In this document: positions 1 to 64,000 of the stretch, piece after piece
Layout: every line of letters begins with the position of its first letter
How positions within the stretch are numbered: position 1 is the stretch's first letter
Assembly (NCBI GenBank): GCA_947305645.1
Contig: CAMZEC010000003.1
Span: 1-64,000, forward strand
DNA from: an uncultured Bacteroidales bacterium
Lineage (GTDB): Bacteria; Bacteroidota; Bacteroidia; Bacteroidales; UBA932
Reading direction: 5' to 3'
Length of the DNA: 64,000 nt
Program-made: the position numbers and the translations under genes
The notes under the pieces: model-generated
Database searches by the model: none
What the model saw: the letters and a program-made list of their open reading frames with translations, nothing else
Told to the model about the DNA's origin: nothing

Positions 1-2
1 GC

Positions 3-1178
3 GAATGGTGCGGCAGGGAGTTCTCCGTAGTCGATACCGGAGGCTACACCAGCAACTCGGACGACGTGTTCGAGACGGCCATACGCTCCCAGGTGCAGAT
101 AGCCATCGACGAGGCCGACGTGGTGCTCTTCATGGTTGAGGCCGCCACCGGCATCACCGACTACGACGCCGAGATCGCCGATATCCTTCGCCGCTCCCGC
201 AAGCCCGTGATACTCTGCGTGAACAAGGTGGACACGGGGGAGAAGATGTACGACGCCTACCAGTTCTACTCCCTTGGCCTGGGCGAGATCTACAGCATCT
301 CTGCGGCCAACGGCAGCGGTACCGGAGACCTGCTGGACGCGGTCGTGGCGGCACTCCCGGAGGAAGGGGAGACGGTCGACCCGTACGCTGACCTGCCCCG
401 CATCACCATAGTCGGCAAGCCCAACGTGGGCAAGTCGTCGCTTACGAACGCCCTGCTGGGCACGGAACGCAACATCGTTACGCCGGTCGCCGGAACCACC
501 CGCGACAGCATCGAGTCGCACTACAACAAGTTCGGGCATGAGTTCATGCTGGTGGACACCGCCGGCATACGCCGCAAGACCAAGGTCAGCGAGGACCTGG
601 AGTTCTACTCCGTCATGCGGTCCATACGCGCCATCGAACATTCCGACGTCTGCATCATGATGATAGACGCCACCACGGGCATGGAGGCGCAGGACATGAA
701 CATCTTCTCGCTCATCATCCGCAACCGCAAGGGCTGCGTGCTGGTGGTGAACAAATGGGACCTCTTCATCAAGGACTCCAACACCCTGAAGGAGTACACA
801 GAGGCGCTTCGCAGCCGTCTGGCGCCGTTTGACGACGTGCCTATCGTGTTCACCTCCGTCGTGAAGATGCAGCGCATCCAGGACGTGCTGAACGCCGCAG
901 CCGAGGTGTACGCCAACTATTCGCAGAAGATCCCCACCGCCCGCCTGAACGAGGTGCTTCTGCCAATAATCGAAGAAACGCCGCCGCCGGCATGGAAAGG
1001 TAAGTACGTGAAGGTCAAGTATATCACCCAGCTGCCTACCAAGTTCCCGGCATTCGCGTTCTTCTGCAACCTGCCGCAGTATATAAAGGATCCGTACAAA
1101 CGTTTCCTTGAGAACCAGTTGCGCAAAAACTTCAATCTTACAGGCTGTCCGGTGCAGATTTACTGCCGGCAGAAATAG
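3..1178 (+). CDS. der: Ribosome biogenesis GTPase Der (EngA), 5'-truncated by window edge
   Basis: Reading frame is open from base 3 ([30 protein letters not shown]...); tandem GTPase domains with [29 protein letters not shown] motifs and C-terminal KH-like domain. Confidence 0.95.
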
Positions 1179-1187
1179 CTTTCCGTC

Positions 1188-2030
1188 ATGGGCTTCTGGC
1201 TCAAATATGCCAAGGTGATGCTGGCCGGACTGGTGGGCTCTATGTTCTCCGCTCTGGCCAATGAAGGCCCTGCGTTCATCCAGGGGCCAAACGGCAAGCT
1301 GTCCGTGGCTGTGCAGCTTCCGAAACGCTTCGACAAGACGAAGGACAAATGTCCCATGGTTATTGTGATGCACGGGGTCATGTCCAACAAGAACGTGCCC
1401 CCTATGCCGCGTTTTGCTCGCAAGCTTGTCCGTGATGGCTATGCCGTACTGAGATTTGACTTCAACGCCCAGGGCAAGAGTGAAGGGGATGTGCTCAAGT
1501 GCACCATTCGCAGCGAGATAGATGATGCCAGCGCAGTATATGATTATGTCCGGTCCCTGCCATTTGTGAGCAGCGTGGTGCTGTTCGGCCATTCCCAGGG
1601 AGGAGTGGTTGCAAGTATGCTGGCAGGGGAGTTGCAGGCGGAAGGCCGTGCTCCTGAAGCGCTGGTGCTGATGGCCCCCGGAGCGGTGTTGAAGGACTAC
1701 GCCCTGGAAGGCAAATTCCTGGGACAGGAGTGCGATCCCGTGAATCCGCCGGAATATGTCCAGGTAGGCTGGTACAAGTTCAGCCGCGAGTACATTCTGA
1801 GCGCCCAGACTCTGCCGATTTATGAAGAATCCGCCCTTTATACAGGGCCTGTTTGCCTGGTCCACGGGGAGCTGGACGAAATAGTTCCAGTCAAGTACAG
1901 CGACAAGTACAACGAGATATACCAAAACTGCGAATATACCGTCATCCCCCGCGAGGCCCATCTGTTCACTATCCGTCCCGCCGTCGTCGATTCTGCCTTC
2001 CTGGCCTTCCTTCGGAAGTTGTTTAAATAG
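1188..2030 (+). CDS. Alpha/beta hydrolase (esterase/lipase-like)
   Basis: MHGVMSNK and GHSQGG nucleophile elbow, C-terminal D and H (HGELDEIVP, REAHLF). Confidence 0.85.
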   Translation: MGFWLKYAKVMLAGLVGSMFSALANEGPAFIQGPNGKLSVAVQLPKRFDKTKDKCPMVIVMHGVMSNKNVPPMPRFARKLVRDGYAVLRFDFNAQGKSEGDVLKCTIRSEIDDASAVYDYVRSLPFVSSVVLFGHSQGGVVASMLAGELQAEGRAPEALVLMAPGAVLKDYALEGKFLGQECDPVNPPEYVQVGWYKFSREYILSAQTLPIYEESALYTGPVCLVHGELDEIVPVKYSDKYNEIYQNCEYTVIPREAHLFTIRPAVVDSAFLAFLRKLFK

Positions 2031-2033
2031 CCG

Positions 2034-2139
2034 CTGGAGCGCAACCTGCTGTTTTTCAGTAACATGATGATTTTGCCTGCATGAAAAACAATGCAGGCAA
2101 AATCATCATGTTGCGTATTTCTATGTAGTTACGTTCCAG
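2034..2139. repeat. Long palindrome with a perfect 22-bp inner stem (2061-2082 / 2091-2112) and imperfect outer arms
   Basis: aacatgatgattttgcctgcat / atgcaggcaaaatcatcatgtt with 8-nt loop gaaaaaca; outer ctggagcgcaac vs reverse complement ctggaacgtaac. Confidence 0.85.
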
Positions 2140-2177
2140 CTTGTCTGGCGAGTATTGCATAATACGAGCAAAAACGT

Positions 2178-2185
2178 TATATTTG
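2178..2185 (+). promoter_or_regulatory. Bacteroidetes-type -7 box TATATTTG with upstream TTG about 20 nt away (2155-2157)
   Basis: TTG-N20-TATATTTG upstream of xseA ATG at 2193. Confidence 0.6.
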
Positions 2186-2192
2186 GAAGACT

Positions 2193-3356
2193 ATGATAGA
2201 GCAGGATTATCTGGAGCTGCTTGAGCTGCAGCAGATTATAAAGGAAGGGGTCGAAGATGCCGTTCCCGAAGCCGTTCGCGTGCGTGCGGAAGTTGCGTCT
2301 GTGCAGCAGCGTACCAATGGCCACTGCTATCTTGAGTTGTGCCAGAGCGACGAACGTACTCAGCTGGCGAAGGTGCGTGCCATAATCTGGCGTTCGCAAG
2401 CAGCGGAGATTCTGGGAAAGTTTGCCGAGGCCACCGGCGCCCCGCTTCAGCCAGGCGTGGCTGTTATCTTCGAGGTTAAGGTAAACTACAGCGAGCTCTA
2501 CGGCGTATCGCTTATCATAGAGGACATAGATGTTACGAGCACCATCGGCGAGGCGGAGCTGAGGCGCCGCCGTACTCTGGACAGGCTGGAGAAGGAGGGG
2601 CTGCTGGAGCTGCAGAAGGAGTTCGCCCTGCCGCCGGTTCCCTATTCGCTTGCGGTCATATCGGCCCCCGATGCTGCCGGATACGGAGACTTCCGCCGTC
2701 ACCTGCTGGAGAACGAATACGGATTTGCCTTTGACGTTACTCTTTTCCCCGCTACGATGCAGGGCGAAGGTGCTCCCGCGTCGATTATCGCTGCGCTGGA
2801 AAAGATTCTTCCCGTTGCTGCGCCCGGTCAGAATGACAGCGTCTCATGTCATCCTGAGCGAAGCGAAGGATCTAACTTCGACGCAATATTAATCCTTCGC
2901 GGAGGCGGGTCGAGCCTGGACCTGGCGTGCTTCGACGATTACGATCTCTGTGCCGCCATAGCCCGCTGCCCGCTGCCGGTCTTTACCGCCATAGGCCACG
3001 ACCGCGACGAGCATGCCGCGGACCTGGTGGCCTGCGGCTCTGTGAAGACACCCACGGCCCTGGCCGACATGTTCATAGACGCCGTTGCGGCGGAAGACGA
3101 ATGCATCTCCAGCTTCCAGAACCGCCTGAGACTGGCATTCTCCGCCAAGCTGGCTGTTCTGGACGCCGCCGTTTCAAGGCTGGAGACCCGTATAACGGCA
3201 GCCAATCCCAGGCTCCTGCTGGAACGCGGCTACACCCTTGTAACCAACGACAAAGGCACCATACTAAAGCTTGCGGCGGACGCTGCCGCAGGAGACAGAA
3301 TCAAGGTCCTTTACAAGGACGGAACCCTCAATTGCACGGTAAATGGAAAAGTTTGA
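2193..3356 (+). CDS. xseA: Exodeoxyribonuclease VII large subunit, with in-frame repeat-derived insert
   Basis: LILRGGGSSLDLACFDDYDLCAAIARCPLPVFTAIGHDRDEHAADLVA...KTPTALADMFI signature; N-terminal OB-fold; followed by xseB. Confidence 0.93.
   Translation: MIEQDYLELLELQQIIKEGVEDAVPEAVRVRAEVASVQQRTNGHCYLELCQSDERTQLAKVRAIIWRSQAAEILGKFAEATGAPLQPGVAVIFEVKVNYSELYGVSLIIEDIDVTSTIGEAELRRRRTLDRLEKEGLLELQKEFALPPVPYSLAVISAPDAAGYGDFRRHLLENEYGFAFDVTLFPATMQGEGAPASIIAALEKILPVAAPGQNDSVSCHPERSEGSNFDAILILRGGGSSLDLACFDDYDLCAAIARCPLPVFTAIGHDRDEHAADLVACGSVKTPTALADMFIDAVAAEDECISSFQNRLRLAFSAKLAVLDAAVSRLETRITAANPRLLLERGYTLVTNDKGTILKLAADAAAGDRIKVLYKDGTLNCTVNGKV
2847..2873. repeat. Palindromic-type repeat (tgtcatcctgagcgaagcgaaggatct) inside xseA
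   Basis: Translates in-frame as CHPERSEGS; related copies at 43351, 44096 and 45421. Confidence 0.85.
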
Positions 3357-3525
3357 CTACAGCAAAGCGATGGCGGAACTGGAGCAGATAGCCGCCAGGG
3401 TTGAGGACCCATCCACGGGACTCGACGACATAGACAAATACATCAAGCGCAGCGAAGAGCTGATTACCGCCTGCCGCGAATACCTGCGCAGCGCCCGAGA
3501 GAAAATCGATAATCTTAACAGATGA
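3343..3525 (+). CDS. xseB: Exodeoxyribonuclease VII small subunit
   Basis: 60 aa, FDYSKAMAELEQIAARVEDPSTGLDDIDKYIKRSEELI; overlaps xseA end. Confidence 0.9.
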   Translation: MEKFDYSKAMAELEQIAARVEDPSTGLDDIDKYIKRSEELITACREYLRSAREKIDNLNR

Positions 3526-5516
3526 AGAAAATATATCAAACCGATCCCTGGCTGGAGCCTTTCAAAGGCGCCATCGAGGCACGCCATGAACGCATACTCG
3601 CAGACAAACGCAAGCTTGCGGGCGACAAGCCGCTTTCCGAGGCTGTAAACAACCATCTCTATTACGGCCTCCACCATGATTCCAAAGGCTGGGTCATACG
3701 CGAGTGGGCTCCCAGTGCCACCAAGATTTATCTTATAGGCGATTTCAATAACTGGAAGCGTACTCCGGACTATCTCTTTACCCCGGTAGGGCAGGGGAAC
3801 TGGGAACTGCGTCTGCCCGATGTTTTCCTTACCCACGGAGCTCTTTACAAGCTTTGGATAGAATGGCCCGGCGGAGGAGGGGAGCGCATTCCCGCATACT
3901 GTACCCGTGTGGTTCAGGACCCGGAAACCAAAGTCTTCTGCGCTCAGGTCTGGAACCCCAAACCCTATGTCTGGAAGCACCGCAATCCGGGACCGCGTCC
4001 CCATCCCTTCATCTACGAATGCCATATCGGCATGAGCGGAGAGAAGGAAGGTGTCGCCAGCTTCGACGACTTCCGCCGCGACGTGCTGCCGCGCGTCAAG
4101 CGTCTCGGTTACGACGTCATTCAGATAATGGCCCTTCAGGAGCATCCGTACTACGGCTCCTTCGGCTATCAGGTTTCCAGCTTCTTCGCCCTCAGCTCGC
4201 GCTTCGGCACGCCGGAGGAGTTCAAGCGGCTGGTGGATGAAGCGCACGCCGCAGGCATTGCGGTCATCATGGACATAGTGCATTCGCACGCAGTGGGCAA
4301 CGAGGTCGAGGGCCTTGGTCGACTGGACGGCCGTGAGGACCTTTATTTTTATCCCGGAGACGCCGGTCATCATCCGGCATGGGGCACCCGCTGCTTCGAT
4401 TACGGCAAGGACGAGGTGAAGTATTTCCTGCTCTCCAACTGCAAGTATTGGATGGAAGAGTACCACATAGACGGCTTCCGCTTCGACGGCGTGACCAGTA
4501 TGCTATACTGGAACCATGGTCTCGGAATCGACTTCGGCAGCTATGACGTCTATTTCAACTCCGGAGTGGACGAGAATGCCGTGACTTATCTGGGTCTCGC
4601 CAATATGCTCATCCATGAAATGAATCCCAAGGCCATAACTATTGCCGAAGATGTAAGCGGAATGGCAGGCCTGGCTGCTCCCTTTGCTGCCGGCGGCGTG
4701 GGCTTCGACTTCCGCATGGCCATGGGCATCGCCGATCACTGGATCAAGTGGATCAAGGAACTGCCCGACGAGGGCTGGACTCCCGGCATGATATGGTGGG
4801 AGCTTACAAACAAGAGGGCTGACGAAAAGACCGTGAGCTATGCTGAATGTCACGACCAGGCCCTGGTGGGCGACAAGACCATCATCTTCCGCCTGATAGA
4901 CAAAGAGATGTATTTCAGCATGCGCAAGGATCAGCAGAACGACTTGGTAGACAGGGGAATAGCCCTCCATAAGCTGATACGTCTCGTAACTGCTGCAACA
5001 TGCGGCGGAGGTTACCTGAACTTCATGGGCAACGAGTTCGGACATCCCGAATGGATAGACTTCCCCCGAGAGGGGAACGGATGGTCGTACCAGCATGCCA
5101 GGCGCCTCTGGTCCATTGCCGACAACCCCGAGCTGCGCTATCATGGGCTGGAGGAATTCGATGCCGCCATGATACATCTCCTGAAGAAAGAACATAGCCT
5201 GAAAGGCTACCCTGAACTGCTTGTTGCAGACGAGCAGAAACAAATCTTGGTTTTCCGCAGGGAAAATTGTATCTTTGCGCTGAACTTCAACCCCCAAGGC
5301 TCTTTCCAGGATTACGGATTTTCAGCTCCGGCGGGAGAGTTCGTCAAGGTGTTCGATTCCGACGAGCAGCGATTCGGCGGATTTGGCCGTTTGCCTGAAG
5401 ACGAAAAGCATGTGGCTTTGCCGCAAAAATCGCCCAACGGCAACCAGGCCTACGACCACACCCTGTATATGTACCTGCCCAGCAGGTGCGCCATAGTTTT
5501 GAAAAAGATTGACTGA
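3522..5516 (+). CDS. glgB: 1,4-alpha-glucan branching enzyme (GH13)
   Basis: IYLIGDFNNWKR, MDIVHSHA, DGFRFDGVTSM, AEDVSG, YAECHDQALVGDKT motifs; CBM48-like N-terminus. Confidence 0.93.
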   Translation: MKKIYQTDPWLEPFKGAIEARHERILADKRKLAGDKPLSEAVNNHLYYGLHHDSKGWVIREWAPSATKIYLIGDFNNWKRTPDYLFTPVGQGNWELRLPDVFLTHGALYKLWIEWPGGGGERIPAYCTRVVQDPETKVFCAQVWNPKPYVWKHRNPGPRPHPFIYECHIGMSGEKEGVASFDDFRRDVLPRVKRLGYDVIQIMALQEHPYYGSFGYQVSSFFALSSRFGTPEEFKRLVDEAHAAGIAVIMDIVHSHAVGNEVEGLGRLDGREDLYFYPGDAGHHPAWGTRCFDYGKDEVKYFLLSNCKYWMEEYHIDGFRFDGVTSMLYWNHGLGIDFGSYDVYFNSGVDENAVTYLGLANMLIHEMNPKAITIAEDVSGMAGLAAPFAAGGVGFDFRMAMGIADHWIKWIKELPDEGWTPGMIWWELTNKRADEKTVSYAECHDQALVGDKTIIFRLIDKEMYFSMRKDQQNDLVDRGIALHKLIRLVTAATCGGGYLNFMGNEFGHPEWIDFPREGNGWSYQHARRLWSIADNPELRYHGLEEFDAAMIHLLKKEHSLKGYPELLVADEQKQILVFRRENCIFALNFNPQGSFQDYGFSAPAGEFVKVFDSDEQRFGGFGRLPEDEKHVALPQKSPNGNQAYDHTLYMYLPSRCAIVLKKID

Positions 5517-5517
5517 T

Positions 5518-7458
5518 ATGGCATTCTTGAAATTCAACAAGAACGAGCTGGTGAACCTGGCTTACTCGCTTAAGCGCGAGATCATCTGCGCCAACAAGAC
5601 GGGTGCTTACTGCAACACGTCCATCGTGACCTGCAACACCCGCCGCTACCACGGCTTGCTCGCCGTTACCCTGGACCGCTTCGGCGGCGACCATTTCATG
5701 CTGCTGTCCGCCCTCGACGAGAGTCTGGTCGTGAACGGCAAGCAGTTCAACCTGGGCATCCATTGTTACGGCGACATCTACGAGCCCCGCGGACACAAAT
5801 ACGTGGTGGACTTTGCGGAGGACCCAGTGCCGAACATTACCTACCAGGTAGGAGAGATCGTTTTCCGCAAGAGTATCATTCTGGCTCCGGACAAGGACCA
5901 GGTGCTCGTGAAGTACGAACTTGTCAAGTCTCCTTCTCCCGTAACGCTCATCGTCAAGCCGTTCCTGGCTTTCCGCAACGTTCACGATCTCACCCATCAG
6001 AACGACAAGGCGAACACTGCCTTCTCGGAGATTCCCGGAGGCGTTTCGTTCCGCATGTATCCCAACTTCCCGGACCTGAATCTGCAGCTCAGCGACTCCA
6101 AGGCCGAATGGAAGTACCTTCCGTGCTGGAACAACAACGTCACCTACTCCGACGAGTATCGCCGCGGCTACGATTGCAAGGAAGATCTTTTCACTCCCGG
6201 AATCTTCAGCCTCAAGTTGTCCAGCGGCTCTTCGGTAGTTTTCTCGGCATCGATTACGGAGGCTTCTCCTGCAGGTCTCAAACGCCAGTTCAACTCATAT
6301 CTGGCCAAACTGCCGGAGGTGTCCGGTTACCATGACCAGCTGGTGCGCTGCGCAGACTGGCTCATTACCCGCCACAACGGCGTGGCCATGATCAATGCCG
6401 GCCTTTCGTGGCTTAACACAGGCCTGTTGCGCGAAACCCTCGTGGCCCTTCCCGGCCTCACGCTCCACGGCGCCCACGATCCCGCATTGTTCGAGGAGAT
6501 ACTCGACAACCTCATCGCCGCCGAGCAGGAGCGTCTTACCAGGCGTACGACCCAGGTGGAGGCACCGCTTTACATGGCTGTGGCCCTTCAGCAGTATATC
6601 GATTACGGAGCCGACCCCGCAAAGGTTTGGAAGAAATACGGCGAGACAATAAAGATGATACTCGACAGCTATCTTCCCGGCCGCAGGAAGGAAGTTGCGA
6701 TGCACCCCTCAGGCCTGCTGTGGGCCCAGATGGACGGCGTGGCGCTTTCCTGGATGAACGCTTACGTGAACGGCCGTGCGGTCACCGAGCGCGCCGGCTA
6801 CCAGATAGAGACAAACGCATTCTGGTACAATGCCATATGCTTCGCCATCGAGATGGAAGGCAAGTACGGTCCCAAGAGGGGCGCCTTCGTTAAGAAATGG
6901 GAGCCTGTGCGTGACCTTGTGCGCGCCAATTTCCAGCGCGTGTTCCTGGATCCCGAGTCCGGACGCCTTGCCGACTACGTGGACGCCGCCGGCCGCAACA
7001 TGGACGTCCGTCCCAACCAGCTGTACGCAATCTGGGTTAAATATTCCCCGCTCGACGAGGATATGGCTCCTGCCGTCATCAGCGTGATCGACAGGGAACT
7101 CGTAACGTCCCGCGGTATCCGCACCCTCTCGCCCCGCGACCCCAAGTATCGCGGAGTCTATGAAGGCGCGCAGATCGAGCGTGACCTTGCCTATCATCAG
7201 GGATGCACCCGCCCCAACCTGCTTGAGCCGTATATCGAGATGGCCTTCAAGGTCAAGGGCCCTTCATTCGTGAAGCGTGCCGAGTGGCTCATAGAGGGCT
7301 TCTGGGCAGACCTCAGCAAGCACGGCGTCGGAACCTTCTCCGAACTCTACGACGGAGATCCGCCCCACGAGCCTCACGGAGCCATTTCTTCTGCGCTCAG
7401 CACGGCGGCGCTGCTGGCGGTAGTGGACATAATCGAAAAAAACAAGGAGGTCAAATAA
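5518..7458 (+). CDS. Glycogen debranching enzyme family protein (amylo-alpha-1,6-glucosidase domain)
   Basis: KTGAYCNTSIVTCNTRRYHGLLA N-terminal signature; C-terminal six-hairpin part with LWAQMDGVALSWMNA...NAFWYNAI; alternative ORF start 5509. Confidence 0.9.
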   Translation: MAFLKFNKNELVNLAYSLKREIICANKTGAYCNTSIVTCNTRRYHGLLAVTLDRFGGDHFMLLSALDESLVVNGKQFNLGIHCYGDIYEPRGHKYVVDFAEDPVPNITYQVGEIVFRKSIILAPDKDQVLVKYELVKSPSPVTLIVKPFLAFRNVHDLTHQNDKANTAFSEIPGGVSFRMYPNFPDLNLQLSDSKAEWKYLPCWNNNVTYSDEYRRGYDCKEDLFTPGIFSLKLSSGSSVVFSASITEASPAGLKRQFNSYLAKLPEVSGYHDQLVRCADWLITRHNGVAMINAGLSWLNTGLLRETLVALPGLTLHGAHDPALFEEILDNLIAAEQERLTRRTTQVEAPLYMAVALQQYIDYGADPAKVWKKYGETIKMILDSYLPGRRKEVAMHPSGLLWAQMDGVALSWMNAYVNGRAVTERAGYQIETNAFWYNAICFAIEMEGKYGPKRGAFVKKWEPVRDLVRANFQRVFLDPESGRLADYVDAAGRNMDVRPNQLYAIWVKYSPLDEDMAPAVISVIDRELVTSRGIRTLSPRDPKYRGVYEGAQIERDLAYHQGCTRPNLLEPYIEMAFKVKGPSFVKRAEWLIEGFWADLSKHGVGTFSELYDGDPPHEPHGAISSALSTAALLAVVDIIEKNKEVK

Positions 7459-7459
7459 T

Positions 7460-8746
7460 ATGAGAGTTTTGATGTTCGGATGGGAGTTTCCTCCCCACAT
7501 CGCAGGCGGTCTGGGCACGGCCTGCGAGGGCATCGTCAAGGGTTTGGCGTACAACGGGGTGGAGACCCTGTTCGTGATGCCCAACGCCTCCGGCGACGAA
7601 GACCAGAGCGCAACGACCATACTCAATGCGAGCGATGTCGAGGTGCGCAATGTCAGCAGCACGGTTGAGGAGTTCATCAACAAGGTGAAGTTCGTATATG
7701 TGGACTCCAATATCGTTCCCTACGTCGATCCCGACGAGTACTACGAGGCCATTGAGAAGATGAAGGCCAAAGGGCTCGGCGAGACCACCGTGGGCTTCGG
7801 CCAGAAATTCAAGTTCTCCGGCAAGTACGGCGCCAACCTCATGGAGGAGGTCTCCCGTTACGCGCAGGTGGGCGGAACGATAGCCATGCAGCACGTGGAC
7901 GAGTTCGACATCATTCATGCGCACGACTGGCTTACCTACCTGGCCGGCATTGCAGCCAAGGAGCTTACCGGCAAGCCGCTCGTTGTGCACGTACATGCGA
8001 CTTCCTACGACCGCGGTGACGAGAAGCACATCGATACCAGGGTGCTCGACATAGAGACCCGCGGCATGCAGGCCGCCGACCGTGTAGTCACCGTCAGCGA
8101 CCTTACCCGCAACATAGTCATCAACAAGTACGGCATAAACCCCGACAAGGTGGTTACCGTACACAATGCCGTGGACTTCAGCGGACGCGAAGACATTACC
8201 GTGGAACGCGGCGTGAAGGACAAGGTTGTCACTTTCCTCGGGCGTATCACCTTCCAGAAAGGTCCCGAGTATTTCATAGATGCTGCCGCCAAGGTGCTCA
8301 AGCGTACCAAGAACGTGCGCTTCGTGATGGCCGGCAGCGGTGACATGATGAACCGCGCCATCCAGCAGGTCGCCCGCCTGGGCATCTCCGACCGCTTCCA
8401 CTTCACCGGCTTCCTCCGCGGAGCTGACGTGCAGAAGATGTTTGCCCTGTCTGACGTGTACATCATGCCCTCGGTTTCCGAGCCATTCGGCATTTCCCCG
8501 TTGGAGGCCATGCGTACCGGGGTGCCTTCCATAATCTCCCACCAGTCCGGTGCGGCCGAAATCCTGAAGTTCGCCCTTAAGGTCGATTTCTGGGATGTAG
8601 ATGCACTGGCCGATGACATCTATGCCCTCGTCTCTTATCCCGCCCTTACCGAGTTCGCTTCAAAGCAGGGCTACGACGAGGTGAATGAACTCAAGTGGAA
8701 CGGCGCTACCGCCAAATTGAAAAAAGTTTACGAATCTTTGATATGA
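7460..8746 (+). CDS. Glycosyltransferase family 4 (glycogen synthase-like)
   Basis: MFGWEFPPHIAGGLGTACEGIVKGL, FLGRITFQKGPEYFI, SVSEPFGISPLEAMRTGVPSI. Confidence 0.9.
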   Translation: MRVLMFGWEFPPHIAGGLGTACEGIVKGLAYNGVETLFVMPNASGDEDQSATTILNASDVEVRNVSSTVEEFINKVKFVYVDSNIVPYVDPDEYYEAIEKMKAKGLGETTVGFGQKFKFSGKYGANLMEEVSRYAQVGGTIAMQHVDEFDIIHAHDWLTYLAGIAAKELTGKPLVVHVHATSYDRGDEKHIDTRVLDIETRGMQAADRVVTVSDLTRNIVINKYGINPDKVVTVHNAVDFSGREDITVERGVKDKVVTFLGRITFQKGPEYFIDAAAKVLKRTKNVRFVMAGSGDMMNRAIQQVARLGISDRFHFTGFLRGADVQKMFALSDVYIMPSVSEPFGISPLEAMRTGVPSIISHQSGAAEILKFALKVDFWDVDALADDIYALVSYPALTEFASKQGYDEVNELKWNGATAKLKKVYESLI

Positions 8747-9933
8747 AAAAGTCAGTCTGCCTTTATTTCCAGGTCCATCAGCCTACAAGACTCCGTCAGT
8801 ATCGCTTCTTCGATATAGGCAAGGACTCTCATTATTATGATGATTTCGCCAACAGGACTATCCTGAAGAGGGTGGCCCAGAAGTGCTATCTCCCTATGAA
8901 CGAGCTGCTTCTGGAGGCAATCACCAAGACAAAGGGCAAGTTCAAAGTGGCTTTTTCCATCTCCGGTTCGGCCCTTGAGCAATTCGACCGCTATGCCCCC
9001 GAGGTGCTGGAAAGCTTCCGCAAGCTGGCAGCTACCGGGAAGGTCGAGTTCCTTTGCGAGACCTATTATCACTCCCTGGCATCCCTTGCCTCTCCTTCCG
9101 AGTTCATTCATCAGGTAGAGAAGCACAAGGCCCATATCAAAGATGCCCTGGGCGTGGAGCCCGTTACCTTCCGCAACACCGAGCTCATCTATTCCGACGC
9201 AATCGCGCGCCAGGTGTACGACCTCGGCTTCAAGACCATGCTGACAGAGGGCGCCCGCCACATCATGGGCTGGCAGAGCCCCAACTACGTCTACACTGCC
9301 GCTTCCCAGCCGAAGCTCCGCCTGTTGCTCCGCAACTACGGCCTCAGCGACGACATCGCGTTCCGTTTCTCCAACAAGGGATGGAACGAGTGGCCGCTGA
9401 CCACGGATAAGTTCGTCGGCTGGCTGGATGAGGCGGAAGGCGATATCGTGAACCTTTTCATGGACTATGAGACTTTTGGCGAGCATCAGACAGAAGAAAG
9501 CGGAATCTTCGATTTCATGCGCGCCCTTCCTGCCGCCGTCATCAAGGCCGGAATGGACTTCGTGACCCCCGCACAGGCAGTCAAGAACATCAAGCCGGCA
9601 GACAGCCTCAGCGTGCCCGATCCCATTTCGTGGGCGGACGAGGAGCGCGATCTGAGTGCCTGGTTAGGCAACGAGCTGCAGCAGGATGCATATAACAAGC
9701 TTTATCGTCTTACCGAGAAGCTCGCCCTTATCAACGATCCCGAGCTTTGGGCAGACTTCGGTCACCTGCAGGAGAGCGACCATCTCTACTACATGTGTAC
9801 AAAGTTCTTCTCCGACGGTGAGATTCATAAGCGCTTCAGCCCTTACGACACTCCCTTCGAGGCGTTCATCAACTATATGAACGTACTCAGTGATTTCATT
9901 ATCAGAACTAATTATGCAGAACAACAGATTTGA
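8743..9933 (+). CDS. Glycoside hydrolase family 57 (alpha-amylase-type)
   Basis: VCLYFQVHQPTRLR, KVAFSISGSALEQF, VTFRNTELIYSD, FMDYETFGEHQ; ORF track start 8695 is probably too early. Confidence 0.88.
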   Translation: MKKSVCLYFQVHQPTRLRQYRFFDIGKDSHYYDDFANRTILKRVAQKCYLPMNELLLEAITKTKGKFKVAFSISGSALEQFDRYAPEVLESFRKLAATGKVEFLCETYYHSLASLASPSEFIHQVEKHKAHIKDALGVEPVTFRNTELIYSDAIARQVYDLGFKTMLTEGARHIMGWQSPNYVYTAASQPKLRLLLRNYGLSDDIAFRFSNKGWNEWPLTTDKFVGWLDEAEGDIVNLFMDYETFGEHQTEESGIFDFMRALPAAVIKAGMDFVTPAQAVKNIKPADSLSVPDPISWADEERDLSAWLGNELQQDAYNKLYRLTEKLALINDPELWADFGHLQESDHLYYMCTKFFSDGEIHKRFSPYDTPFEAFINYMNVLSDFIIRTNYAEQQI

Positions 9934-12478
9934 TGTAAGCGATCCGGCGTGGAAAAGCGTAATGGTTACGCGCCACCTCCCGGAGGAGCTTTCAGGACTT
10001 GAAACCCTTTGCAAGAACCTTTGGTGGTGTTGGAACGAGGATGCCAAACTGCTCTTCAAGTCCATCGATTCGGAGATCTGGCACACTTCGGGCCATAATC
10101 CGATGGCAATACTTGACAAGGTAAGCCTCAAGAGATACAACGAACTGGCGCAGGACGTATCCTTCCTCTCCCGCCTGGGAGCCGTGATGGACGAGTTCAA
10201 CCGCTACATGGCGCTCAAGAGCGAGCGCAAAGAGCCCTCCGTTGCATATTTTTGCATGGAGTACGGCCTTGAGACTTCCCTTAAGATATATTCCGGAGGT
10301 CTGGGAATCCTAGCAGGTGACTATCTGAAGGAAAGTTCAGACATGAACGTGAACATGGTGGCGGTAGGCCTGCTTTACCGCTACGGCTACTTCACCCAGC
10401 GCATCACGCCCCAGGGCAACCAGGTGGCCGAATACGACGCCCAGGACTTCCTCCGTATCCCCGCCGAGCCTGTGCTCGACGAGCACGATAACTGGAGGAC
10501 CGTCCATATGGCCCTTCCCGGCCGCGAAATGACCGCCCGTCTGTGGAAGGTCTCCGTCGGCCGTACAGACCTCTACCTGCTCGACACGGACTTCGAAGCC
10601 AACCTTCCGGAGGACCGTCAGGTCACCCATCAGCTTTACGGTGGCGACTGGGAGAACCGCCTGAAGCAGGAGATCCTGCTTGGCATCGGAGGCGTGAGGG
10701 CCCTGCGCATGCTGGGACTCAACCCTACCATCTACCACTACAACGAGGGACATGCCGCTTTTGCCGGCCTGGAGCGCCTGCGTGAGTACATCCAGGTTAA
10801 GCATCTCGATTTCAACGAGTCCCTGGAGCTCATACGCGCCAGCGGGCTGTTCACCACGCACACTCCTGTTCCTGCCGGTCACGATGCCTTTGACGAGGGT
10901 CTTCTGGCCAAGTATCTGGGACACTATCCCGGCCGCTTCGGCATAGATTGGGACACCCTGCTTTCCCTGGGCAAGATTCATCCCGAGAACCGTGACGAGA
11001 AGTTCAGCATGAGCGTGCTTGCGGCCAACATGAGCCAGAATGTGAACGGCGTATCCATGCTTCACGGCAAGGTCAGCCGCGATATCTTCAAGGACATGTA
11101 CAAGGGATATCTGCCCGAGGAGCTGCATATCAGCTACGTAACCAACGGCGTTCATCATGCCACCTGGGCCGCACGTGACTGGAAGGCGGTTCAGTACAAG
11201 GTCTTCGGCCCTGAGTTCCGTACCGCACACTACGACAAGAGCTGCTTCGACCGCATCTACAAGGTCTCCGATGAGGAAATCTGGAACGTCCGCAAGATCC
11301 TTAAGGACGAGCTTGTGAAGACCGTTACCGAGCGAATCTCCGATCCCTCTCTCTGCAGCCATTACACTCCTACCCAGATCGTAAAGATCAACGAGACCTT
11401 CCGTCCCGAAGTGCTTACCATCGGTTTTGCCCGCCGTTTCGCTACTTACAAGCGTGCTACGCTTATTTTCAGCGACCTGGACCGCCTCGACGCCATAGTG
11501 AACAACCCCGAGCGCCCCGTTCAGTTCGTGTTTGCCGGCAAGGCTCATCCCGCCGACGGCGCAGGCCAGGAGTTCCTGAAGCAGATTATCGAAATCTCCA
11601 AGCAGGACAGGTTCCTCGGACGCATAGTCTTTGTTCCCGGATACGACATCCGTCTGGCAAAGCGTCTGGTTCAGGGCGTCGACGTATGGCTCAACAATCC
11701 TACCCGTCCGCTCGAGGCTTCCGGTACTTCCGGAGAGAAGGCCGCCATGAACGGCGTCATGCACTTCTCCGTGCTTGACGGATGGTGGGTCGAGGGCTAC
11801 CAGGAAGATGCCGGCTGGGCCCTTCCGATGGAGCGTACCTACGACGATCAGCAGTACCAGAACGAGCTGGATGCCGCAACCATCTATGCTACCATAGAGA
11901 ACGAGATTGCCCCGGCATACTATAACTTCAACGACCGTACGCACATCTCCAAGGAATGGGTCGGCTACATCAAGAACACTATCGCCAAGGTGGCCAGCAA
12001 CTTCACCACCAACCGTATGCTCACGGACTACTGCAACCAGTACTATCTGCCTCAGGCAGAGCGCTATAATTCTCTTGTCGCCAACAATAACAAGCTGGCT
12101 AAGGAGATAGCCGCATGGAAGCAGAAGGTGCTCTCCGAGTGGTACAACATACGCGTGGTCTCCTGCCAGCAGCCCGACGCATCATACATCGTGTCCAAAC
12201 ACGACCCTATCCACGGCGAAGTCGTGCTCGACCTCGGGCGTCTGAAACCGGAAGACATAGGTGTGGAAATGATTTTTGCGACCAGCGACGCCAAGGGCGC
12301 CCTGCACATCCAGGAGGTTCAGCAGTACGACGTGGTGGATTATGCGGACGGAATCGCACGTTACGCCACTTCCGTTCAGCCTGAGCGCACCGGCATGTAC
12401 CAGGTGGGTATACGCATGTATGCCAGTAATCCGGCCCTGCCTCACCGTCAGGACTTCCCGCTCGTCAAATGGCTGTAG
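9914..12478 (+). CDS. glgP: Alpha-glucan (glycogen) phosphorylase, GT35
   Basis: AYFCMEYGLETSLKIYSGGLGILAGDYLKESSD, FARRFATYKRATLIF, NPTRPLEASGTSGEKAAMNGVMHFSVLDGWW. Confidence 0.93.
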   Translation: MQNNRFDVSDPAWKSVMVTRHLPEELSGLETLCKNLWWCWNEDAKLLFKSIDSEIWHTSGHNPMAILDKVSLKRYNELAQDVSFLSRLGAVMDEFNRYMALKSERKEPSVAYFCMEYGLETSLKIYSGGLGILAGDYLKESSDMNVNMVAVGLLYRYGYFTQRITPQGNQVAEYDAQDFLRIPAEPVLDEHDNWRTVHMALPGREMTARLWKVSVGRTDLYLLDTDFEANLPEDRQVTHQLYGGDWENRLKQEILLGIGGVRALRMLGLNPTIYHYNEGHAAFAGLERLREYIQVKHLDFNESLELIRASGLFTTHTPVPAGHDAFDEGLLAKYLGHYPGRFGIDWDTLLSLGKIHPENRDEKFSMSVLAANMSQNVNGVSMLHGKVSRDIFKDMYKGYLPEELHISYVTNGVHHATWAARDWKAVQYKVFGPEFRTAHYDKSCFDRIYKVSDEEIWNVRKILKDELVKTVTERISDPSLCSHYTPTQIVKINETFRPEVLTIGFARRFATYKRATLIFSDLDRLDAIVNNPERPVQFVFAGKAHPADGAGQEFLKQIIEISKQDRFLGRIVFVPGYDIRLAKRLVQGVDVWLNNPTRPLEASGTSGEKAAMNGVMHFSVLDGWWVEGYQEDAGWALPMERTYDDQQYQNELDAATIYATIENEIAPAYYNFNDRTHISKEWVGYIKNTIAKVASNFTTNRMLTDYCNQYYLPQAERYNSLVANNNKLAKEIAAWKQKVLSEWYNIRVVSCQQPDASYIVSKHDPIHGEVVLDLGRLKPEDIGVEMIFATSDAKGALHIQEVQQYDVVDYADGIARYATSVQPERTGMYQVGIRMYASNPALPHRQDFPLVKWL

Positions 12479-13341
12479 TCGCCACAGGATTCTTCGACGG
12501 TGTCCATCCCGGGCACCGTCTAGTAATAGACACTCTGCTCTCCGAAGCGCGTTCGCGTGGGGAGCAGAGTGTGGTTGTTACGTTCTGGCCCCATCCCAGA
12601 GCAGTTCTGCAGAGTGATGCGGACTCGCTCCGCTACCTCAGCACCAGAACGGGCAAGGACACTCTTCTCCGCGCCATGGGCGTGGACAGGGTGGAGACCG
12701 TACCTTTCTCCAGGCGATTCGCATCCATGTCGGCCTCCGACTATCTGGAGATGCTCCGAAGCGATTTCGGCTGCACGAAGCTGGTCCTGGGTTACGATAC
12801 CCGCTTCGGATGCGAGCAGGCCGGCCCGCAGGAAATTGCCGAGATTGCGGCCCGCAGCGGCATGGAGTCCGTTATCACGCCTCCGGTATGCATAGAAGGC
12901 GCACCTGTGTCCAGCAGCCGCATACGGGCAGCGCTGGAAGAGGGTAACGTGGTGTTGGCCGCTACGCTTCTCGGCAGGCCTTACCGCCTGTATGGAGTGG
13001 TCGTCGCCGGCAACCGCCTGGGCCGCACAATAGGTTTTCCTACTGCAAACATGAAGCTGTACGACCCTCTCATGCTCATTCCGTGCAAGGGCGTGTACCG
13101 CACCAGAGTGCAGGTTCTGGGCAAATGGCTGGACGGTATGACCAATGTCGGCATACGTCCGACGGTAGGTGACAGCACGGACATAACGGTCGAAACTTAT
13201 ATCCTCGACTTCGACGAAATGATTTACGGCCTGGATATCACCGTGGATTTTCTCGGCCGCATCCGCGACGAGCGTCGCTTCGCTTCCCTGGAGGAGCTCA
13301 GGCAGCAGCTTCAGGCTGATTGCGCCGGTCTGCGCAAGTAG
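12469..13341 (+). CDS. ribF: Bifunctional riboflavin kinase / FAD synthetase
   Basis: ATGFFDGVHPGHRLVI, RLGRTIGFPTANM, overlaps glgP end by 10 nt. Confidence 0.93.
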   Translation: MAVVATGFFDGVHPGHRLVIDTLLSEARSRGEQSVVVTFWPHPRAVLQSDADSLRYLSTRTGKDTLLRAMGVDRVETVPFSRRFASMSASDYLEMLRSDFGCTKLVLGYDTRFGCEQAGPQEIAEIAARSGMESVITPPVCIEGAPVSSSRIRAALEEGNVVLAATLLGRPYRLYGVVVAGNRLGRTIGFPTANMKLYDPLMLIPCKGVYRTRVQVLGKWLDGMTNVGIRPTVGDSTDITVETYILDFDEMIYGLDITVDFLGRIRDERRFASLEELRQQLQADCAGLRK

Positions 13342-13367
13342 CTTATCTGTAATATCTAAAAAATTAC

Positions 13368-13375
13368 TACCTTTG
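13368..13375 (+). promoter_or_regulatory. TACCTTTG -7 box, 6 nt before alaS ATG
   Basis: Match to Bacteroidetes TAnnTTTG consensus. Confidence 0.5.
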
Positions 13376-13381
13376 TAAGCT

Positions 13382-16021
13382 ATGCTTACATCTAAAGAAA
13401 TTCGCAAGAAGTTCCTGGACTTCTATGCTTCCAAAGGACACGTAATCGTGCCCTCCGCCCCCATGGTGGTCAAGAATGACCCCACTCTCATGTTCACGAA
13501 CGCTGGTATGAACCAGTTCAAGGATATTTTCCTCGGCAACAAAGCCACCCCGTTCAATAGGGCGGCGGACAGTCAGAAGTGCCTGAGAGTCAGCGGAAAA
13601 CATAATGATCTTGAGGAGGTCGGTCACGATACCTACCACCATACGATGTTCGAGATGCTCGGCAACTGGAGCTTTGGAGATTACTTCAAGCAAGAAGCCA
13701 TCGACTGGGCCTGGGAGCTGCTTACCGACGTATACAAAATAGACAAGAATCTTCTGTACGCCACCGTGTTCGAAGGTTCCGAGGAAGACGGAACCACCAT
13801 GGACCAGGAGGCCAAAGAGGCATGGCTCAAGCACCTTCCCGAAGACCATATTATCCTCGGCAACAAGCACGACAATTTCTGGGAGATGGGTGATACCGGT
13901 CCCTGCGGCCCCTGCTCGGAGGTTCATATCGACATCCGCACCCCTGAAGAAAAGTCGGCCAGCGGCATTCCCGGCGCCGAACTTGTGAATAAGTCCGATC
14001 CGCATGTTATAGAGATTTGGAATCTCGTTTTCATGCAGTTCCAGCGTATGGCCGACGGCCACCTCGAGCCCCTGCCCGCCAAGAATATCGACACGGGAAT
14101 GGGATTCGAGCGTCTCTGTGCAGTGCTTCAGGGCAAGAACAGCAACTACGATTCCGATGTGTTCACCGGAATGCTGAACAAAATAGGCGAGTTCAGCGGA
14201 CATAAGTACGGCGAGAGCGCCGACGTCGATGTGGCCATGCGCGTCATTGCAGACCACATCCGTGCCATCAGCTTCTCGATCGCTGACGGTCAGCTCCCCT
14301 CCAACGTGAAGGCCGGTTACGTCATCCGCCGCATCCTTCGCCGTGCAGTCCGTTACGGCTACACCTTCCTCGGTTTCACCGAGCCCTTCCTTTGCCGCCT
14401 GGTACCTCAGCTGGTGTCCGACATGGGCGAGGCCTACCCTGAAATCAAAGCCCAGCAGCAACTTATCGCCAACGTCATCCGTGAAGAGGAAAACGCTTTC
14501 CTTCGTACCCTGGACCGCGGAATCCGTATGCTGGAAGACATTATGAACAAGAATACGGCCACAAAGGTTGTGGCAGGTACTGATGCCTTCGTGCTGTACG
14601 ACACCTTCGGATTCCCCATCGACCTCACGCAGCTGATTGCTTCAGAAAGAGGTTATACCGTGGACCTGAAGGGCTTCGACGTCGAGTTGCAGAAGCAGAA
14701 AGAGCGCGCCCGCAACGCCACCGCCAACGAATTCGGCGACTGGATGGTGTTCAGCGAGGCCGACGTGGAGTTTGTCGGTTACGACACGCTTCGTGTGAAG
14801 GGCGCCCGCCTGCTCAAGCAGCGTACCGTGAAGCAGAAGAACAAGGAATACTTCCAGCTGGTCTTCGACCGCACTCCGTTTTACGCAGAGATGGGCGGCC
14901 AGGTGGGCGATACCGGCTTCATTGAGGGCGAGAATGGCGAGCGCATCCAGATCCTGAACACCGTTAAGGAAAATAACCTCACCATCCATCTGGCCGAGCG
15001 TCTGCCTTCCCGCAGCACCCAGTCGTTCTATCTGGTGGTGGATAACGCCCGCAGGCGCCACATACAGAACAACCATACCTGCACCCACCTTCTCCACCAG
15101 GCCTTGCGCGTAGTGCTTGGCACCCACGTGGAACAGAAGGGCTCGTTCGTTGGACCTGACTATTTCCGCTTCGACTTCTCCCATTTCCAAAAGATGACCG
15201 ACGAAGAGCTGCGCAACGTGGAAATCCGTGTGAACCAGCTCATCCGTTCCGACTTCCCTTTGGTGGAGAAGCGTGACGCTTCCATGGACGAGGCCCGCTC
15301 GATGGGAGCAATGGCCCTCTTCGGAGAAAAGTACGGAGACGTTGTGCGTGTCGTCCGCTTCGGCGATTCAGTTGAACTTTGCGGCGGTACCCACACTTCC
15401 AGCACAGGCACCATAGGTCTGTTCAAGATTGTATCGGAAAGTGCCGTGGCTGCAGGCGTACGCCGCATCGAGGCTGTTACGGGAGCATGCGCACTGGAGA
15501 GGGTACACCAGATGGAAGATACGCTCAAGACGGCTCGTTCCTTCTTCAACAACGTTCCGGACCTCGCCGGCGCCATCCAGAAGCTGGTGGAGGACAACGC
15601 CACCTTCAAGAAGCAGGCTGAGGAGTTTGCCAAGCAGAAAGCCGCCGAGTTTGCCCGCAGCCTTTGCGAAAAGGCATGCGAGGTGAACGGCATAAAGCTT
15701 ATCCAGGTATGTGCTGCCGGACAGCAAAATACGATAGATCCGGCCATGATGCGCAATGCCGCCCTGGCCATCCAGAAGGAGCTTAAGAATACCGCTCTGG
15801 TTGCGGCCTACGAAGCCGATTGCAAACCGCAGCTGCTGCTTATGTATTCCGACGACCTCGTGGCTGCCGGCCGCAATGCCGGAAAAGACATCCGTGACGC
15901 CGCCAGGTTCATTCAGGGAGGCGGCGGCGGCCAGCCCGGCCTCGCCACTGCCGGCGGCAAGGAAGTTGCAGGTCTTAAGGACGCCCTTGAAGCTCTTGTA
16001 AAAACAGCTACGGGCAAATAA
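13382..16021 (+). CDS. alaS: Alanine--tRNA ligase
   Basis: [77 protein letters not shown]. Confidence 0.97.
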
Positions 16022-16036
16022 TATCCTCAAGCCGGG

Positions 16037-18610
16037 ATGAAGAAGCTCGATCAGTACATGCTGAAGTCGTTTATCGGACCTTTCGTCGCGATACTGCTGA
16101 TCGTAATCTTTATCCTGCTGCTTCAGTTTCTCTGGCTCTACATCGATGAGCTCGTAGGCAAGGGCCTGGGTATCTGGGTCATACTGGAATTCATGATGTG
16201 GGGTGCCTGCACCATCTTGCCTACGGCGCTTCCGCTGGCGGTGCTGCTGTCTTCCGTTATGGTAATGGGACAGCTGGGGGAGAACAAGGAGCTTATGGCC
16301 ATCAAAGCGGCCGGCATCTCCCTCGGCCGCCTGATAGCACCGCTTATCGTTACTGCTTTCTTTATCGCTGTAGGAGCGTTTTTCATAGGTAACAACCTGG
16401 TTTCCAAGGCGTATAATGAGATTTTTACTCTCCGCGACGACATTACGCGTACAAAGGAAAGCATAAAAATCCCTTCAGGTACTTTCTATGAGGGTATCGA
16501 GGGGTATGTGCTCAGGGTTGACGGACAGGACGACGAATCGGGGATGATGTACAAGGTGCAGGTTTACGACCACACCGCCCGAAAGGGTAATACTTCCCTG
16601 ATTGTCGCGGATTCTGCCCTCCTGAAGATGTCCAAGAATAAAGATTATTTGATTTTCACCTTGCATAACGGCTCTAACTACCTGGAGTCTAACAAGATGA
16701 CTTATAACGACACCTCTTTGGCGCTTAGCCGGGTGGATTTCTTGAGGCAGGACCTTATTATTCCTTTGTCCAATTATACTTTCGAACATTCGGATTCCAG
16801 CCGTTTCGGCGACCAGGCAAAATCCATGCGCCTGGACCAGCTGATGGCGCAGAGCGATTCCCTGTCCAGAAAGAATGAAGCCGCTTTCGACACTCACTAC
16901 CGCCGTCTCCGCACCATGGGCTACTTCACCAACCGTTCGCAGCTGGATACGGCCAAGAGGGGAGACCTGAGCACTTTCTACGAGTCGGACAAAATGTGGA
17001 GCTGGTCCGGATACGAACAGATAAAGAGTGCATATGACAGGGCGGCAAGCGAGGCCGACCGCATGTCCGGCGAAATCCTGACATACAATCACGACATTTA
17101 CCAGTCGTCTTTTTATCTCAGGCGTACGGATGTGGAGTTGTATAAAAAGTTTGCCCAGGCTCTTGCCTGCTTTATATTCTTCTTCATCGGAGCGCCATTG
17201 GGTGCCATGATAAAGAAGGGCGGCGGATTGGGCATCAGCGCCATTATTTCCGTTTTCTTCTTTGTGATTTACTGGATAGTCCAGATTTCCGGAGAGAAGC
17301 TGGCCAAGGACGGTTCTATTTCTGCATTCAACGGAGACTTTGTTTCGGCCTTTGTGTTGGCGCCAATGGGTATTTTCTTGACTTACAAGGCAATAAAAGA
17401 TGCAGAGCTGTTCAATATGGATACAGTGAAATCTACCTGGCGCAAGCTGTGGAGCGTCGTATGGGGTTTCTTCCGCAAACCACGTATCGTTTACATGGGT
17501 ACGCCGGAGTTTGCCGTGGCTCCGCTGGATGAACTTGTTTCCAAGGGCTATAAGGTGGTCGGTGTCGTGACGGTTGCGGACAAGCCGAGCGGCCGAGGCC
17601 TTAAGGTGAACGAGAGTGCCGTCAAGAAGTATGCTGTGGAGCACGGTATTCCGGTGCTGCAGCCGGTAAAGCTGCGCGATCCGGAGTTCCTGGAGCAGCT
17701 GGCGGCTTTCAGGGCCGACATCTTCGTGGTGGTGGCCTTCCGTATGTTGCCTGAGGAGGTGTGGAAGATGCCCCGCCTGGGTACCTTCAACCTGCATGCT
17801 TCGCTCCTGCCGCAGTACCGCGGCGCGGCGCCTATCAACTGGGCTCTCATCAACGGCGAGCATCGTACGGGCGTCACTACTTTCATGATTGACCATGCTA
17901 TCGATACCGGTGGCATCATCCTTCGCGAGGAGTGTATCATCGAACCTGACGACGATGCCGGCAGCTTGCACGACAAGCTTATGGAGATGGGCCGCAAAGT
18001 GGTTGCCGATACCGTTGACCTTCTTATCCAGCACAATGTAGAGTTGCGCATGCAGCGGTCGTTCGTTCAGGGTTCCGAGGTGCTGCACCCGGCTCCCAAG
18101 CTTACCCGTGAGTTGTGCCATATAGACTGGAACCGCCCGGCGAAGGAGATTGTGAATCTCGTTCGCGGCCTGTCACCTTATCCTGCGGCGTTCGCTGAGC
18201 TCGCGCTTGGACCGGCAGAGGGGACTGACCGGCAGAACTTCGCGCTTCGCGCTCATCCCTCCCACGTCAATTCAATGTTCAGCCAGGAGCAAGCTCCTGC
18301 CTTGTCCACCGAATCTCCGTGGACCCCTCCCTCTAACGCGTCCGAGGGTGGACACGGTTCTGCCGTGTCAGTTCCCTCTGCCTCTGGCACGAGCTCTGAA
18401 AAGTCGATGAAGATCTACAAGGCGGAAGTGATGAAGAAGGACGGTGCCGAGCCGGGACGGATCTACAGCGACGGCAAGACCTACCTGGCCATCGGCTGCA
18501 GCGATGGCGCCGTCAGCATCAAGGACTTGCAGCTGGAAGGCAAGAAGCGTATGGATGTTGGGGCGTTCCTGCTGGGCTTCAGGAACCCTGAAAGCTGGCG
18601 CGCAGTCTAG
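16037..18610 (+). CDS. fmt: Fused ORF: LptF/LptG-family permease (approx. 16037-17455) + methionyl-tRNA formyltransferase (approx. 17480-18610)
   Basis: N-terminal MKKLDQYMLKSFIGPFVAILLIVIFILLLQFLWLYIDEL...YjgP/YjgQ-like; C-terminal RIVYMGTPEFAVAPLDEL...FNLHASLLPQYRGAAPINWAL; one uninterrupted 857-codon frame. Confidence 0.88.
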   Translation: MKKLDQYMLKSFIGPFVAILLIVIFILLLQFLWLYIDELVGKGLGIWVILEFMMWGACTILPTALPLAVLLSSVMVMGQLGENKELMAIKAAGISLGRLIAPLIVTAFFIAVGAFFIGNNLVSKAYNEIFTLRDDITRTKESIKIPSGTFYEGIEGYVLRVDGQDDESGMMYKVQVYDHTARKGNTSLIVADSALLKMSKNKDYLIFTLHNGSNYLESNKMTYNDTSLALSRVDFLRQDLIIPLSNYTFEHSDSSRFGDQAKSMRLDQLMAQSDSLSRKNEAAFDTHYRRLRTMGYFTNRSQLDTAKRGDLSTFYESDKMWSWSGYEQIKSAYDRAASEADRMSGEILTYNHDIYQSSFYLRRTDVELYKKFAQALACFIFFFIGAPLGAMIKKGGGLGISAIISVFFFVIYWIVQISGEKLAKDGSISAFNGDFVSAFVLAPMGIFLTYKAIKDAELFNMDTVKSTWRKLWSVVWGFFRKPRIVYMGTPEFAVAPLDELVSKGYKVVGVVTVADKPSGRGLKVNESAVKKYAVEHGIPVLQPVKLRDPEFLEQLAAFRADIFVVVAFRMLPEEVWKMPRLGTFNLHASLLPQYRGAAPINWALINGEHRTGVTTFMIDHAIDTGGIILREECIIEPDDDAGSLHDKLMEMGRKVVADTVDLLIQHNVELRMQRSFVQGSEVLHPAPKLTRELCHIDWNRPAKEIVNLVRGLSPYPAAFAELALGPAEGTDRQNFALRAHPSHVNSMFSQEQAPALSTESPWTPPSNASEGGHGSAVSVPSASGTSSEKSMKIYKAEVMKKDGAEPGRIYSDGKTYLAIGCSDGAVSIKDLQLEGKKRMDVGAFLLGFRNPESWRAV
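18197..18396. repeat. Palindromic element of about 200 bp inserted in-frame in the fmt part
   Basis: Imperfect terminal arms of about 38 bp: ctcgcgcttggaccggcagaggggactgaccggcagaac vs reverse complement ctcgtgccagaggcagagggaactgacacggcagaac; inner palindromes caggagc-aa-gctcctg and gtccac...gtggac. Confidence 0.85.
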
Positions 18611-19938
18611 CGGGAGTTATAGGGACCGGTGACCTTCTTGACGGTGTTCTTTCCGTCTGAATCAGAGATTACGTACACGAAGTATTTCGCACCGCCTTTG
18701 GCGACGCGCACCACAATGTGCCCGTCGCAGCCTTTCACCTGGTTGAAGTTGTTGTACGCCTGCATGTCGCTGCAGGTGTTTGTGATAAATATGTCCATTG
18801 CGGGCAGCAGTCCTGTAACCCCTTCGTAAGTCTTTTGACGAGGGTGCCCGTCGGTCCAGCTGTTGACGATCCAGCAGCGGGGATTGAGGTATTTCATCGC
18901 CTCGCAGATGTGACCGTTTTTGGCCTTGTAGCCGTAGCCGTTCGTGTTGGTTACTCCGTGATGATCGGCCTTCATCACGTCTACGGCGCCGCAGGCCTGC
19001 GCTGCGGGAGTCTCCATGTCTTTCCAGGCGAAGGTGGAACAGCCGTCGTACTGGGCGTCTCCGGCGTGATAGAAATCAAACTGACCATAGCTAAGCTTAA
19101 ATGCAGTGGTGCAGTGGTTCTCTTCGGGGCAATTGTCGTCATTGCCAACGCTTTTGGGGTTAGTTACGACTATGTCTTTCAGCGCAGGGAAGGTTGCCGT
19201 GGCTGTTGTGGTACCCTTGCCGTCCCATATTTCACCGTTTACGGCAATGTTCTGAACGTTGAAACTGGTGTATTCGGCTGCCTTGTGCACCATTGTTATC
19301 TGACTTGCTGATCCGGCTTCGAACTTTTCCGCCTTCATGCCGGTATTGGCCACATTATTCTTGACGGCCGTAACATAGGTCTTTACGGCCCCGGCGTTGG
19401 CAGCCTTGGTCTGCATATCGAAGGGGTAATTGTAATCCGGCCAGCCGCGGTCCAGCAGCTTGCTGACATTCAGCAGGTCGAGTATGTCCGTCATGCCTCC
19501 CATGTGGTCGCCATGGAAGTGGGTCAGGAGCACATAGTCCACAGTCTTGTTGCCGGTCCACTCCATGCAGTCCTTCACATATGAGGCAATGAACTTTCCG
19601 GCACGGAATCCGCTGTCCTTGGTGGGATCCCAGCGTGAGCGTATGCCCGTGTTGGATGTTGAGCCGACAATGCCTGTAGCGACTGTGGATCCTGCGGCAT
19701 CTACCAGCATCTGGGTTCCGTCCGGGAAGATAATAAAAGTGCTCTCTCCCGTAGTGGTGTTGATGAAGTGGATGTCAAGCTGTCCTTCCTTCCAGGCTGA
19801 AAGAGTGGATCCGACGGCATCGGCCTTGAATTCATCGACTGTTACGTCGCCGCCCGGTGTCGCGGGGCCGGGTTTAACCGTTTCTTCGCACGACACCATG
19901 GCGACAGCCGTAATAATCAACCAGAAAATACTCTTCAT
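18607..19938 (-). CDS. MBL-fold metallo-hydrolase lipoprotein (ComEC-type MBL)
   Basis: Lipobox AMVSCEE; FPDGTQMLVDAAG...VLLTHFHGDHMGG...DFYHAGDAQ...MKADHHGVTN. Confidence 0.83.
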   Translation of the reverse strand: MKSIFWLIITAVAMVSCEETVKPGPATPGGDVTVDEFKADAVGSTLSAWKEGQLDIHFINTTTGESTFIIFPDGTQMLVDAAGSTVATGIVGSTSNTGIRSRWDPTKDSGFRAGKFIASYVKDCMEWTGNKTVDYVLLTHFHGDHMGGMTDILDLLNVSKLLDRGWPDYNYPFDMQTKAANAGAVKTYVTAVKNNVANTGMKAEKFEAGSASQITMVHKAAEYTSFNVQNIAVNGEIWDGKGTTTATATFPALKDIVVTNPKSVGNDDNCPEENHCTTAFKLSYGQFDFYHAGDAQYDGCSTFAWKDMETPAAQACGAVDVMKADHHGVTNTNGYGYKAKNGHICEAMKYLNPRCWIVNSWTDGHPRQKTYEGVTGLLPAMDIFITNTCSDMQAYNNFNQVKGCDGHIVVRVAKGGAKYFVYVISDSDGKNTVKKVTGPYNSR

Positions 19939-21347
19939 TATATGAAGGACATGAATGGACCGTACTTGGCCTTGACTTTATATTCCATGTTGGAGTCGTC
20001 AAGGACATAAATGTAGTACTTTGCGCCGCCGGGAATCACGCGGATGACCACATGCCCCCCAGTCGCTGCAAACTTGGACGTGTCGATTCCTTTGCTCTTG
20101 AGTGTGGCCACGTTGCTTTCCGCCAGATTTGTGGTGAATATGCGGACGGAAGGATTGGACTCCAGGACTCTCTCTATCGTATCGGGATTTGGCTGTACTT
20201 CGCGCCAGACCCCGGCAATGAAAAAGTCGGGCTTGAGCTTGTTAAGCAAGTTGTCGCTGTTGGTGTTGGATGTGCCGTGATGACAGGCTTTCATGCCCTC
20301 GACTTTCTTGACCACCTGGGAGATAGGCTTCTCTATGTCTTTCCAGGAGTAAGAGGAACGTCCGGAATACTGTATGTCGCCGCCGCTGAAGAAGTCGAAG
20401 TTGCCGTATTTGACCATGAAGACATTGGAGAAAATGTTTTCGTTAATGGCCCAGGCGGCGTGATTGGCCTTGCACTCTTCCGTGCTGGGAACATAGCTGG
20501 TGTTCACGTCCGTGCCGCTTCCGGTCCAGACGTCGCCGCCGGACGCTATCGTACGGACACTAAAAGTCGAGTACTTGGAAGCATCGTGCTTCAAAACTAT
20601 CTGGTCGGTATGCCCGATCTTCAAGGTCTCGCGTACGGTGCCCTGCTTGCGTGCAGCATAGTCCAGGTAGTTGACATACAACTTGTAGCGCTTCTGCCCT
20701 CCGTCATCGTAATAATCGGCAGACGGACGACTGGCCCAGTCGCCGCGGTCGAGAACCTTGTCGATTGGTATGGCAAGACCCACTTCGGCCACTCCATTCA
20801 GCAGGAATCCGCCATTGTTGAGATCAATCGCGCTCACTTTCTCTCCCTCCTTGTTGTAGGGCGTCCATCCAAGCTTGGCGTACTCGCTACGCCAGGCACC
20901 TATGTGGTCTCCGTGATAGTGGGAGGTCATAAAGTAATCCAGGCGGCCGTTGCTTACCGAGGGCCCGAAATGCTTGATATACTCGACAATGACAGATCCG
21001 CTGCTGGTAGAAGCATTGGGCTTGGACGGTACACCTTCGGAGTCTCCGCTTCCATAGCTGTAATACTCGTTCTGAGGCGCTCCGGCGGCATCTACAAGCA
21101 TCGTGGTGCCGTCGGGGAAGATGTAGTAAAACGCCTCTCCGCGGCCTCCGTTGATGGAGTGAATGTCAAGGTACCCTTCCTGCCAGGCCGGTAACACCTG
21201 TCCGATTGATACGTTTATGGCAGGATCGACGGTGGTCTCGGTTTTGTCGCCAGGTTTCGGTTTGTCGTTGTCCTTATCCTTGTTCTCATTGCACCCCGTG
21301 AGGAGTGCAATGAGACAGGGTACGACAAGCAATAGCTTATATTTCAT
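19938..21347 (-). CDS. MBL-fold metallo-hydrolase lipoprotein (paralogue of preceding)
   Basis: Lipobox ALLTGCNE; FPDGTTMLVDAAG...MTSHYHGDHIGA...FFSGGDIQ...MKACHHGTSNTN. Confidence 0.83.
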   Translation of the reverse strand: MKYKLLLVVPCLIALLTGCNENKDKDNDKPKPGDKTETTVDPAINVSIGQVLPAWQEGYLDIHSINGGRGEAFYYIFPDGTTMLVDAAGAPQNEYYSYGSGDSEGVPSKPNASTSSGSVIVEYIKHFGPSVSNGRLDYFMTSHYHGDHIGAWRSEYAKLGWTPYNKEGEKVSAIDLNNGGFLLNGVAEVGLAIPIDKVLDRGDWASRPSADYYDDGGQKRYKLYVNYLDYAARKQGTVRETLKIGHTDQIVLKHDASKYSTFSVRTIASGGDVWTGSGTDVNTSYVPSTEECKANHAAWAINENIFSNVFMVKYGNFDFFSGGDIQYSGRSSYSWKDIEKPISQVVKKVEGMKACHHGTSNTNSDNLLNKLKPDFFIAGVWREVQPNPDTIERVLESNPSVRIFTTNLAESNVATLKSKGIDTSKFAATGGHVVIRVIPGGAKYYIYVLDDSNMEYKVKAKYGPFMSFI

Positions 21348-22525
21348 CAGTAAACAATTTCAATCTTCGTGTTCACTCCCACTGGCTTGCATCCGCCGTT
21401 GGTGGTATCCTTACCAGGGATGCGAAGCACGGGATTCTCCCTCTTGCTGCCTGAAGTATCACCTAAATCAGTGACTTCACGGCTGCCGTCGGCCATCATA
21501 AGGGCGACGCAAGTCAAGTGGAACTCGATTTCGCTTACATTGGCAGTGAGGGTATACTCCCTGTCGATGACGGTGTTAATCTGCTGGGGATTCTCGGGGT
21601 AAGTCATATTGCCGGCTTCGTCGGTGGTAATATCCTTGCTGCCTTCCGGATTGTAGAAAAGCTCAACATTGTATTTAGCCTCACCATAGTTCTTAACCTC
21701 TCCTACGGGAACAAAGTTCTCGCCATCCTTAATCTCGAGCAGCCAGTATTTGAGGGTGTTCCTTGTATTGGGGCGCAGAGGAAGGACAATGTGGATCTTG
21801 GTGCCTGCCTGAAGAGCCTCGGTAGGAGCGTTGAGGTAAACGACGTCTCCGACCCAGTTGCCATACCAGCAAGGTTCGTCAGAGTTGCCCATACCTCTCT
21901 TGCAGCGTCCGTCGGGATTGATGGCGGTCTTGTCGGAGCCGTTCCAGAAACGGATCTTACCGCCCTGTACGATATTGGAGGGACAGTAGTGGTCGTCGTT
22001 CAGGAAGCCCTGGGCGTTGGATTCGGCAGTAGGCTTCTTGTCGGCGTCTTTAGCGGCCTCGAATGTAAAGTGCTCCGCAAAGAAGTCGTGGTAGTCGGTA
22101 GTGAACTCCCATTCTGCAAGCACCTTGGGTTCTTTGGTGACCTCGGCAGCTGCCTGGGTGATGTTCACCACCCAAGTCTGGGTCTTTGCAAGAGGATCGT
22201 AGGTGGAAACCGTGATGGCCGCCTTAACCTCCTCGGCAACAGCGTTTGCAGGGAAGAAGACTGTAATCGTGGCGTCGCTTTCTCCGGAAGAGGTACTTAA
22301 GGTGAATTTTGAGTTGTCGCTCTTTGCGGACCATTTGACCTCAGCCGTCACATTGATTGTTGCGCTGGTCTCGTTTGCGCCCACGGATATGGTCTCGGGA
22401 GAAACGCTGAATGCTTTCTCGGTGGGAGTGGGATTGTCCGGATTATCCGGTTTATCAGGATTTTCAGGATTACAGGCGATAAACGCCAGGGATGCCATTG
22501 CAAACAGTGCTAAAAACTTTTTCAT
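21347..22525 (-). CDS. BACON-domain lipoprotein
   Basis: Lipobox AFIACNP; FSVSPETISVGANETSATINVTAEVKWSAKSDNSKFTLSTSSGESDATITVFFPAN...WVVNITQAA. Confidence 0.8.
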   Translation of the reverse strand: MKKFLALFAMASLAFIACNPENPDKPDNPDNPTPTEKAFSVSPETISVGANETSATINVTAEVKWSAKSDNSKFTLSTSSGESDATITVFFPANAVAEEVKAAITVSTYDPLAKTQTWVVNITQAAAEVTKEPKVLAEWEFTTDYHDFFAEHFTFEAAKDADKKPTAESNAQGFLNDDHYCPSNIVQGGKIRFWNGSDKTAINPDGRCKRGMGNSDEPCWYGNWVGDVVYLNAPTEALQAGTKIHIVLPLRPNTRNTLKYWLLEIKDGENFVPVGEVKNYGEAKYNVELFYNPEGSKDITTDEAGNMTYPENPQQINTVIDREYTLTANVSEIEFHLTCVALMMADGSREVTDLGDTSGSKRENPVLRIPGKDTTNGGCKPVGVNTKIEIVY

Positions 22526-22537
22526 AACAGTAATGTA

Positions 22538-24262
22538 TTAATATCCGGGGTTCTGGGTTAACATAGGACAGACAACTCTCTCGTTCTGCGGAATAGGGAA
22601 CAAGTATTGCCTGGGGTTGAATGCGCGTTTTACATTTACCACGTAGTATTCGGGATAATTCTCGATGTCGGAAAGGTCTATGGTGGTATCCTCTCGCATG
22701 TGCGGGCGGAAATCCTTAGGCCAGATCCAATAACCTGTGGCCTCATTCTTCTCTATCTGGGCATTTGCGGGCAGTCCGTAAATAGGAGCAGTAAGGCAAG
22801 GCTCGCAAATTCTCCAGCGAATGAGGTCAGACCAGCGGCGGTTCTCCCATGCAAGCTCGCAGCGGCGCTCGTTGCGGATAATGCGGCGCAGCTCTTTCTG
22901 GCTGGTTTCGGTAATCGCAGGATACTTGTCGGTTTCGTTGAGGCCGCATTTGTAAGCACGTGCGCGAAGGCTGTTGAGGGCATCGAAAACCGACTTGTCG
23001 ATCTCGTTCATCTCCATCTTGGACTCGGCGTACATCAGAAGAACGTCTGCATATCGCAAAATGCGCTGAGGGGTATCGGTCAGACGGTCGTCTATCCATT
23101 CTTCATCAACGTACTTCTTCAGAATCAGTCCGTTGTATGAGCAGTCCTTGGAGTTCAGGCGGGAATCGTTGTTCTTTACCATCGTGCCAGTGGAAACCTT
23201 CAGGGTCTGCTTTGCGCTGGGACGGGGATTATAGATGTAGTCCATGAATTCCTCGTCGAAGGGAGCCGTAATCTCGCTGAGGCGAGGGTCGCGGTTGGCA
23301 AACGGATTTGCAGGGTCGTAGAGGGGGGATTCCTCTACTCTCTTGCCGTCGGTGCAAGGGTATGCGAAGAAGAGCTCCCAGGAGGGCTGGGCTACGGATG
23401 TGCCGCCGTTATTACGGGGATAGAAAGAACGGGTGGCCGCTTCTCCATAGGAGTGCTTGGCAAGCTCGTTGGAGCAAGGCAGAGCAAAAATGAGCTCAGG
23501 GCTGTTCTTGCAGGAAGAGAGGAAGAGCTCGCGATAATCTGGATGCAGGGAATAGACTCCCAGATCCATACACGCTTTGGCTGCTGCGGCGCAGGTCTTC
23601 CAGTCGTTCATGAGCAGGGCTGCACGGGCTTTCATGGCCAGAGCGGCGCCCTTGGTGACGCGCTGTGCACCGTTGTAAGATACGGGGAGTGCAGCGGCCG
23701 CGTCATCAAAGTCCTGATACACCTGATCGAGAATCATATAACGATCGGCACGTCCCATCTTGTAAGCCTCTTCCAGTGTGATATAATCCGTGTAGAAGGG
23801 AACATCGCCGAAGAGGAAGATAAGGTAGGTGTATAACGATGCGCGGAAGAACTTGGCTTCTCCCGAGTATAGCTGAATGGTAGCGTCGCTGAGATTCTCA
23901 CTGTTTTTCTCCAGGCTGTTCAGAATGGTGTTGGCACGGGCTATTCCTTTGTAGTCGTTTGCCCATTCGTTCTTGGCCTTGGCCCAGTCGTCCGCAACGC
24001 TTCCGGCGAGCCAGTCATAAAGCTCGGTTCTCTGGCTCCAGTCGTCGCTGTAACGGTCCGTGTGGAAGAAACGGTTGCACTCGAAGTTCCAGAGAGTCGG
24101 GTTGTACAATGCATTGAGGGAGAGTTGCAACTCCTGTTCGGTGGAGTACCAGTTTTCGCTGGATCCCTGGGATTTAGGAGTCAGGTCGAGATCCACGCAT
24201 GCGGTTGTCATCACCGCAGCTGCTAATATAGAGAATACGATTTTTTTCATATCCGTTGTCAT
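22538..24262 (-). CDS. SusD/RagB family nutrient-binding outer membrane lipoprotein
   Basis: Lipobox TTACVDLDLTP; LRYADVLLMYAE; RRWSDLIRWRI; ends FPIPQNERVVCPMLTQNPGY. Confidence 0.93.
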   Translation of the reverse strand: MTTDMKKIVFSILAAAVMTTACVDLDLTPKSQGSSENWYSTEQELQLSLNALYNPTLWNFECNRFFHTDRYSDDWSQRTELYDWLAGSVADDWAKAKNEWANDYKGIARANTILNSLEKNSENLSDATIQLYSGEAKFFRASLYTYLIFLFGDVPFYTDYITLEEAYKMGRADRYMILDQVYQDFDDAAAALPVSYNGAQRVTKGAALAMKARAALLMNDWKTCAAAAKACMDLGVYSLHPDYRELFLSSCKNSPELIFALPCSNELAKHSYGEAATRSFYPRNNGGTSVAQPSWELFFAYPCTDGKRVEESPLYDPANPFANRDPRLSEITAPFDEEFMDYIYNPRPSAKQTLKVSTGTMVKNNDSRLNSKDCSYNGLILKKYVDEEWIDDRLTDTPQRILRYADVLLMYAESKMEMNEIDKSVFDALNSLRARAYKCGLNETDKYPAITETSQKELRRIIRNERRCELAWENRRWSDLIRWRICEPCLTAPIYGLPANAQIEKNEATGYWIWPKDFRPHMREDTTIDLSDIENYPEYYVVNVKRAFNPRQYLFPIPQNERVVCPMLTQNPGY

Positions 24263-24263
24263 T

Positions 24264-25655
24264 TTATTCTACGACAATAATCCGGGGGTTATCAGGAACC
24301 TGGAGATACTTGTTATCATCGGATGCATCCGACCATTTTCCTGCGAAGCGGAGTACGTACTTGGAGGTAAGTGCAGGTACGGGAGCTCCGTCATAGCACC
24401 TTGCATTCTGGGTACAGGTGAAGCGGAACTGGGCGTAAGGAGTGTCTGCCGTAAGGGTGGCTGTCTCCTCGATGAAAGTATTGATCTGCTTGGGATCTGC
24501 AGCGGTGCCTGCGGCATCCTTGTGGAATTCGAGGCTTATGGTATTAAGCTCAACCCACTGGTCGCCGTTAAGGAATTCGCACTTCCAGTACTTCGGTGTG
24601 TCTTCATGGCTGGGACGGAGAGCAAAATTGAGTTTGAACTTGGTGCCTGCGGCAAGAGGCTTGTCGGCTTCGGCGGTCCAGGTGAACCAGTCGCCTTCCC
24701 ATGAGCAGTAGACAGCCAGCTCTCCGCGCTCGCCGATACGACGTTTGGCTTTCTTGGTGGAGACAATGGATTTGTCTGTGCCGTTGAAATACTCAAGTTT
24801 GCCTTTTCCGGAAACGTTGGAAGGTACATACGGGTTGCCGACATTGCCGATGGCGTTGTCATCGTCGAGTGAGACGCCTTCTATGCCTCCGGCCTTGAGA
24901 GCATCAACCTGGTCGGTGTCGAAGCACCACTCGGCGAGCACGGTTCCGGCTGCCGGTTTAACGGCTCCTTCTGTGTTCTTTGCGGCCTCCTGGGTGATGG
25001 TAACAGCAAGCTCTTTATTCGCCACGGCCTCATCAGTGGTGCTGACGGTAATTACGGCAGTAACTTCTTCAGTTTTGGTGTTGGCCGGGAAACTGACGGT
25101 CACGGTACCGTTGCCGTTGCCCGAAGCGGGGGTGGGGACGAAAGCAGGATTGGAGCTGGTTACGGTCCAGTCGACTTCGCTGGTGACGGCGAATGACGCA
25201 CTTGTGTCTTCGGCCTTGGCCAGCAGTGACTGGGTGGAAACCAGGAAACTCTTACGCACCACATCCTTTGCGGTGCCGGCCTGGGTCACATCGAAATTGG
25301 TGATGGCAATATGCAGTTCCGCATCTATGATGCTCACGCCTGCAAAACGCAGTACGGCGGACGGATTGGCGGCGGCGGTGAAAGTCAGCACGCTGTCTGC
25401 CTGGGAACAAGTCAGCCATGTGGCGGTCTTGGGAAGGGAAACGGTGAAAGCCGGACTCTTATGTACGGTCACTACCAGCTTTCCGCCCTCGGCAGGAATG
25501 GCTTCGGAAGAGGACATCTCTACAGACGCCCGGATGCCCGCATACACCTCGTCCGTGATTTCCGGGGTCTCGGGTTTACAGGCGGCGAAAGCCAGGGCTG
25601 CGCAGATTAGAAGACTTATATATTTTTTCATAACCTTGATTACTTGATGATACAT
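24264..25655 (-). CDS. BACON-domain lipoprotein
   Basis: Lipobox AFAACKP; BACON-like repeats (VDWTVTSSNPAFVPTPASGNGNGTVTVSFPANTKTEEVTAVITVST...VTITQEAA). Confidence 0.8.
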   Translation of the reverse strand: MYHQVIKVMKKYISLLICAALAFAACKPETPEITDEVYAGIRASVEMSSSEAIPAEGGKLVVTVHKSPAFTVSLPKTATWLTCSQADSVLTFTAAANPSAVLRFAGVSIIDAELHIAITNFDVTQAGTAKDVVRKSFLVSTQSLLAKAEDTSASFAVTSEVDWTVTSSNPAFVPTPASGNGNGTVTVSFPANTKTEEVTAVITVSTTDEAVANKELAVTITQEAAKNTEGAVKPAAGTVLAEWCFDTDQVDALKAGGIEGVSLDDDNAIGNVGNPYVPSNVSGKGKLEYFNGTDKSIVSTKKAKRRIGERGELAVYCSWEGDWFTWTAEADKPLAAGTKFKLNFALRPSHEDTPKYWKCEFLNGDQWVELNTISLEFHKDAAGTAADPKQINTFIEETATLTADTPYAQFRFTCTQNARCYDGAPVPALTSKYVLRFAGKWSDASDDNKYLQVPDNPRIIVVE

Positions 25656-28600
25656 ACTGCTACACGGTTCTCGTCAGGACCTGCGGAAGCATCCCTGTCG
25701 CCTCCGGCTGCATGGCAGACGATGCGGTCTGCGGCGATGCCGGCGTTGCTGAGCAGGGCGGCAACGGCCTTGGCGCGTTCCTCGGAAAGTACGCTGTTGA
25801 ACTCAGGAGTTCCGGTTGCGGAATCTGCATAACCGGTAACGACCATCCTGGCGTCAGGGTTGTCGTTCATAATCTGGCACAGGCGGCCGATCTTGACGGC
25901 TTCGTCGGGACGGATCTCTGCAAGGTTGATCAAGAAGTAAACGACCTCCTGATGTTCTCCCTTGAGAGTGGTCACGGGCACTTCGACCTTTTCGACGACC
26001 TTCTTTTCGACTATCTTCTCAACCTCTACGATCTTTTCGACTTCCTTGATAACTTCCTTCACTTCAGGCTCGCTCTTCCTGGAGGCCTTGGAGGCCCTGG
26101 AGGCAGCGGCGGGAGTTACATATCCGGCTCCTGTGGATGCCTGGGCTATGGAGGTGTCGCCGCCGAAGACAACCTGCAGACCAAGAGTGAAGGTCCTGGT
26201 CATATAGGCGCTCAGGTTGGTGTAGGATTCGGGATCCCAGCCCTGAGGGAAACCGTCGATGGAGAACGGGTCGGTGGCGCTGGCATAGACGCGCAGCTTC
26301 TCCAGGTTGATAGCGTTGATGATGCGCTGGGGCACGGAGTAGCTGAGGGTGATGTTCTTCATACGGAAGTATGCACCGTTGAAGAGCCAGTAGTCGGAGG
26401 TCTGTTCGTAATCGTTGGCTTGTGAGTTCTTCAGCATAGCCCTCGGATAAAGGGCCTTTGCATTTTCCTCGTCCGTGTTGTAACGGCTCCAGTAATGGTC
26501 GGCGTATTCCTGAGGGAAAGTGTAGGCGTCACCGTCGCGGAATATCATGGCGTTGCTCTTCCATGCAAGTACTTTGCCCACGCCCTGGAAGGTCATGGAC
26601 AGATCCCAGTTTTTCCAGCCGAGATTGATGTTGCCGCCGAACTGGTAATGAGGCATCGAGCTGCCGAGTACTTCACGGTCGTATGCGGAGTTGATTATTC
26701 CGTCGGGTTCTCCGTCAGGGCCGCTGAGGTCTTTGTACTCCAGGTTTCCAAGTCCCACGTTGTTGTACAGCTTGGCGGAATTGACCACCTGCTCTTCAGT
26801 CAGGTAGAGACCGTTGCTGCGGTAACCGTACCATGCAAGGTATTCGTCACCTTCGCGGATGATCTGGGCTCCGAGGCTCTGGTATCCGCCGAGGTCACCC
26901 ATGATCGAGGTGTAATCGGAGAGGTTGGCGCTGATGGCATATGTGAAGTCACCCTTGCGGTCGTTCCATCCGAGCTGGATTTCCCATCCGTTGGTGTACA
27001 TCTGTCCGATGTTGTCCTCCGGGTCGCTGTAACCCAGCACGTCGGGTATCTTGCGGCTCAGGAGCATGCCGTAGGTGTCTTTGTGATAAATGTCTCCGGT
27101 AAAGTTGAGGCGGTTGTTGAACAACGAAATGTCCAAACCTACATCCCAGGTCTTGGTGGTCTCCCAGGTGATGTTGTAGATGGCGTATGCCGTCTGGGCA
27201 GCCGTCATCGCGGAAGCGATGCTGGTGGGGGAGTCGTACATGGGCACGCTGCCGAAGGCGATGAGACTCTGGTAAGGATAGTTACCGATACGCTCGTTGC
27301 CCAGGGTACCGTAGGATGCACGGATCTTGGCAAAGTTCAGGGTGCTTCCTACGACGTTCTTCATCCACGGCTCTTCGGTAACGACCCAGCCGAGGGAGAC
27401 GGAAGGGAAGAAGGCGCCGCGGTATTCCTTGGCAAAGCGGGAAGAACGGTCGTAACGGGCGTTTGCCTGAATCAGGTAGCGTCCCTTGTAGTCGTAAGTG
27501 ATACGGCCGAAAACTGACTGGTATGCATTGTCCGAGGCGTTACCGCTTACTCCGAGGAAGTTATTGTTTGCAAGGTTGAGGTAAGGATAACCTGCAAGCT
27601 CCATCTGGTCCGTGCTGGCGCCCAGGCTCTCGGAGAAATTGTAGCTGTCCTCGTAACCTACCATGTAGGTGGTGTGATGATCTTTTCCGAAGTCGGCGCT
27701 ATAGTTGACCAGCAACTGCTTGGTGATGGTCTTGGCGTCTGTGCGGCTCTCGGTCAGGGACGTGGAAGTACATCCGCTGAGGGGGTTCTCGCTGAGGACG
27801 CCCGGCTCGCGGTAGTAGAAAGCTTTCTGAACATAATTCTTTTCTGCACTGTGGCGGAGCGAAGGGGCGAACACTGCAGAAATCTTGAAGTTCTTGAACG
27901 GAGTGATATCTACTGAGAACTTGCCGTAGAAGGCGTCGCGTTCGGTATTGTCGAAGCCGCCGGCATGCAGGCGGGCATAGGAGTTGGTTCCGTTGTTGCC
28001 CGGGCCCATAGTGCCGTCTGACCATACTGCGCAATAGATGGGGTTGTACTTGAAGGCTGCCTGGACAGGGTTGATCTGGTTGTTGTTTGACAGCTTGTGG
28101 TTGAAAGTCAAGTCCACGGATGCGGAGATGAACTTGTTTATCCTGATGTCGTTGTTCAAGCGTGCGGTGTACTGCTCTACGTTGCGTCCGTAGTAAAGGG
28201 CGTCTTCGTTCTCGTAAGAGAGCATTGCACGGCTCTTGATAATCTTGTTGCCGTAGGTGATGCCCACGCGGTGCTTGTGCTGAGGGGCCCATTTGTCGAT
28301 CATCAATGCATCCCAGTCTGCAAGGGGATAAGTATCGGGATCCAACTCATGGTTTGCCATGTAGTTCTCGATATAATCCTGCTCGTACTGGTAGTAGTTT
28401 GCACCTTCGGGGTTGCCTGCATCGTTCCATTGGCACTCGTTCTGGAGTTCCATGAAACGGGTGGGACTGACCTGCTGAGGATGGCGGGTACGGGTGAGGA
28501 CGGAGAAGCTGCCGTTGTAGTCGATGTGCAGCTGGCCTTCCTTGGCACGCTTGGTGGTGATGAGGATGACACCGGCGGAGGCGCGGGCTCCGTAGATGGA

Positions 28601-29230
28601 AGCGGAGGCCGCATCCTTCAGCACGGTGATGTTCTCGATGGCGTCCACGTCCACGTCGTTGATGGTGCCTACGGGCACGCCGTCAACTATGATGAGCGGG
28701 TCGGAGTCGCCGATGGTGGTGATACCGCGGACGCGGATGGTGGCTCCTGCGCCCGGCAGGCCGCTGGTTCGCGTGACCTGCACGCCGGGCATCGAGCCCT
28801 GCAACGCCTGGCTCAGGCCGACGCCCTGGATGGCGGAAAGCTTGCCACCGTCCACGTTGGCGATGGCTCCGGTAAGGTCTTTCTTCTTAACGGTACCGTA
28901 ACCGATAACAACCACCTCGTCGAGGAGCTTGTTGTCGTCTTCCATGACTATGTCGATAACCTTGCGGTTGCCGACAGTCTGGGTTACGGTCTGGTATCCG
29001 ATGCATGAGAACTCCAATACGGAGTTGGCCGATGCAACCTGGATACTGTACTTTCCGTCTGCGTCGGTAACGGCTCCGTTGAGCGTTCCCTGCTCAAGGA
29101 CACCGGCTCCGATGACGGCAAGCCCGTCCTTGTCCAGGACGGTTCCCGTTACCTTCACCCCGTTCTGGGCGCTGAGGGCCAGCGATCCCAGGGCAAGGAA
29201 CAGGAGTGTGATCAGAATGTGTTTTTTCAT
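25640..29230 (-). CDS. SusC/RagA TonB-linked outer membrane protein with C-terminal OmpA-like domain
   Basis: CarboxypepD_reg N-terminus, plug DEVVVIGYGTVKKKDLTGAI, GVILITTKRAKEGQ, barrel; C-terminal EKIVEVEKIVEKKVVEKVEVP linker then VVTGYADSATGTPEFNSVLSEERAKAVAALLSNAGI...ENRVAV. Confidence 0.92.
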   Translation of the reverse strand: MKKHILITLLFLALGSLALSAQNGVKVTGTVLDKDGLAVIGAGVLEQGTLNGAVTDADGKYSIQVASANSVLEFSCIGYQTVTQTVGNRKVIDIVMEDDNKLLDEVVVIGYGTVKKKDLTGAIANVDGGKLSAIQGVGLSQALQGSMPGVQVTRTSGLPGAGATIRVRGITTIGDSDPLIIVDGVPVGTINDVDVDAIENITVLKDAASASIYGARASAGVILITTKRAKEGQLHIDYNGSFSVLTRTRHPQQVSPTRFMELQNECQWNDAGNPEGANYYQYEQDYIENYMANHELDPDTYPLADWDALMIDKWAPQHKHRVGITYGNKIIKSRAMLSYENEDALYYGRNVEQYTARLNNDIRINKFISASVDLTFNHKLSNNNQINPVQAAFKYNPIYCAVWSDGTMGPGNNGTNSYARLHAGGFDNTERDAFYGKFSVDITPFKNFKISAVFAPSLRHSAEKNYVQKAFYYREPGVLSENPLSGCTSTSLTESRTDAKTITKQLLVNYSADFGKDHHTTYMVGYEDSYNFSESLGASTDQMELAGYPYLNLANNNFLGVSGNASDNAYQSVFGRITYDYKGRYLIQANARYDRSSRFAKEYRGAFFPSVSLGWVVTEEPWMKNVVGSTLNFAKIRASYGTLGNERIGNYPYQSLIAFGSVPMYDSPTSIASAMTAAQTAYAIYNITWETTKTWDVGLDISLFNNRLNFTGDIYHKDTYGMLLSRKIPDVLGYSDPEDNIGQMYTNGWEIQLGWNDRKGDFTYAISANLSDYTSIMGDLGGYQSLGAQIIREGDEYLAWYGYRSNGLYLTEEQVVNSAKLYNNVGLGNLEYKDLSGPDGEPDGIINSAYDREVLGSSMPHYQFGGNINLGWKNWDLSMTFQGVGKVLAWKSNAMIFRDGDAYTFPQEYADHYWSRYNTDEENAKALYPRAMLKNSQANDYEQTSDYWLFNGAYFRMKNITLSYSVPQRIINAINLEKLRVYASATDPFSIDGFPQGWDPESYTNLSAYMTRTFTLGLQVVFGGDTSIAQASTGAGYVTPAAASRASKASRKSEPEVKEVIKEVEKIVEVEKIVEKKVVEKVEVPVTTLKGEHQEVVYFLINLAEIRPDEAVKIGRLCQIMNDNPDARMVVTGYADSATGTPEFNSVLSEERAKAVAALLSNAGIAADRIVCHAAGGDRDASAGPDENRVAVCIIK

Positions 29231-29259
29231 TGGCTGTTAATAATATGTGAGTAAATAAA

Positions 29260-30726
29260 TTATCCGAGGAAGGCGCCCTGCTCCAGCAGTTTGTGCCTGA
29301 CTTCCGTGGCGTCTATGCTGCGGGGAGTGCAGCTGCCGGCGGCTGCAAGTGCGGCGGTTATTCCGGCGGCGTGACCCATGGCCATGCACGGCGGCATTAC
29401 GCGTACGGCACCTGCGGCATCGGAGGTGGCGGAGATGGCGCGTCCGGCCACGATTAGGCCGTCGATGTCGAGCGGTATGAGACTGCGCAGCGGCAGGCCG
29501 TACCACTGTCCGTTTTCTATAGTTTTGTATTCCGTGGTATTGGCTCCGTTGCGGCCGTGGACGTCCACGCTGTTGGAGGCCACGAGTATGCTGTCGTCAG
29601 GCACTACGCCCTGAAGGAGGTCGTCTGCGGTAAGCAGGTACTCGCCCCGAACGTGGCGGGACTCGCGGATGCCGAGGGTGCAGGCGGAACTCTTGATAGT
29701 GGCGTTCTCGCATCCGGGCACGTACTTGTGGAAGAAGTTCATCATCTCCTGCACCTGCCGGCGGCCTTCGATTTCAGCTGCCGTCAGGCTCTCGGTGCTG
29801 GTGGCGTCCACATTGGCGATGCGGGTGCAGTTCACTGCCCACTCGTCTTCGCGCACGCCGCGGTAGATGTTCACGCTCTTGCGGTTGATGTCCCACTCGC
29901 CGGCGGCTTCAGCCTCCTCTACGCGCCAGTGGAGGGCACGGTAGCTGACCCCGTTGACCTTGCGGAATTCGTGCAGATGCGCCTCTACGTCCTTGATGAG
30001 CCTGGGCGTATCTACATTGTTGATGTGGAAGAAGAGGGTGGACGGCTGTACCTTGCCCAGTTCAGGGTTGCCGAAGGTGCAGGGGGCGCCGGCCTTTGCG
30101 GCCACGTCTCCGTCGCCGGTGGCATCTATTACGACTTTCGCTCCGATGCGGCCTATGCCCTCACGTCCGAGGACTCGTACGCCCTTTACGGCGTTATTCT
30201 TCACGACGGGCTCCACCAGGGTGCTGTGGAAGAGCACCTTAACGCCCGCTTCCGCGCACATCTGGTCGAGCACGAACTTCATTGTCTCCGCGTCGAAGGG
30301 GGTGAGGTGATCGTGTCCCTTGGTTATCCAGGCGCTGAAGGGGGTGCCTGCGCGTACCTGCGAAGGGTGGATGGCGCCTCCGAGGGCTACCATACGGTCC
30401 ACTATCTCCGCGAATATGCCGCGTATAACCATTATCTCGCCGGTAGTGTCGTAGCAGGTCATGAAAGGGGCGACGAGGCCTCTGGTGGCCATACCGCCGA
30501 GGCAGTTGCCCTGCTCCACTATGAGGGTGTCGGCTCCGCAACGGGCCGCGGCTATTGCAGCACATACGCCTGCAGGGCCGCCGCCTACTACAAGAACATC
30601 CGTTGACCCTAGGTCAATATCGTTTCCTTTGCTGGAACAAGATGAAGCCAGACTCCCCGTACCTCCCAGAAGCATGCTTCCGGCTACTGCTACCCCGCTG
30701 GTCTTCAGGAACTCACGTCTTTTCAT
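29260..30726 (-). CDS. FAD-dependent oxidoreductase with N-terminal Tat/lipoprotein-like signal
   Basis: MKRREFLKTSGVAVAGSMLLGGTGSLASSC; VLVVGGGPAGVCAAIAAARCGADTLIVEQ; VIDATGDGDVAAKAGAP; DGLIVAGRAISAT. Confidence 0.87.
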   Translation of the reverse strand: MKRREFLKTSGVAVAGSMLLGGTGSLASSCSSKGNDIDLGSTDVLVVGGGPAGVCAAIAAARCGADTLIVEQGNCLGGMATRGLVAPFMTCYDTTGEIMVIRGIFAEIVDRMVALGGAIHPSQVRAGTPFSAWITKGHDHLTPFDAETMKFVLDQMCAEAGVKVLFHSTLVEPVVKNNAVKGVRVLGREGIGRIGAKVVIDATGDGDVAAKAGAPCTFGNPELGKVQPSTLFFHINNVDTPRLIKDVEAHLHEFRKVNGVSYRALHWRVEEAEAAGEWDINRKSVNIYRGVREDEWAVNCTRIANVDATSTESLTAAEIEGRRQVQEMMNFFHKYVPGCENATIKSSACTLGIRESRHVRGEYLLTADDLLQGVVPDDSILVASNSVDVHGRNGANTTEYKTIENGQWYGLPLRSLIPLDIDGLIVAGRAISATSDAAGAVRVMPPCMAMGHAAGITAALAAAGSCTPRSIDATEVRHKLLEQGAFLG

Positions 30727-30836
30727 CGGTCACTAGTTTGTGTGTGCACGCGCGCTGCGCGTTTATTTTAGATGTCAAATATAATAAAAAATACGTTACG
30801 CAACGTTTCGGTTGTGTGTTTTTTCACTTTCGGTTC

Positions 30837-30933
30837 GCGCAAGGGTGCTCTCCCGCACACCGTTGAGCGAGAAAACGCCCCTTTTCTCGCGCAAGGGTAC
30901 ATCAGAATGGACCGTTGCGCGAAGAAAGGGGCG
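30837..30933. repeat. Copy 1 of long inverted repeat (perfect 50-bp core 30844-30893)
   Basis: ggtgctctcccgcacaccgttgagcgagaaaacgccccttttctcgcgca, identical to reverse complement of 34285-34334; internal hairpin gcgagaaaa-cgcccc-ttttctcgc. Confidence 0.93.
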
Positions 30934-30962
30934 AATCTAAGAGAATTCGGATATAAAAAGAC

Positions 30963-32615
30963 TTAGTATCTGTAGAACCCCTCGAGCTTATCTTCGGTGA
31001 CTCCGGGGCTCAGGCGGTAGAATGCGCATCCGTGGGCGGGGACGCTTACTTCCCAGCGCTCTTTCCAGCTTACCTTACCTACATCCTGCTGGCGCCAGAG
31101 GTCGCGGACGGTCTGCTCGCCGTAGAGACCGAGTTTGAAGGGATTGAATCCCATCGTACGCTCTTCCTCGGAGAGGTTGAAAAGGGCGACGGCAACGGTT
31201 CCGTCTTCCAGTGGCTTAATGTATGTTACGTGACCCTCGCCGGAGTTGAACCTGACACCTTGTGCGCCAAGCGGATCCTGGTTGATGTCCAGCACCTCGT
31301 TGTTGCAGAGGAGACTCAGCGTGAACGGGTCGAGAGCAGCCATGTCGCAGCCGAGCAGCATGGGCGAAGACAGTATGGACCAAAGGGTTATGTGTGTGTA
31401 CTGTTCCCAGGGATTGAGCTCGGTCCAGCGCATCTTGCGTCCCCAGCCCACCTTGCCGAGCACCAGCATGTCGGCATCCGGCCAGCGGCCCGGCTTGCGC
31501 CATCCGGCCCAGCTGTCCTGCCCCTCGAAGCCTATTGTGGACATGCTCTCCCAGTTGTCGCGGATGTCGCCCGTAGTGCGCCAGCAATCGACATATTTAT
31601 CAAGCGTGGGACCAAGTACGGTGCGTGAATGATTGGAGAGGCTGTAAACTATATCGCGTCCGGTGGCGTCGATGGCCTCGCGCATATCGCGTATCCACCA
31701 TACGTCGTTGGGGTTCCAGTCGTACTTCAGGTAATCCACGCCCCAGTCGGCCCACTGTTTGGCGTCGGCCTTGGCGAACGAGTACTTGCCGAAGCTGCGT
31801 AGGGTGTCCCTTTTTATCTTTTCGCGGTCGGTCTTCTCGAATTCATCTACGAGGCCTTTTTCTACCCACCAGTAAATTCCGTCCGGGCTGTCGCAGGAGG
31901 TGCCGATGTGGCCGGCGTACGTGGTAATCCAAGGGCCGGAGTAGATGCCGAACTTGAGGCCGCGGGCGTGCAAGGAGTCGCCGAGCGCCTTCATGTCGGT
32001 GAATTTCTTGTTCGGCTGTATACCGTTGTACTTGCCTCCTCGAAGGCCCTGCCAGCCGTCGTCGATGTTAACGTAGCACCAGCCGTAGTCGGCAAGGCCC
32101 TTCTCGTCCATCGCGCGCCCGGCCTCCAACACTATGTCCTGGCTGATGGTGTTGCCCCATACGTTCCAGGAGTTCCATCCCAGCGGCGGTGTGAGGGCGA
32201 TGCGGTCGCCTATGACTATACGCAGTTCGCGGGTGTCGGAGCCGAGGGCGTTGGTGGCGGTAATCTTCACCTTGTAAGTGCCCTTGCGCGCCTTTGCACG
32301 GCCTTTGATGATACCCTTTTCCTTGTCCAGCTTGAGGCCGCGCGGCAGGCCCTTGGCGCTGAAGGTCATGGGGCGCACGCCGGTTGTGGGGATGCGGAAC
32401 AGGAACGGTGCTTTACGATGCGCTCCGTAGATTCGCGGTCCGTTGATACGCGGAGTGTCGGGGGCGGGCGGAGTAAGGATGTACTCGCTGTAATCCGGTG
32501 CAGAGATGGCTGCAGCGTCACGGACAATCTGGTCCCGGGCCTCGGTAGCGGTCTGGGCGGATACGGCGGCCGACAGCAAAAGGACGGCGGCGGCAAGAAT
32601 GGTTTTTCGTGTCAT
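30963..32615 (-). CDS. Alpha-galactosidase (GH27) with N-terminal Ig-like domain
   Basis: TPPLGWNSWNVWGNTIS, YVNIDDGWQG, DYLKYDWNPND, Ig-like FSAKGLPRGLKLDKEKGIIKGRAKARKGTYKVKITATNALGSDT. Confidence 0.9.
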   Translation of the reverse strand: MTRKTILAAAVLLLSAAVSAQTATEARDQIVRDAAAISAPDYSEYILTPPAPDTPRINGPRIYGAHRKAPFLFRIPTTGVRPMTFSAKGLPRGLKLDKEKGIIKGRAKARKGTYKVKITATNALGSDTRELRIVIGDRIALTPPLGWNSWNVWGNTISQDIVLEAGRAMDEKGLADYGWCYVNIDDGWQGLRGGKYNGIQPNKKFTDMKALGDSLHARGLKFGIYSGPWITTYAGHIGTSCDSPDGIYWWVEKGLVDEFEKTDREKIKRDTLRSFGKYSFAKADAKQWADWGVDYLKYDWNPNDVWWIRDMREAIDATGRDIVYSLSNHSRTVLGPTLDKYVDCWRTTGDIRDNWESMSTIGFEGQDSWAGWRKPGRWPDADMLVLGKVGWGRKMRWTELNPWEQYTHITLWSILSSPMLLGCDMAALDPFTLSLLCNNEVLDINQDPLGAQGVRFNSGEGHVTYIKPLEDGTVAVALFNLSEEERTMGFNPFKLGLYGEQTVRDLWRQQDVGKVSWKERWEVSVPAHGCAFYRLSPGVTEDKLEGFYRY

Positions 32616-34213
32616 AATTCAGGATAATTGATGTTCAGTTCGAAATTGGGATTGCCGCTGGGCACGGGGGCGTGCGAGGCTTCGGCCGCCTCCCACATGC
32701 GTGCGACTATTTCCGGGTGCTCCGCGGCGAGGTTGGTGGTTTCTCCGGGATCGTCCGTCAGATTATAGAGTTCCATGACGGGAGCACCGCCTTTGACGTT
32801 CTGTACCAGGCCTTTCCATGGTCCCATGCGTACTGCGACAAGCCCCTTGCCGCCGGGGAACTCCCAATAGAGGAAGTCGTGCTCCGGCTGCCTGCCGCCC
32901 TTCAGCGACGGGACGAAGGAGATGCCGTCGTTCGCAGGCGCCACCGTCCCTGCAAGCTCGGCGAAAGTGGGCATGAGGTCAGTGAACAAGCCCACGTAGC
33001 CGCAGGTGTCCGGTTTGACGTGCCCCGGCCAGCTGACCACGAAAGGCATGCGTATGCCGCCTTCGTGCAGCGAACGTTTGCCCCAGCCCTTGCCGCACTT
33101 GAACGGTCCGCCGCTGCGGAAATACTCTATCGGCGAGTTTGAATTGCAAGCGGGGCCGTTGTCGGAGGTGATGATTATCAGCGTATTGTCGTAGATGCCG
33201 AGCTCCTTCAGCTTCGCGACCAGACGCCCCAGCTGGGTGTCGATATGGGTAATCATTGCGGCGTAGGCCGAATGGGGATACAGCACAGGGTAGTACCAGC
33301 CGCCGTCGGTGATGGGCGTCTTCTCTTCCTGAAGCTTGTTGACGTAGTACATCACTTCTTCTTCCGGCGCCTGAACGGTGCTGTGCGGCACGGTGGTGGT
33401 CCACATGAGCATAAAAGGACTGCCGGCGTTCTCCGTTACCCAATTCTCGATCTTTTCGTACATCAGGTCGCAGGAGTAGTGCTGCTGGTTGAATTTGTCG
33501 TAACTGCGGATGTCGTAGGGGTCGGCGCCCGGGTCGAGCCGGCGGCCGATGGGCATGAACTCGTTGCCGGTGAGCACCTTGGTATCGTTCTCCCAGAGGT
33601 AGTCGGGGTAGTATGAATGGGCCAGCATCTGGCAGTAGAAGCCGTAGAAGTAGTCGAAGCCCATATCGTTCGGCGTGGAGCCGGAACCCGGTCCGCCGAG
33701 CCCCCATTTGCCTACCATGGCGGTGCGGTAACCGGCGGCCTGCATCATGGAGGCGATGGTGGGCGTGCCCGGAGCCATCGGCCACTGGCCTTCGAACGAC
33801 GGGTCTTCCTTCATGCGCTCGAAGAACCAGTCGGAGTTGTTGGGCTCCAGGCCATCGGGACGAGGCACCCTCTCGTCGTTGGATCGAATCTGACTGTGGC
33901 CGCTGTGCTGCCCCGTCATGATGCTGCAGCGGGAGGGAGCCGACAGCGGGCAGGCGGTGTACATATCGGTGAAAACGATACCCTGTGCTGCCAGGGCGTC
34001 GATATTAGGAGTTTCTATGAGCTCCTGCCCATAGCATCCGAGGTCTCCGTATCCGAGGTCGTCGAACATCAGGAATATTATATTCGGGCGCTCGGGGGCC
34101 TTGTTGCTGCAGCCGGAAAGGGCGGCGAGGGCCGAAAGTGCTGCCACTGACGGAATAACTGCAGCCGCGACGGACGGCAGATGAGGTTGGGACGGATTTC
34201 TGAGGGATGCCAT
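32612..34213 (-). CDS. Sulfatase (arylsulfatase family), serine-type active site
   Basis: NIIFLMFDDLGYGDLGCYG; CPLSAPSRCSIMTGQHSGH with SxPSR motif; start reassigned from 34333 to 34213 because ATG follows a TATATTTG box. Confidence 0.9.
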   Translation of the reverse strand: MASLRNPSQPHLPSVAAAVIPSVAALSALAALSGCSNKAPERPNIIFLMFDDLGYGDLGCYGQELIETPNIDALAAQGIVFTDMYTACPLSAPSRCSIMTGQHSGHSQIRSNDERVPRPDGLEPNNSDWFFERMKEDPSFEGQWPMAPGTPTIASMMQAAGYRTAMVGKWGLGGPGSGSTPNDMGFDYFYGFYCQMLAHSYYPDYLWENDTKVLTGNEFMPIGRRLDPGADPYDIRSYDKFNQQHYSCDLMYEKIENWVTENAGSPFMLMWTTTVPHSTVQAPEEEVMYYVNKLQEEKTPITDGGWYYPVLYPHSAYAAMITHIDTQLGRLVAKLKELGIYDNTLIIITSDNGPACNSNSPIEYFRSGGPFKCGKGWGKRSLHEGGIRMPFVVSWPGHVKPDTCGYVGLFTDLMPTFAELAGTVAPANDGISFVPSLKGGRQPEHDFLYWEFPGGKGLVAVRMGPWKGLVQNVKGGAPVMELYNLTDDPGETTNLAAEHPEIVARMWEAAEASHAPVPSGNPNFELNINYPEL

Positions 34214-34217
34214 ATCG

Positions 34218-34225
34218 CAAATATA
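34218..34225 (-). promoter_or_regulatory. TATATTTG -7 box, 4 nt before sulfatase ATG
   Basis: Reverse complement of caaatata. Confidence 0.5.
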
Positions 34226-34244
34226 GTAATTATGGCGGATATTT

Positions 34245-34342
34245 GCACCTCCCCTTCGCGCAACGGTGCGTTTTGAAGCACCTATGCGCGAGAAAAGGGG
34301 CGTTTTCTCGCTCAACGGTGTGCGGGAGAGCACCGTTGAGCG
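34245..34342. repeat. Copy 2 of long inverted repeat (perfect 50-bp core 34285-34334)
   Basis: Reverse-complement identity to 30844-30893, with weaker similarity extending outward (accgttgcgcgaag). Confidence 0.93.
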
Positions 34343-34420
34343 TTGTACAAACGAAAAAAAATAGTTGCATAAAAGAAAATTTTTAGTTTACTTTGCAGCG
34401 AATAGTTATTAAAAGTTAGT

Positions 34421-36256
34421 ATGCGAGCAGTTGAATTATCCATCAAATTCATAGCCATGGTGCTTGCTGTGGCCGGTATCATGGCTTGCTCGCAGGAACT
34501 GTCAAGGACAATCACGTTCCCGCATTATGCCGTACGCAATGTTGACAATCAGGAGATTACGTATATAGAAAAGACGGATACCGCAACCGTGGTAAGCATG
34601 AAATCCTTCTTTATCCCCGGCTGGTGGATAAGGATTGACCCCGGTATTCACCTTCTGGCGGACGGGAAGAAGTACCCCCTCATTGGAACGGAGAGCATCA
34701 CGCCCGGCAAGAAATTCATAATGCCAAAGAAAGGCGAGCCCAACGAAGGAATAGCAGAATACAAACTCTTCTTCTCGCCCCTTCCGTATGACGCTGAGGA
34801 GTGCAGCCTCATAGAAGGCAACGCCAGGAGCTCCTTCAACTTCCTGCACATAGACCTCACAGGCAAACCCGCTAAACCGTCGAAGGCCCCTAAAATCAGG
34901 ACGAAAACCCTTCCGGCACCCTCTTTCGACTCGGGAATGGCCAGGGTGGAATTCGTGCTCGGGTGCAGCCTCAGGGGCCTGCCAAAGATGGACGCCACCT
35001 TGTACTGCCAATCACTTTTCCCTTTAGAAGTGGAAGAGTATTCTGCCAAGTTTGACGACACCGGTACAGCGGTTTTTGAGTTCTGGCTCAACGGTACAGG
35101 GGAATGCCACGTTTGGATAGATGAGGACAATGCGCGTGCAAGCTTCTTCGTAGAACCGGGCGGTACGGTGAAAGTGATTCTGGACGGATCTTCAAGGAAT
35201 AAGACGATTGAAAGGTTCGGATTGGACGAAAGTGCCCCGTCCAGGCCGGTCTTCAGCGGCTCATATTCAGACCTTAACAATTTCATCTCAAGCGATTCCG
35301 ATTCAAAATACTCCTTCAATTTATATGACGTCATTTTTTCCTCCGGCGCCAATAGCGGAGAAGATTTTTTTATGGCGGTGAAAGATTCTTGCGAGAGAAA
35401 GATGGAAGCAGTTGACGCGGACGCCTCTATTCCACCAATTGGCCGAGCCTTCTACAAGTCTGCCATAATAGCGGAAGCGTTTAACGCCATCCAGGCAGCA
35501 CTGTACATCTTGGAAACCCAAGGAAAGGAATCATTGACCATCCCCGTGGAAGCATATAAATGGCTGAGCGGGTTCGAGTTGGATTCTCCAGACAGGGCAT
35601 TCAGCGGACATGTTTACGCAAACCTGGCCGACCCTTCCGTGCTGGCTTATTCCTGCCCCAAGGGAGAAGGCTACCTCGCGGAAATAAAGTACGCCCTGCC
35701 ATTGATAGCAAAGGTGCGCTCCGGCGAGAGCCTTACGGAAGAAGAGCTTGCGAAGGCGAAATCTTTTAAAACCCCTTTGTTCGCAAAAGGCATCTTCAAA
35801 GCCATGGAGGACTATGCCGGAGCAATGCAGCAATTACCGGATAACGTATCTTCGTTCCCCGACCTTCCTCCGGAGCATATTCTCGACACTATACTCGAAC
35901 GCTATAAAGGGAAGACGGTGCTTGTTACCGTGTGGGAAACGGGCTATCCATTCAGCACACAGGCAATCAAGGCAATAGAATCACACAAGAGTACACGTTA
36001 TAAAGATGTGACTTTCGTGTACATAACCGGCACGGTGTCGCCCCGCGTCAAATGGCTCGCGATGATACCGGAAATCAAAGGAGAGCATTACTACCTGAAC
36101 GACGGGCAGATGGAATCAGTACTTAATGAATTCGGACCGAACAATTTCCACGCCTACATGGTAGTCGCGCCGGACGGCAGCAGGGTATATACACGCGTCG
36201 GTTGGAACGACAAGGTCCGGGACAAATTGGAGAATACACTTAAAAAATACAAATGA
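34421..36256 (+). CDS. Lipoprotein with C-terminal thioredoxin/TlpA-like fold, no CxxC
   Basis: Signal/lipobox GIMACSQ; C-terminal YKGKTVLVTVWETGYPFSTQAIKAIESHK...VAPDGSRVYTRVGW. Confidence 0.65.
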   Translation: MRAVELSIKFIAMVLAVAGIMACSQELSRTITFPHYAVRNVDNQEITYIEKTDTATVVSMKSFFIPGWWIRIDPGIHLLADGKKYPLIGTESITPGKKFIMPKKGEPNEGIAEYKLFFSPLPYDAEECSLIEGNARSSFNFLHIDLTGKPAKPSKAPKIRTKTLPAPSFDSGMARVEFVLGCSLRGLPKMDATLYCQSLFPLEVEEYSAKFDDTGTAVFEFWLNGTGECHVWIDEDNARASFFVEPGGTVKVILDGSSRNKTIERFGLDESAPSRPVFSGSYSDLNNFISSDSDSKYSFNLYDVIFSSGANSGEDFFMAVKDSCERKMEAVDADASIPPIGRAFYKSAIIAEAFNAIQAALYILETQGKESLTIPVEAYKWLSGFELDSPDRAFSGHVYANLADPSVLAYSCPKGEGYLAEIKYALPLIAKVRSGESLTEEELAKAKSFKTPLFAKGIFKAMEDYAGAMQQLPDNVSSFPDLPPEHILDTILERYKGKTVLVTVWETGYPFSTQAIKAIESHKSTRYKDVTFVYITGTVSPRVKWLAMIPEIKGEHYYLNDGQMESVLNEFGPNNFHAYMVVAPDGSRVYTRVGWNDKVRDKLENTLKKYK

Positions 36257-36257
36257 T

Positions 36258-36635
36258 ATGCGCAAACTCACCAAGAAAGAAGAGCAGATAATGGAACTCT
36301 ACTGGAGCCGGGGACCCATGTTCATCCATGAGCTCCAGGCCCTCTACGATGAGCCCCGGCCCCACTTCAACACCCTCTCCACGCAAGTGCGCACCTTGGA
36401 GAAAGACGGCTTCATCGGCCACCGCCCCTTCGGCGGCACCTTCCAGTACTTCGCAGCAATCAGCCGGGAAGAATACGGCAAGGGGGGCATCTTCGGAATC
36501 GTAAAGGATTATCTGGGAGGCTCTTACCGTGACGTGGTCTCCGCCTTCGTGCGCTATGAACACCTGTCGCTCGACGAGCTCAAGGCCCTTGTGGCACAGA
36601 TAGAAGCATCAGAAGAACCGGAGAAATCCAGATAA
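36258..36635 (+). CDS. BlaI/MecI family transcriptional regulator
   Basis: LTKKEEQIMELYWSRGPMFIHELQALYDEPRPHFNTLSTQVRTLEKDGFIGHRPFGGTFQY. Confidence 0.9.
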   Translation: MRKLTKKEEQIMELYWSRGPMFIHELQALYDEPRPHFNTLSTQVRTLEKDGFIGHRPFGGTFQYFAAISREEYGKGGIFGIVKDYLGGSYRDVVSAFVRYEHLSLDELKALVAQIEASEEPEKSR

Positions 36636-36638
36636 TCC

Positions 36639-38237
36639 ATGCAACAATTCCTGTTTTATTCCGTCAAAGTGGCGGCGGTGCTGGCGGTGTTCTATATGTT
36701 CTACCGACTGCTGCTCAGCCGCGAGTCGCTACACCGTCTCAACCGCGTTGTGCTGTTGGCAATAGCGGTGCTGTCGTTTGTGCTGCCGGCTGGGTTCGTC
36801 ACCATGCACAAAACCGTCACCGTGGCTCCGGAGACCACCAATCAGGTGCTAACAGCAGTCGACATAATGGAAGCGGCCGTCGGATACAGCACAGCGGAAG
36901 TGGCGGCAGGAGCCCCCGCCACCATCGACACCGCTCCCGCAAACTGGCGCCGTATCCTTCTGACGGCGGCCCTTGCGCTGTATCTTTCAGGTGCGGCGTT
37001 CGTGATCTGGAAGCTGCTGGCATCGCTGTTCGGCATCCGCCGGGTCATCCGCAACGGCCGCAGGATCCCGCAGGACGACGGCACCACGGTAATCGTCACC
37101 GACGATGGGGCCACCCCCAGCAGCTGGATGCACTACATCTTCCTGTCCCCGGAAGACGCCGGGTCGCCCGAACCCTCGATCATCCGCCACGAGCGTGCCC
37201 ACATTGCCCTCCGCCACTCCTGGGACCTGCTGCTGGTGGACATTGTGAAGGCCGTCCAATGGTTCAACCCTGCCATCTGGATGCTGCGGCGCGACCTCTC
37301 CGTGGTGCATGAGTATGAGGCCGACAAGGCGGTGCTCGACGCGGGTGCCGACGCGCGCGCCTACCAGTTGCTGCTGGTACGCAAGGCTATGACGGAGTCC
37401 GGCTACACCCTTGCCAACGGCTTCTCCTTCAGCACCTTGAGGGGCCGTATCCGGATGATGCAGAATCGCCCTTCCGGAGCACGCGGCGCCTGGAAGCTGC
37501 TGGTTTTCCTGCCGCTTACCGCAGCCACGCTGGTGCTCACGGCGCACACCAGGACAATCTACGAGTCCTCCGATTCCGTCGGCAGCGCAGACGCGGGCGA
37601 CGTCGTGGTGGTCTCCTACCGTTCCGACGGCAGCTGCTCGGTGGCCGGAATAGTTACCGCAGCGGACACTAAAGAGCCGCTGGAAGGCGCAGCGGTGCTG
37701 GTTGAAGGCACGAACATCGGAGTTTTGACCGATTCCCAGGGCCGTTTCGAACTCGCCGCTACCGAGGGCGCACAGCAAATCGGCATCTCTCATCTCGGAT
37801 ATACCACCCGCACTTTGGACGTGAATGCCCGGCACGGCACGCAACTCTTCTATCTGAAACTCGAGCTCCAGCCGGAGGCCCTGATGCTGGACGAGGCGGT
37901 AGTGCAGAATGATACTTATAAGCCCCGTGCGAAGTATGGGAGTATAAATGAATTTCAAGAGTTATGGGACAAAGGCGGCATCTGGCAATCTGACACACTG
38001 AATATAGCAAGGCTCGTATCCGAAGGGGCGGTGTTCGCAATATCCGACGGATACAAATACGTTCGCAAGCGCGCGACTGGCGAACGTTTGTTCGTAAGCG
38101 AGCCGGTTCCAGTAGAAGAATTCAGCCGTCTGCTCTCCATGAAACGCCACCCGGTCCTTGTTAGCGACGAAGGCAACGGCATCCGTCGCTATACACTATT
38201 CAAAAATATACTTCCGACAGCCGTTGTAGAAAGATAA
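36639..38237 (+). CDS. BlaR1-type M56 family metallopeptidase with C-terminal CarboxypepD_reg-like domain
   Basis: N-terminal TM segments, IIRHERAHIALRHSWDLLLVDIVKAVQWFNPAIWMLRRDLSVVHEYEADKAVL; VAGIVTAADTKEPLEGAAVLVEGTNIGVLTDSQGRFEL. Confidence 0.88.
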   Translation: MQQFLFYSVKVAAVLAVFYMFYRLLLSRESLHRLNRVVLLAIAVLSFVLPAGFVTMHKTVTVAPETTNQVLTAVDIMEAAVGYSTAEVAAGAPATIDTAPANWRRILLTAALALYLSGAAFVIWKLLASLFGIRRVIRNGRRIPQDDGTTVIVTDDGATPSSWMHYIFLSPEDAGSPEPSIIRHERAHIALRHSWDLLLVDIVKAVQWFNPAIWMLRRDLSVVHEYEADKAVLDAGADARAYQLLLVRKAMTESGYTLANGFSFSTLRGRIRMMQNRPSGARGAWKLLVFLPLTAATLVLTAHTRTIYESSDSVGSADAGDVVVVSYRSDGSCSVAGIVTAADTKEPLEGAAVLVEGTNIGVLTDSQGRFELAATEGAQQIGISHLGYTTRTLDVNARHGTQLFYLKLELQPEALMLDEAVVQNDTYKPRAKYGSINEFQELWDKGGIWQSDTLNIARLVSEGAVFAISDGYKYVRKRATGERLFVSEPVPVEEFSRLLSMKRHPVLVSDEGNGIRRYTLFKNILPTAVVER

Positions 38238-38247
38238 ACTCCTGATT

Positions 38248-41139
38248 ATGAAACATATAATCCCCTTTGTGGCGGCGCTGTTATGGGCGGCCGCTTCCCT
38301 GAATGCGCAAATAACTCTTTCATACGACATGCTCCGCCCAGGGTATTATGAGCTGAAAGCGGAGGTGCAGGACTCAACCACCCGTGAGGCGCTGGGCTTC
38401 GCATCATTGTACATGCAGCCAGTGGGCGATACCCTCATAACCCATTTCACCCTGACGGGCCCCGACGGCAAAGCCAAGCTTAAAGAAATCACCCGCGGCG
38501 AATATGTGGTCACGGCCGAATTCATGGGTTACTACCCCTGGCGCAAGCAACTGTATATCAGGGAGAGCCGGGACCTTGGCATAATCAGGATGCAGCAGAA
38601 CAAAGAGATGCTGGAGGCGGCCAAAGTCTCCGCGATTGCCAACCCCTTGGAAATCCGCCAGGACACCCTCATCTACAATGCCGCGGCGTTCAAGGTGATG
38701 GAGGGCGACGTGCTGGCAGACCTCCTGAAGAAGATGCCAGGCATCGAAGTGTCCTCGGTCGGCCAGATAAAGGTGAACGGCGAGTCTGTGGACAAGATAA
38801 CCGTAGGCGGCAAGACCTTCTTCAGCGGCGACCGCAGCGCGGCCCTTAACTATCTGCCGGCCAAGGTGGTGGACAAGGTGCAGGTAATCAACAAGGAATC
38901 CGACGCCGCGGCATTCAGCGGCATAGCGGACGAGAAGAAAGAAAAGGTGATGGACGTAGTGCTGAAAGAGGAGTACAAAGAAGGCTTCTTCGGCAACGTC
39001 AGGCTCTCCGGCGGCACCTCCATACCTGGGAAGGAAGAGAAACCGTACGTGAGTTACCGCCCCCTGCTCTACAACGGCAGCGGTATGATTTCCTCCTACA
39101 GCGAGAAAGACCAGCTGACGGCGGTGCTGTCCGGCATGAATGCAACCGATGAAAACACGGTAAGGGTGTTCGCATCGGGAGATACCGACCTCGACCTCAT
39201 CCGCGGCAACCCCCGCAGCGCCCAGGCGGGCGTGAACTACAACACGGAGCGAATAAAGGGAATGGAGATAAACGCCGCCGCATCCTTCAACGACGCCCAT
39301 TCGGACGTTCTCTCACATTCCGACCGCACCACTTTCCAGGAGTCGGCATCCGACGTCCGTTCCGTATCGGACCGCAGCACCGTCACCACCCAGGACGGCT
39401 TCCAGATGAACATGGAAATCAGGAACAAGGACCGGAAGAAGTGGGCGTTCACCTTCGAGCCCAAAGTGCGGTACACCATAAAGGACAAGGCTTCGCAGAC
39501 GGAGAGCGTTACCTCTGCGGACGCCGCCTCCCTCAACAGCTCCGACGCCCTCACCTTCAGCAACATGCGTACTTTCAGCACCGACGGGGACCTTACCCTC
39601 GGAGTGAAGGACCTGGGCAAGAAACGCCGCTCGTTCACCATCACCGGCACCTACTCCTTCCAGAAAGGTAAAGGCACTTCGGGCGACTCATCCATGACGG
39701 AGTTCGCCGACGGCAGGGTCCCGGAGATGCGTAATCTCCAGTATGCCGACACCGACGACAGCTACCGCTTCGGCGGGAGCCTTCAGTACGTGGAGCCCTT
39801 CGGGGACGAGTGGGCGGTGCAGACTTACGTTTCCTCCTTCTTCCGGCATTCAATATCGGCGCGGGACGCCACCCAGGACGGAGCTCCGAGCAGCTGGTAC
39901 TCCGCCATTAACGAGAATGATTACCTCTCCAACTATGCCCGCCTGCTGCTCCAGTACAAGAAGGGGCGTCGCAACATACAGGCAGGAGGGTCGGTGCGCG
40001 CAATCACCAATACTATCCACGCTCGCTCCTACAACATAGACACTTACACCGGAGAGGGGGAAGTGCAATGGAACTTTGCTCCATTTATCCGCTACAGAAA
40101 CAGTTGGGAAAAGGACAAACGCAACGTCAGCATCAACATCAATTACAACGGCAACTCGCAGAAGCCGTCCATGAGCTCCCAGCTGCCGACCTTCAACCTG
40201 TCCAACCCGACCAGGATAAGCGCCGGCAACATCTACCTCAAGCCGTATTTCAACCATACGCTTTACATAGATTTGGACATCGGCGATAACGCGGCCGGAA
40301 CAAATCTGAACATTTACTCTTCGGGAGGCATAGGTTTCAACGGGGAGGTACAGGCCGGCTGGTTCGACGGCTCGGGAGTCTGGTATTCACTTCCTGTAAA
40401 TTCTAAAAAGCCGTCGCTGAGCTTTTGGACCACAGTGGATTACGGTTTCCCTTTAGGCAAGGAAGAGAAGCTCAGGTTCTCCTTAAGTCCTTATTTTTCT
40501 TACGAGCGTTCGACTTCTTACCAGATGGCTGGGACAGGACCGTCTCCGGACCTGGGCGCCCTGGACTACGGCAGTTTTATCGCCGACGTCTATGGTGATG
40601 CCTCCGGAAGCCGCTTCTACAGCGGAGCGAGCGGGTTCCGTGAAAGCCTTACCAGTAGTATCGTACCGGTGCTCAGTATGGATATGACATACAAACCGAC
40701 TGAGAACCTGACTGTCCGGGCCAGTACGTCCGGAGAATACCACATCACTTTATACAGCGTTAATCCGGATGCCAACGTAAGTTACTGGGGTGTACGCGCT
40801 TCACTGAAAGCCGACTGGAGCATACCGGACGTGCTGGATATATCGGCAAATGTGGGCTATTCCGTGCAACGCGGACTTGGGGAAGGCTTCGACAACGACA
40901 TTGTGGGTACGGCCCTCAAGATATCGAAGAGCGTGAAGTCCTGGACATTCAGCCTCAAGGCGTCCGACCTTCTGGACCAGTACCGCCACATAATCACTTC
41001 CCGCAACGCAAACTATTCCGAAAACTCCTGGACCCTCACCCCCGGCCGTTACGTGTTGCTCGGCGTGAGCTGGAACTTCGGCAAGATGAACGCCTCGCAC
41101 CAGCGCGCCGCCCGCGACGCCATGTGGAAGATGATGTAG
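38248..41139 (+). CDS. Outer membrane beta-barrel protein (TonB-dependent-receptor-like, CarboxypepD_reg N-terminus)
   Basis: VADLLKKMPGIEVSS-type plug (VLADLLKKMPGIEVSSVGQIKVNGESVDKITVGGKTFFSGD) followed by barrel-like sequence. Confidence 0.82.
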   Translation: MKHIIPFVAALLWAAASLNAQITLSYDMLRPGYYELKAEVQDSTTREALGFASLYMQPVGDTLITHFTLTGPDGKAKLKEITRGEYVVTAEFMGYYPWRKQLYIRESRDLGIIRMQQNKEMLEAAKVSAIANPLEIRQDTLIYNAAAFKVMEGDVLADLLKKMPGIEVSSVGQIKVNGESVDKITVGGKTFFSGDRSAALNYLPAKVVDKVQVINKESDAAAFSGIADEKKEKVMDVVLKEEYKEGFFGNVRLSGGTSIPGKEEKPYVSYRPLLYNGSGMISSYSEKDQLTAVLSGMNATDENTVRVFASGDTDLDLIRGNPRSAQAGVNYNTERIKGMEINAAASFNDAHSDVLSHSDRTTFQESASDVRSVSDRSTVTTQDGFQMNMEIRNKDRKKWAFTFEPKVRYTIKDKASQTESVTSADAASLNSSDALTFSNMRTFSTDGDLTLGVKDLGKKRRSFTITGTYSFQKGKGTSGDSSMTEFADGRVPEMRNLQYADTDDSYRFGGSLQYVEPFGDEWAVQTYVSSFFRHSISARDATQDGAPSSWYSAINENDYLSNYARLLLQYKKGRRNIQAGGSVRAITNTIHARSYNIDTYTGEGEVQWNFAPFIRYRNSWEKDKRNVSININYNGNSQKPSMSSQLPTFNLSNPTRISAGNIYLKPYFNHTLYIDLDIGDNAAGTNLNIYSSGGIGFNGEVQAGWFDGSGVWYSLPVNSKKPSLSFWTTVDYGFPLGKEEKLRFSLSPYFSYERSTSYQMAGTGPSPDLGALDYGSFIADVYGDASGSRFYSGASGFRESLTSSIVPVLSMDMTYKPTENLTVRASTSGEYHITLYSVNPDANVSYWGVRASLKADWSIPDVLDISANVGYSVQRGLGEGFDNDIVGTALKISKSVKSWTFSLKASDLLDQYRHIITSRNANYSENSWTLTPGRYVLLGVSWNFGKMNASHQRAARDAMWKMM

Positions 41140-41145
41140 GGAAGA

Positions 41146-41580
41146 TTACTGCTTCCAGTAGTTGTCGTTAACGAAGTGCTTGTAATCGCCGGAATAAGAA
41201 CCGGCGGAGAAGGTGGTGCCGACTTTCTGCCATGCCATCTCCTTGTCGTTCAGGACGGTAATCTGGAAGGAGTCGTCGTACGCCCATTTGGTATAATGGA
41301 GTGTTATGATGTACTGCCCATTTTGCCTGGAAACGTCGTAGCCTATATGCACATCCTCCGACGTATCAGTAAGGACATCGCAGCTGTGAAGCACTATTTC
41401 TTCTTTCCCGATTTGCCAGGTAAGCCCTCCGTCCATGGCAAAGGACGGGTCTTCATAATACTCGTCCCAATCTCCTTGCAAAAGTTCTATTTTCATTGCG
41501 CCGTCAAGCAGGTTCAACTCTTTCTGTGAACAGGAAGCCAGAGAGATTATCAAAGAAATAATAAAGACTGTTCTTTTCAT
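41146..41580 (-). CDS. Small lipoprotein of unknown function
   Basis: MKRTVFIISLIISLASCSQKE lipobox; no family recognised. Confidence 0.6.
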   Translation of the reverse strand: MKRTVFIISLIISLASCSQKELNLLDGAMKIELLQGDWDEYYEDPSFAMDGGLTWQIGKEEIVLHSCDVLTDTSEDVHIGYDVSRQNGQYIITLHYTKWAYDDSFQITVLNDKEMAWQKVGTTFSAGSYSGDYKHFVNDNYWKQ

Positions 41581-41648
41581 GTTTTACAAAAATAATCAAA
41601 ATCATTAATAAAATGACTATCTTTATATGCTGAACAGATGACCACCGT

Positions 41649-43352
41649 ATGAATAGAATAATCGAATGTGTCCCGAATTACAGTGAGGGACGAGACAGGA
41701 AAGTGATAGACGCCATAGTGGAGGCTGTCGCATTAACTGAAGGCGTAAAAGTCCTTAACGTAGATCCGGGAGAGGCGACCAACCGCACGGTGGTGACCTT
41801 CGTGGGAGAGCCGGAGGCGGTATGCGAAGCGGCTTTCCGAGGCACAGCTAAGGCCCAGGAACTCATAGACATGCGCAAGCATCACGGGGCCCATCCGCGC
41901 TCCGGCGCCACCGACGTACTCCCACTTATACCTATATCCGGAGTCACCCTTGAAGAGTGTGCCGAAATGGCGCGCAAGCTTGCCGAACGCATGTTCAAGG
42001 AGCTCGGAATCCCGTGCTACTGTTATGAAGCCGCGGCTTTCAAGCCTGAGCGCAAGAACCTTGCGGTCTGCCGCGCAGGTGAGTACGAGGCGCTTCCCGA
42101 CAAAATCAAGGATCCCGAACGCCGGCCCGACTTCTGCGGAGAATGGGACGAAACCGCCGCGAAATCAGGCGCTTCCAACGTGGGTGCACGCAACTTCCTG
42201 GTAGCAGTTAACTTCAACCTGAATACAACCTCCACCCGTCGCGCAATGGCAGTGGCCTTCGACGTACGAGAAAAGGGCCGCAAGGCACGCGAGGGCGGCT
42301 CGCTCACCGGCAAACTCCTCAAAGATGCCGACGGCGAACAGATTTGGATTCCCGGCACTCTCAAGGGCTGCAAGGCAATAGGCTGGTACATAGATGAATA
42401 CGGCATCGCCCAGGTGTCAATGAACATCACTGACATAGACGCCACCCCGCTTCATGTAGCGTACGAAGAAGTGACGCGTGCCGCAGCTGCCAGGGGACTC
42501 CGCGTGACAGGTGCCGAAATAGTGGGCCTGGTGCCCAAGCGCGTGCTCATCGACGCCGGCCGTTTCTACCTGGAACGCCAGCAGCGGTCGCTCGGAATAG
42601 ACGAGAGCGAGATACTAAAGATTGCCGTCAAGAGCATGTCGCTCGACGACCTGCGCCCCTTCGACCCCAGAGAGAAAGTCATTGAATACCTGATGCTTGA
42701 CGAGGATGCGGAAGCCGTAAAGCACCGCCTGGTACGCCTTAGCGCGGAAGGACTTGCCCGTGAGACGGCGTCCGAATCGCCCGCTCCCGGAGGCGGCTCC
42801 ATATCGGCATACATGGGCTCGCTCGCAGCGGCCCTCGCCACCATGGTCGCAAACCTCTCCGCCCACAAGCGCGGCTGGGACGACCGCTGGAAAGAGTTCT
42901 CCGACGTTGCCGAACAGGGGCAGGCGCTTATGCACGAGCTGTTGGACCTCGTGGATGAGGATACGGCCGCGTTCAACCGGGTGATGGATGTATTCGGCAT
43001 GCCTAAGGGTACTCCGGAGGAAAAAGCCGCCCGCGAAGCTGCTATGCATGAGGCCACTCTGTACGCTGCTTCTGTGCCGCTGAGGACCATGGAGGCCTCC
43101 CTTAAGGCTCTTCCGCTGGCCCTGGATATGGCTCAGAAGGGCAACCCCGCATCGGCCTCCGACGCCGGTGTGGCCGCCCTCGCCGCTCTTGCCGCCGTCC
43201 GCGGGGCGCACCTGAACGTCCGCATCAACCTCTCCGGCTTTGCCGATCAGGCTGCCGCCGCCCCGTTGCTGGAGCGCGCAGCAGCGATCGAAAAAGAGGC
43301 CGCCGACCTGGAGTCGCAGGTGCTCGCCGCGGTGAACGGACATATTGAGTAG
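41649..43352 (+). CDS. ftcD: Glutamate formimidoyltransferase / formimidoyltetrahydrofolate cyclodeaminase (bifunctional)
   Basis: IIECVPNYSEGRDRKVIDAIV; C-terminal cyclodeaminase domain SPAPGGGSISAYMGSLAAALATMVANLS. Confidence 0.94.
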   Translation: MNRIIECVPNYSEGRDRKVIDAIVEAVALTEGVKVLNVDPGEATNRTVVTFVGEPEAVCEAAFRGTAKAQELIDMRKHHGAHPRSGATDVLPLIPISGVTLEECAEMARKLAERMFKELGIPCYCYEAAAFKPERKNLAVCRAGEYEALPDKIKDPERRPDFCGEWDETAAKSGASNVGARNFLVAVNFNLNTTSTRRAMAVAFDVREKGRKAREGGSLTGKLLKDADGEQIWIPGTLKGCKAIGWYIDEYGIAQVSMNITDIDATPLHVAYEEVTRAAAARGLRVTGAEIVGLVPKRVLIDAGRFYLERQQRSLGIDESEILKIAVKSMSLDDLRPFDPREKVIEYLMLDEDAEAVKHRLVRLSAEGLARETASESPAPGGGSISAYMGSLAAALATMVANLSAHKRGWDDRWKEFSDVAEQGQALMHELLDLVDEDTAAFNRVMDVFGMPKGTPEEKAAREAAMHEATLYAASVPLRTMEASLKALPLALDMAQKGNPASASDAGVAALAALAAVRGAHLNVRINLSGFADQAAAAPLLERAAAIEKEAADLESQVLAAVNGHIE

Positions 43353-43380
43353 ATTCTTCGCTTCGCTCAGAATGACATTT
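43351..43380. repeat. Repeat copy overlapping ftcD stop and lying upstream of hutU
   Basis: agattcttcgcttcgctcagaatgacattt; inverted relative at 45421-45451. Confidence 0.85.
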
Positions 43381-43407
43381 AAATAACAGAATGACATTTA
43401 AAGAACA
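43370..43407. repeat. 19-bp tandem duplication spanning hutU start codon
   Basis: gaatgacatttaaataaca / gaatgacatttaaagaaca, one mismatch. Confidence 0.85.
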
Positions 43408-45460
43408 GATTCTCGAAGGTATCCCGCAGGAACTGCCGGAGCATCAGCCGTACGATACTACTATTAACCACGCGCCCAAGCGCAAGGACATACTGACAAA
43501 GGAGCAGAAGCGGTTGGCGCTGAAGAACGCGCTGCGCTACTTCGATCCGCGGCACCACGCAGCTCTTGCTCCCGAGTTCGCGGAGGAACTGGAACGCTAC
43601 GGCCGCATATACATGTATCGCTTCCGCCCGGCGTATCCCATGTACGCGCGTCCGATAGATGAATATCCAGCCAAATCCAGGCAAGCTGCGGCCATTATGG
43701 CGATGATACAGAACAACCTGGATCCGCGCGTGGCCCAGCATCCGCACGAACTCATCATCTATGGCGGCAATGGCGCCATCTTCCAGAACTGGGCGCAGTA
43801 CAGGCTTACCATGCAGTACCTCGCCACAATGACCGACGAGCAGACTCTGGTGATGTACTCCGGCCACCCGCTGGGCCTCTTCCCGAGCCACAAGGACGCG
43901 CCGCGCGTGGTGGTGACCAACGGAATGGTCATCCCCAACTACTCCAAGCCCGACGACTGGGAGCGCATGAACGCGCTCGGCGTCTCGCAATATGGCCAGA
44001 TGACAGCCGGCAGTTATATGTACATAGGCCCTCAGGGCATTGTGCACGGGACCACTATTACCGTCATGAATGCTGCAAGGAAGCTGCTACGCAATAGATC
44101 CTTCGCTGGCGCTCAGGATGACAAATATGGGCCTCAGGCTGAAGAATCTTTAGCAGGCCTGCTTTTCGTCACCGCCGGCCTCGGCGGCATGAGCGGCGCA
44201 CAGCCGAAAGCCGGAAACATAGCCGGCGTAGTAAGCGTGACCGCAGAAATCAACCCCCTCGCCGCACGCAAACGCTACGACCAGGGCTGGGTGGACGAGC
44301 TCCACGACAATCTCGACGAACTCATCCCCCGCATACGCATGGCGGTTGCCGGTAAGGAGGTGGTCTCCATGGCCTACGTGGGCAACGTGGTGGACCTCTG
44401 GGAACGCCTGGCCGACGAAGGCATACGGGTGGACCTCGGTTCCGACCAGACTTCGCTCCACAACCCATGGGCGGGCGGCTATTACCCTGTGGGCTACAGT
44501 CTGGAGGAGAGCAAGCGCATGATGGCCGAAGAGCCGGAACGCTTCCGGGAGGCCGTGCAGGCATCGCTCCGCAGGCATGTGGCGGCAATCAACCGCCTGA
44601 GCGACAGAGGGATGTACTTCTTCGACTACGGCAACGCCTTCTTGCTTCAGAGCTCCCGTGCCGGCGCCGACGTGCTACGGGAAGACGGCAGCTTCCGCTA
44701 TCCGAGCTACGTGCAGGACATCATGGGCCCCATGTACTTCGATTACGGTTTCGGCCCTTTCAGGTGGGTCTGTATGAGCGAGAAACCGGAAGACCTGGCG
44801 CTGACGGACGCCCTCGCCGTGAAGGTGCTCGGCGAGATTGCCGCAACCGCGCCGGAAGAGATAGCCGGCCAGATGAGGGATAACATACGCTGGATTGAGG
44901 AGGCCGGCCGCAACTCCCTGGTCGTGGGTTCGCAGGCCCGTATCCTGTACGCCGACTGCGAAGGCCGTACCCGCATTGCGCTTGCGTTCAACGACGCCAT
45001 ACGCGACGGCCGCCTGAAAGGGCCGGTGGTGCTCGGGCGCGACCATCACGACGTCTCCGGCACCGACAGCCCCTTCCGCGAAACCTCCAACATCTACGAC
45101 GGGTCGCAGTTTACGGCCGATATGGCGGTGCAGAACGTAATCGGCGACGGCTTCCGCGGCGCCACATGGGTGAGCATCCACAACGGCGGCGGAGTCGGCT
45201 GGGGAGAAGTAATCAACGGCGGCTTCGGAATGGTAATCGACGGTTCCGAAGAATCGGCGCGCCACATACGCGAGATGCTTTTCTGGGACGTCAACAACGG
45301 CATCGCCCGCCGCAGCTGGGCACGCAACGACGGCGCACGCGCAGCCATCGAACGCCAGATGGCACGCACCCCGGAGCTCCGCGTGACTCTCCCCAACATA
45401 GCAGATGACGAATTGATACGAAATGTCATTCTGAGCGATAGCGAAGAATCTAAAAGTTAA
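43391..45460 (+). CDS. hutU: Urocanate hydratase, with internal and C-terminal repeat-derived segments
   Basis: VMYSGHPLGLFPSH, TAGLGGMSGAQPKAGNIAG, GGGVGWGEVINGGFGMVIDG; located in hut operon. Confidence 0.94.
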   Translation: MTFKEQILEGIPQELPEHQPYDTTINHAPKRKDILTKEQKRLALKNALRYFDPRHHAALAPEFAEELERYGRIYMYRFRPAYPMYARPIDEYPAKSRQAAAIMAMIQNNLDPRVAQHPHELIIYGGNGAIFQNWAQYRLTMQYLATMTDEQTLVMYSGHPLGLFPSHKDAPRVVVTNGMVIPNYSKPDDWERMNALGVSQYGQMTAGSYMYIGPQGIVHGTTITVMNAARKLLRNRSFAGAQDDKYGPQAEESLAGLLFVTAGLGGMSGAQPKAGNIAGVVSVTAEINPLAARKRYDQGWVDELHDNLDELIPRIRMAVAGKEVVSMAYVGNVVDLWERLADEGIRVDLGSDQTSLHNPWAGGYYPVGYSLEESKRMMAEEPERFREAVQASLRRHVAAINRLSDRGMYFFDYGNAFLLQSSRAGADVLREDGSFRYPSYVQDIMGPMYFDYGFGPFRWVCMSEKPEDLALTDALAVKVLGEIAATAPEEIAGQMRDNIRWIEEAGRNSLVVGSQARILYADCEGRTRIALAFNDAIRDGRLKGPVVLGRDHHDVSGTDSPFRETSNIYDGSQFTADMAVQNVIGDGFRGATWVSIHNGGGVGWGEVINGGFGMVIDGSEESARHIREMLFWDVNNGIARRSWARNDGARAAIERQMARTPELRVTLPNIADDELIRNVILSDSEESKS
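44096..44126. repeat. Repeat copy in-frame inside hutU
   Basis: agatccttcgctggcgctcaggatgacaaat, translated RSFAGAQDDK. Confidence 0.85.
45421..45451. repeat. Repeat copy forming the C-terminal codons of hutU (inverted relative to 43351-43380)
   Basis: aaatgtcattctgagcgatagcgaagaatct, translated NVILSDSEES. Confidence 0.85.
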
Positions 45461-45466
45461 CGATCT

Positions 45467-46954
45467 ATGGTACATTATATCACCCCCGCGCGCCTCACTC
45501 TCGAGCGCCTTAAGGAAATAATCGATTCGCACGCAACCCTGGAACTCTCCGAAACGGCGGTCGCGGCAGTGGAGAAGTGCCGCAAGTATCTGGACGACAA
45601 AACGGAAAACCTCGATCAGCCGCTCTACGGCATAACCACCGGCTTCGGCTCCTTGTACAACGTGAACATCCCCAGGGAGGATCTTTCTGCCCTGCAGCAC
45701 AACCTGGTGATGTCTCACGCCTGCGGAACCGGGCCCGCCGTGCGCCCTGAGATAGTCAAGCTGATGCTTTTCCTGAAGGTGCAGAATCTGTCGTACGGGC
45801 ACTCCGGAGTGCAGCTGATAACGGTTCGGCGGCTCATCGACATGTTCAACAACGATGTGCTGCCGGTGGTGTATTCCCAGGGCTCGCTGGGTGCATCGGG
45901 AGACCTGGCGCCGCTGGCCCACCTGTCCCTGCCGCTTATCGGCATGGGCGAAGTGCTTTATAAAGGTCAGGTGCGTCCGGCGGCCGAAGTCTGGGCGGAA
46001 CTCGGCTGGGAGCCCATTACACTTCAGTCCAAGGAGGGTCTGGCACTGCTGAACGGTACCCAGTTCATGAGTGCCCATGCCGTTTGGGCCATACTCAAGA
46101 GCATGCGCCTGTCCCGCTGGGCCGACCGTATAGGAGCGATGTCGCTGGATGCGTACGACGGCCGTATAGAGCCGTTCCTGCCGCTGACTCACCAGCTGCG
46201 GCCGCATGTGGGCCAGATACTTACAGGGAAGGCTTTCATGTCCATTCTTGCCGGCAGCGAGCTGATCCGCAGGCCCAAGGAGAATGTGCAGGATCCCTAC
46301 AGCTTCCGTTGCATCCCTCAGGTGCACGGTGCCGTAAAAGATAATATCCTTTATGTTAAGTCGGTGATCGAAAACGAGATAAACTCTGCTACCGACAACC
46401 CTAACATCTTCCCCGACGAGGATATGATTATCTCTGCAGGCAACTTCCACGGTGAGCCCATAGCCATTCCGATGGACGCCCTCGCCATAGCGATGTCGGA
46501 GCTGGCGAGCATTTCCGAGCGACGTACCTACCAGCTGATACACGGCCTGCGCGGGTTGCCCAAGTATCTGGTGGCCAATCCGGGTGTCAACAGCGGATTC
46601 ATGATTCCGCAGTACACGGCGGCTTCTATCGTTTCCCAGAACAAGGGCTTGTGCTGGCCTGCGTCCTGTGACTCCATCCCTTCGTCCCAGGGTCAGGAAG
46701 ACCATGTGAGCATGGGATCCAATTCCGCTACCAAGCTGGTGCGTATAGTGGACAACGTGGAGACGGTGCTCGCTATTGAGCTCTTCAACGCTGCCCAGGC
46801 GCTTGATTTCCGTCGTCCCGCCAAGACTTCGCCGGCCCTTGAGAAGATTTACTCCGACTACCGCAAAGTGGTTCCTTTCATAGAGAACGATACTTACATG
46901 AGTCCGCTGATCCAGCGTTCCGTGGAATTCCTTTCGCGCGAAGAATATATATGA
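45467..46954 (+). CDS. hutH: Histidine ammonia-lyase
   Basis: YGITTGFGSLYN; GSLGASGDLAPLAHLSL with ASG (MIO) triad; QEDHVSMGSNSATK. Confidence 0.96.
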   Translation: MVHYITPARLTLERLKEIIDSHATLELSETAVAAVEKCRKYLDDKTENLDQPLYGITTGFGSLYNVNIPREDLSALQHNLVMSHACGTGPAVRPEIVKLMLFLKVQNLSYGHSGVQLITVRRLIDMFNNDVLPVVYSQGSLGASGDLAPLAHLSLPLIGMGEVLYKGQVRPAAEVWAELGWEPITLQSKEGLALLNGTQFMSAHAVWAILKSMRLSRWADRIGAMSLDAYDGRIEPFLPLTHQLRPHVGQILTGKAFMSILAGSELIRRPKENVQDPYSFRCIPQVHGAVKDNILYVKSVIENEINSATDNPNIFPDEDMIISAGNFHGEPIAIPMDALAIAMSELASISERRTYQLIHGLRGLPKYLVANPGVNSGFMIPQYTAASIVSQNKGLCWPASCDSIPSSQGQEDHVSMGSNSATKLVRIVDNVETVLAIELFNAAQALDFRRPAKTSPALEKIYSDYRKVVPFIENDTYMSPLIQRSVEFLSREEYI

Positions 46955-48318
46955 TTATCAAGAATATAGGTGAGCTTGTGGGGATTGTTCCCGAGGGCGT
47001 TCTGCTGAAGCGCGGCGCGGAGATGTCGGAAGTTGGCATCCTCTGCAACGCCTGGCTCCGCATCGAGGACGGTTGCATCGTCGACTTCGGAGTTGAGCCC
47101 TGTGGCAGTCAGTGTCCCGGAGGCGTGTCCACCCCCGGACACGGGCAGGGGGAGGGGCCCGCTGGAGACAAGTTATCGCATAGCGATGACGCAGGAAACA
47201 GTGGGAGGGGCCGGAGCGAAGCGGAGCTGAGCGGAGTCCTCCGGGGTGCTGACTGTCATGGGGCTCCCGAAGTCCTCGATGCTAAATGCGGCATGGTAAT
47301 GCCGGCATTCTGCGATTCCCACACCCATATAGTATATGCCGGAAGCCGGGAAGGGGAGTTCCTGGATAAGATTAACGGCCTGAGCTATGAAGAGATAGCG
47401 GCTCGTGGAGGCGGGATACTGAATTCCGCCGACCTGCTGCATGAGACTTCCGAAGATGAACTGTACGAGCAGTCCATAGTGCGGGTGCGCGAAATGATGG
47501 CTGCAGGCACCGGAGCCATGGAAATCAAGAGCGGCTACGGCCTCAATCCTGCCGACGAGCTCAAGATGCTTCGCGTCATTGCGCGAATAAAAGCGAACGT
47601 GCCGGCGACCGTACGCAGCACCTTCCTCGGTGCCCACGCCGTCGGCCGCGGCTTCACCCAGGAGGCATATGTACAGCAGGTCATCGACATGATGCCGGAG
47701 GCTGCAAGGCTTGCCGATTTCGTGGATGTTTTCTGCGACGAAGGTTTCTTCTCCCCGGCAGAGACCGAACGCATGCTGGCCGCTGGAGCCGCCTGCGGCC
47801 TGCGTGCGAAGATTCATGCCAACGAATTGGCAGTCAGCGGGGGAGTGGAGGTCGGAGTAAAGCATGACGCCTTGTCGGTGGACCATCTTGAGCGTACCAC
47901 GCCGGCCCAGATAGAGGCCCTTAAAGGCTCCGCGACCATGCCTACCATGCTGCCTGGCTCGTCCTTCTTCCTGGGGATTCCGTTCGGGGATGCACGTGCG
48001 TTTATAGCTGCAGGTCTGCCTCTGGCTCTGGCGTCCGACTACAATCCCGGCTCTTCGCCATCTGGCGACATGCGTTTTGTGATGGCCCTGGCGTGTATAC
48101 GCATGCGTCTCACGCCTGCGCAGGCATTCAACGCCGTCACGCTCAATTCGGCGTACGCTATGGGCGTCAGTGACACACTCGGCTCCATTACCAGGGGCAA
48201 GCGGGCCAACCTTATTCTTACCAGTCCTGGATGGAACCTCACCCGCCTGGCCTACAATTATACCACACCGTTTATCGGGAAAGTGCTCATCGGCGGTGAA
48301 TGTTTGCAGGATAATTGA
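46951..48318 (+). CDS. hutI: Imidazolonepropionase, with in-frame palindromic insert
   Basis: VMPAFCDSHTHIVYAGSREGEF, IKSGYGLNPADELKMLRV, STFLGAHAVGRGF, KIHANELAVSGGVEVGVKHDALSVDHLE. Confidence 0.94.
   Translation: MIIKNIGELVGIVPEGVLLKRGAEMSEVGILCNAWLRIEDGCIVDFGVEPCGSQCPGGVSTPGHGQGEGPAGDKLSHSDDAGNSGRGRSEAELSGVLRGADCHGAPEVLDAKCGMVMPAFCDSHTHIVYAGSREGEFLDKINGLSYEEIAARGGGILNSADLLHETSEDELYEQSIVRVREMMAAGTGAMEIKSGYGLNPADELKMLRVIARIKANVPATVRSTFLGAHAVGRGFTQEAYVQQVIDMMPEAARLADFVDVFCDEGFFSPAETERMLAAGAACGLRAKIHANELAVSGGVEVGVKHDALSVDHLERTTPAQIEALKGSATMPTMLPGSSFFLGIPFGDARAFIAAGLPLALASDYNPGSSPSGDMRFVMALACIRMRLTPAQAFNAVTLNSAYAMGVSDTLGSITRGKRANLILTSPGWNLTRLAYNYTTPFIGKVLIGGECLQDN
47098..47263. repeat. Palindromic element of about 166 bp inserted in-frame in hutI
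   Basis: Terminal arms ccctgtggcagtcagtgtcccggag vs reverse complement ccccatgacagtcagcaccccggag; inner gtgtcc-acccc-ggacac and tcgc-ata-gcga hairpins. Confidence 0.85.
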
Positions 48319-48326
48319 AAAACTTG

Positions 48327-48334
48327 TAGATTTG
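48327..48334 (+). promoter_or_regulatory. TAGATTTG -7 box with TTTG (48303-48306) 20 nt upstream, 4 nt before ATG
   Basis: TTTG-N20-TAGATTTG-N4-ATG. Confidence 0.65.
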
Positions 48335-48338
48335 CTGT

Positions 48339-48902
48339 ATGAAAAAGATATTTGTTCTCCTTTGCATTCTCGTGCCTTTCGGCCTTCAGGCCCAGATTCT
48401 TGGCAAACACCATATCGAACCCAGTGTCGGTCTTGCCGTGCCGGGGGATCTGTTGTATGAGCAGGGTTTCAGTGAAAAAACGCATCTGAATCTCTCACTT
48501 GCATACCGATACGATATATCAAACAATCTCTCGGTAGGAGCACAGTATTCTTTTGTTCCCACACATAGCGGTTTAACCAAGTCTGAAGAGACTCAGATAG
48601 ACCTTAAGACCAATTATCACTCGATAGATGCTTTAGTCGAGTATAAAATGTTGTCCGGAGGTGCCGTGAACTTTTTTGCCGGCATCGGCGGAGGCGTACA
48701 GGGCCGTTATACGGAATTTCCCGGACGCAATATCGACCCCGGTTTCTGGTGGGGACCAGATTTTAATCTGTATCTTGGGGTGGAAATCCAGAAGCATTTG
48801 AGGGTTACCCTCGGTCATCATCACGACCTTCACTTTCCCTTCAAGAGCCTTTCTTTCAGTGCTGCCCCGTATTACTACTTGAATCTGGGCTGGTCTTTCT
48901 GA
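48339..48902 (+). CDS. Small outer membrane beta-barrel protein
   Basis: Signal MKKIFVLLCILVPFGLQAQ; alternating barrel-like strands ending in YYYLNLGWSF. Confidence 0.65.
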   Translation: MKKIFVLLCILVPFGLQAQILGKHHIEPSVGLAVPGDLLYEQGFSEKTHLNLSLAYRYDISNNLSVGAQYSFVPTHSGLTKSEETQIDLKTNYHSIDALVEYKMLSGGAVNFFAGIGGGVQGRYTEFPGRNIDPGFWWGPDFNLYLGVEIQKHLRVTLGHHHDLHFPFKSLSFSAAPYYYLNLGWSF

Positions 48903-49006
48903 AAGAATCAGCAAAAATCGAAAGAATCATAAAAATGTGACGAATGACTGCGGCTTTGCAGGTTCATTCTGCTTGGAATTGCTTTTCTTTGCAGAAAAAC
49001 CTGACA

Positions 49007-50155
49007 ATGAAAACTTCAGTTCTGTGCCTGGCTCTGGCCGCTTTCGTTTCCTGTTCGCTTTTTTATCCCGAGTTGCCGCCTGGCGGCGCTCGCGGATTAA
49101 ATAAACTGATTTCCTCCTCCGATACCTGTTTTCTGGTGTCTGCAGTGGCGTACCCTGCCAATTTCGACTGGCAGAAAGACAGTAACTACCAATCCGCCCC
49201 CTGTACGCTTCTTCTGTTCCGAAATGAAAAGAGGGTGCTGGAACTGCCTGCCGGAGCAGAAGCGGGGATTGGTGTCTCACCGAATCAGCATCATCTGATA
49301 GATGACTCCATTTTTACGGAGTACACGGATGAACGCGGGACACAGGTCAAGAAAAACGGCGAGTCCGTATTATGGTGGGAAGAGCCGGAAAAGCTACTCG
49401 GCTTGCTTTATAAAGACGGTATTCTGCATAGTCTGGGGCAGTCGGAAGATAATAATGTTCTCACTTACCGTGAAGACGGCCTGCCTGTTCTCAAGATAGA
49501 AGGAGGAATAGCATGCGGTGGCTTCGGGTGCAACGGGTACGGTGCCACGGGGGCTCTTTATGAAGAATCCGAGCATGTCTGCTTTGCATATTATACCGGG
49601 GACAACATCAGCCAAACTGCAGTGCTGGTGATGGACGGTATTCCCGAAACCGTCATGGCTGTCACCGGCGCAAGGGTTATGGACGCCAGAATAATAAACA
49701 GAGAAAAACTGGTCCTATACGAGAAACTCCGGACTTCCATACTGTCGGCCGATGGCGTATCGCAAAAGATTGACGCAGGAGTCGGGCTGATGTGGTACAA
49801 CGCCAACCTGATAGAATACGACGGCCATCATGCAATAGCGGGCCGCGTGCGCAGGAAATTGGGCGGGTTGCAATCTGCGATAGGATGGAAAGATGAGATT
49901 GTCTTTATGGATTCGGGCTCGGAATACATCTACTGCGACGGAAAACACTGTCCGGATATTCACGAACTGCTTAAAAGAAACGCCGGATGCTATTTCTTCC
50001 ACCGTGATTGCGCCGTTCAGCTGGGGAAGGAGCTGGCCGCTGTATTCACTCCTCAAGATATGTCGGAATCACCATTCCTGGAGGTCGGAGGCAAGATGTT
50101 GAAGTATAATTTGAACGGCTACCTGACAGGCGTTGCCGTAGAAAAGGGGGAATGA
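49007..50155 (+). CDS. Lipoprotein of unknown function
   Basis: MKTSVLCLALAAFVSCSLF lipobox; ORF track start at 48944 probably too early. Confidence 0.6.
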   Translation: MKTSVLCLALAAFVSCSLFYPELPPGGARGLNKLISSSDTCFLVSAVAYPANFDWQKDSNYQSAPCTLLLFRNEKRVLELPAGAEAGIGVSPNQHHLIDDSIFTEYTDERGTQVKKNGESVLWWEEPEKLLGLLYKDGILHSLGQSEDNNVLTYREDGLPVLKIEGGIACGGFGCNGYGATGALYEESEHVCFAYYTGDNISQTAVLVMDGIPETVMAVTGARVMDARIINREKLVLYEKLRTSILSADGVSQKIDAGVGLMWYNANLIEYDGHHAIAGRVRRKLGGLQSAIGWKDEIVFMDSGSEYIYCDGKHCPDIHELLKRNAGCYFFHRDCAVQLGKELAAVFTPQDMSESPFLEVGGKMLKYNLNGYLTGVAVEKGE

Positions 50156-50156
50156 T

Positions 50157-51728
50157 ATGCTGATAAGGGTATTTGGTGCCAAGTGTATTGGCATACAGGC
50201 GGTTAGCGTAACGGTAGAAGTCAGTCTGGACCGCGGAATAGGGATTCATCTGGTCGGTCTGGCCGACGTGGCGGTAAAGGAAAGCCTCCTTCGCACGACC
50301 ACGGCCATGCAGGCGCTTGGATATCACATCCCGGGCAAGAGGATGGTAATTAACCTGGCGCCGGCGGATTTGCATAAGAACGGCAGCGGTTACGACCTGC
50401 CCATAGCTATAGGCATAATTGCTGCCTCCGGCCAATGCAATCTGCCTCTGGCCGACCAATATATGATGATGGGAGAATTGGGCCTGGACGGCAGCGTGAG
50501 GGCGATTCCCGGAGGTTTGCCATTTGCCGAACTGGCGGTGCAGGAAGGCCTTGAGGGCATAATACTCCCCATGGATTCAGCGTTGGAGGCAGCCGAGCTG
50601 GAGGGCACGAGGGTAATGGGTGTGAGGAGCCTGGCGGACGTCGTCCGGATACTTTCCGGCGACCTTTGTGACGACCTGGAAATCAAGAACACGGGCGAAT
50701 ACTCCGCCATGCTCGCTTCGAGAACGGGACGTCCGGGGAACGACATACCGGATTTCTCGGATATCCTCGGGCTGGAAGGCGCGAAACGCGGTTTGGAGAT
50801 AGCCGCCGCAGGTGCACACAATATCTGCATGATTGGACCTCCCGGATCCGGAAAGAGCTCGCTTGCAAAAGCGCTGGTGGGCATTTTGCCTCCCATGAGC
50901 ATGGAGGAAAGCCTGGTTACGTCCAAAATATTCAGTATCGCCGGCAAGGGTAAGCTGCGTTGCGGTCTTATGAGTACCCGTCCGTTCCGCTCCCCGCATT
51001 ATTCCGCCTCTCTTGCGGCAATAATTGGCGGAGGTGCAGGAGACGGCATTATCCCGGGAGAAATCAGTCTTGCACACAACGGGGTGCTCTTTCTTGACGA
51101 GGCGGCTCAAATGCCGAGGAGCGTCAGCGAGGCCCTGCGCGGTCCGGTGGAAGATAGGAAAGTAACTATCTCCAGGCTTAAGGCGAAAGTGGAATATCCT
51201 GCCTCCTTCATGCTGGTCATGGCGTCCAACCCATGCCCTTGCGGCTACTGGGGAGTGGGGGACAGGTGCACTTGTACGCCCACCCAGCGCCTCAATTACC
51301 TGGCCCGGCTCAGCGGCCCCATGATGGACAGAATCGACATACAACTGTCCGTGCCCAATCTGGCGGCGGCCGAGCTGGCACGCCTGAGAGCCGGACAGAT
51401 GAGACCGGAGTCCAGCAGCGCAGTGGCTGCCAGGGTGGCGGCAGCACGCGAGGTCCAGAGGCGGCGCTTTGCAGGAGAGAGCATTTTTTCAAATGCCGAG
51501 ATGGGCAACAAACAGGTAGAACGTTTCTGCAAGATGGATGCTGAATGCAACGAGTTGCTTGTTGCGTTGATGGAAAAGATGGGGCTGTCCATGCGGGCCT
51601 ACTTCCGAATAATCAAGGTTGCCCGCACCATCGCCGACTTGGAAGGCGGAGGCCCGATCAAGCCCGCCCATATCTCGGAGGCTGCTTGTTACCGCTTTCT
51701 GGACCGCACTCCGGGTGCCAGGTTCTGA
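50157..51728 (+). CDS. YifB/ComM family Mg chelatase-like AAA ATPase
   Basis: GIHLVGLADVAVKESLLRT, MIGPPGSGKSSLAKALVGILPPM, RPFRSPHYSASLAAIIGGG, MLVMASNPCPCGYWG. Confidence 0.94.
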   Translation: MLIRVFGAKCIGIQAVSVTVEVSLDRGIGIHLVGLADVAVKESLLRTTTAMQALGYHIPGKRMVINLAPADLHKNGSGYDLPIAIGIIAASGQCNLPLADQYMMMGELGLDGSVRAIPGGLPFAELAVQEGLEGIILPMDSALEAAELEGTRVMGVRSLADVVRILSGDLCDDLEIKNTGEYSAMLASRTGRPGNDIPDFSDILGLEGAKRGLEIAAAGAHNICMIGPPGSGKSSLAKALVGILPPMSMEESLVTSKIFSIAGKGKLRCGLMSTRPFRSPHYSASLAAIIGGGAGDGIIPGEISLAHNGVLFLDEAAQMPRSVSEALRGPVEDRKVTISRLKAKVEYPASFMLVMASNPCPCGYWGVGDRCTCTPTQRLNYLARLSGPMMDRIDIQLSVPNLAAAELARLRAGQMRPESSSAVAARVAAAREVQRRRFAGESIFSNAEMGNKQVERFCKMDAECNELLVALMEKMGLSMRAYFRIIKVARTIADLEGGGPIKPAHISEAACYRFLDRTPGARF

Positions 51729-51738
51729 TAGTTTTTCT

Positions 51739-51746
51739 TATCTTTG
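51739..51746 (+). promoter_or_regulatory. TATCTTTG -7 box lying in the left arm of a palindrome
   Basis: Match to TAnnTTTG. Confidence 0.45.
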
Positions 51747-51850
51747 CCGTGGTTATGCCTGGCAGAGCGCCTCCTCGCTCATGATACAAAAATGCTCTGC
51801 ATTTTCATAATCGCTCGAAGTTCGCTCAGCCAGGCTGCCACGGCAAAGAT
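51740..51850. repeat. 111-bp palindromic element overlapping the tsaE start codon
   Basis: Perfect 13-bp arms atctttgccgtgg (51740-51752) / ccacggcaaagat (51838-51850) plus gcctggc...gccagg; the right arm contains the A and T of ATG 51849-51851. Confidence 0.88.
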
Positions 51851-52274
51851 GAAACACGAAATACTCATACCGGATCTGGCAAGCCTCGACAAGGCTGCAG
51901 AGGTATTCCTGAAAGAAATAGGAGACAACAAGCTTATTGCCTTCTACGCTCCCATGGGAGCAGGAAAGACCACCTTTACTACAGCAGTCTGCAAGGCTCT
52001 CGGGGTTAACGAAGACGCCGTAAGCTCTCCCACGTTCGCTATTGTCAACGAATACCGCAGCGCGACGGGCGAGCCGGTCTTCCATTTTGACTTCTACCGC
52101 ATTGAGAAAGCCGCCGAGGCCCTGGACATAGGCCTCTACGAGTACCTGGACAGCGGTGCCCTCTGCCTTATGGAGTGGCCGGAAAACATTGAGGATCTCC
52201 TGCCTCAGGAGACCCTCAAAGTAAGTATTTCGGTTAATCCTGACGGCTCCCGCCTGCTCAGTTGGGATAATTGA
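51849..52274 (+). CDS. tsaE: tRNA threonylcarbamoyladenosine biosynthesis ATPase TsaE
   Basis: FYAPMGAGKTTFTTAVCKALGV...VSSPTFAIVNEY...FHFDFYRI; in-frame upstream ATG at 51744 would add a repeat-derived N-terminus. Confidence 0.92.
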   Translation: MKHEILIPDLASLDKAAEVFLKEIGDNKLIAFYAPMGAGKTTFTTAVCKALGVNEDAVSSPTFAIVNEYRSATGEPVFHFDFYRIEKAAEALDIGLYEYLDSGALCLMEWPENIEDLLPQETLKVSISVNPDGSRLLSWDN

Positions 52275-53787
52275 TATCCATCCGGAACTGTTCTACGGGA
52301 AGCACCGGTTCGGTGTGGTTCTCGCGCACAATCTCCCACATCTTCTCTACAATCCCGGGATGCCCGGCCGAAAGGTCGGTAGTCTCGCGGGGGTCGTTCA
52401 CAATATTGTAGAGTTCCATTTCGTTGTTGCCGCCGCGGACCTTCTTCAACAGGCCCTTCCATTCGCCCATTCGCACTGCCACCCAGCCCTTGGCGCCCGG
52501 GAATTCCCAGTAAAGGTATTCGTGCTCCGGTTGCTCCTTTCCGCAAATGGCAGGGACGAAAGATATGCCGTCGTTCTTCGGCGCTTCCGTGCCTGCCAGC
52601 TCGGCAAGCGTGGGCATCAAGTCGGCGAAATAGGCAATGTGCCCGCTCTTGCGTGCCTTGAGCCTGTCGCCCCATGCCACTATGAAAGGCATGCGTATGC
52701 CGCCCTCGTGCAGGGAACTCTTGCCCCATCCGGCAGCGCAGCTGAAGGGCCCGCCGCTTTGGAAGTACTCCATGGGCGAGTTGCCGTTGTGCGCCGGTCC
52801 GTTGTCGGAGCTAACTATGAAAACGGTATTATCCCAGATTCCGAGTTCTTTCAGCTTGGCCACCAGCTTGCCCACCTGGGTGTCGATATGGGTGACCATG
52901 GCGGCATAGGAGGCGTGGGGATAGCGGACTGGCAGGTACATGCCGCCGTTGGTGCGCGGCTCTTCGTCGCCCAGCTTGTCAACGTAGTACATCACTTCGT
53001 CGACAGGCGCCTGCACTGCGGAATGCGGCACGGTAGTCGTCCACATGGCAAAGAAGGGGCCGCCGGCGTTGTCGCAGATGAACTTTTCCAGCTTCTCGTA
53101 CATCAGGTCGGGGCTGTAGAACTTGCCGCCGTAGCGGTCGTAGCTTGCCGGATCCATGGGGTCCAGGCCCTCCGGAAGCGGTTCGCCCTGCATCACGGTC
53201 TCGTTGCCCGTGGCAATCTTGACGTCATTCTCCCAAAGGTGGGTGGGGTAGTATGAGTGAGCCAGGGCCTGACAATTGAAACCATAGAAATAGTCGAAGC
53301 CCATCTTGTTGGGCGTAGAGTCGCTGGCAGGGAACCCAAGGCCCCATTTGCCCACCATCGCGGTCTTGTAGCCGGCAGCCTGCATCATGGAACCTATAGT
53401 GGGAGTACCCGGTAGCATAGGATACTGTCCCTCCATGGTGTCGTCCAGGAAGAGGGTGTTCCATCCGCGCCCGTCTGTGGGAACGAAATGCTCCTCGTTG
53501 CCGCGTATCTGGCTGTGTCCCATGTGCTGGCCGGTAACCAGGCAGCACCGTGACGGGGCCGACAGAGGGGCGGCGGAATACATATCGGTAAAGAGGATTC
53601 CGTGGCTTGCCAGGGCGTCTATGTTAGGCGTCTCTATCATCTGCTGGCCGTAGCAGCCCAGGTCTCCGTAACCCAGGTCGTCGAACAGCAGGAATATCAC
53701 GTTGGGCTTCTCTGGAAGCTTATCTGCTCCGGTGCATCCGCAAGCGGCGGCCGCCGCTGCAGTAAGCAAGATTTTGTTCGTTTGCAT
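52258..53787 (-). CDS. Sulfatase, serine-type active site (paralogue of 32612-34213)
   Basis: NVIFLLFDDLGYGDLGCYG; APLSAPSRCCLVTGQHMGH. Confidence 0.9.
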   Translation of the reverse strand: MQTNKILLTAAAAAACGCTGADKLPEKPNVIFLLFDDLGYGDLGCYGQQMIETPNIDALASHGILFTDMYSAAPLSAPSRCCLVTGQHMGHSQIRGNEEHFVPTDGRGWNTLFLDDTMEGQYPMLPGTPTIGSMMQAAGYKTAMVGKWGLGFPASDSTPNKMGFDYFYGFNCQALAHSYYPTHLWENDVKIATGNETVMQGEPLPEGLDPMDPASYDRYGGKFYSPDLMYEKLEKFICDNAGGPFFAMWTTTVPHSAVQAPVDEVMYYVDKLGDEEPRTNGGMYLPVRYPHASYAAMVTHIDTQVGKLVAKLKELGIWDNTVFIVSSDNGPAHNGNSPMEYFQSGGPFSCAAGWGKSSLHEGGIRMPFIVAWGDRLKARKSGHIAYFADLMPTLAELAGTEAPKNDGISFVPAICGKEQPEHEYLYWEFPGAKGWVAVRMGEWKGLLKKVRGGNNEMELYNIVNDPRETTDLSAGHPGIVEKMWEIVRENHTEPVLPVEQFRMDINYPN

Positions 53788-53830
53788 AATGCAACAATTA
53801 TAGTCAATAATTGCCGATTATGCAAACGTA

Positions 53831-55204
53831 TCAATCTCTGAAGTAGACCCCTTCGGCACGCAGGGCGTCCTGTAACTGCTTCACGTCCAGCGCCCTGGGC
53901 TCAACGCCCTCGCGCACGCTCAATGCAGCTGCCTTTCCCGCGGCCTCGCCCAGGCACATCGCCGGACCCATTACACGAACGGATGCCAGAGCCAGGTGGG
54001 TTGCGGAGATGCAGCGTCCGGCGCAAAGCAGGCCGTCCACCTTCTGCGGCACGAGGCAGCGGTAAGGGACGTCGTAGCAGTCGGGGCACCACATCAGCGT
54101 GCAGTCTCCGCCGACGGGGTGGTGAAGGTCAACCGGATACGCAGCCACTCCTATGGCGTCCGGGAAGCGGGCGCAGTCGAAGATATCCTGCTCCGTGAGC
54201 ACGTATTCGCCCACGATGCGGCGGGTTTCACGTATGCCCATGAAAGGCGCCACCCTGTCCACGTAGGCGTTCTCGAAACCGGGAATGTAGGCCTTGAGGT
54301 AGCGGGCGATCTCTTCGTTCTGCCTGATGCAGAGCTCCTCCCCCTTTGTGTACTGCTCCGGGTCGGTGGCGTCAACCCCGTTCACGCGGGACATGTTCAC
54401 CCACCATTCGTCCTCCGCCATTCCGGTCATGAAGATGGTACGTTCTACGGGCAGATGGTAACCCGCCTCGCGGGCCTGCTTGATCTGATTGCGGAAGCCT
54501 ACCATGGTACAGTTGTCCATGGGACGGAAGAACTCGTTGGGTATGAAGTCGATGTCGTAGATATCGGGATGATCGGCCACGGCATCACGCAGCTTTCGTG
54601 AGTCCACGCCGCGCATGGAGAACATAAGCGTGGGCGGCTGGGCGATACCGTTTTCGTTGCCGTACGCCATAGGTGCGCCCGCCCGGCAGGCCACGTCCCC
54701 GTCGCCGGTGCAGTCTATTACCGTTCTGGCGAGTATGGCTTCGCGGCCCTTCTTGGACTCGATAATAACGCCTTTTATATTGTCGCCCTCCATGATGGCG
54801 TCAACGAACATCACGTACATAAGCACTTTCACGCCACATTCCTCCATTATTTCCCAGGCAAGGCGTTTGGTCCCTTCAGGGTCTATCATAGTAAGGCTTA
54901 CGTGAAGCGGGCAGGCGCGGTGATGCGTTGCCTGGCCCCGCTCGCGCAGACGCTCCACGAACTGCAACGGCAGGCCCTTGATTACTTCGTTCCCCTTCCG
55001 GCCCAGGAAGCCCAGCAGCGGCAGGCCCTGGGTCATGTTTCCGCCCAGCGAGCCCCGGTTTTCTATCAGCATTACCCTGGTGCCTTTTACCAGTGCGGCA
55101 GCTTGTGCTGCCATAAGACCGGCGGGGCCTCCGCCGACTACCAGCACGTCCACCTCTTCGCGAACTGGTATCTGCCTGGCAGGCTCTTCAATGAATTTCG
55201 TCAT
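53831..55204 (-). CDS. FAD-dependent oxidoreductase
   Basis: VLVVGGGPAGLMAAQAAALVKGTRVMLIE; VIDCTGDGDVACRAGAPMA; DGLLCAGRCISATHLA. Confidence 0.87.
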   Translation of the reverse strand: MTKFIEEPARQIPVREEVDVLVVGGGPAGLMAAQAAALVKGTRVMLIENRGSLGGNMTQGLPLLGFLGRKGNEVIKGLPLQFVERLRERGQATHHRACPLHVSLTMIDPEGTKRLAWEIMEECGVKVLMYVMFVDAIMEGDNIKGVIIESKKGREAILARTVIDCTGDGDVACRAGAPMAYGNENGIAQPPTLMFSMRGVDSRKLRDAVADHPDIYDIDFIPNEFFRPMDNCTMVGFRNQIKQAREAGYHLPVERTIFMTGMAEDEWWVNMSRVNGVDATDPEQYTKGEELCIRQNEEIARYLKAYIPGFENAYVDRVAPFMGIRETRRIVGEYVLTEQDIFDCARFPDAIGVAAYPVDLHHPVGGDCTLMWCPDCYDVPYRCLVPQKVDGLLCAGRCISATHLALASVRVMGPAMCLGEAAGKAAALSVREGVEPRALDVKQLQDALRAEGVYFRD

Positions 55205-55241
55205 AGTTGGAGAATTTAGCTGTAAAAATACGTTTTATTAT

Positions 55242-55249
55242 TATATTTG
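55242..55249 (+). promoter_or_regulatory. TATATTTG -7 box upstream of symporter
   Basis: Match to TAnnTTTG, 21 nt before ATG. Confidence 0.5.
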
Positions 55250-55270
55250 GAAGATTTTTAAAGAAAAAAT

Positions 55271-56854
55271 ATGGCTTTCGTAGACTGGTTGATTGTAGCT
55301 TTATTCCTTGGTGCACTCGTCACCATAGGCTACCTGTTCTCCCACAAAAACAAGAACATAGAAGATTATTTCGTGGCCGGACGATCCATGCCGGGATGGC
55401 TTGTAGCCATTGCCGCTACCGGCACCACCATAAGCGCGGGGACCTTCGTGGGCTCGCCCGAGCTGGGATTCAATACAAATCTGACCTATGTTCTCAACCT
55501 GCTCGGCTCTATATTCGGCGGCATACTTGTGGCAGCTCTGATTCTGCCGAAGCTGTATAATGCCCGCACGATTACAATCTACGGCTTCATCGGCGACCGC
55601 TTCGGCGAGTCCTCCAAGCAGGCCAACTCGGTTATGTTCCTCATCGGCCAGTTGCTTACCAGCGGCAGCCGCCTTTTCATAGCGGCCATAGCCATAAGCG
55701 TAATCGCCTTCGGCAGCATACAGTTCCAGTTCATGGTCTGGAGCATAATAATACTTGGCGTAGTATCCACCTTCTATACCATGATGGGCGGTATCAAGGG
55801 CCTGCTCTACATCGACACCTTCCAAACACTGCTGATGATTTTCACCGGCGTGGTAGGCCTGGTCATCATTGCCTGTGACCTTAACGGACTGAGTCTGAGC
55901 GAGGTGTGGCAGACCTTGACCGCCAACGGAATGGTGAAGGCTCCCGCTGCTACCGGAGTCGCTCCGGGGCTTGCCGCCGACGGTACCCTGAGCGGATGGG
56001 TGCCCGGCAACAAGGTGCAGATGTTCGACCCCAGCGTTGACTTCAGCAAGCCGTACACCATCCTGGGCGGCATGATAGGCGTAGCCTTCTTCAAGATTGC
56101 CCAGTACACCACGGACCAGGAGTTCGTCCAGCGCCAGCTGGCCTGCAAGGACGTCCGCAAAGCCGGCCGTTCGCTTGTGGCCTCCCAGCTGCTGGCCCTG
56201 CCCGTCGTGCTTATCTTTTTGAGTATAGGTCTGTTGCTCTACGTCAAGTACATCCACGATCCCGCCTGCGACGGAGCCCTCAGCACCGCCTTCTTCAGCG
56301 ACGCGCGCGACATCTTCCCCCAGTACATCAAGAATCACATCCCTGCCGGCGTGCGTGGCCTTATGATTACCGGCCTGCTGGCGGCGGCGCTTTCCAGCTT
56401 CAACTCAGCCATCAACTCAATGGCCTCCAGCTTCGTGGCCGACCTGTACCTGCCTCTGAGGGCTAAACATGGCAAGGCCGTCAAGAGCGACAAGGACCAG
56501 ATTTCGTCTTCACGCTGGATGGTGGGCCTTATGGGCATGATGCTTACCGGGTTCGCTATCGTAACCTGCGTAATGCAGCAGAGCAGCGGCCTCAATCTCG
56601 TGGACTTCGCCACCGGTATCATGTGTTTCGCGTACGCAGGCATGATAGGCGTATTCCTTACCGCCATCTTCACCAAACGCGGTAATGCCCGCAGCGTGGT
56701 GGCGGCTCTGGTTGTCGGCGCCCTTATCATCATCCCGCTGATGTTCCAGAAGGAATTCTTCGGCCACAATTACATAGCCTGGACGTGGTGGTGCCCTATC
56801 GGCGGCCTCGTCTCCACCCTGGTCTGCATGGCCGGAAAAGCTAAGAAAGCATGA
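55271..56854 (+). CDS. Sodium:solute symporter family transporter
   Basis: Multi-TM; IEDYFVAGRSMPGWLVAIAATGTTISAGTFVGSPE; GLMITGLLAAALSSFNSAINSMASSFVADLY. Confidence 0.92.
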   Translation: MAFVDWLIVALFLGALVTIGYLFSHKNKNIEDYFVAGRSMPGWLVAIAATGTTISAGTFVGSPELGFNTNLTYVLNLLGSIFGGILVAALILPKLYNARTITIYGFIGDRFGESSKQANSVMFLIGQLLTSGSRLFIAAIAISVIAFGSIQFQFMVWSIIILGVVSTFYTMMGGIKGLLYIDTFQTLLMIFTGVVGLVIIACDLNGLSLSEVWQTLTANGMVKAPAATGVAPGLAADGTLSGWVPGNKVQMFDPSVDFSKPYTILGGMIGVAFFKIAQYTTDQEFVQRQLACKDVRKAGRSLVASQLLALPVVLIFLSIGLLLYVKYIHDPACDGALSTAFFSDARDIFPQYIKNHIPAGVRGLMITGLLAAALSSFNSAINSMASSFVADLYLPLRAKHGKAVKSDKDQISSSRWMVGLMGMMLTGFAIVTCVMQQSSGLNLVDFATGIMCFAYAGMIGVFLTAIFTKRGNARSVVAALVVGALIIIPLMFQKEFFGHNYIAWTWWCPIGGLVSTLVCMAGKAKKA

Positions 56855-58473
56855 AACGGCTGGTTTTGATTGCGGCCGTGTGCCTTTGGTGCGCCGTCGC
56901 TATGGCCGGGAACGTCAACGGCCGCGTGCTTTGTGAAGGTTGCCCCGTTGAGGGTGTTGCCGTGTCAGACGGCGTCTCGATTGTGCTGACGAATGCCCTC
57001 GGACGCTATTCCCTCGACTCCGACAAGAAAGACGGTTCCGTTTTCGTGATAACGCCCTCCGGCTATATCGCCCGTAGTCTGGATGGCCTGCGTCCCGGCT
57101 TCTGGCAGCCGCTTTATCTCCCCCCGGAGCAGGAGGAAGTGCACGATTTCGTGCTTGAAAAGCAGAATCAGAGCAGCTACACTATGATTCTTCTGGCCGA
57201 CCTCCATCTTTCCAACGACCCTGAGAGAGACGACCTTAACAGATTCCGTACTGAGGTGCTGCCGGTAATCCGCAGGGAGGCGGCCGAGGCGAAGGGGCCC
57301 GTCTATACGGCCAACCTCGGCGATACCACGCACGATATCTATTGGGCGGAGATGAACTTCAACGAGTCCGACGGCCTCCGTTTCTTGCAGGACGTCTGCT
57401 ACCCTACGCCGATGTACAGCATAATGGGGAACCACGACCATGACCCGTCGATAACGGGGGAAGACGTGGACCGCCGGGCCGGCTGGCGCGAGCGCGACTG
57501 CTGGGGCCCCGGGCAGTACTCCGTCAACATCGGCAGCGACCATTGGATTTTTCTGGACAACATTGTATACATAAATGTCGAAGGCAAGGGCAAGAAGGCT
57601 CCCGGAGTGCGTGGCGACCGCAGTTACGACAGCATCCTTACCGAAGCCCAGTTCAAATGGCTGGAGAAGGACCTTTCGTTGGTCGGAAAGGACACGCGCA
57701 TTTTCGTATGCACACACGCCCCCGTGCTGTATTCAGGCCGGAACAGCGGTTTGCTGATGCCCAGGGAGCAGGTGGAACGCCTGTACGCCATGTTCGCTCC
57801 TTTTTCCCACGATGCCACTGTGTTCTCCGGGCATATACACAGGAACGATATCTGCGACCATGCGGATTTCCCACGTCTGCACCAGAGGTCGCTGCCCGCG
57901 ACTTCCGGCATAATGTGGACGACACCTGTCGGCTGGCCCCTGTACAACAGTGAGGGCGCCGACGCAGGCTTCTGGGTAGGGGAGTTTGCCTCCGGATGCG
58001 GGCCGCGCTACCGTCTGGAGACCTACCTGTACGGGGAGAAGTACTACCGTTTCTACGATCTGAACTCCGTCGGAGAGGCCTACCGGGCGAACGAGGGTAT
58101 CAGGAAGCAGCAGAAGCTGTATCCGGACACCCGGCTTGACTACGGCGCCCGCAAGTGGCGTAACTACGTGATGCTGAATTACTGGGGCTGGGAGCCCGGA
58201 GACAGCGTGGAGCTTTATGAGAAAGGCAGGAAGCTGAAGGTCGAAGCTACCCGTTACGAAGATCCTACAAAGAATATCGCTTACGAGCTGCCCCGCCTGA
58301 TGAACCCCTACAAACACAGCCACGGGAACGCTAAAGATGCCACGTACCACATGTTTGTAGCCAAAACATCTTCTGCCAAGACTCCGGTAACGGTGCGCAT
58401 CTTTGCCGCCGACGGCTCCCTCAAGTATGAGGAGACATTCAACCGGCCGTATTCCTTCGACCCGTCCAAATAG
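56851..58473 (+). CDS. Calcineurin-like metallophosphoesterase with N-terminal carboxypeptidase-regulatory-like domain, secreted
   Basis: Signal peptide; LLADLHLSND, ANLGDTTHD, SIMGNHDHDPS, VCTHAPV, FSGHIHRND. Confidence 0.9.
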   Translation: MKRLVLIAAVCLWCAVAMAGNVNGRVLCEGCPVEGVAVSDGVSIVLTNALGRYSLDSDKKDGSVFVITPSGYIARSLDGLRPGFWQPLYLPPEQEEVHDFVLEKQNQSSYTMILLADLHLSNDPERDDLNRFRTEVLPVIRREAAEAKGPVYTANLGDTTHDIYWAEMNFNESDGLRFLQDVCYPTPMYSIMGNHDHDPSITGEDVDRRAGWRERDCWGPGQYSVNIGSDHWIFLDNIVYINVEGKGKKAPGVRGDRSYDSILTEAQFKWLEKDLSLVGKDTRIFVCTHAPVLYSGRNSGLLMPREQVERLYAMFAPFSHDATVFSGHIHRNDICDHADFPRLHQRSLPATSGIMWTTPVGWPLYNSEGADAGFWVGEFASGCGPRYRLETYLYGEKYYRFYDLNSVGEAYRANEGIRKQQKLYPDTRLDYGARKWRNYVMLNYWGWEPGDSVELYEKGRKLKVEATRYEDPTKNIAYELPRLMNPYKHSHGNAKDATYHMFVAKTSSAKTPVTVRIFAADGSLKYEETFNRPYSFDPSK

Positions 58474-58565
58474 GATTTATTAATATAGTGCTGCCGGTTG
58501 TCCTTTTCATGGGACGACTGACGGCATTTTTATGAATAATAAACAGATAAATGACAAAATTATAT

Positions 58566-58573
58566 TATATTTG
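58566..58573 (+). promoter_or_regulatory. TATATTTG -7 box about 350 nt upstream of LRR protein gene
   Basis: Match to TAnnTTTG. Confidence 0.45.
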
Positions 58574-58574
58574 A

Positions 58575-58925
58575 ATCGTCGCCACAATAGACGGCAAAAT
58601 ACATACTAGAAAGCGTTAAGCTTTCCTTGCTGGTGAATCTCGACAATTCAAAGCGACGAAGGATAGGCAGTAACGCTCTTACTTGGCTATATCTTGGGCT
58701 GTATGCTCAATTTATGGTAAAGTGTGAGCATCGTTCTTATTCACGTCGCGGCAGTCGAGAGCCCACCACTGGATAAGTTTAGAGGCCCACACTTTCTTTG
58801 TTTATGATTTCCCGGACAGAGCCTCACCGGAGTATTTACGAAATGGCTCTATTCTATTCACGACCGAAGCTGGAATTTACGAGTATCCAAAATGAGGATA
58901 TACTTTGCACGAGTGGTAATTTAAT
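58575..58925 (+). ncRNA. Candidate structured 5' leader RNA
   Basis: No ORF; several local inverted repeats: agcgtta...taacgct, atgctca...tgagcat, agagcc...ggctct; downstream of TATATTTG and upstream of surface protein gene. Confidence 0.4.
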
Positions 58926-58927
58926 CG

Positions 58928-61699
58928 ATGACACCTATGAAGAAGAACTTTTTTAGTATGGTCTTGAAGTTAAGCGCAATCTTTTTCCTGACCTCACTCG
59001 CGATTGCTTGCGCAAAAGAAGTTTGTTATGAAGTTCAAGATAACTATAGTCCGACCATTATTGCGAGTTTGGAGCAGCCTCGGATTTCAAAGACTTTTTT
59101 GAGTACGAACCAAGATGGAGTTGGCAAGATTAAATGGCTTGCAGGGGACATGATTAGTTTGTTCTATGGTACTAAATACTATTATTTTAAAGCTGATCAA
59201 GGAGGTTCACAGACGACCACTTTCACAATTAGTGGAAGAATGCAAGGAACCGTGATCCCTAGCGATAATGTTTGGGCATTGTATCCCGACAGCGATAATG
59301 TTTCTTGTGACGGATCCTCTATTTCTTCCAGTCTGCCCTATATACAAACCGGTATCCCGTATTCATTCGGGGATGACCTGTGCCCAATGGTGGCACATTC
59401 TAATACGAACAATCTTAATTTCCGCAACATCTGTGGAGGTATCAAGATTACATTTAGGAGGGCAGATATTAAAACAATTCGTTTTAAAGCAAACAATGGA
59501 GGAAGCCTTGCCGGATTGTATAAAGTTTCTTTCGATGGCGATGCCCCAGTCCTTACTGTATCTAGTGGTGTTTCGGAGGTCACTTTGGAGTCAGGTGGCG
59601 TATTCTCCCCCGAGACCCCTTATTATATTATTTGTTTTCCTGCTGATCTCAGCCAGGGATTCACCATAACATTGGAGACGGAGAACGAAACTGGTGAGTT
59701 TGTGTATACTTCGCCGGTATCAATTAAGCGTTCTTGTTTTGGAAGAAAGGAACATATTGATGATTATGCTACTTTTAACAAGCAGGAAAACAGTAAGATA
59801 CATTATGTTACCACTGATTGTCTCCCTTTGGATTTTAGCCGATTCTCCCAGACACAACTGCAAACTATGTTTAGTGCAGCCATGCTGTCAAATACTTACG
59901 ATGAAGATGCTAACGAAGGCGTTATTGAGTTTGAAGGGAAACTGGAGACTATAGGAACAGATGCTTTTTACCAGCAATCTACTCTTCGCTCAGTGGTTGT
60001 CCCGGAAGGAGTCCGGGAGATAGGGAGCTATGCTTTTAATCGTTGTACTTCTCTGTTCTCCGTTGAGCTTCCATCCACTCTGTCGTCCATAGGGCAAAGA
60101 TGTTTTACTTACTGCAGCTCGCTTAGAAACATCAACCTCCCCGAGTCTTTGGTCTCTATCGGATTCGCAGCTTTTAAAGATTGTTCAAATCTAAGAGAGG
60201 TCTTGATTCCCTCGCAAATTGGAACTATTAATGGGTCAACTTTTTATAACTGCACACACTTAAGTAGAGTTTCTTTTGCTGAAGGGTCTACGCTGACAGA
60301 TATTATTTATACTGCCAGTGCACCATATGCATCGTACGCAGATTATGATTTCTACGGGGCCTTTCAAAATTGTACCGCTCTTTCCAGTATCGATCTTCCG
60401 TCAGGGTTGGAACGAATTGGAGTGGCTGCTTTTTATGGTTCAGGCTTGCAAAGCATTTCAATACCGCAAGGAGTAACAACAATTGGTAATAGTGCTTTTA
60501 GCGGAACCAAGCTGACGGAGGTTACAATTCCATCATCGGTAAGCTCTTTGGGGTCTGCGTTTCATGATTGCGAACAATTGCGAACCGCAGAAGTGAAAGG
60601 CAACGCTATTTCCTTGAAAGATACGTTTAGTGCTTGTAAACAATTATCGACGGTTTCATTACCGCAAACAATAACTACATTGGACGGAACTTTCTATAAC
60701 TGTCAGTCATTGAGTGAAATTAATCTCCCCTCGTCTTTGGCAGAGATTGTCAACGGTGCTTTTTACAATTGTAAGGAGATGAAATCCATATCTTTGCCTT
60801 CATCTGTGGTTACTATTGGTGATAATGCATTTTATGGATGTCCACTCGAGTCTTTGACTATTCCTGACGGTGTTGCTACAATTGGGGAAAGCGCTTTCTG
60901 CTATGGCTGTTTTCAGCAGCTTGTCATTCCCTCAAGTGTGACGTCCATCGGTAAAGATGCCTTTTCGGGATGCTCGGAACTGACCAGTACTTTAGTCCCG
61001 TCTTCAGTTAGGGTATTGAGCGAATACACGTTTAGAAACTGCAGTTCCCTTACTGAAGTCACCGTTGAGAGCGCCACGGTCAAAAGTGAAGCGTTCGGAA
61101 ATTGCACAAGCCTTAAAACTGTATCTCTTGGTCGTAAGGTAGGTGCTATTTCATCACAAACTTTCGGTGGTTGTAGCTCTTTGGAGAAGTTCGTAAGTTC
61201 GTCCACATCCATAGAGGCTTCCGAGGACGGCAGGTGCCTGGTATCATATGATGGTACATTGTTAGCCTGTGCTCAAGGTGGTCTTACTTATTATGTTGTA
61301 CCGGTAACGACTCAGTCATATCCGATTGAGTATATTGGGGCCGGAGTATTCTATGATACGGATCTTACTTTGATAGTGCTACCGCCTGCTATTTTGGCAA
61401 TGGGAACATTCTCGTTCAGAAGCAAGGGCCTTAAGGATATCTATATATCATCTGCAACCCCGCCGGAACTCGAGTGGTCTAACAATGTGATAAATAGTTC
61501 CATGGGCGGCTGGATGGTTGGTACCACTTATCCGCCTATACATGTGGATACAAATATCCATGTTCCAGAAACCTCATTGGATGCCTATGCGTCTGAATGG
61601 GCTGATTACAAGTTCAAGATTATTCCTTATTCTGGCCTGCCATACTATGATGGTGGTGATGGCATTCAAGGTTATATCGAAACAGATTATAATTGGTAA
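58928..61699 (+). CDS. BspA-like leucine-rich-repeat surface lipoprotein with fimbrillin-like N-terminal domain
   Basis: Lipobox AIACAKE; many LRR_5 repeats (IGxxAFxxCxxLxxVxLPxSLxxIG); alternative start 58937. Confidence 0.85.
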   Translation: MTPMKKNFFSMVLKLSAIFFLTSLAIACAKEVCYEVQDNYSPTIIASLEQPRISKTFLSTNQDGVGKIKWLAGDMISLFYGTKYYYFKADQGGSQTTTFTISGRMQGTVIPSDNVWALYPDSDNVSCDGSSISSSLPYIQTGIPYSFGDDLCPMVAHSNTNNLNFRNICGGIKITFRRADIKTIRFKANNGGSLAGLYKVSFDGDAPVLTVSSGVSEVTLESGGVFSPETPYYIICFPADLSQGFTITLETENETGEFVYTSPVSIKRSCFGRKEHIDDYATFNKQENSKIHYVTTDCLPLDFSRFSQTQLQTMFSAAMLSNTYDEDANEGVIEFEGKLETIGTDAFYQQSTLRSVVVPEGVREIGSYAFNRCTSLFSVELPSTLSSIGQRCFTYCSSLRNINLPESLVSIGFAAFKDCSNLREVLIPSQIGTINGSTFYNCTHLSRVSFAEGSTLTDIIYTASAPYASYADYDFYGAFQNCTALSSIDLPSGLERIGVAAFYGSGLQSISIPQGVTTIGNSAFSGTKLTEVTIPSSVSSLGSAFHDCEQLRTAEVKGNAISLKDTFSACKQLSTVSLPQTITTLDGTFYNCQSLSEINLPSSLAEIVNGAFYNCKEMKSISLPSSVVTIGDNAFYGCPLESLTIPDGVATIGESAFCYGCFQQLVIPSSVTSIGKDAFSGCSELTSTLVPSSVRVLSEYTFRNCSSLTEVTVESATVKSEAFGNCTSLKTVSLGRKVGAISSQTFGGCSSLEKFVSSSTSIEASEDGRCLVSYDGTLLACAQGGLTYYVVPVTTQSYPIEYIGAGVFYDTDLTLIVLPPAILAMGTFSFRSKGLKDIYISSATPPELEWSNNVINSSMGGWMVGTTYPPIHVDTNIHVPETSLDAYASEWADYKFKIIPYSGLPYYDGGDGIQGYIETDYNW

Positions 61700-61704
61700 T
61701 TATT

Positions 61705-64000
61705 ATGATAACTCCTAAAAACAAACTTCTGTTTGTTGGCGTATTGGTTGGGGTGATTGGCTGTATGCAAGAGTTGCCAACAGATATGGCAGAGCAATTA
61801 ATCGAAAAGAAGTTTCAGGTAATAGCTGGCAGTACAAAGACAGAATTGCAAGAGGGCGGCGCTGTCTATTGGAACGCTGGAGATAAGATTAGCTATTATA
61901 GTTCTGATGGCGGGCCAATAAATAGTGCCTTTGTGGAGAATGCCGGTCCAAAATCTGAGATGCTGGCACTTATAGGGAAAAATGATCCTTTCTTTGTTGC
62001 TGTTTATGGTGGTACTGGAATCACATCCAACACTGATTCGAAAATCGTGATTAAAGAAGCTGTTCCTAATGTACAAAATGGGCAGTTTAGCTCCGCTCAC
62101 GTTGCTGTAGCTTACAGTCCTACGACGGAGTCCCCATCCCTCTTTTTCCAGAATGTCACTAGTATAATCAAGTTTATTGTACCGGAAGGGATATACCTTG
62201 ACAAACTGGTTTTTAAGGCTACCGATGGAACCCAGATATCAGGGGATGTTTCAGTGTCGTTACATAGTGATATTGACTCGCAGTATGTTCCGGGTGGTCC
62301 TGATACTATAGAAGTGGATATATCCAATGGTCCTGGTACGTATTATTTTTCTATCTTGCCGGTTACACTTGGCGGTTTTAAGATTCAGATGCTTAAGGAT
62401 GATTGGGTATACTCAGAAAAAACCGTGTCGAAGCAACTTGTTATCGCTAAGGATTATCTATTAAATATCGGCAATATTAGTAATATAGCCGACACACACA
62501 CTACAGTTGGCGGTTATAAGTATATCTATCAAGTATCCGAAAGCGAGGAAGAATACGTAACTGTAAACCAAGCCAATATTGGATTCAAGGATAACCAGAT
62601 GATTCAGTTCGAGCTTAAGGCTGGCATCAAGCGTTTAGAAACAAAGGAGTACAAAGTAACGGTTAATCCGGAAGGAGAAACGGCTTTTATCGGCTCTGTT
62701 ACAAGTTTGGCAGCATCTTCTGAAAGACAAAGTGATTCTTATGGCAGTAAATATGATAGGGTTACTAAACCTTTCGAATTAGTGGTAGGAGGCGTGATTA
62801 AAGATAGGTTTTCTATTGATGCACATTATGACCGACCTGTCGATAATGGAATTGGTTATTTTGAAGTATCAGATATCGTAAAACAGGGGTGTGATATTGT
62901 AAAGAATGATAATCTTACCACAGAACTTCTGAGAGTATATGATGTCAAATATCACCTTTGTGCTTGTTTCGAAGGCCATGATACTGGAGTATCTGGCAGA
63001 GGTCTCTCTATTCCTTTTGACATTACTATGAGGGCGGTTTACAAATCCGATACAGCAAGCGATCATAAATCTGACATTCCCATTTCAAATGCGGTTGATT
63101 TGAGCTCTTATGAAACGGCGAACAGTTACATAGTATCGGCTCCAGGAATATATAAGTTCCCTGCTTGTATGGGCAATACAACAGAGTCGGCGGGGTATGT
63201 TCATGGTGTAGAGATCTTATGGGAAACTTGGAATAACTTTGAGGCGGTTACTGAAAACAGCGTGATTTCCAAAGTCGATTTCGAGAATAATTGGATTTAT
63301 ATCCAGACACCGTCAACGCTAAGGCCAGGCAATGCCCTTGTTGCCGCTAAAGGATTGGACGGTTCAATAATCTGGAGCTGGCACATCTGGGTGCCAAAGA
63401 CGCCAATAAAAACCGCCTCATTTATGAACATCTTTGGCGTTGATGCCATGAGCCGCAACCTTGGAGCTTTGATAGATGCAAGTGGTTCTAATGATGAGGC
63501 TGAAGATATTGAGTCATGCGGCCTTCTTTATCAATGGGGACGCAAAGATCCATTCCCCGGGGTAGGTATCATGGAAGTTAGCACAAAAGCTGCTACAACC
63601 AGCAAACCCTTGGCTGCCATATCTAAAAATCAGATTACTATTGATTATTCTATCGCCAACCCTACAGTATTTGCTTATAATTCTGCTACCGCTGTGGCGC
63701 CTGATTATGAAGGAAAGAGTTGGACGATTGAATCAACAAAAGAGGCATGGGGGACTTACGATACAAAAGGTATTTATGACCCCTGTCCTCCTGGATATAG
63801 GGTTCCGGATACGGACGGCTATTATCCAGTGTGGGGTTCAGATGGATGGGAGTTTAATCCAGATCTCTATTGGTTTAAATTAGGAGGTGCGGTATTCCCC
63901 TATGCTGGATACAGAGATGATTGTGGTGGCGCGTGGCAACACGCTACCGATCGGTCTGCCGTGTGGAGCGCCGATCAGTATTCCGGGGATAAAGCTTATA
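61705..64000 (+). CDS. Fimbrillin-like lipoprotein with C-terminal FISUMP-like (CPPGYRVPD) domain, 3'-truncated by window edge
   Basis: ATG at 61705, frame open to window end (checked at both ends): MITPKNKLLFVGVLVGVIGCMQELPTDM...GGAVYWNAGDKISYYSSDGG...YDPCPPGYRVPDTDGYYPVWGSDGWEFN. Confidence 0.75.
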   Translation, partial: MITPKNKLLFVGVLVGVIGCMQELPTDMAEQLIEKKFQVIAGSTKTELQEGGAVYWNAGDKISYYSSDGGPINSAFVENAGPKSEMLALIGKNDPFFVAVYGGTGITSNTDSKIVIKEAVPNVQNGQFSSAHVAVAYSPTTESPSLFFQNVTSIIKFIVPEGIYLDKLVFKATDGTQISGDVSVSLHSDIDSQYVPGGPDTIEVDISNGPGTYYFSILPVTLGGFKIQMLKDDWVYSEKTVSKQLVIAKDYLLNIGNISNIADTHTTVGGYKYIYQVSESEEEYVTVNQANIGFKDNQMIQFELKAGIKRLETKEYKVTVNPEGETAFIGSVTSLAASSERQSDSYGSKYDRVTKPFELVVGGVIKDRFSIDAHYDRPVDNGIGYFEVSDIVKQGCDIVKNDNLTTELLRVYDVKYHLCACFEGHDTGVSGRGLSIPFDITMRAVYKSDTASDHKSDIPISNAVDLSSYETANSYIVSAPGIYKFPACMGNTTESAGYVHGVEILWETWNNFEAVTENSVISKVDFENNWIYIQTPSTLRPGNALVAAKGLDGSIIWSWHIWVPKTPIKTASFMNIFGVDAMSRNLGALIDASGSNDEAEDIESCGLLYQWGRKDPFPGVGIMEVSTKAATTSKPLAAISKNQITIDYSIANPTVFAYNSATAVAPDYEGKSWTIESTKEAWGTYDTKGIYDPCPPGYRVPDTDGYYPVWGSDGWEFNPDLYWFKLGGAVFPYAGYRDDCGGAWQHATDRSAVWSADQYSGDKAY

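Follow-up and report, generated by a model that had tools for sequence, protein, structure and literature searches.

The fmt palindrome

Why does the gene for methionyl-tRNA formyltransferase (Fmt) of an uncultured Bacteroidales bacterium carry a palindrome of some 200 bp within its coding sequence, and what kind of DNA is it? The window analysed here comprises 64,000 nucleotides (contig CAMZEC010000003.1, positions 1 to 64,000), and all coordinates refer to it. From the ORF reading, comparison with orthologues and alignment to E. coli Fmt (1FMT), the plus-strand ORF at 16037-18610 (857 codons) encodes an LptF/G-like permease fused to Fmt, with the Fmt part forming the 3' portion of the ORF (17486-18607, plus strand). 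The ORFs of same-genus fmt matches, except those cut by contig ends, span about 600-860 codons versus about 320-350 codons in the other families of the order, and fusion of an LptF/LptG-type permease to Fmt looks like a genus-wide trait.

The ORF stays open right through segment 18197-18396, with no stops. The segment forms a single long, imperfect hairpin that encloses further hairpins, and its predicted fold of -106.6 kcal/mol compares with -72.2 +/- 4.6 kcal/mol for shuffled controls (z -7.5), none of 200 shuffles folding equally well. The preliminary description had proposed an in-frame palindromic element of about 200 bp here, and both the open frame and the fold bear this out. The proposed ends, 18197 and 18396, agree with the outermost arm pairing, 18197-18206 with 18387-18396 (10 nt, 90%), which sets the limits of the element; a second arm pairing joins 18214-18229 to 18367-18382 (16 nt, 94%). 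Folds of minimum energy extend too far into the flanking DNA, and the ends of single copies were not taken from them.

Between its arms, the element has an ordered interior, all of it given on the plus strand. The left arm (18197-18238) consists of an outer helix, an internal loop and an inner helix, and pairs with the right arm (18357-18396). A small hairpin, H1 (GCGC-TTC-GCGC, 18242-18252), corresponds to the second helix of the covariation analysis described below and precedes the conserved block CATCCCTCCCA (18254-18264). Hairpin H2 (18261-18323), here a long variant containing the inner palindrome GGAGCAAGCTCC, is followed by the conserved block CCCCTCCC (18324-18331), the last three bases of which begin the pseudoknot strand CCCTC (18329-18333). 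The partner of this strand is GAGGG (18344-18348), the loop of hairpin H3 (18337-18356). These assignments draw on the fold, the alignments of copies and covariation.

What does the insertion do to the protein? Alignment to 1FMT pairs query residues 1-241 with E. coli residues 6-242 and query residues 307-360 with residues 244-298, which places an insert of about 65 residues in the C-terminal domain, between E. coli residues 242 and 244, where the E. coli protein has one residue. The insert, which includes the peptide AHPSHVNSMFSQEQAPALSTESPWTPPSNASEGGHGSAVSVPSASGTSSEK, leaves the formyltransferase motifs NLHASLLPQYRGAAPIN and DTGG undamaged. It is absent from more than 40 same-genus Fmt orthologues read at the site, comprising 23 from the set L033-L060, in which five were not readable there, and about 20 more; most same-genus orthologues have about 8-10 residues at this position. 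Other short inserts lie near the site in some orthologues (L033, L034, L048 and L227). In an AlphaFold prediction made with 40 orthologues, Fmt residues 247-302 have a pLDDT below 50 and are flanked by confident strands at 235-241 and 306-316. The prediction thus depicts the insert as a floppy, unstructured turn of a beta-hairpin, in keeping with the loop that had been anticipated, and the insert is probably translated as part of Fmt.

A dispersed family with a conserved fold

Is the fmt palindrome unique? About 50 places in the window's own genome (G000) are matched by blastn, and with a covariance model the count is at least 48, a floor from 60 scored candidates. Dispersed copies and insert-free orthologues were both named as checks in the preliminary description; neither of the observations it named as incompatible with its reading, a lack of other copies and conservation of the segment in all fmt orthologues, was made. 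Members of the family share one plan: left arm, H1, CATCCCTCCCA, H2 of variable length, GGGCCCCTCCC, a few bases, H3 and right arm. The window holds a second copy at 47124-47225 on the minus strand, of a subtype in which the pseudoknot is CCCCC/GGGGG and the apex of H2 is conserved (like CATCGCTnnGCGATAACTTG); it lies in frame close to the N-terminal end of imidazolonepropionase (HutI; ORF 46843-48315, plus strand).

The fold is strongly supported by covariation. In an alignment of 57 copies, 83% of cells are paired versus 68% in shuffles, doubly changed cells number 392 versus 160, and the covariation score is 0.398 versus 0.154. Every helix is supported, and the signal collapses once the pairing partners are slid by one column. 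The pseudoknot, formed by the H3 loop and the bases after CCCCT, is paired in 99.6% of cells, and a single one of its positions is G-C in 36 copies, A-U in 12, U-A in eight and C-G in one. The arms have scant fixed sequence save beside the core, yet they are paired in most copies; the arm sequence is almost free to vary provided that pairing is kept. A fixed, pseudoknotted centre between free but pairing arms indicates that the folded single strand is what matters.

Three intergenic copies (L105, L117 and L081) sit in the loop of an A-tract/T-tract hairpin that resembles a two-way terminator. Together with the covariation and the pseudoknot, this arrangement could be taken as the mark of a functional structured RNA family, a regulator or terminator whose fold acts in RNA and whose copies in genes are incidental. 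The covarying, pseudoknotted fold is indeed what the element has in common with Rfam families. However, a search at E values up to 1 gave no Rfam match to the element beyond a single weak one, which falls below its gathering score and outside the core. Moreover, the places that copies occupy are not conserved, with empty sites in close relatives, and copies lie in genes in either orientation and use at least five frames. We consider a structured RNA an unlikely explanation.

How widely is the family distributed? We searched 400 same-genus genomes, drawn from a larger group. By the covariance model, copies occur in 53 of 61 genomes of the window's genus and in only five of 247 genomes of the same order; these five represent, among others, a second genus of the family and three further families. 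The exact core pattern occurs in at least 117 stretches from named species genomes. Among the 80 matches listed, 79 come from metagenome-assembled genomes (MAGs) of Bacteroidales/Bacteroidia, mostly from rumen and gut, and one from Sphingomonas, which we take to be a chance match. The same pattern had no match in 2.9 million viral contigs, and carriage of the element by phages was rejected on that result. Our literature search found no paper on such repeats in this Bacteroidales lineage.

Copies inside genes

Where do the copies reside? Among the 134 copies whose flanks were long enough to judge, 60 (about 45%; one is the Sphingomonas stretch) lie inside ORFs of at least 200 codons. The host genes recognised from sequence include those for UvrA, FolC, TilS, TrmH, KsgA, AtpG, PolA, UvrD/PcrA, DnaX, TruB, LpxK, AroB and HutI. 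Pfam backs ten hosts, with families that include DHQ synthase, UvrA, SpoU methylase, Mur ligase, GH3, amidohydrolase, radical SAM, PP-loop and KsgA, and the domains split or spanned by copies include DHQ synthase, KsgA, the TilS PP-loop and radical SAM. For example, comparison with solved structures places an insert of about 40 residues in KsgA immediately after the GQHFL motif region. Similarly, an AroB insert of about 102 residues, made up of two elements, lies between GHAIEA and HGEAVAVGM.

When the flanks alone were compared with the proteins of other loci, 28 copies were seen to interrupt a homologue, and 25 of these are in frame with every homologue. The remaining three (L002, L049 and L160), whose flanks match weakly at about 40-57% identity, did not pass and are ambiguous. 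Copies in genes occur sense and antisense and in at least five of the six frames, so no particular peptide is being kept.

Could the element instead be removed from the RNA, or bypassed by ribosomes, to give an Fmt that lacks the inserted residues? Pairing of the arms would place the ends of the insertion near each other, and the hosts are essential genes. Removal, however, would require neither the preserved frame of 25 of the 28 interrupting copies nor reading frames free of stops; a shortened fmt insert in one sister species (G011) is still in frame, and no intron or ribozyme family matched among the Rfam models. Splicing or bypass was rejected on the frame result, and we give it hardly any credence.

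Two other dispersed repeats also occur in frame. One, CCCCCTGCACCCCCAGGGGACGGGGGGCGTACCCCCCGA(A/C)ACCCCCTG, is found at L010, L171, L227 and other loci, including FolC, KsgA and fmt of other species, encodes a peptide like PLHPQGTGGVPPETPC and is sometimes nested in hairpin H2 of the present family. The other is the short repeat CATTCTGAGCGAAGCGAAGAATCT (window 43351-43374), present in UvrA of G000 and in fmt of G342, G325 and G445; in UvrA and the fmt loop of other species it reads in frame as CHSERSEES or CHPERSEGS.

Turnover between related species

How stable is a given site? The fmt locus was compared across sister species at 77-88% DNA identity. The site is empty in G405; it holds the element in opposite orientation in G577 (88% identical at fmt), G356 and G548, the shortened copy in G011, and another repeat family in G358. 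The element of G577 and that of G548 are the same but for three compensatory arm changes (GCAGGTGTGCCCTCC/GGAGGGCACACCTGC versus GCGGGTATCCCCTCC/GGAGGGGATACCCGC). In the more distant G005 (L048), the site carries a short, unrelated palindrome, each arm some 20 bases long, of which the left one is similar to the sequence of the empty site in G036, as if an arm had been copied from the target.

Other sites tell of replacement as well as of presence and absence. Copies in the trmH genes of two sister species (L008 and L268) have different core subtypes at the same site, within similar outer arms, which suggests core replacement or gene conversion. Likewise, a probable histidine-phosphatase gene (L018) has a different subtype at the same place in G000 and G577, and the right flank in G000 still resembles the end of the element found in G577, which indicates that new elements insert into older ones or take their place. 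A third dispersed repeat, GGCCTTTGGCTCCCGAAAAGGGAAGGGGCCCGCGTCAGCGGGAAGGCGCCCCGGGAC, noticed in the flank of L019, occurs at over a dozen places in G577, in one of which G000 has the present family.

For three further copies of G000, two of them intergenic and the third within a GH3 gene, the corresponding site in G577 is empty. Since the genomes compared are only about 85% alike, an empty site may, in any single case, reflect loss in G577 and not gain in G000. No target duplication is evident at these three sites, where the flanks are only 83-88% alike. These data bear on whether the element is a classical MITE moved by a DDE transposase, as its size, inverted repeats, high copy number and lack of a gene of its own would suggest. 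The architecture, in which the centre is conserved and the ends differ between copies, the reverse of a MITE, argues against this, and the lack of evident duplication may do so too. We regard a MITE origin as very improbable.

What moves the element?

The family combines many copies, presence or absence between close species, in-frame insertions in housekeeping genes, a pseudoknotted core and co-varying arms. We are confident, though short of certain, that the fmt segment is one copy of a family of mobile palindromic elements spreading through the chromosomes of this Bacteroidales genus; the dispersal of its copies implies that something moves the element. We propose that the fold of one DNA (or RNA) strand is recognised by the mobility machinery, which would leave the core constrained and require of the arms only that they pair, and that movement proceeds via a single-stranded intermediate without target duplication. 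Copies arriving in frame in permissive surface loops would persist, since either orientation of the element permits read-through and the peptide that it adds remains a loop without structure. Later insertions into old copies, core replacement and erosion would then rework each site. Among the loci examined, no clear case of widely separated core halves, as in an autonomous form with a gene inside H2, was seen.

Which strand folds is not decided by wobble pairs, G-T and A-C counts being 68 versus 92 in the arms and nine versus 30 in H2. On the strand opposite fmt, the hairpin loops frequently follow the pattern C-GNA-G or C-GNNA-G, and such loops are unusually stable in DNA. Taken with the somewhat commoner A-C mismatches, which are G-T on that strand, they give a weak hint of single-stranded DNA.

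Which enzyme might be responsible? A clade of RAYT-like Y1 (HUH) transposases is present in eight of eight copy-rich genomes versus two of 12 copy-poor ones, and over 61 genomes it correlates moderately with copy number (Spearman 0.51, uncorrected for phylogeny). The clade is missing from several genomes with 12-19 copies and from the element-bearing genomes of other families. That this clade mobilises the family is a speculative proposal, and one we hold at less than even chances. A related reading would make the family a REP-type element, a RAYT-mobilised hairpin, that has grown large. Besides the Y1 correlation, REPs of several phyla sit within uvrA, uvrD, polA and truB genes (PMC3733652), the same genes as here, and this recurrence suggests that those proteins share a tolerance of insertions. 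REPs, however, are 20-40 bp long and carry a tag at one end, and those of the GTAG family frequently border a RAYT gene, none of which is true of the present element, which is several times longer. Among 136 copies, GTAG lies within 8 bases of the left end in two and of the right end in five, and CGTC in 15 and four, respectively; there is no core motif beside the five Y1-like genes of G000; and the Y1 correlation is imperfect. We consider a REP origin possible but doubtful.

Relation to known elements and significance

Rickettsia palindromic elements (RPEs) are palindromes of 100-150 bp that enter ORFs at exposed sites without frame loss; different groups lie near each other in some orthologues, and a site can differ in element group between species (PMC3767692, PMC2229807). 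Like RPEs and their Wolbachia counterparts (WPEs), the present family comprises dispersed palindromes, both intergenic and in frame in conserved proteins, inserted into exposed segments (for Fmt, an exposed loop by structure prediction), and related species may have different element groups at one site. In contrast to RPEs, it belongs to another phylum, is larger (about 200 bp in fmt), has a conserved, pseudoknotted centre flanked by arms that vary freely yet pair, and shows no enrichment of the CGTC tag of RPE-4/6 at its ends; its core, among the 80 matches listed, was found in Bacteroidales/Bacteroidia and once in Sphingomonas, not in Rickettsia or Wolbachia. To our knowledge, a conserved pseudoknotted core has not been described for RPEs. 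We therefore call the family RPE-like by analogy, having compared RPEs by their description, and the earlier suggestion of a comparable translatable element in Bacteroidales is right in this sense rather than as shown descent from RPEs. Bacterial MITEs that carry reading frames, namely ERIC, YPAL and the 107-bp form of NEMIS, are likewise known from in-frame fusions (PMC2229807). They share with our element a stem-loop of about 100-200 bp, but MITE ends are conserved and the target is usually duplicated, whereas here it is the centre that is conserved.

We tentatively suggest that the family may be a mobile element of a new class, one whose recognition depends on the fold of a single nucleic-acid strand, with the pseudoknotted centre as the recognition unit and arms free in sequence but complementary, and surviving in genes as it is translatable in at least five of six frames.

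Finally, in-frame palindromic insertions have been presented as peculiar to Rickettsia and Wolbachia, the shorter REPs being scattered parallels. The present family is a new one of the rare selfish DNAs that live within proteins, and an apparently independent instance of them, abundant in a gut and rumen lineage of very many species. It makes many natural insertions available, in UvrA, PolA, UvrD, KsgA, TilS, FolC, AtpG and others. Its movement becomes testable, the strict covarying fold offering a concrete target for binding and cutting. So does the origin of protein segments from selfish DNA, because a single Fmt loop can be traced empty, filled, flipped, replaced and eroded across sister species.
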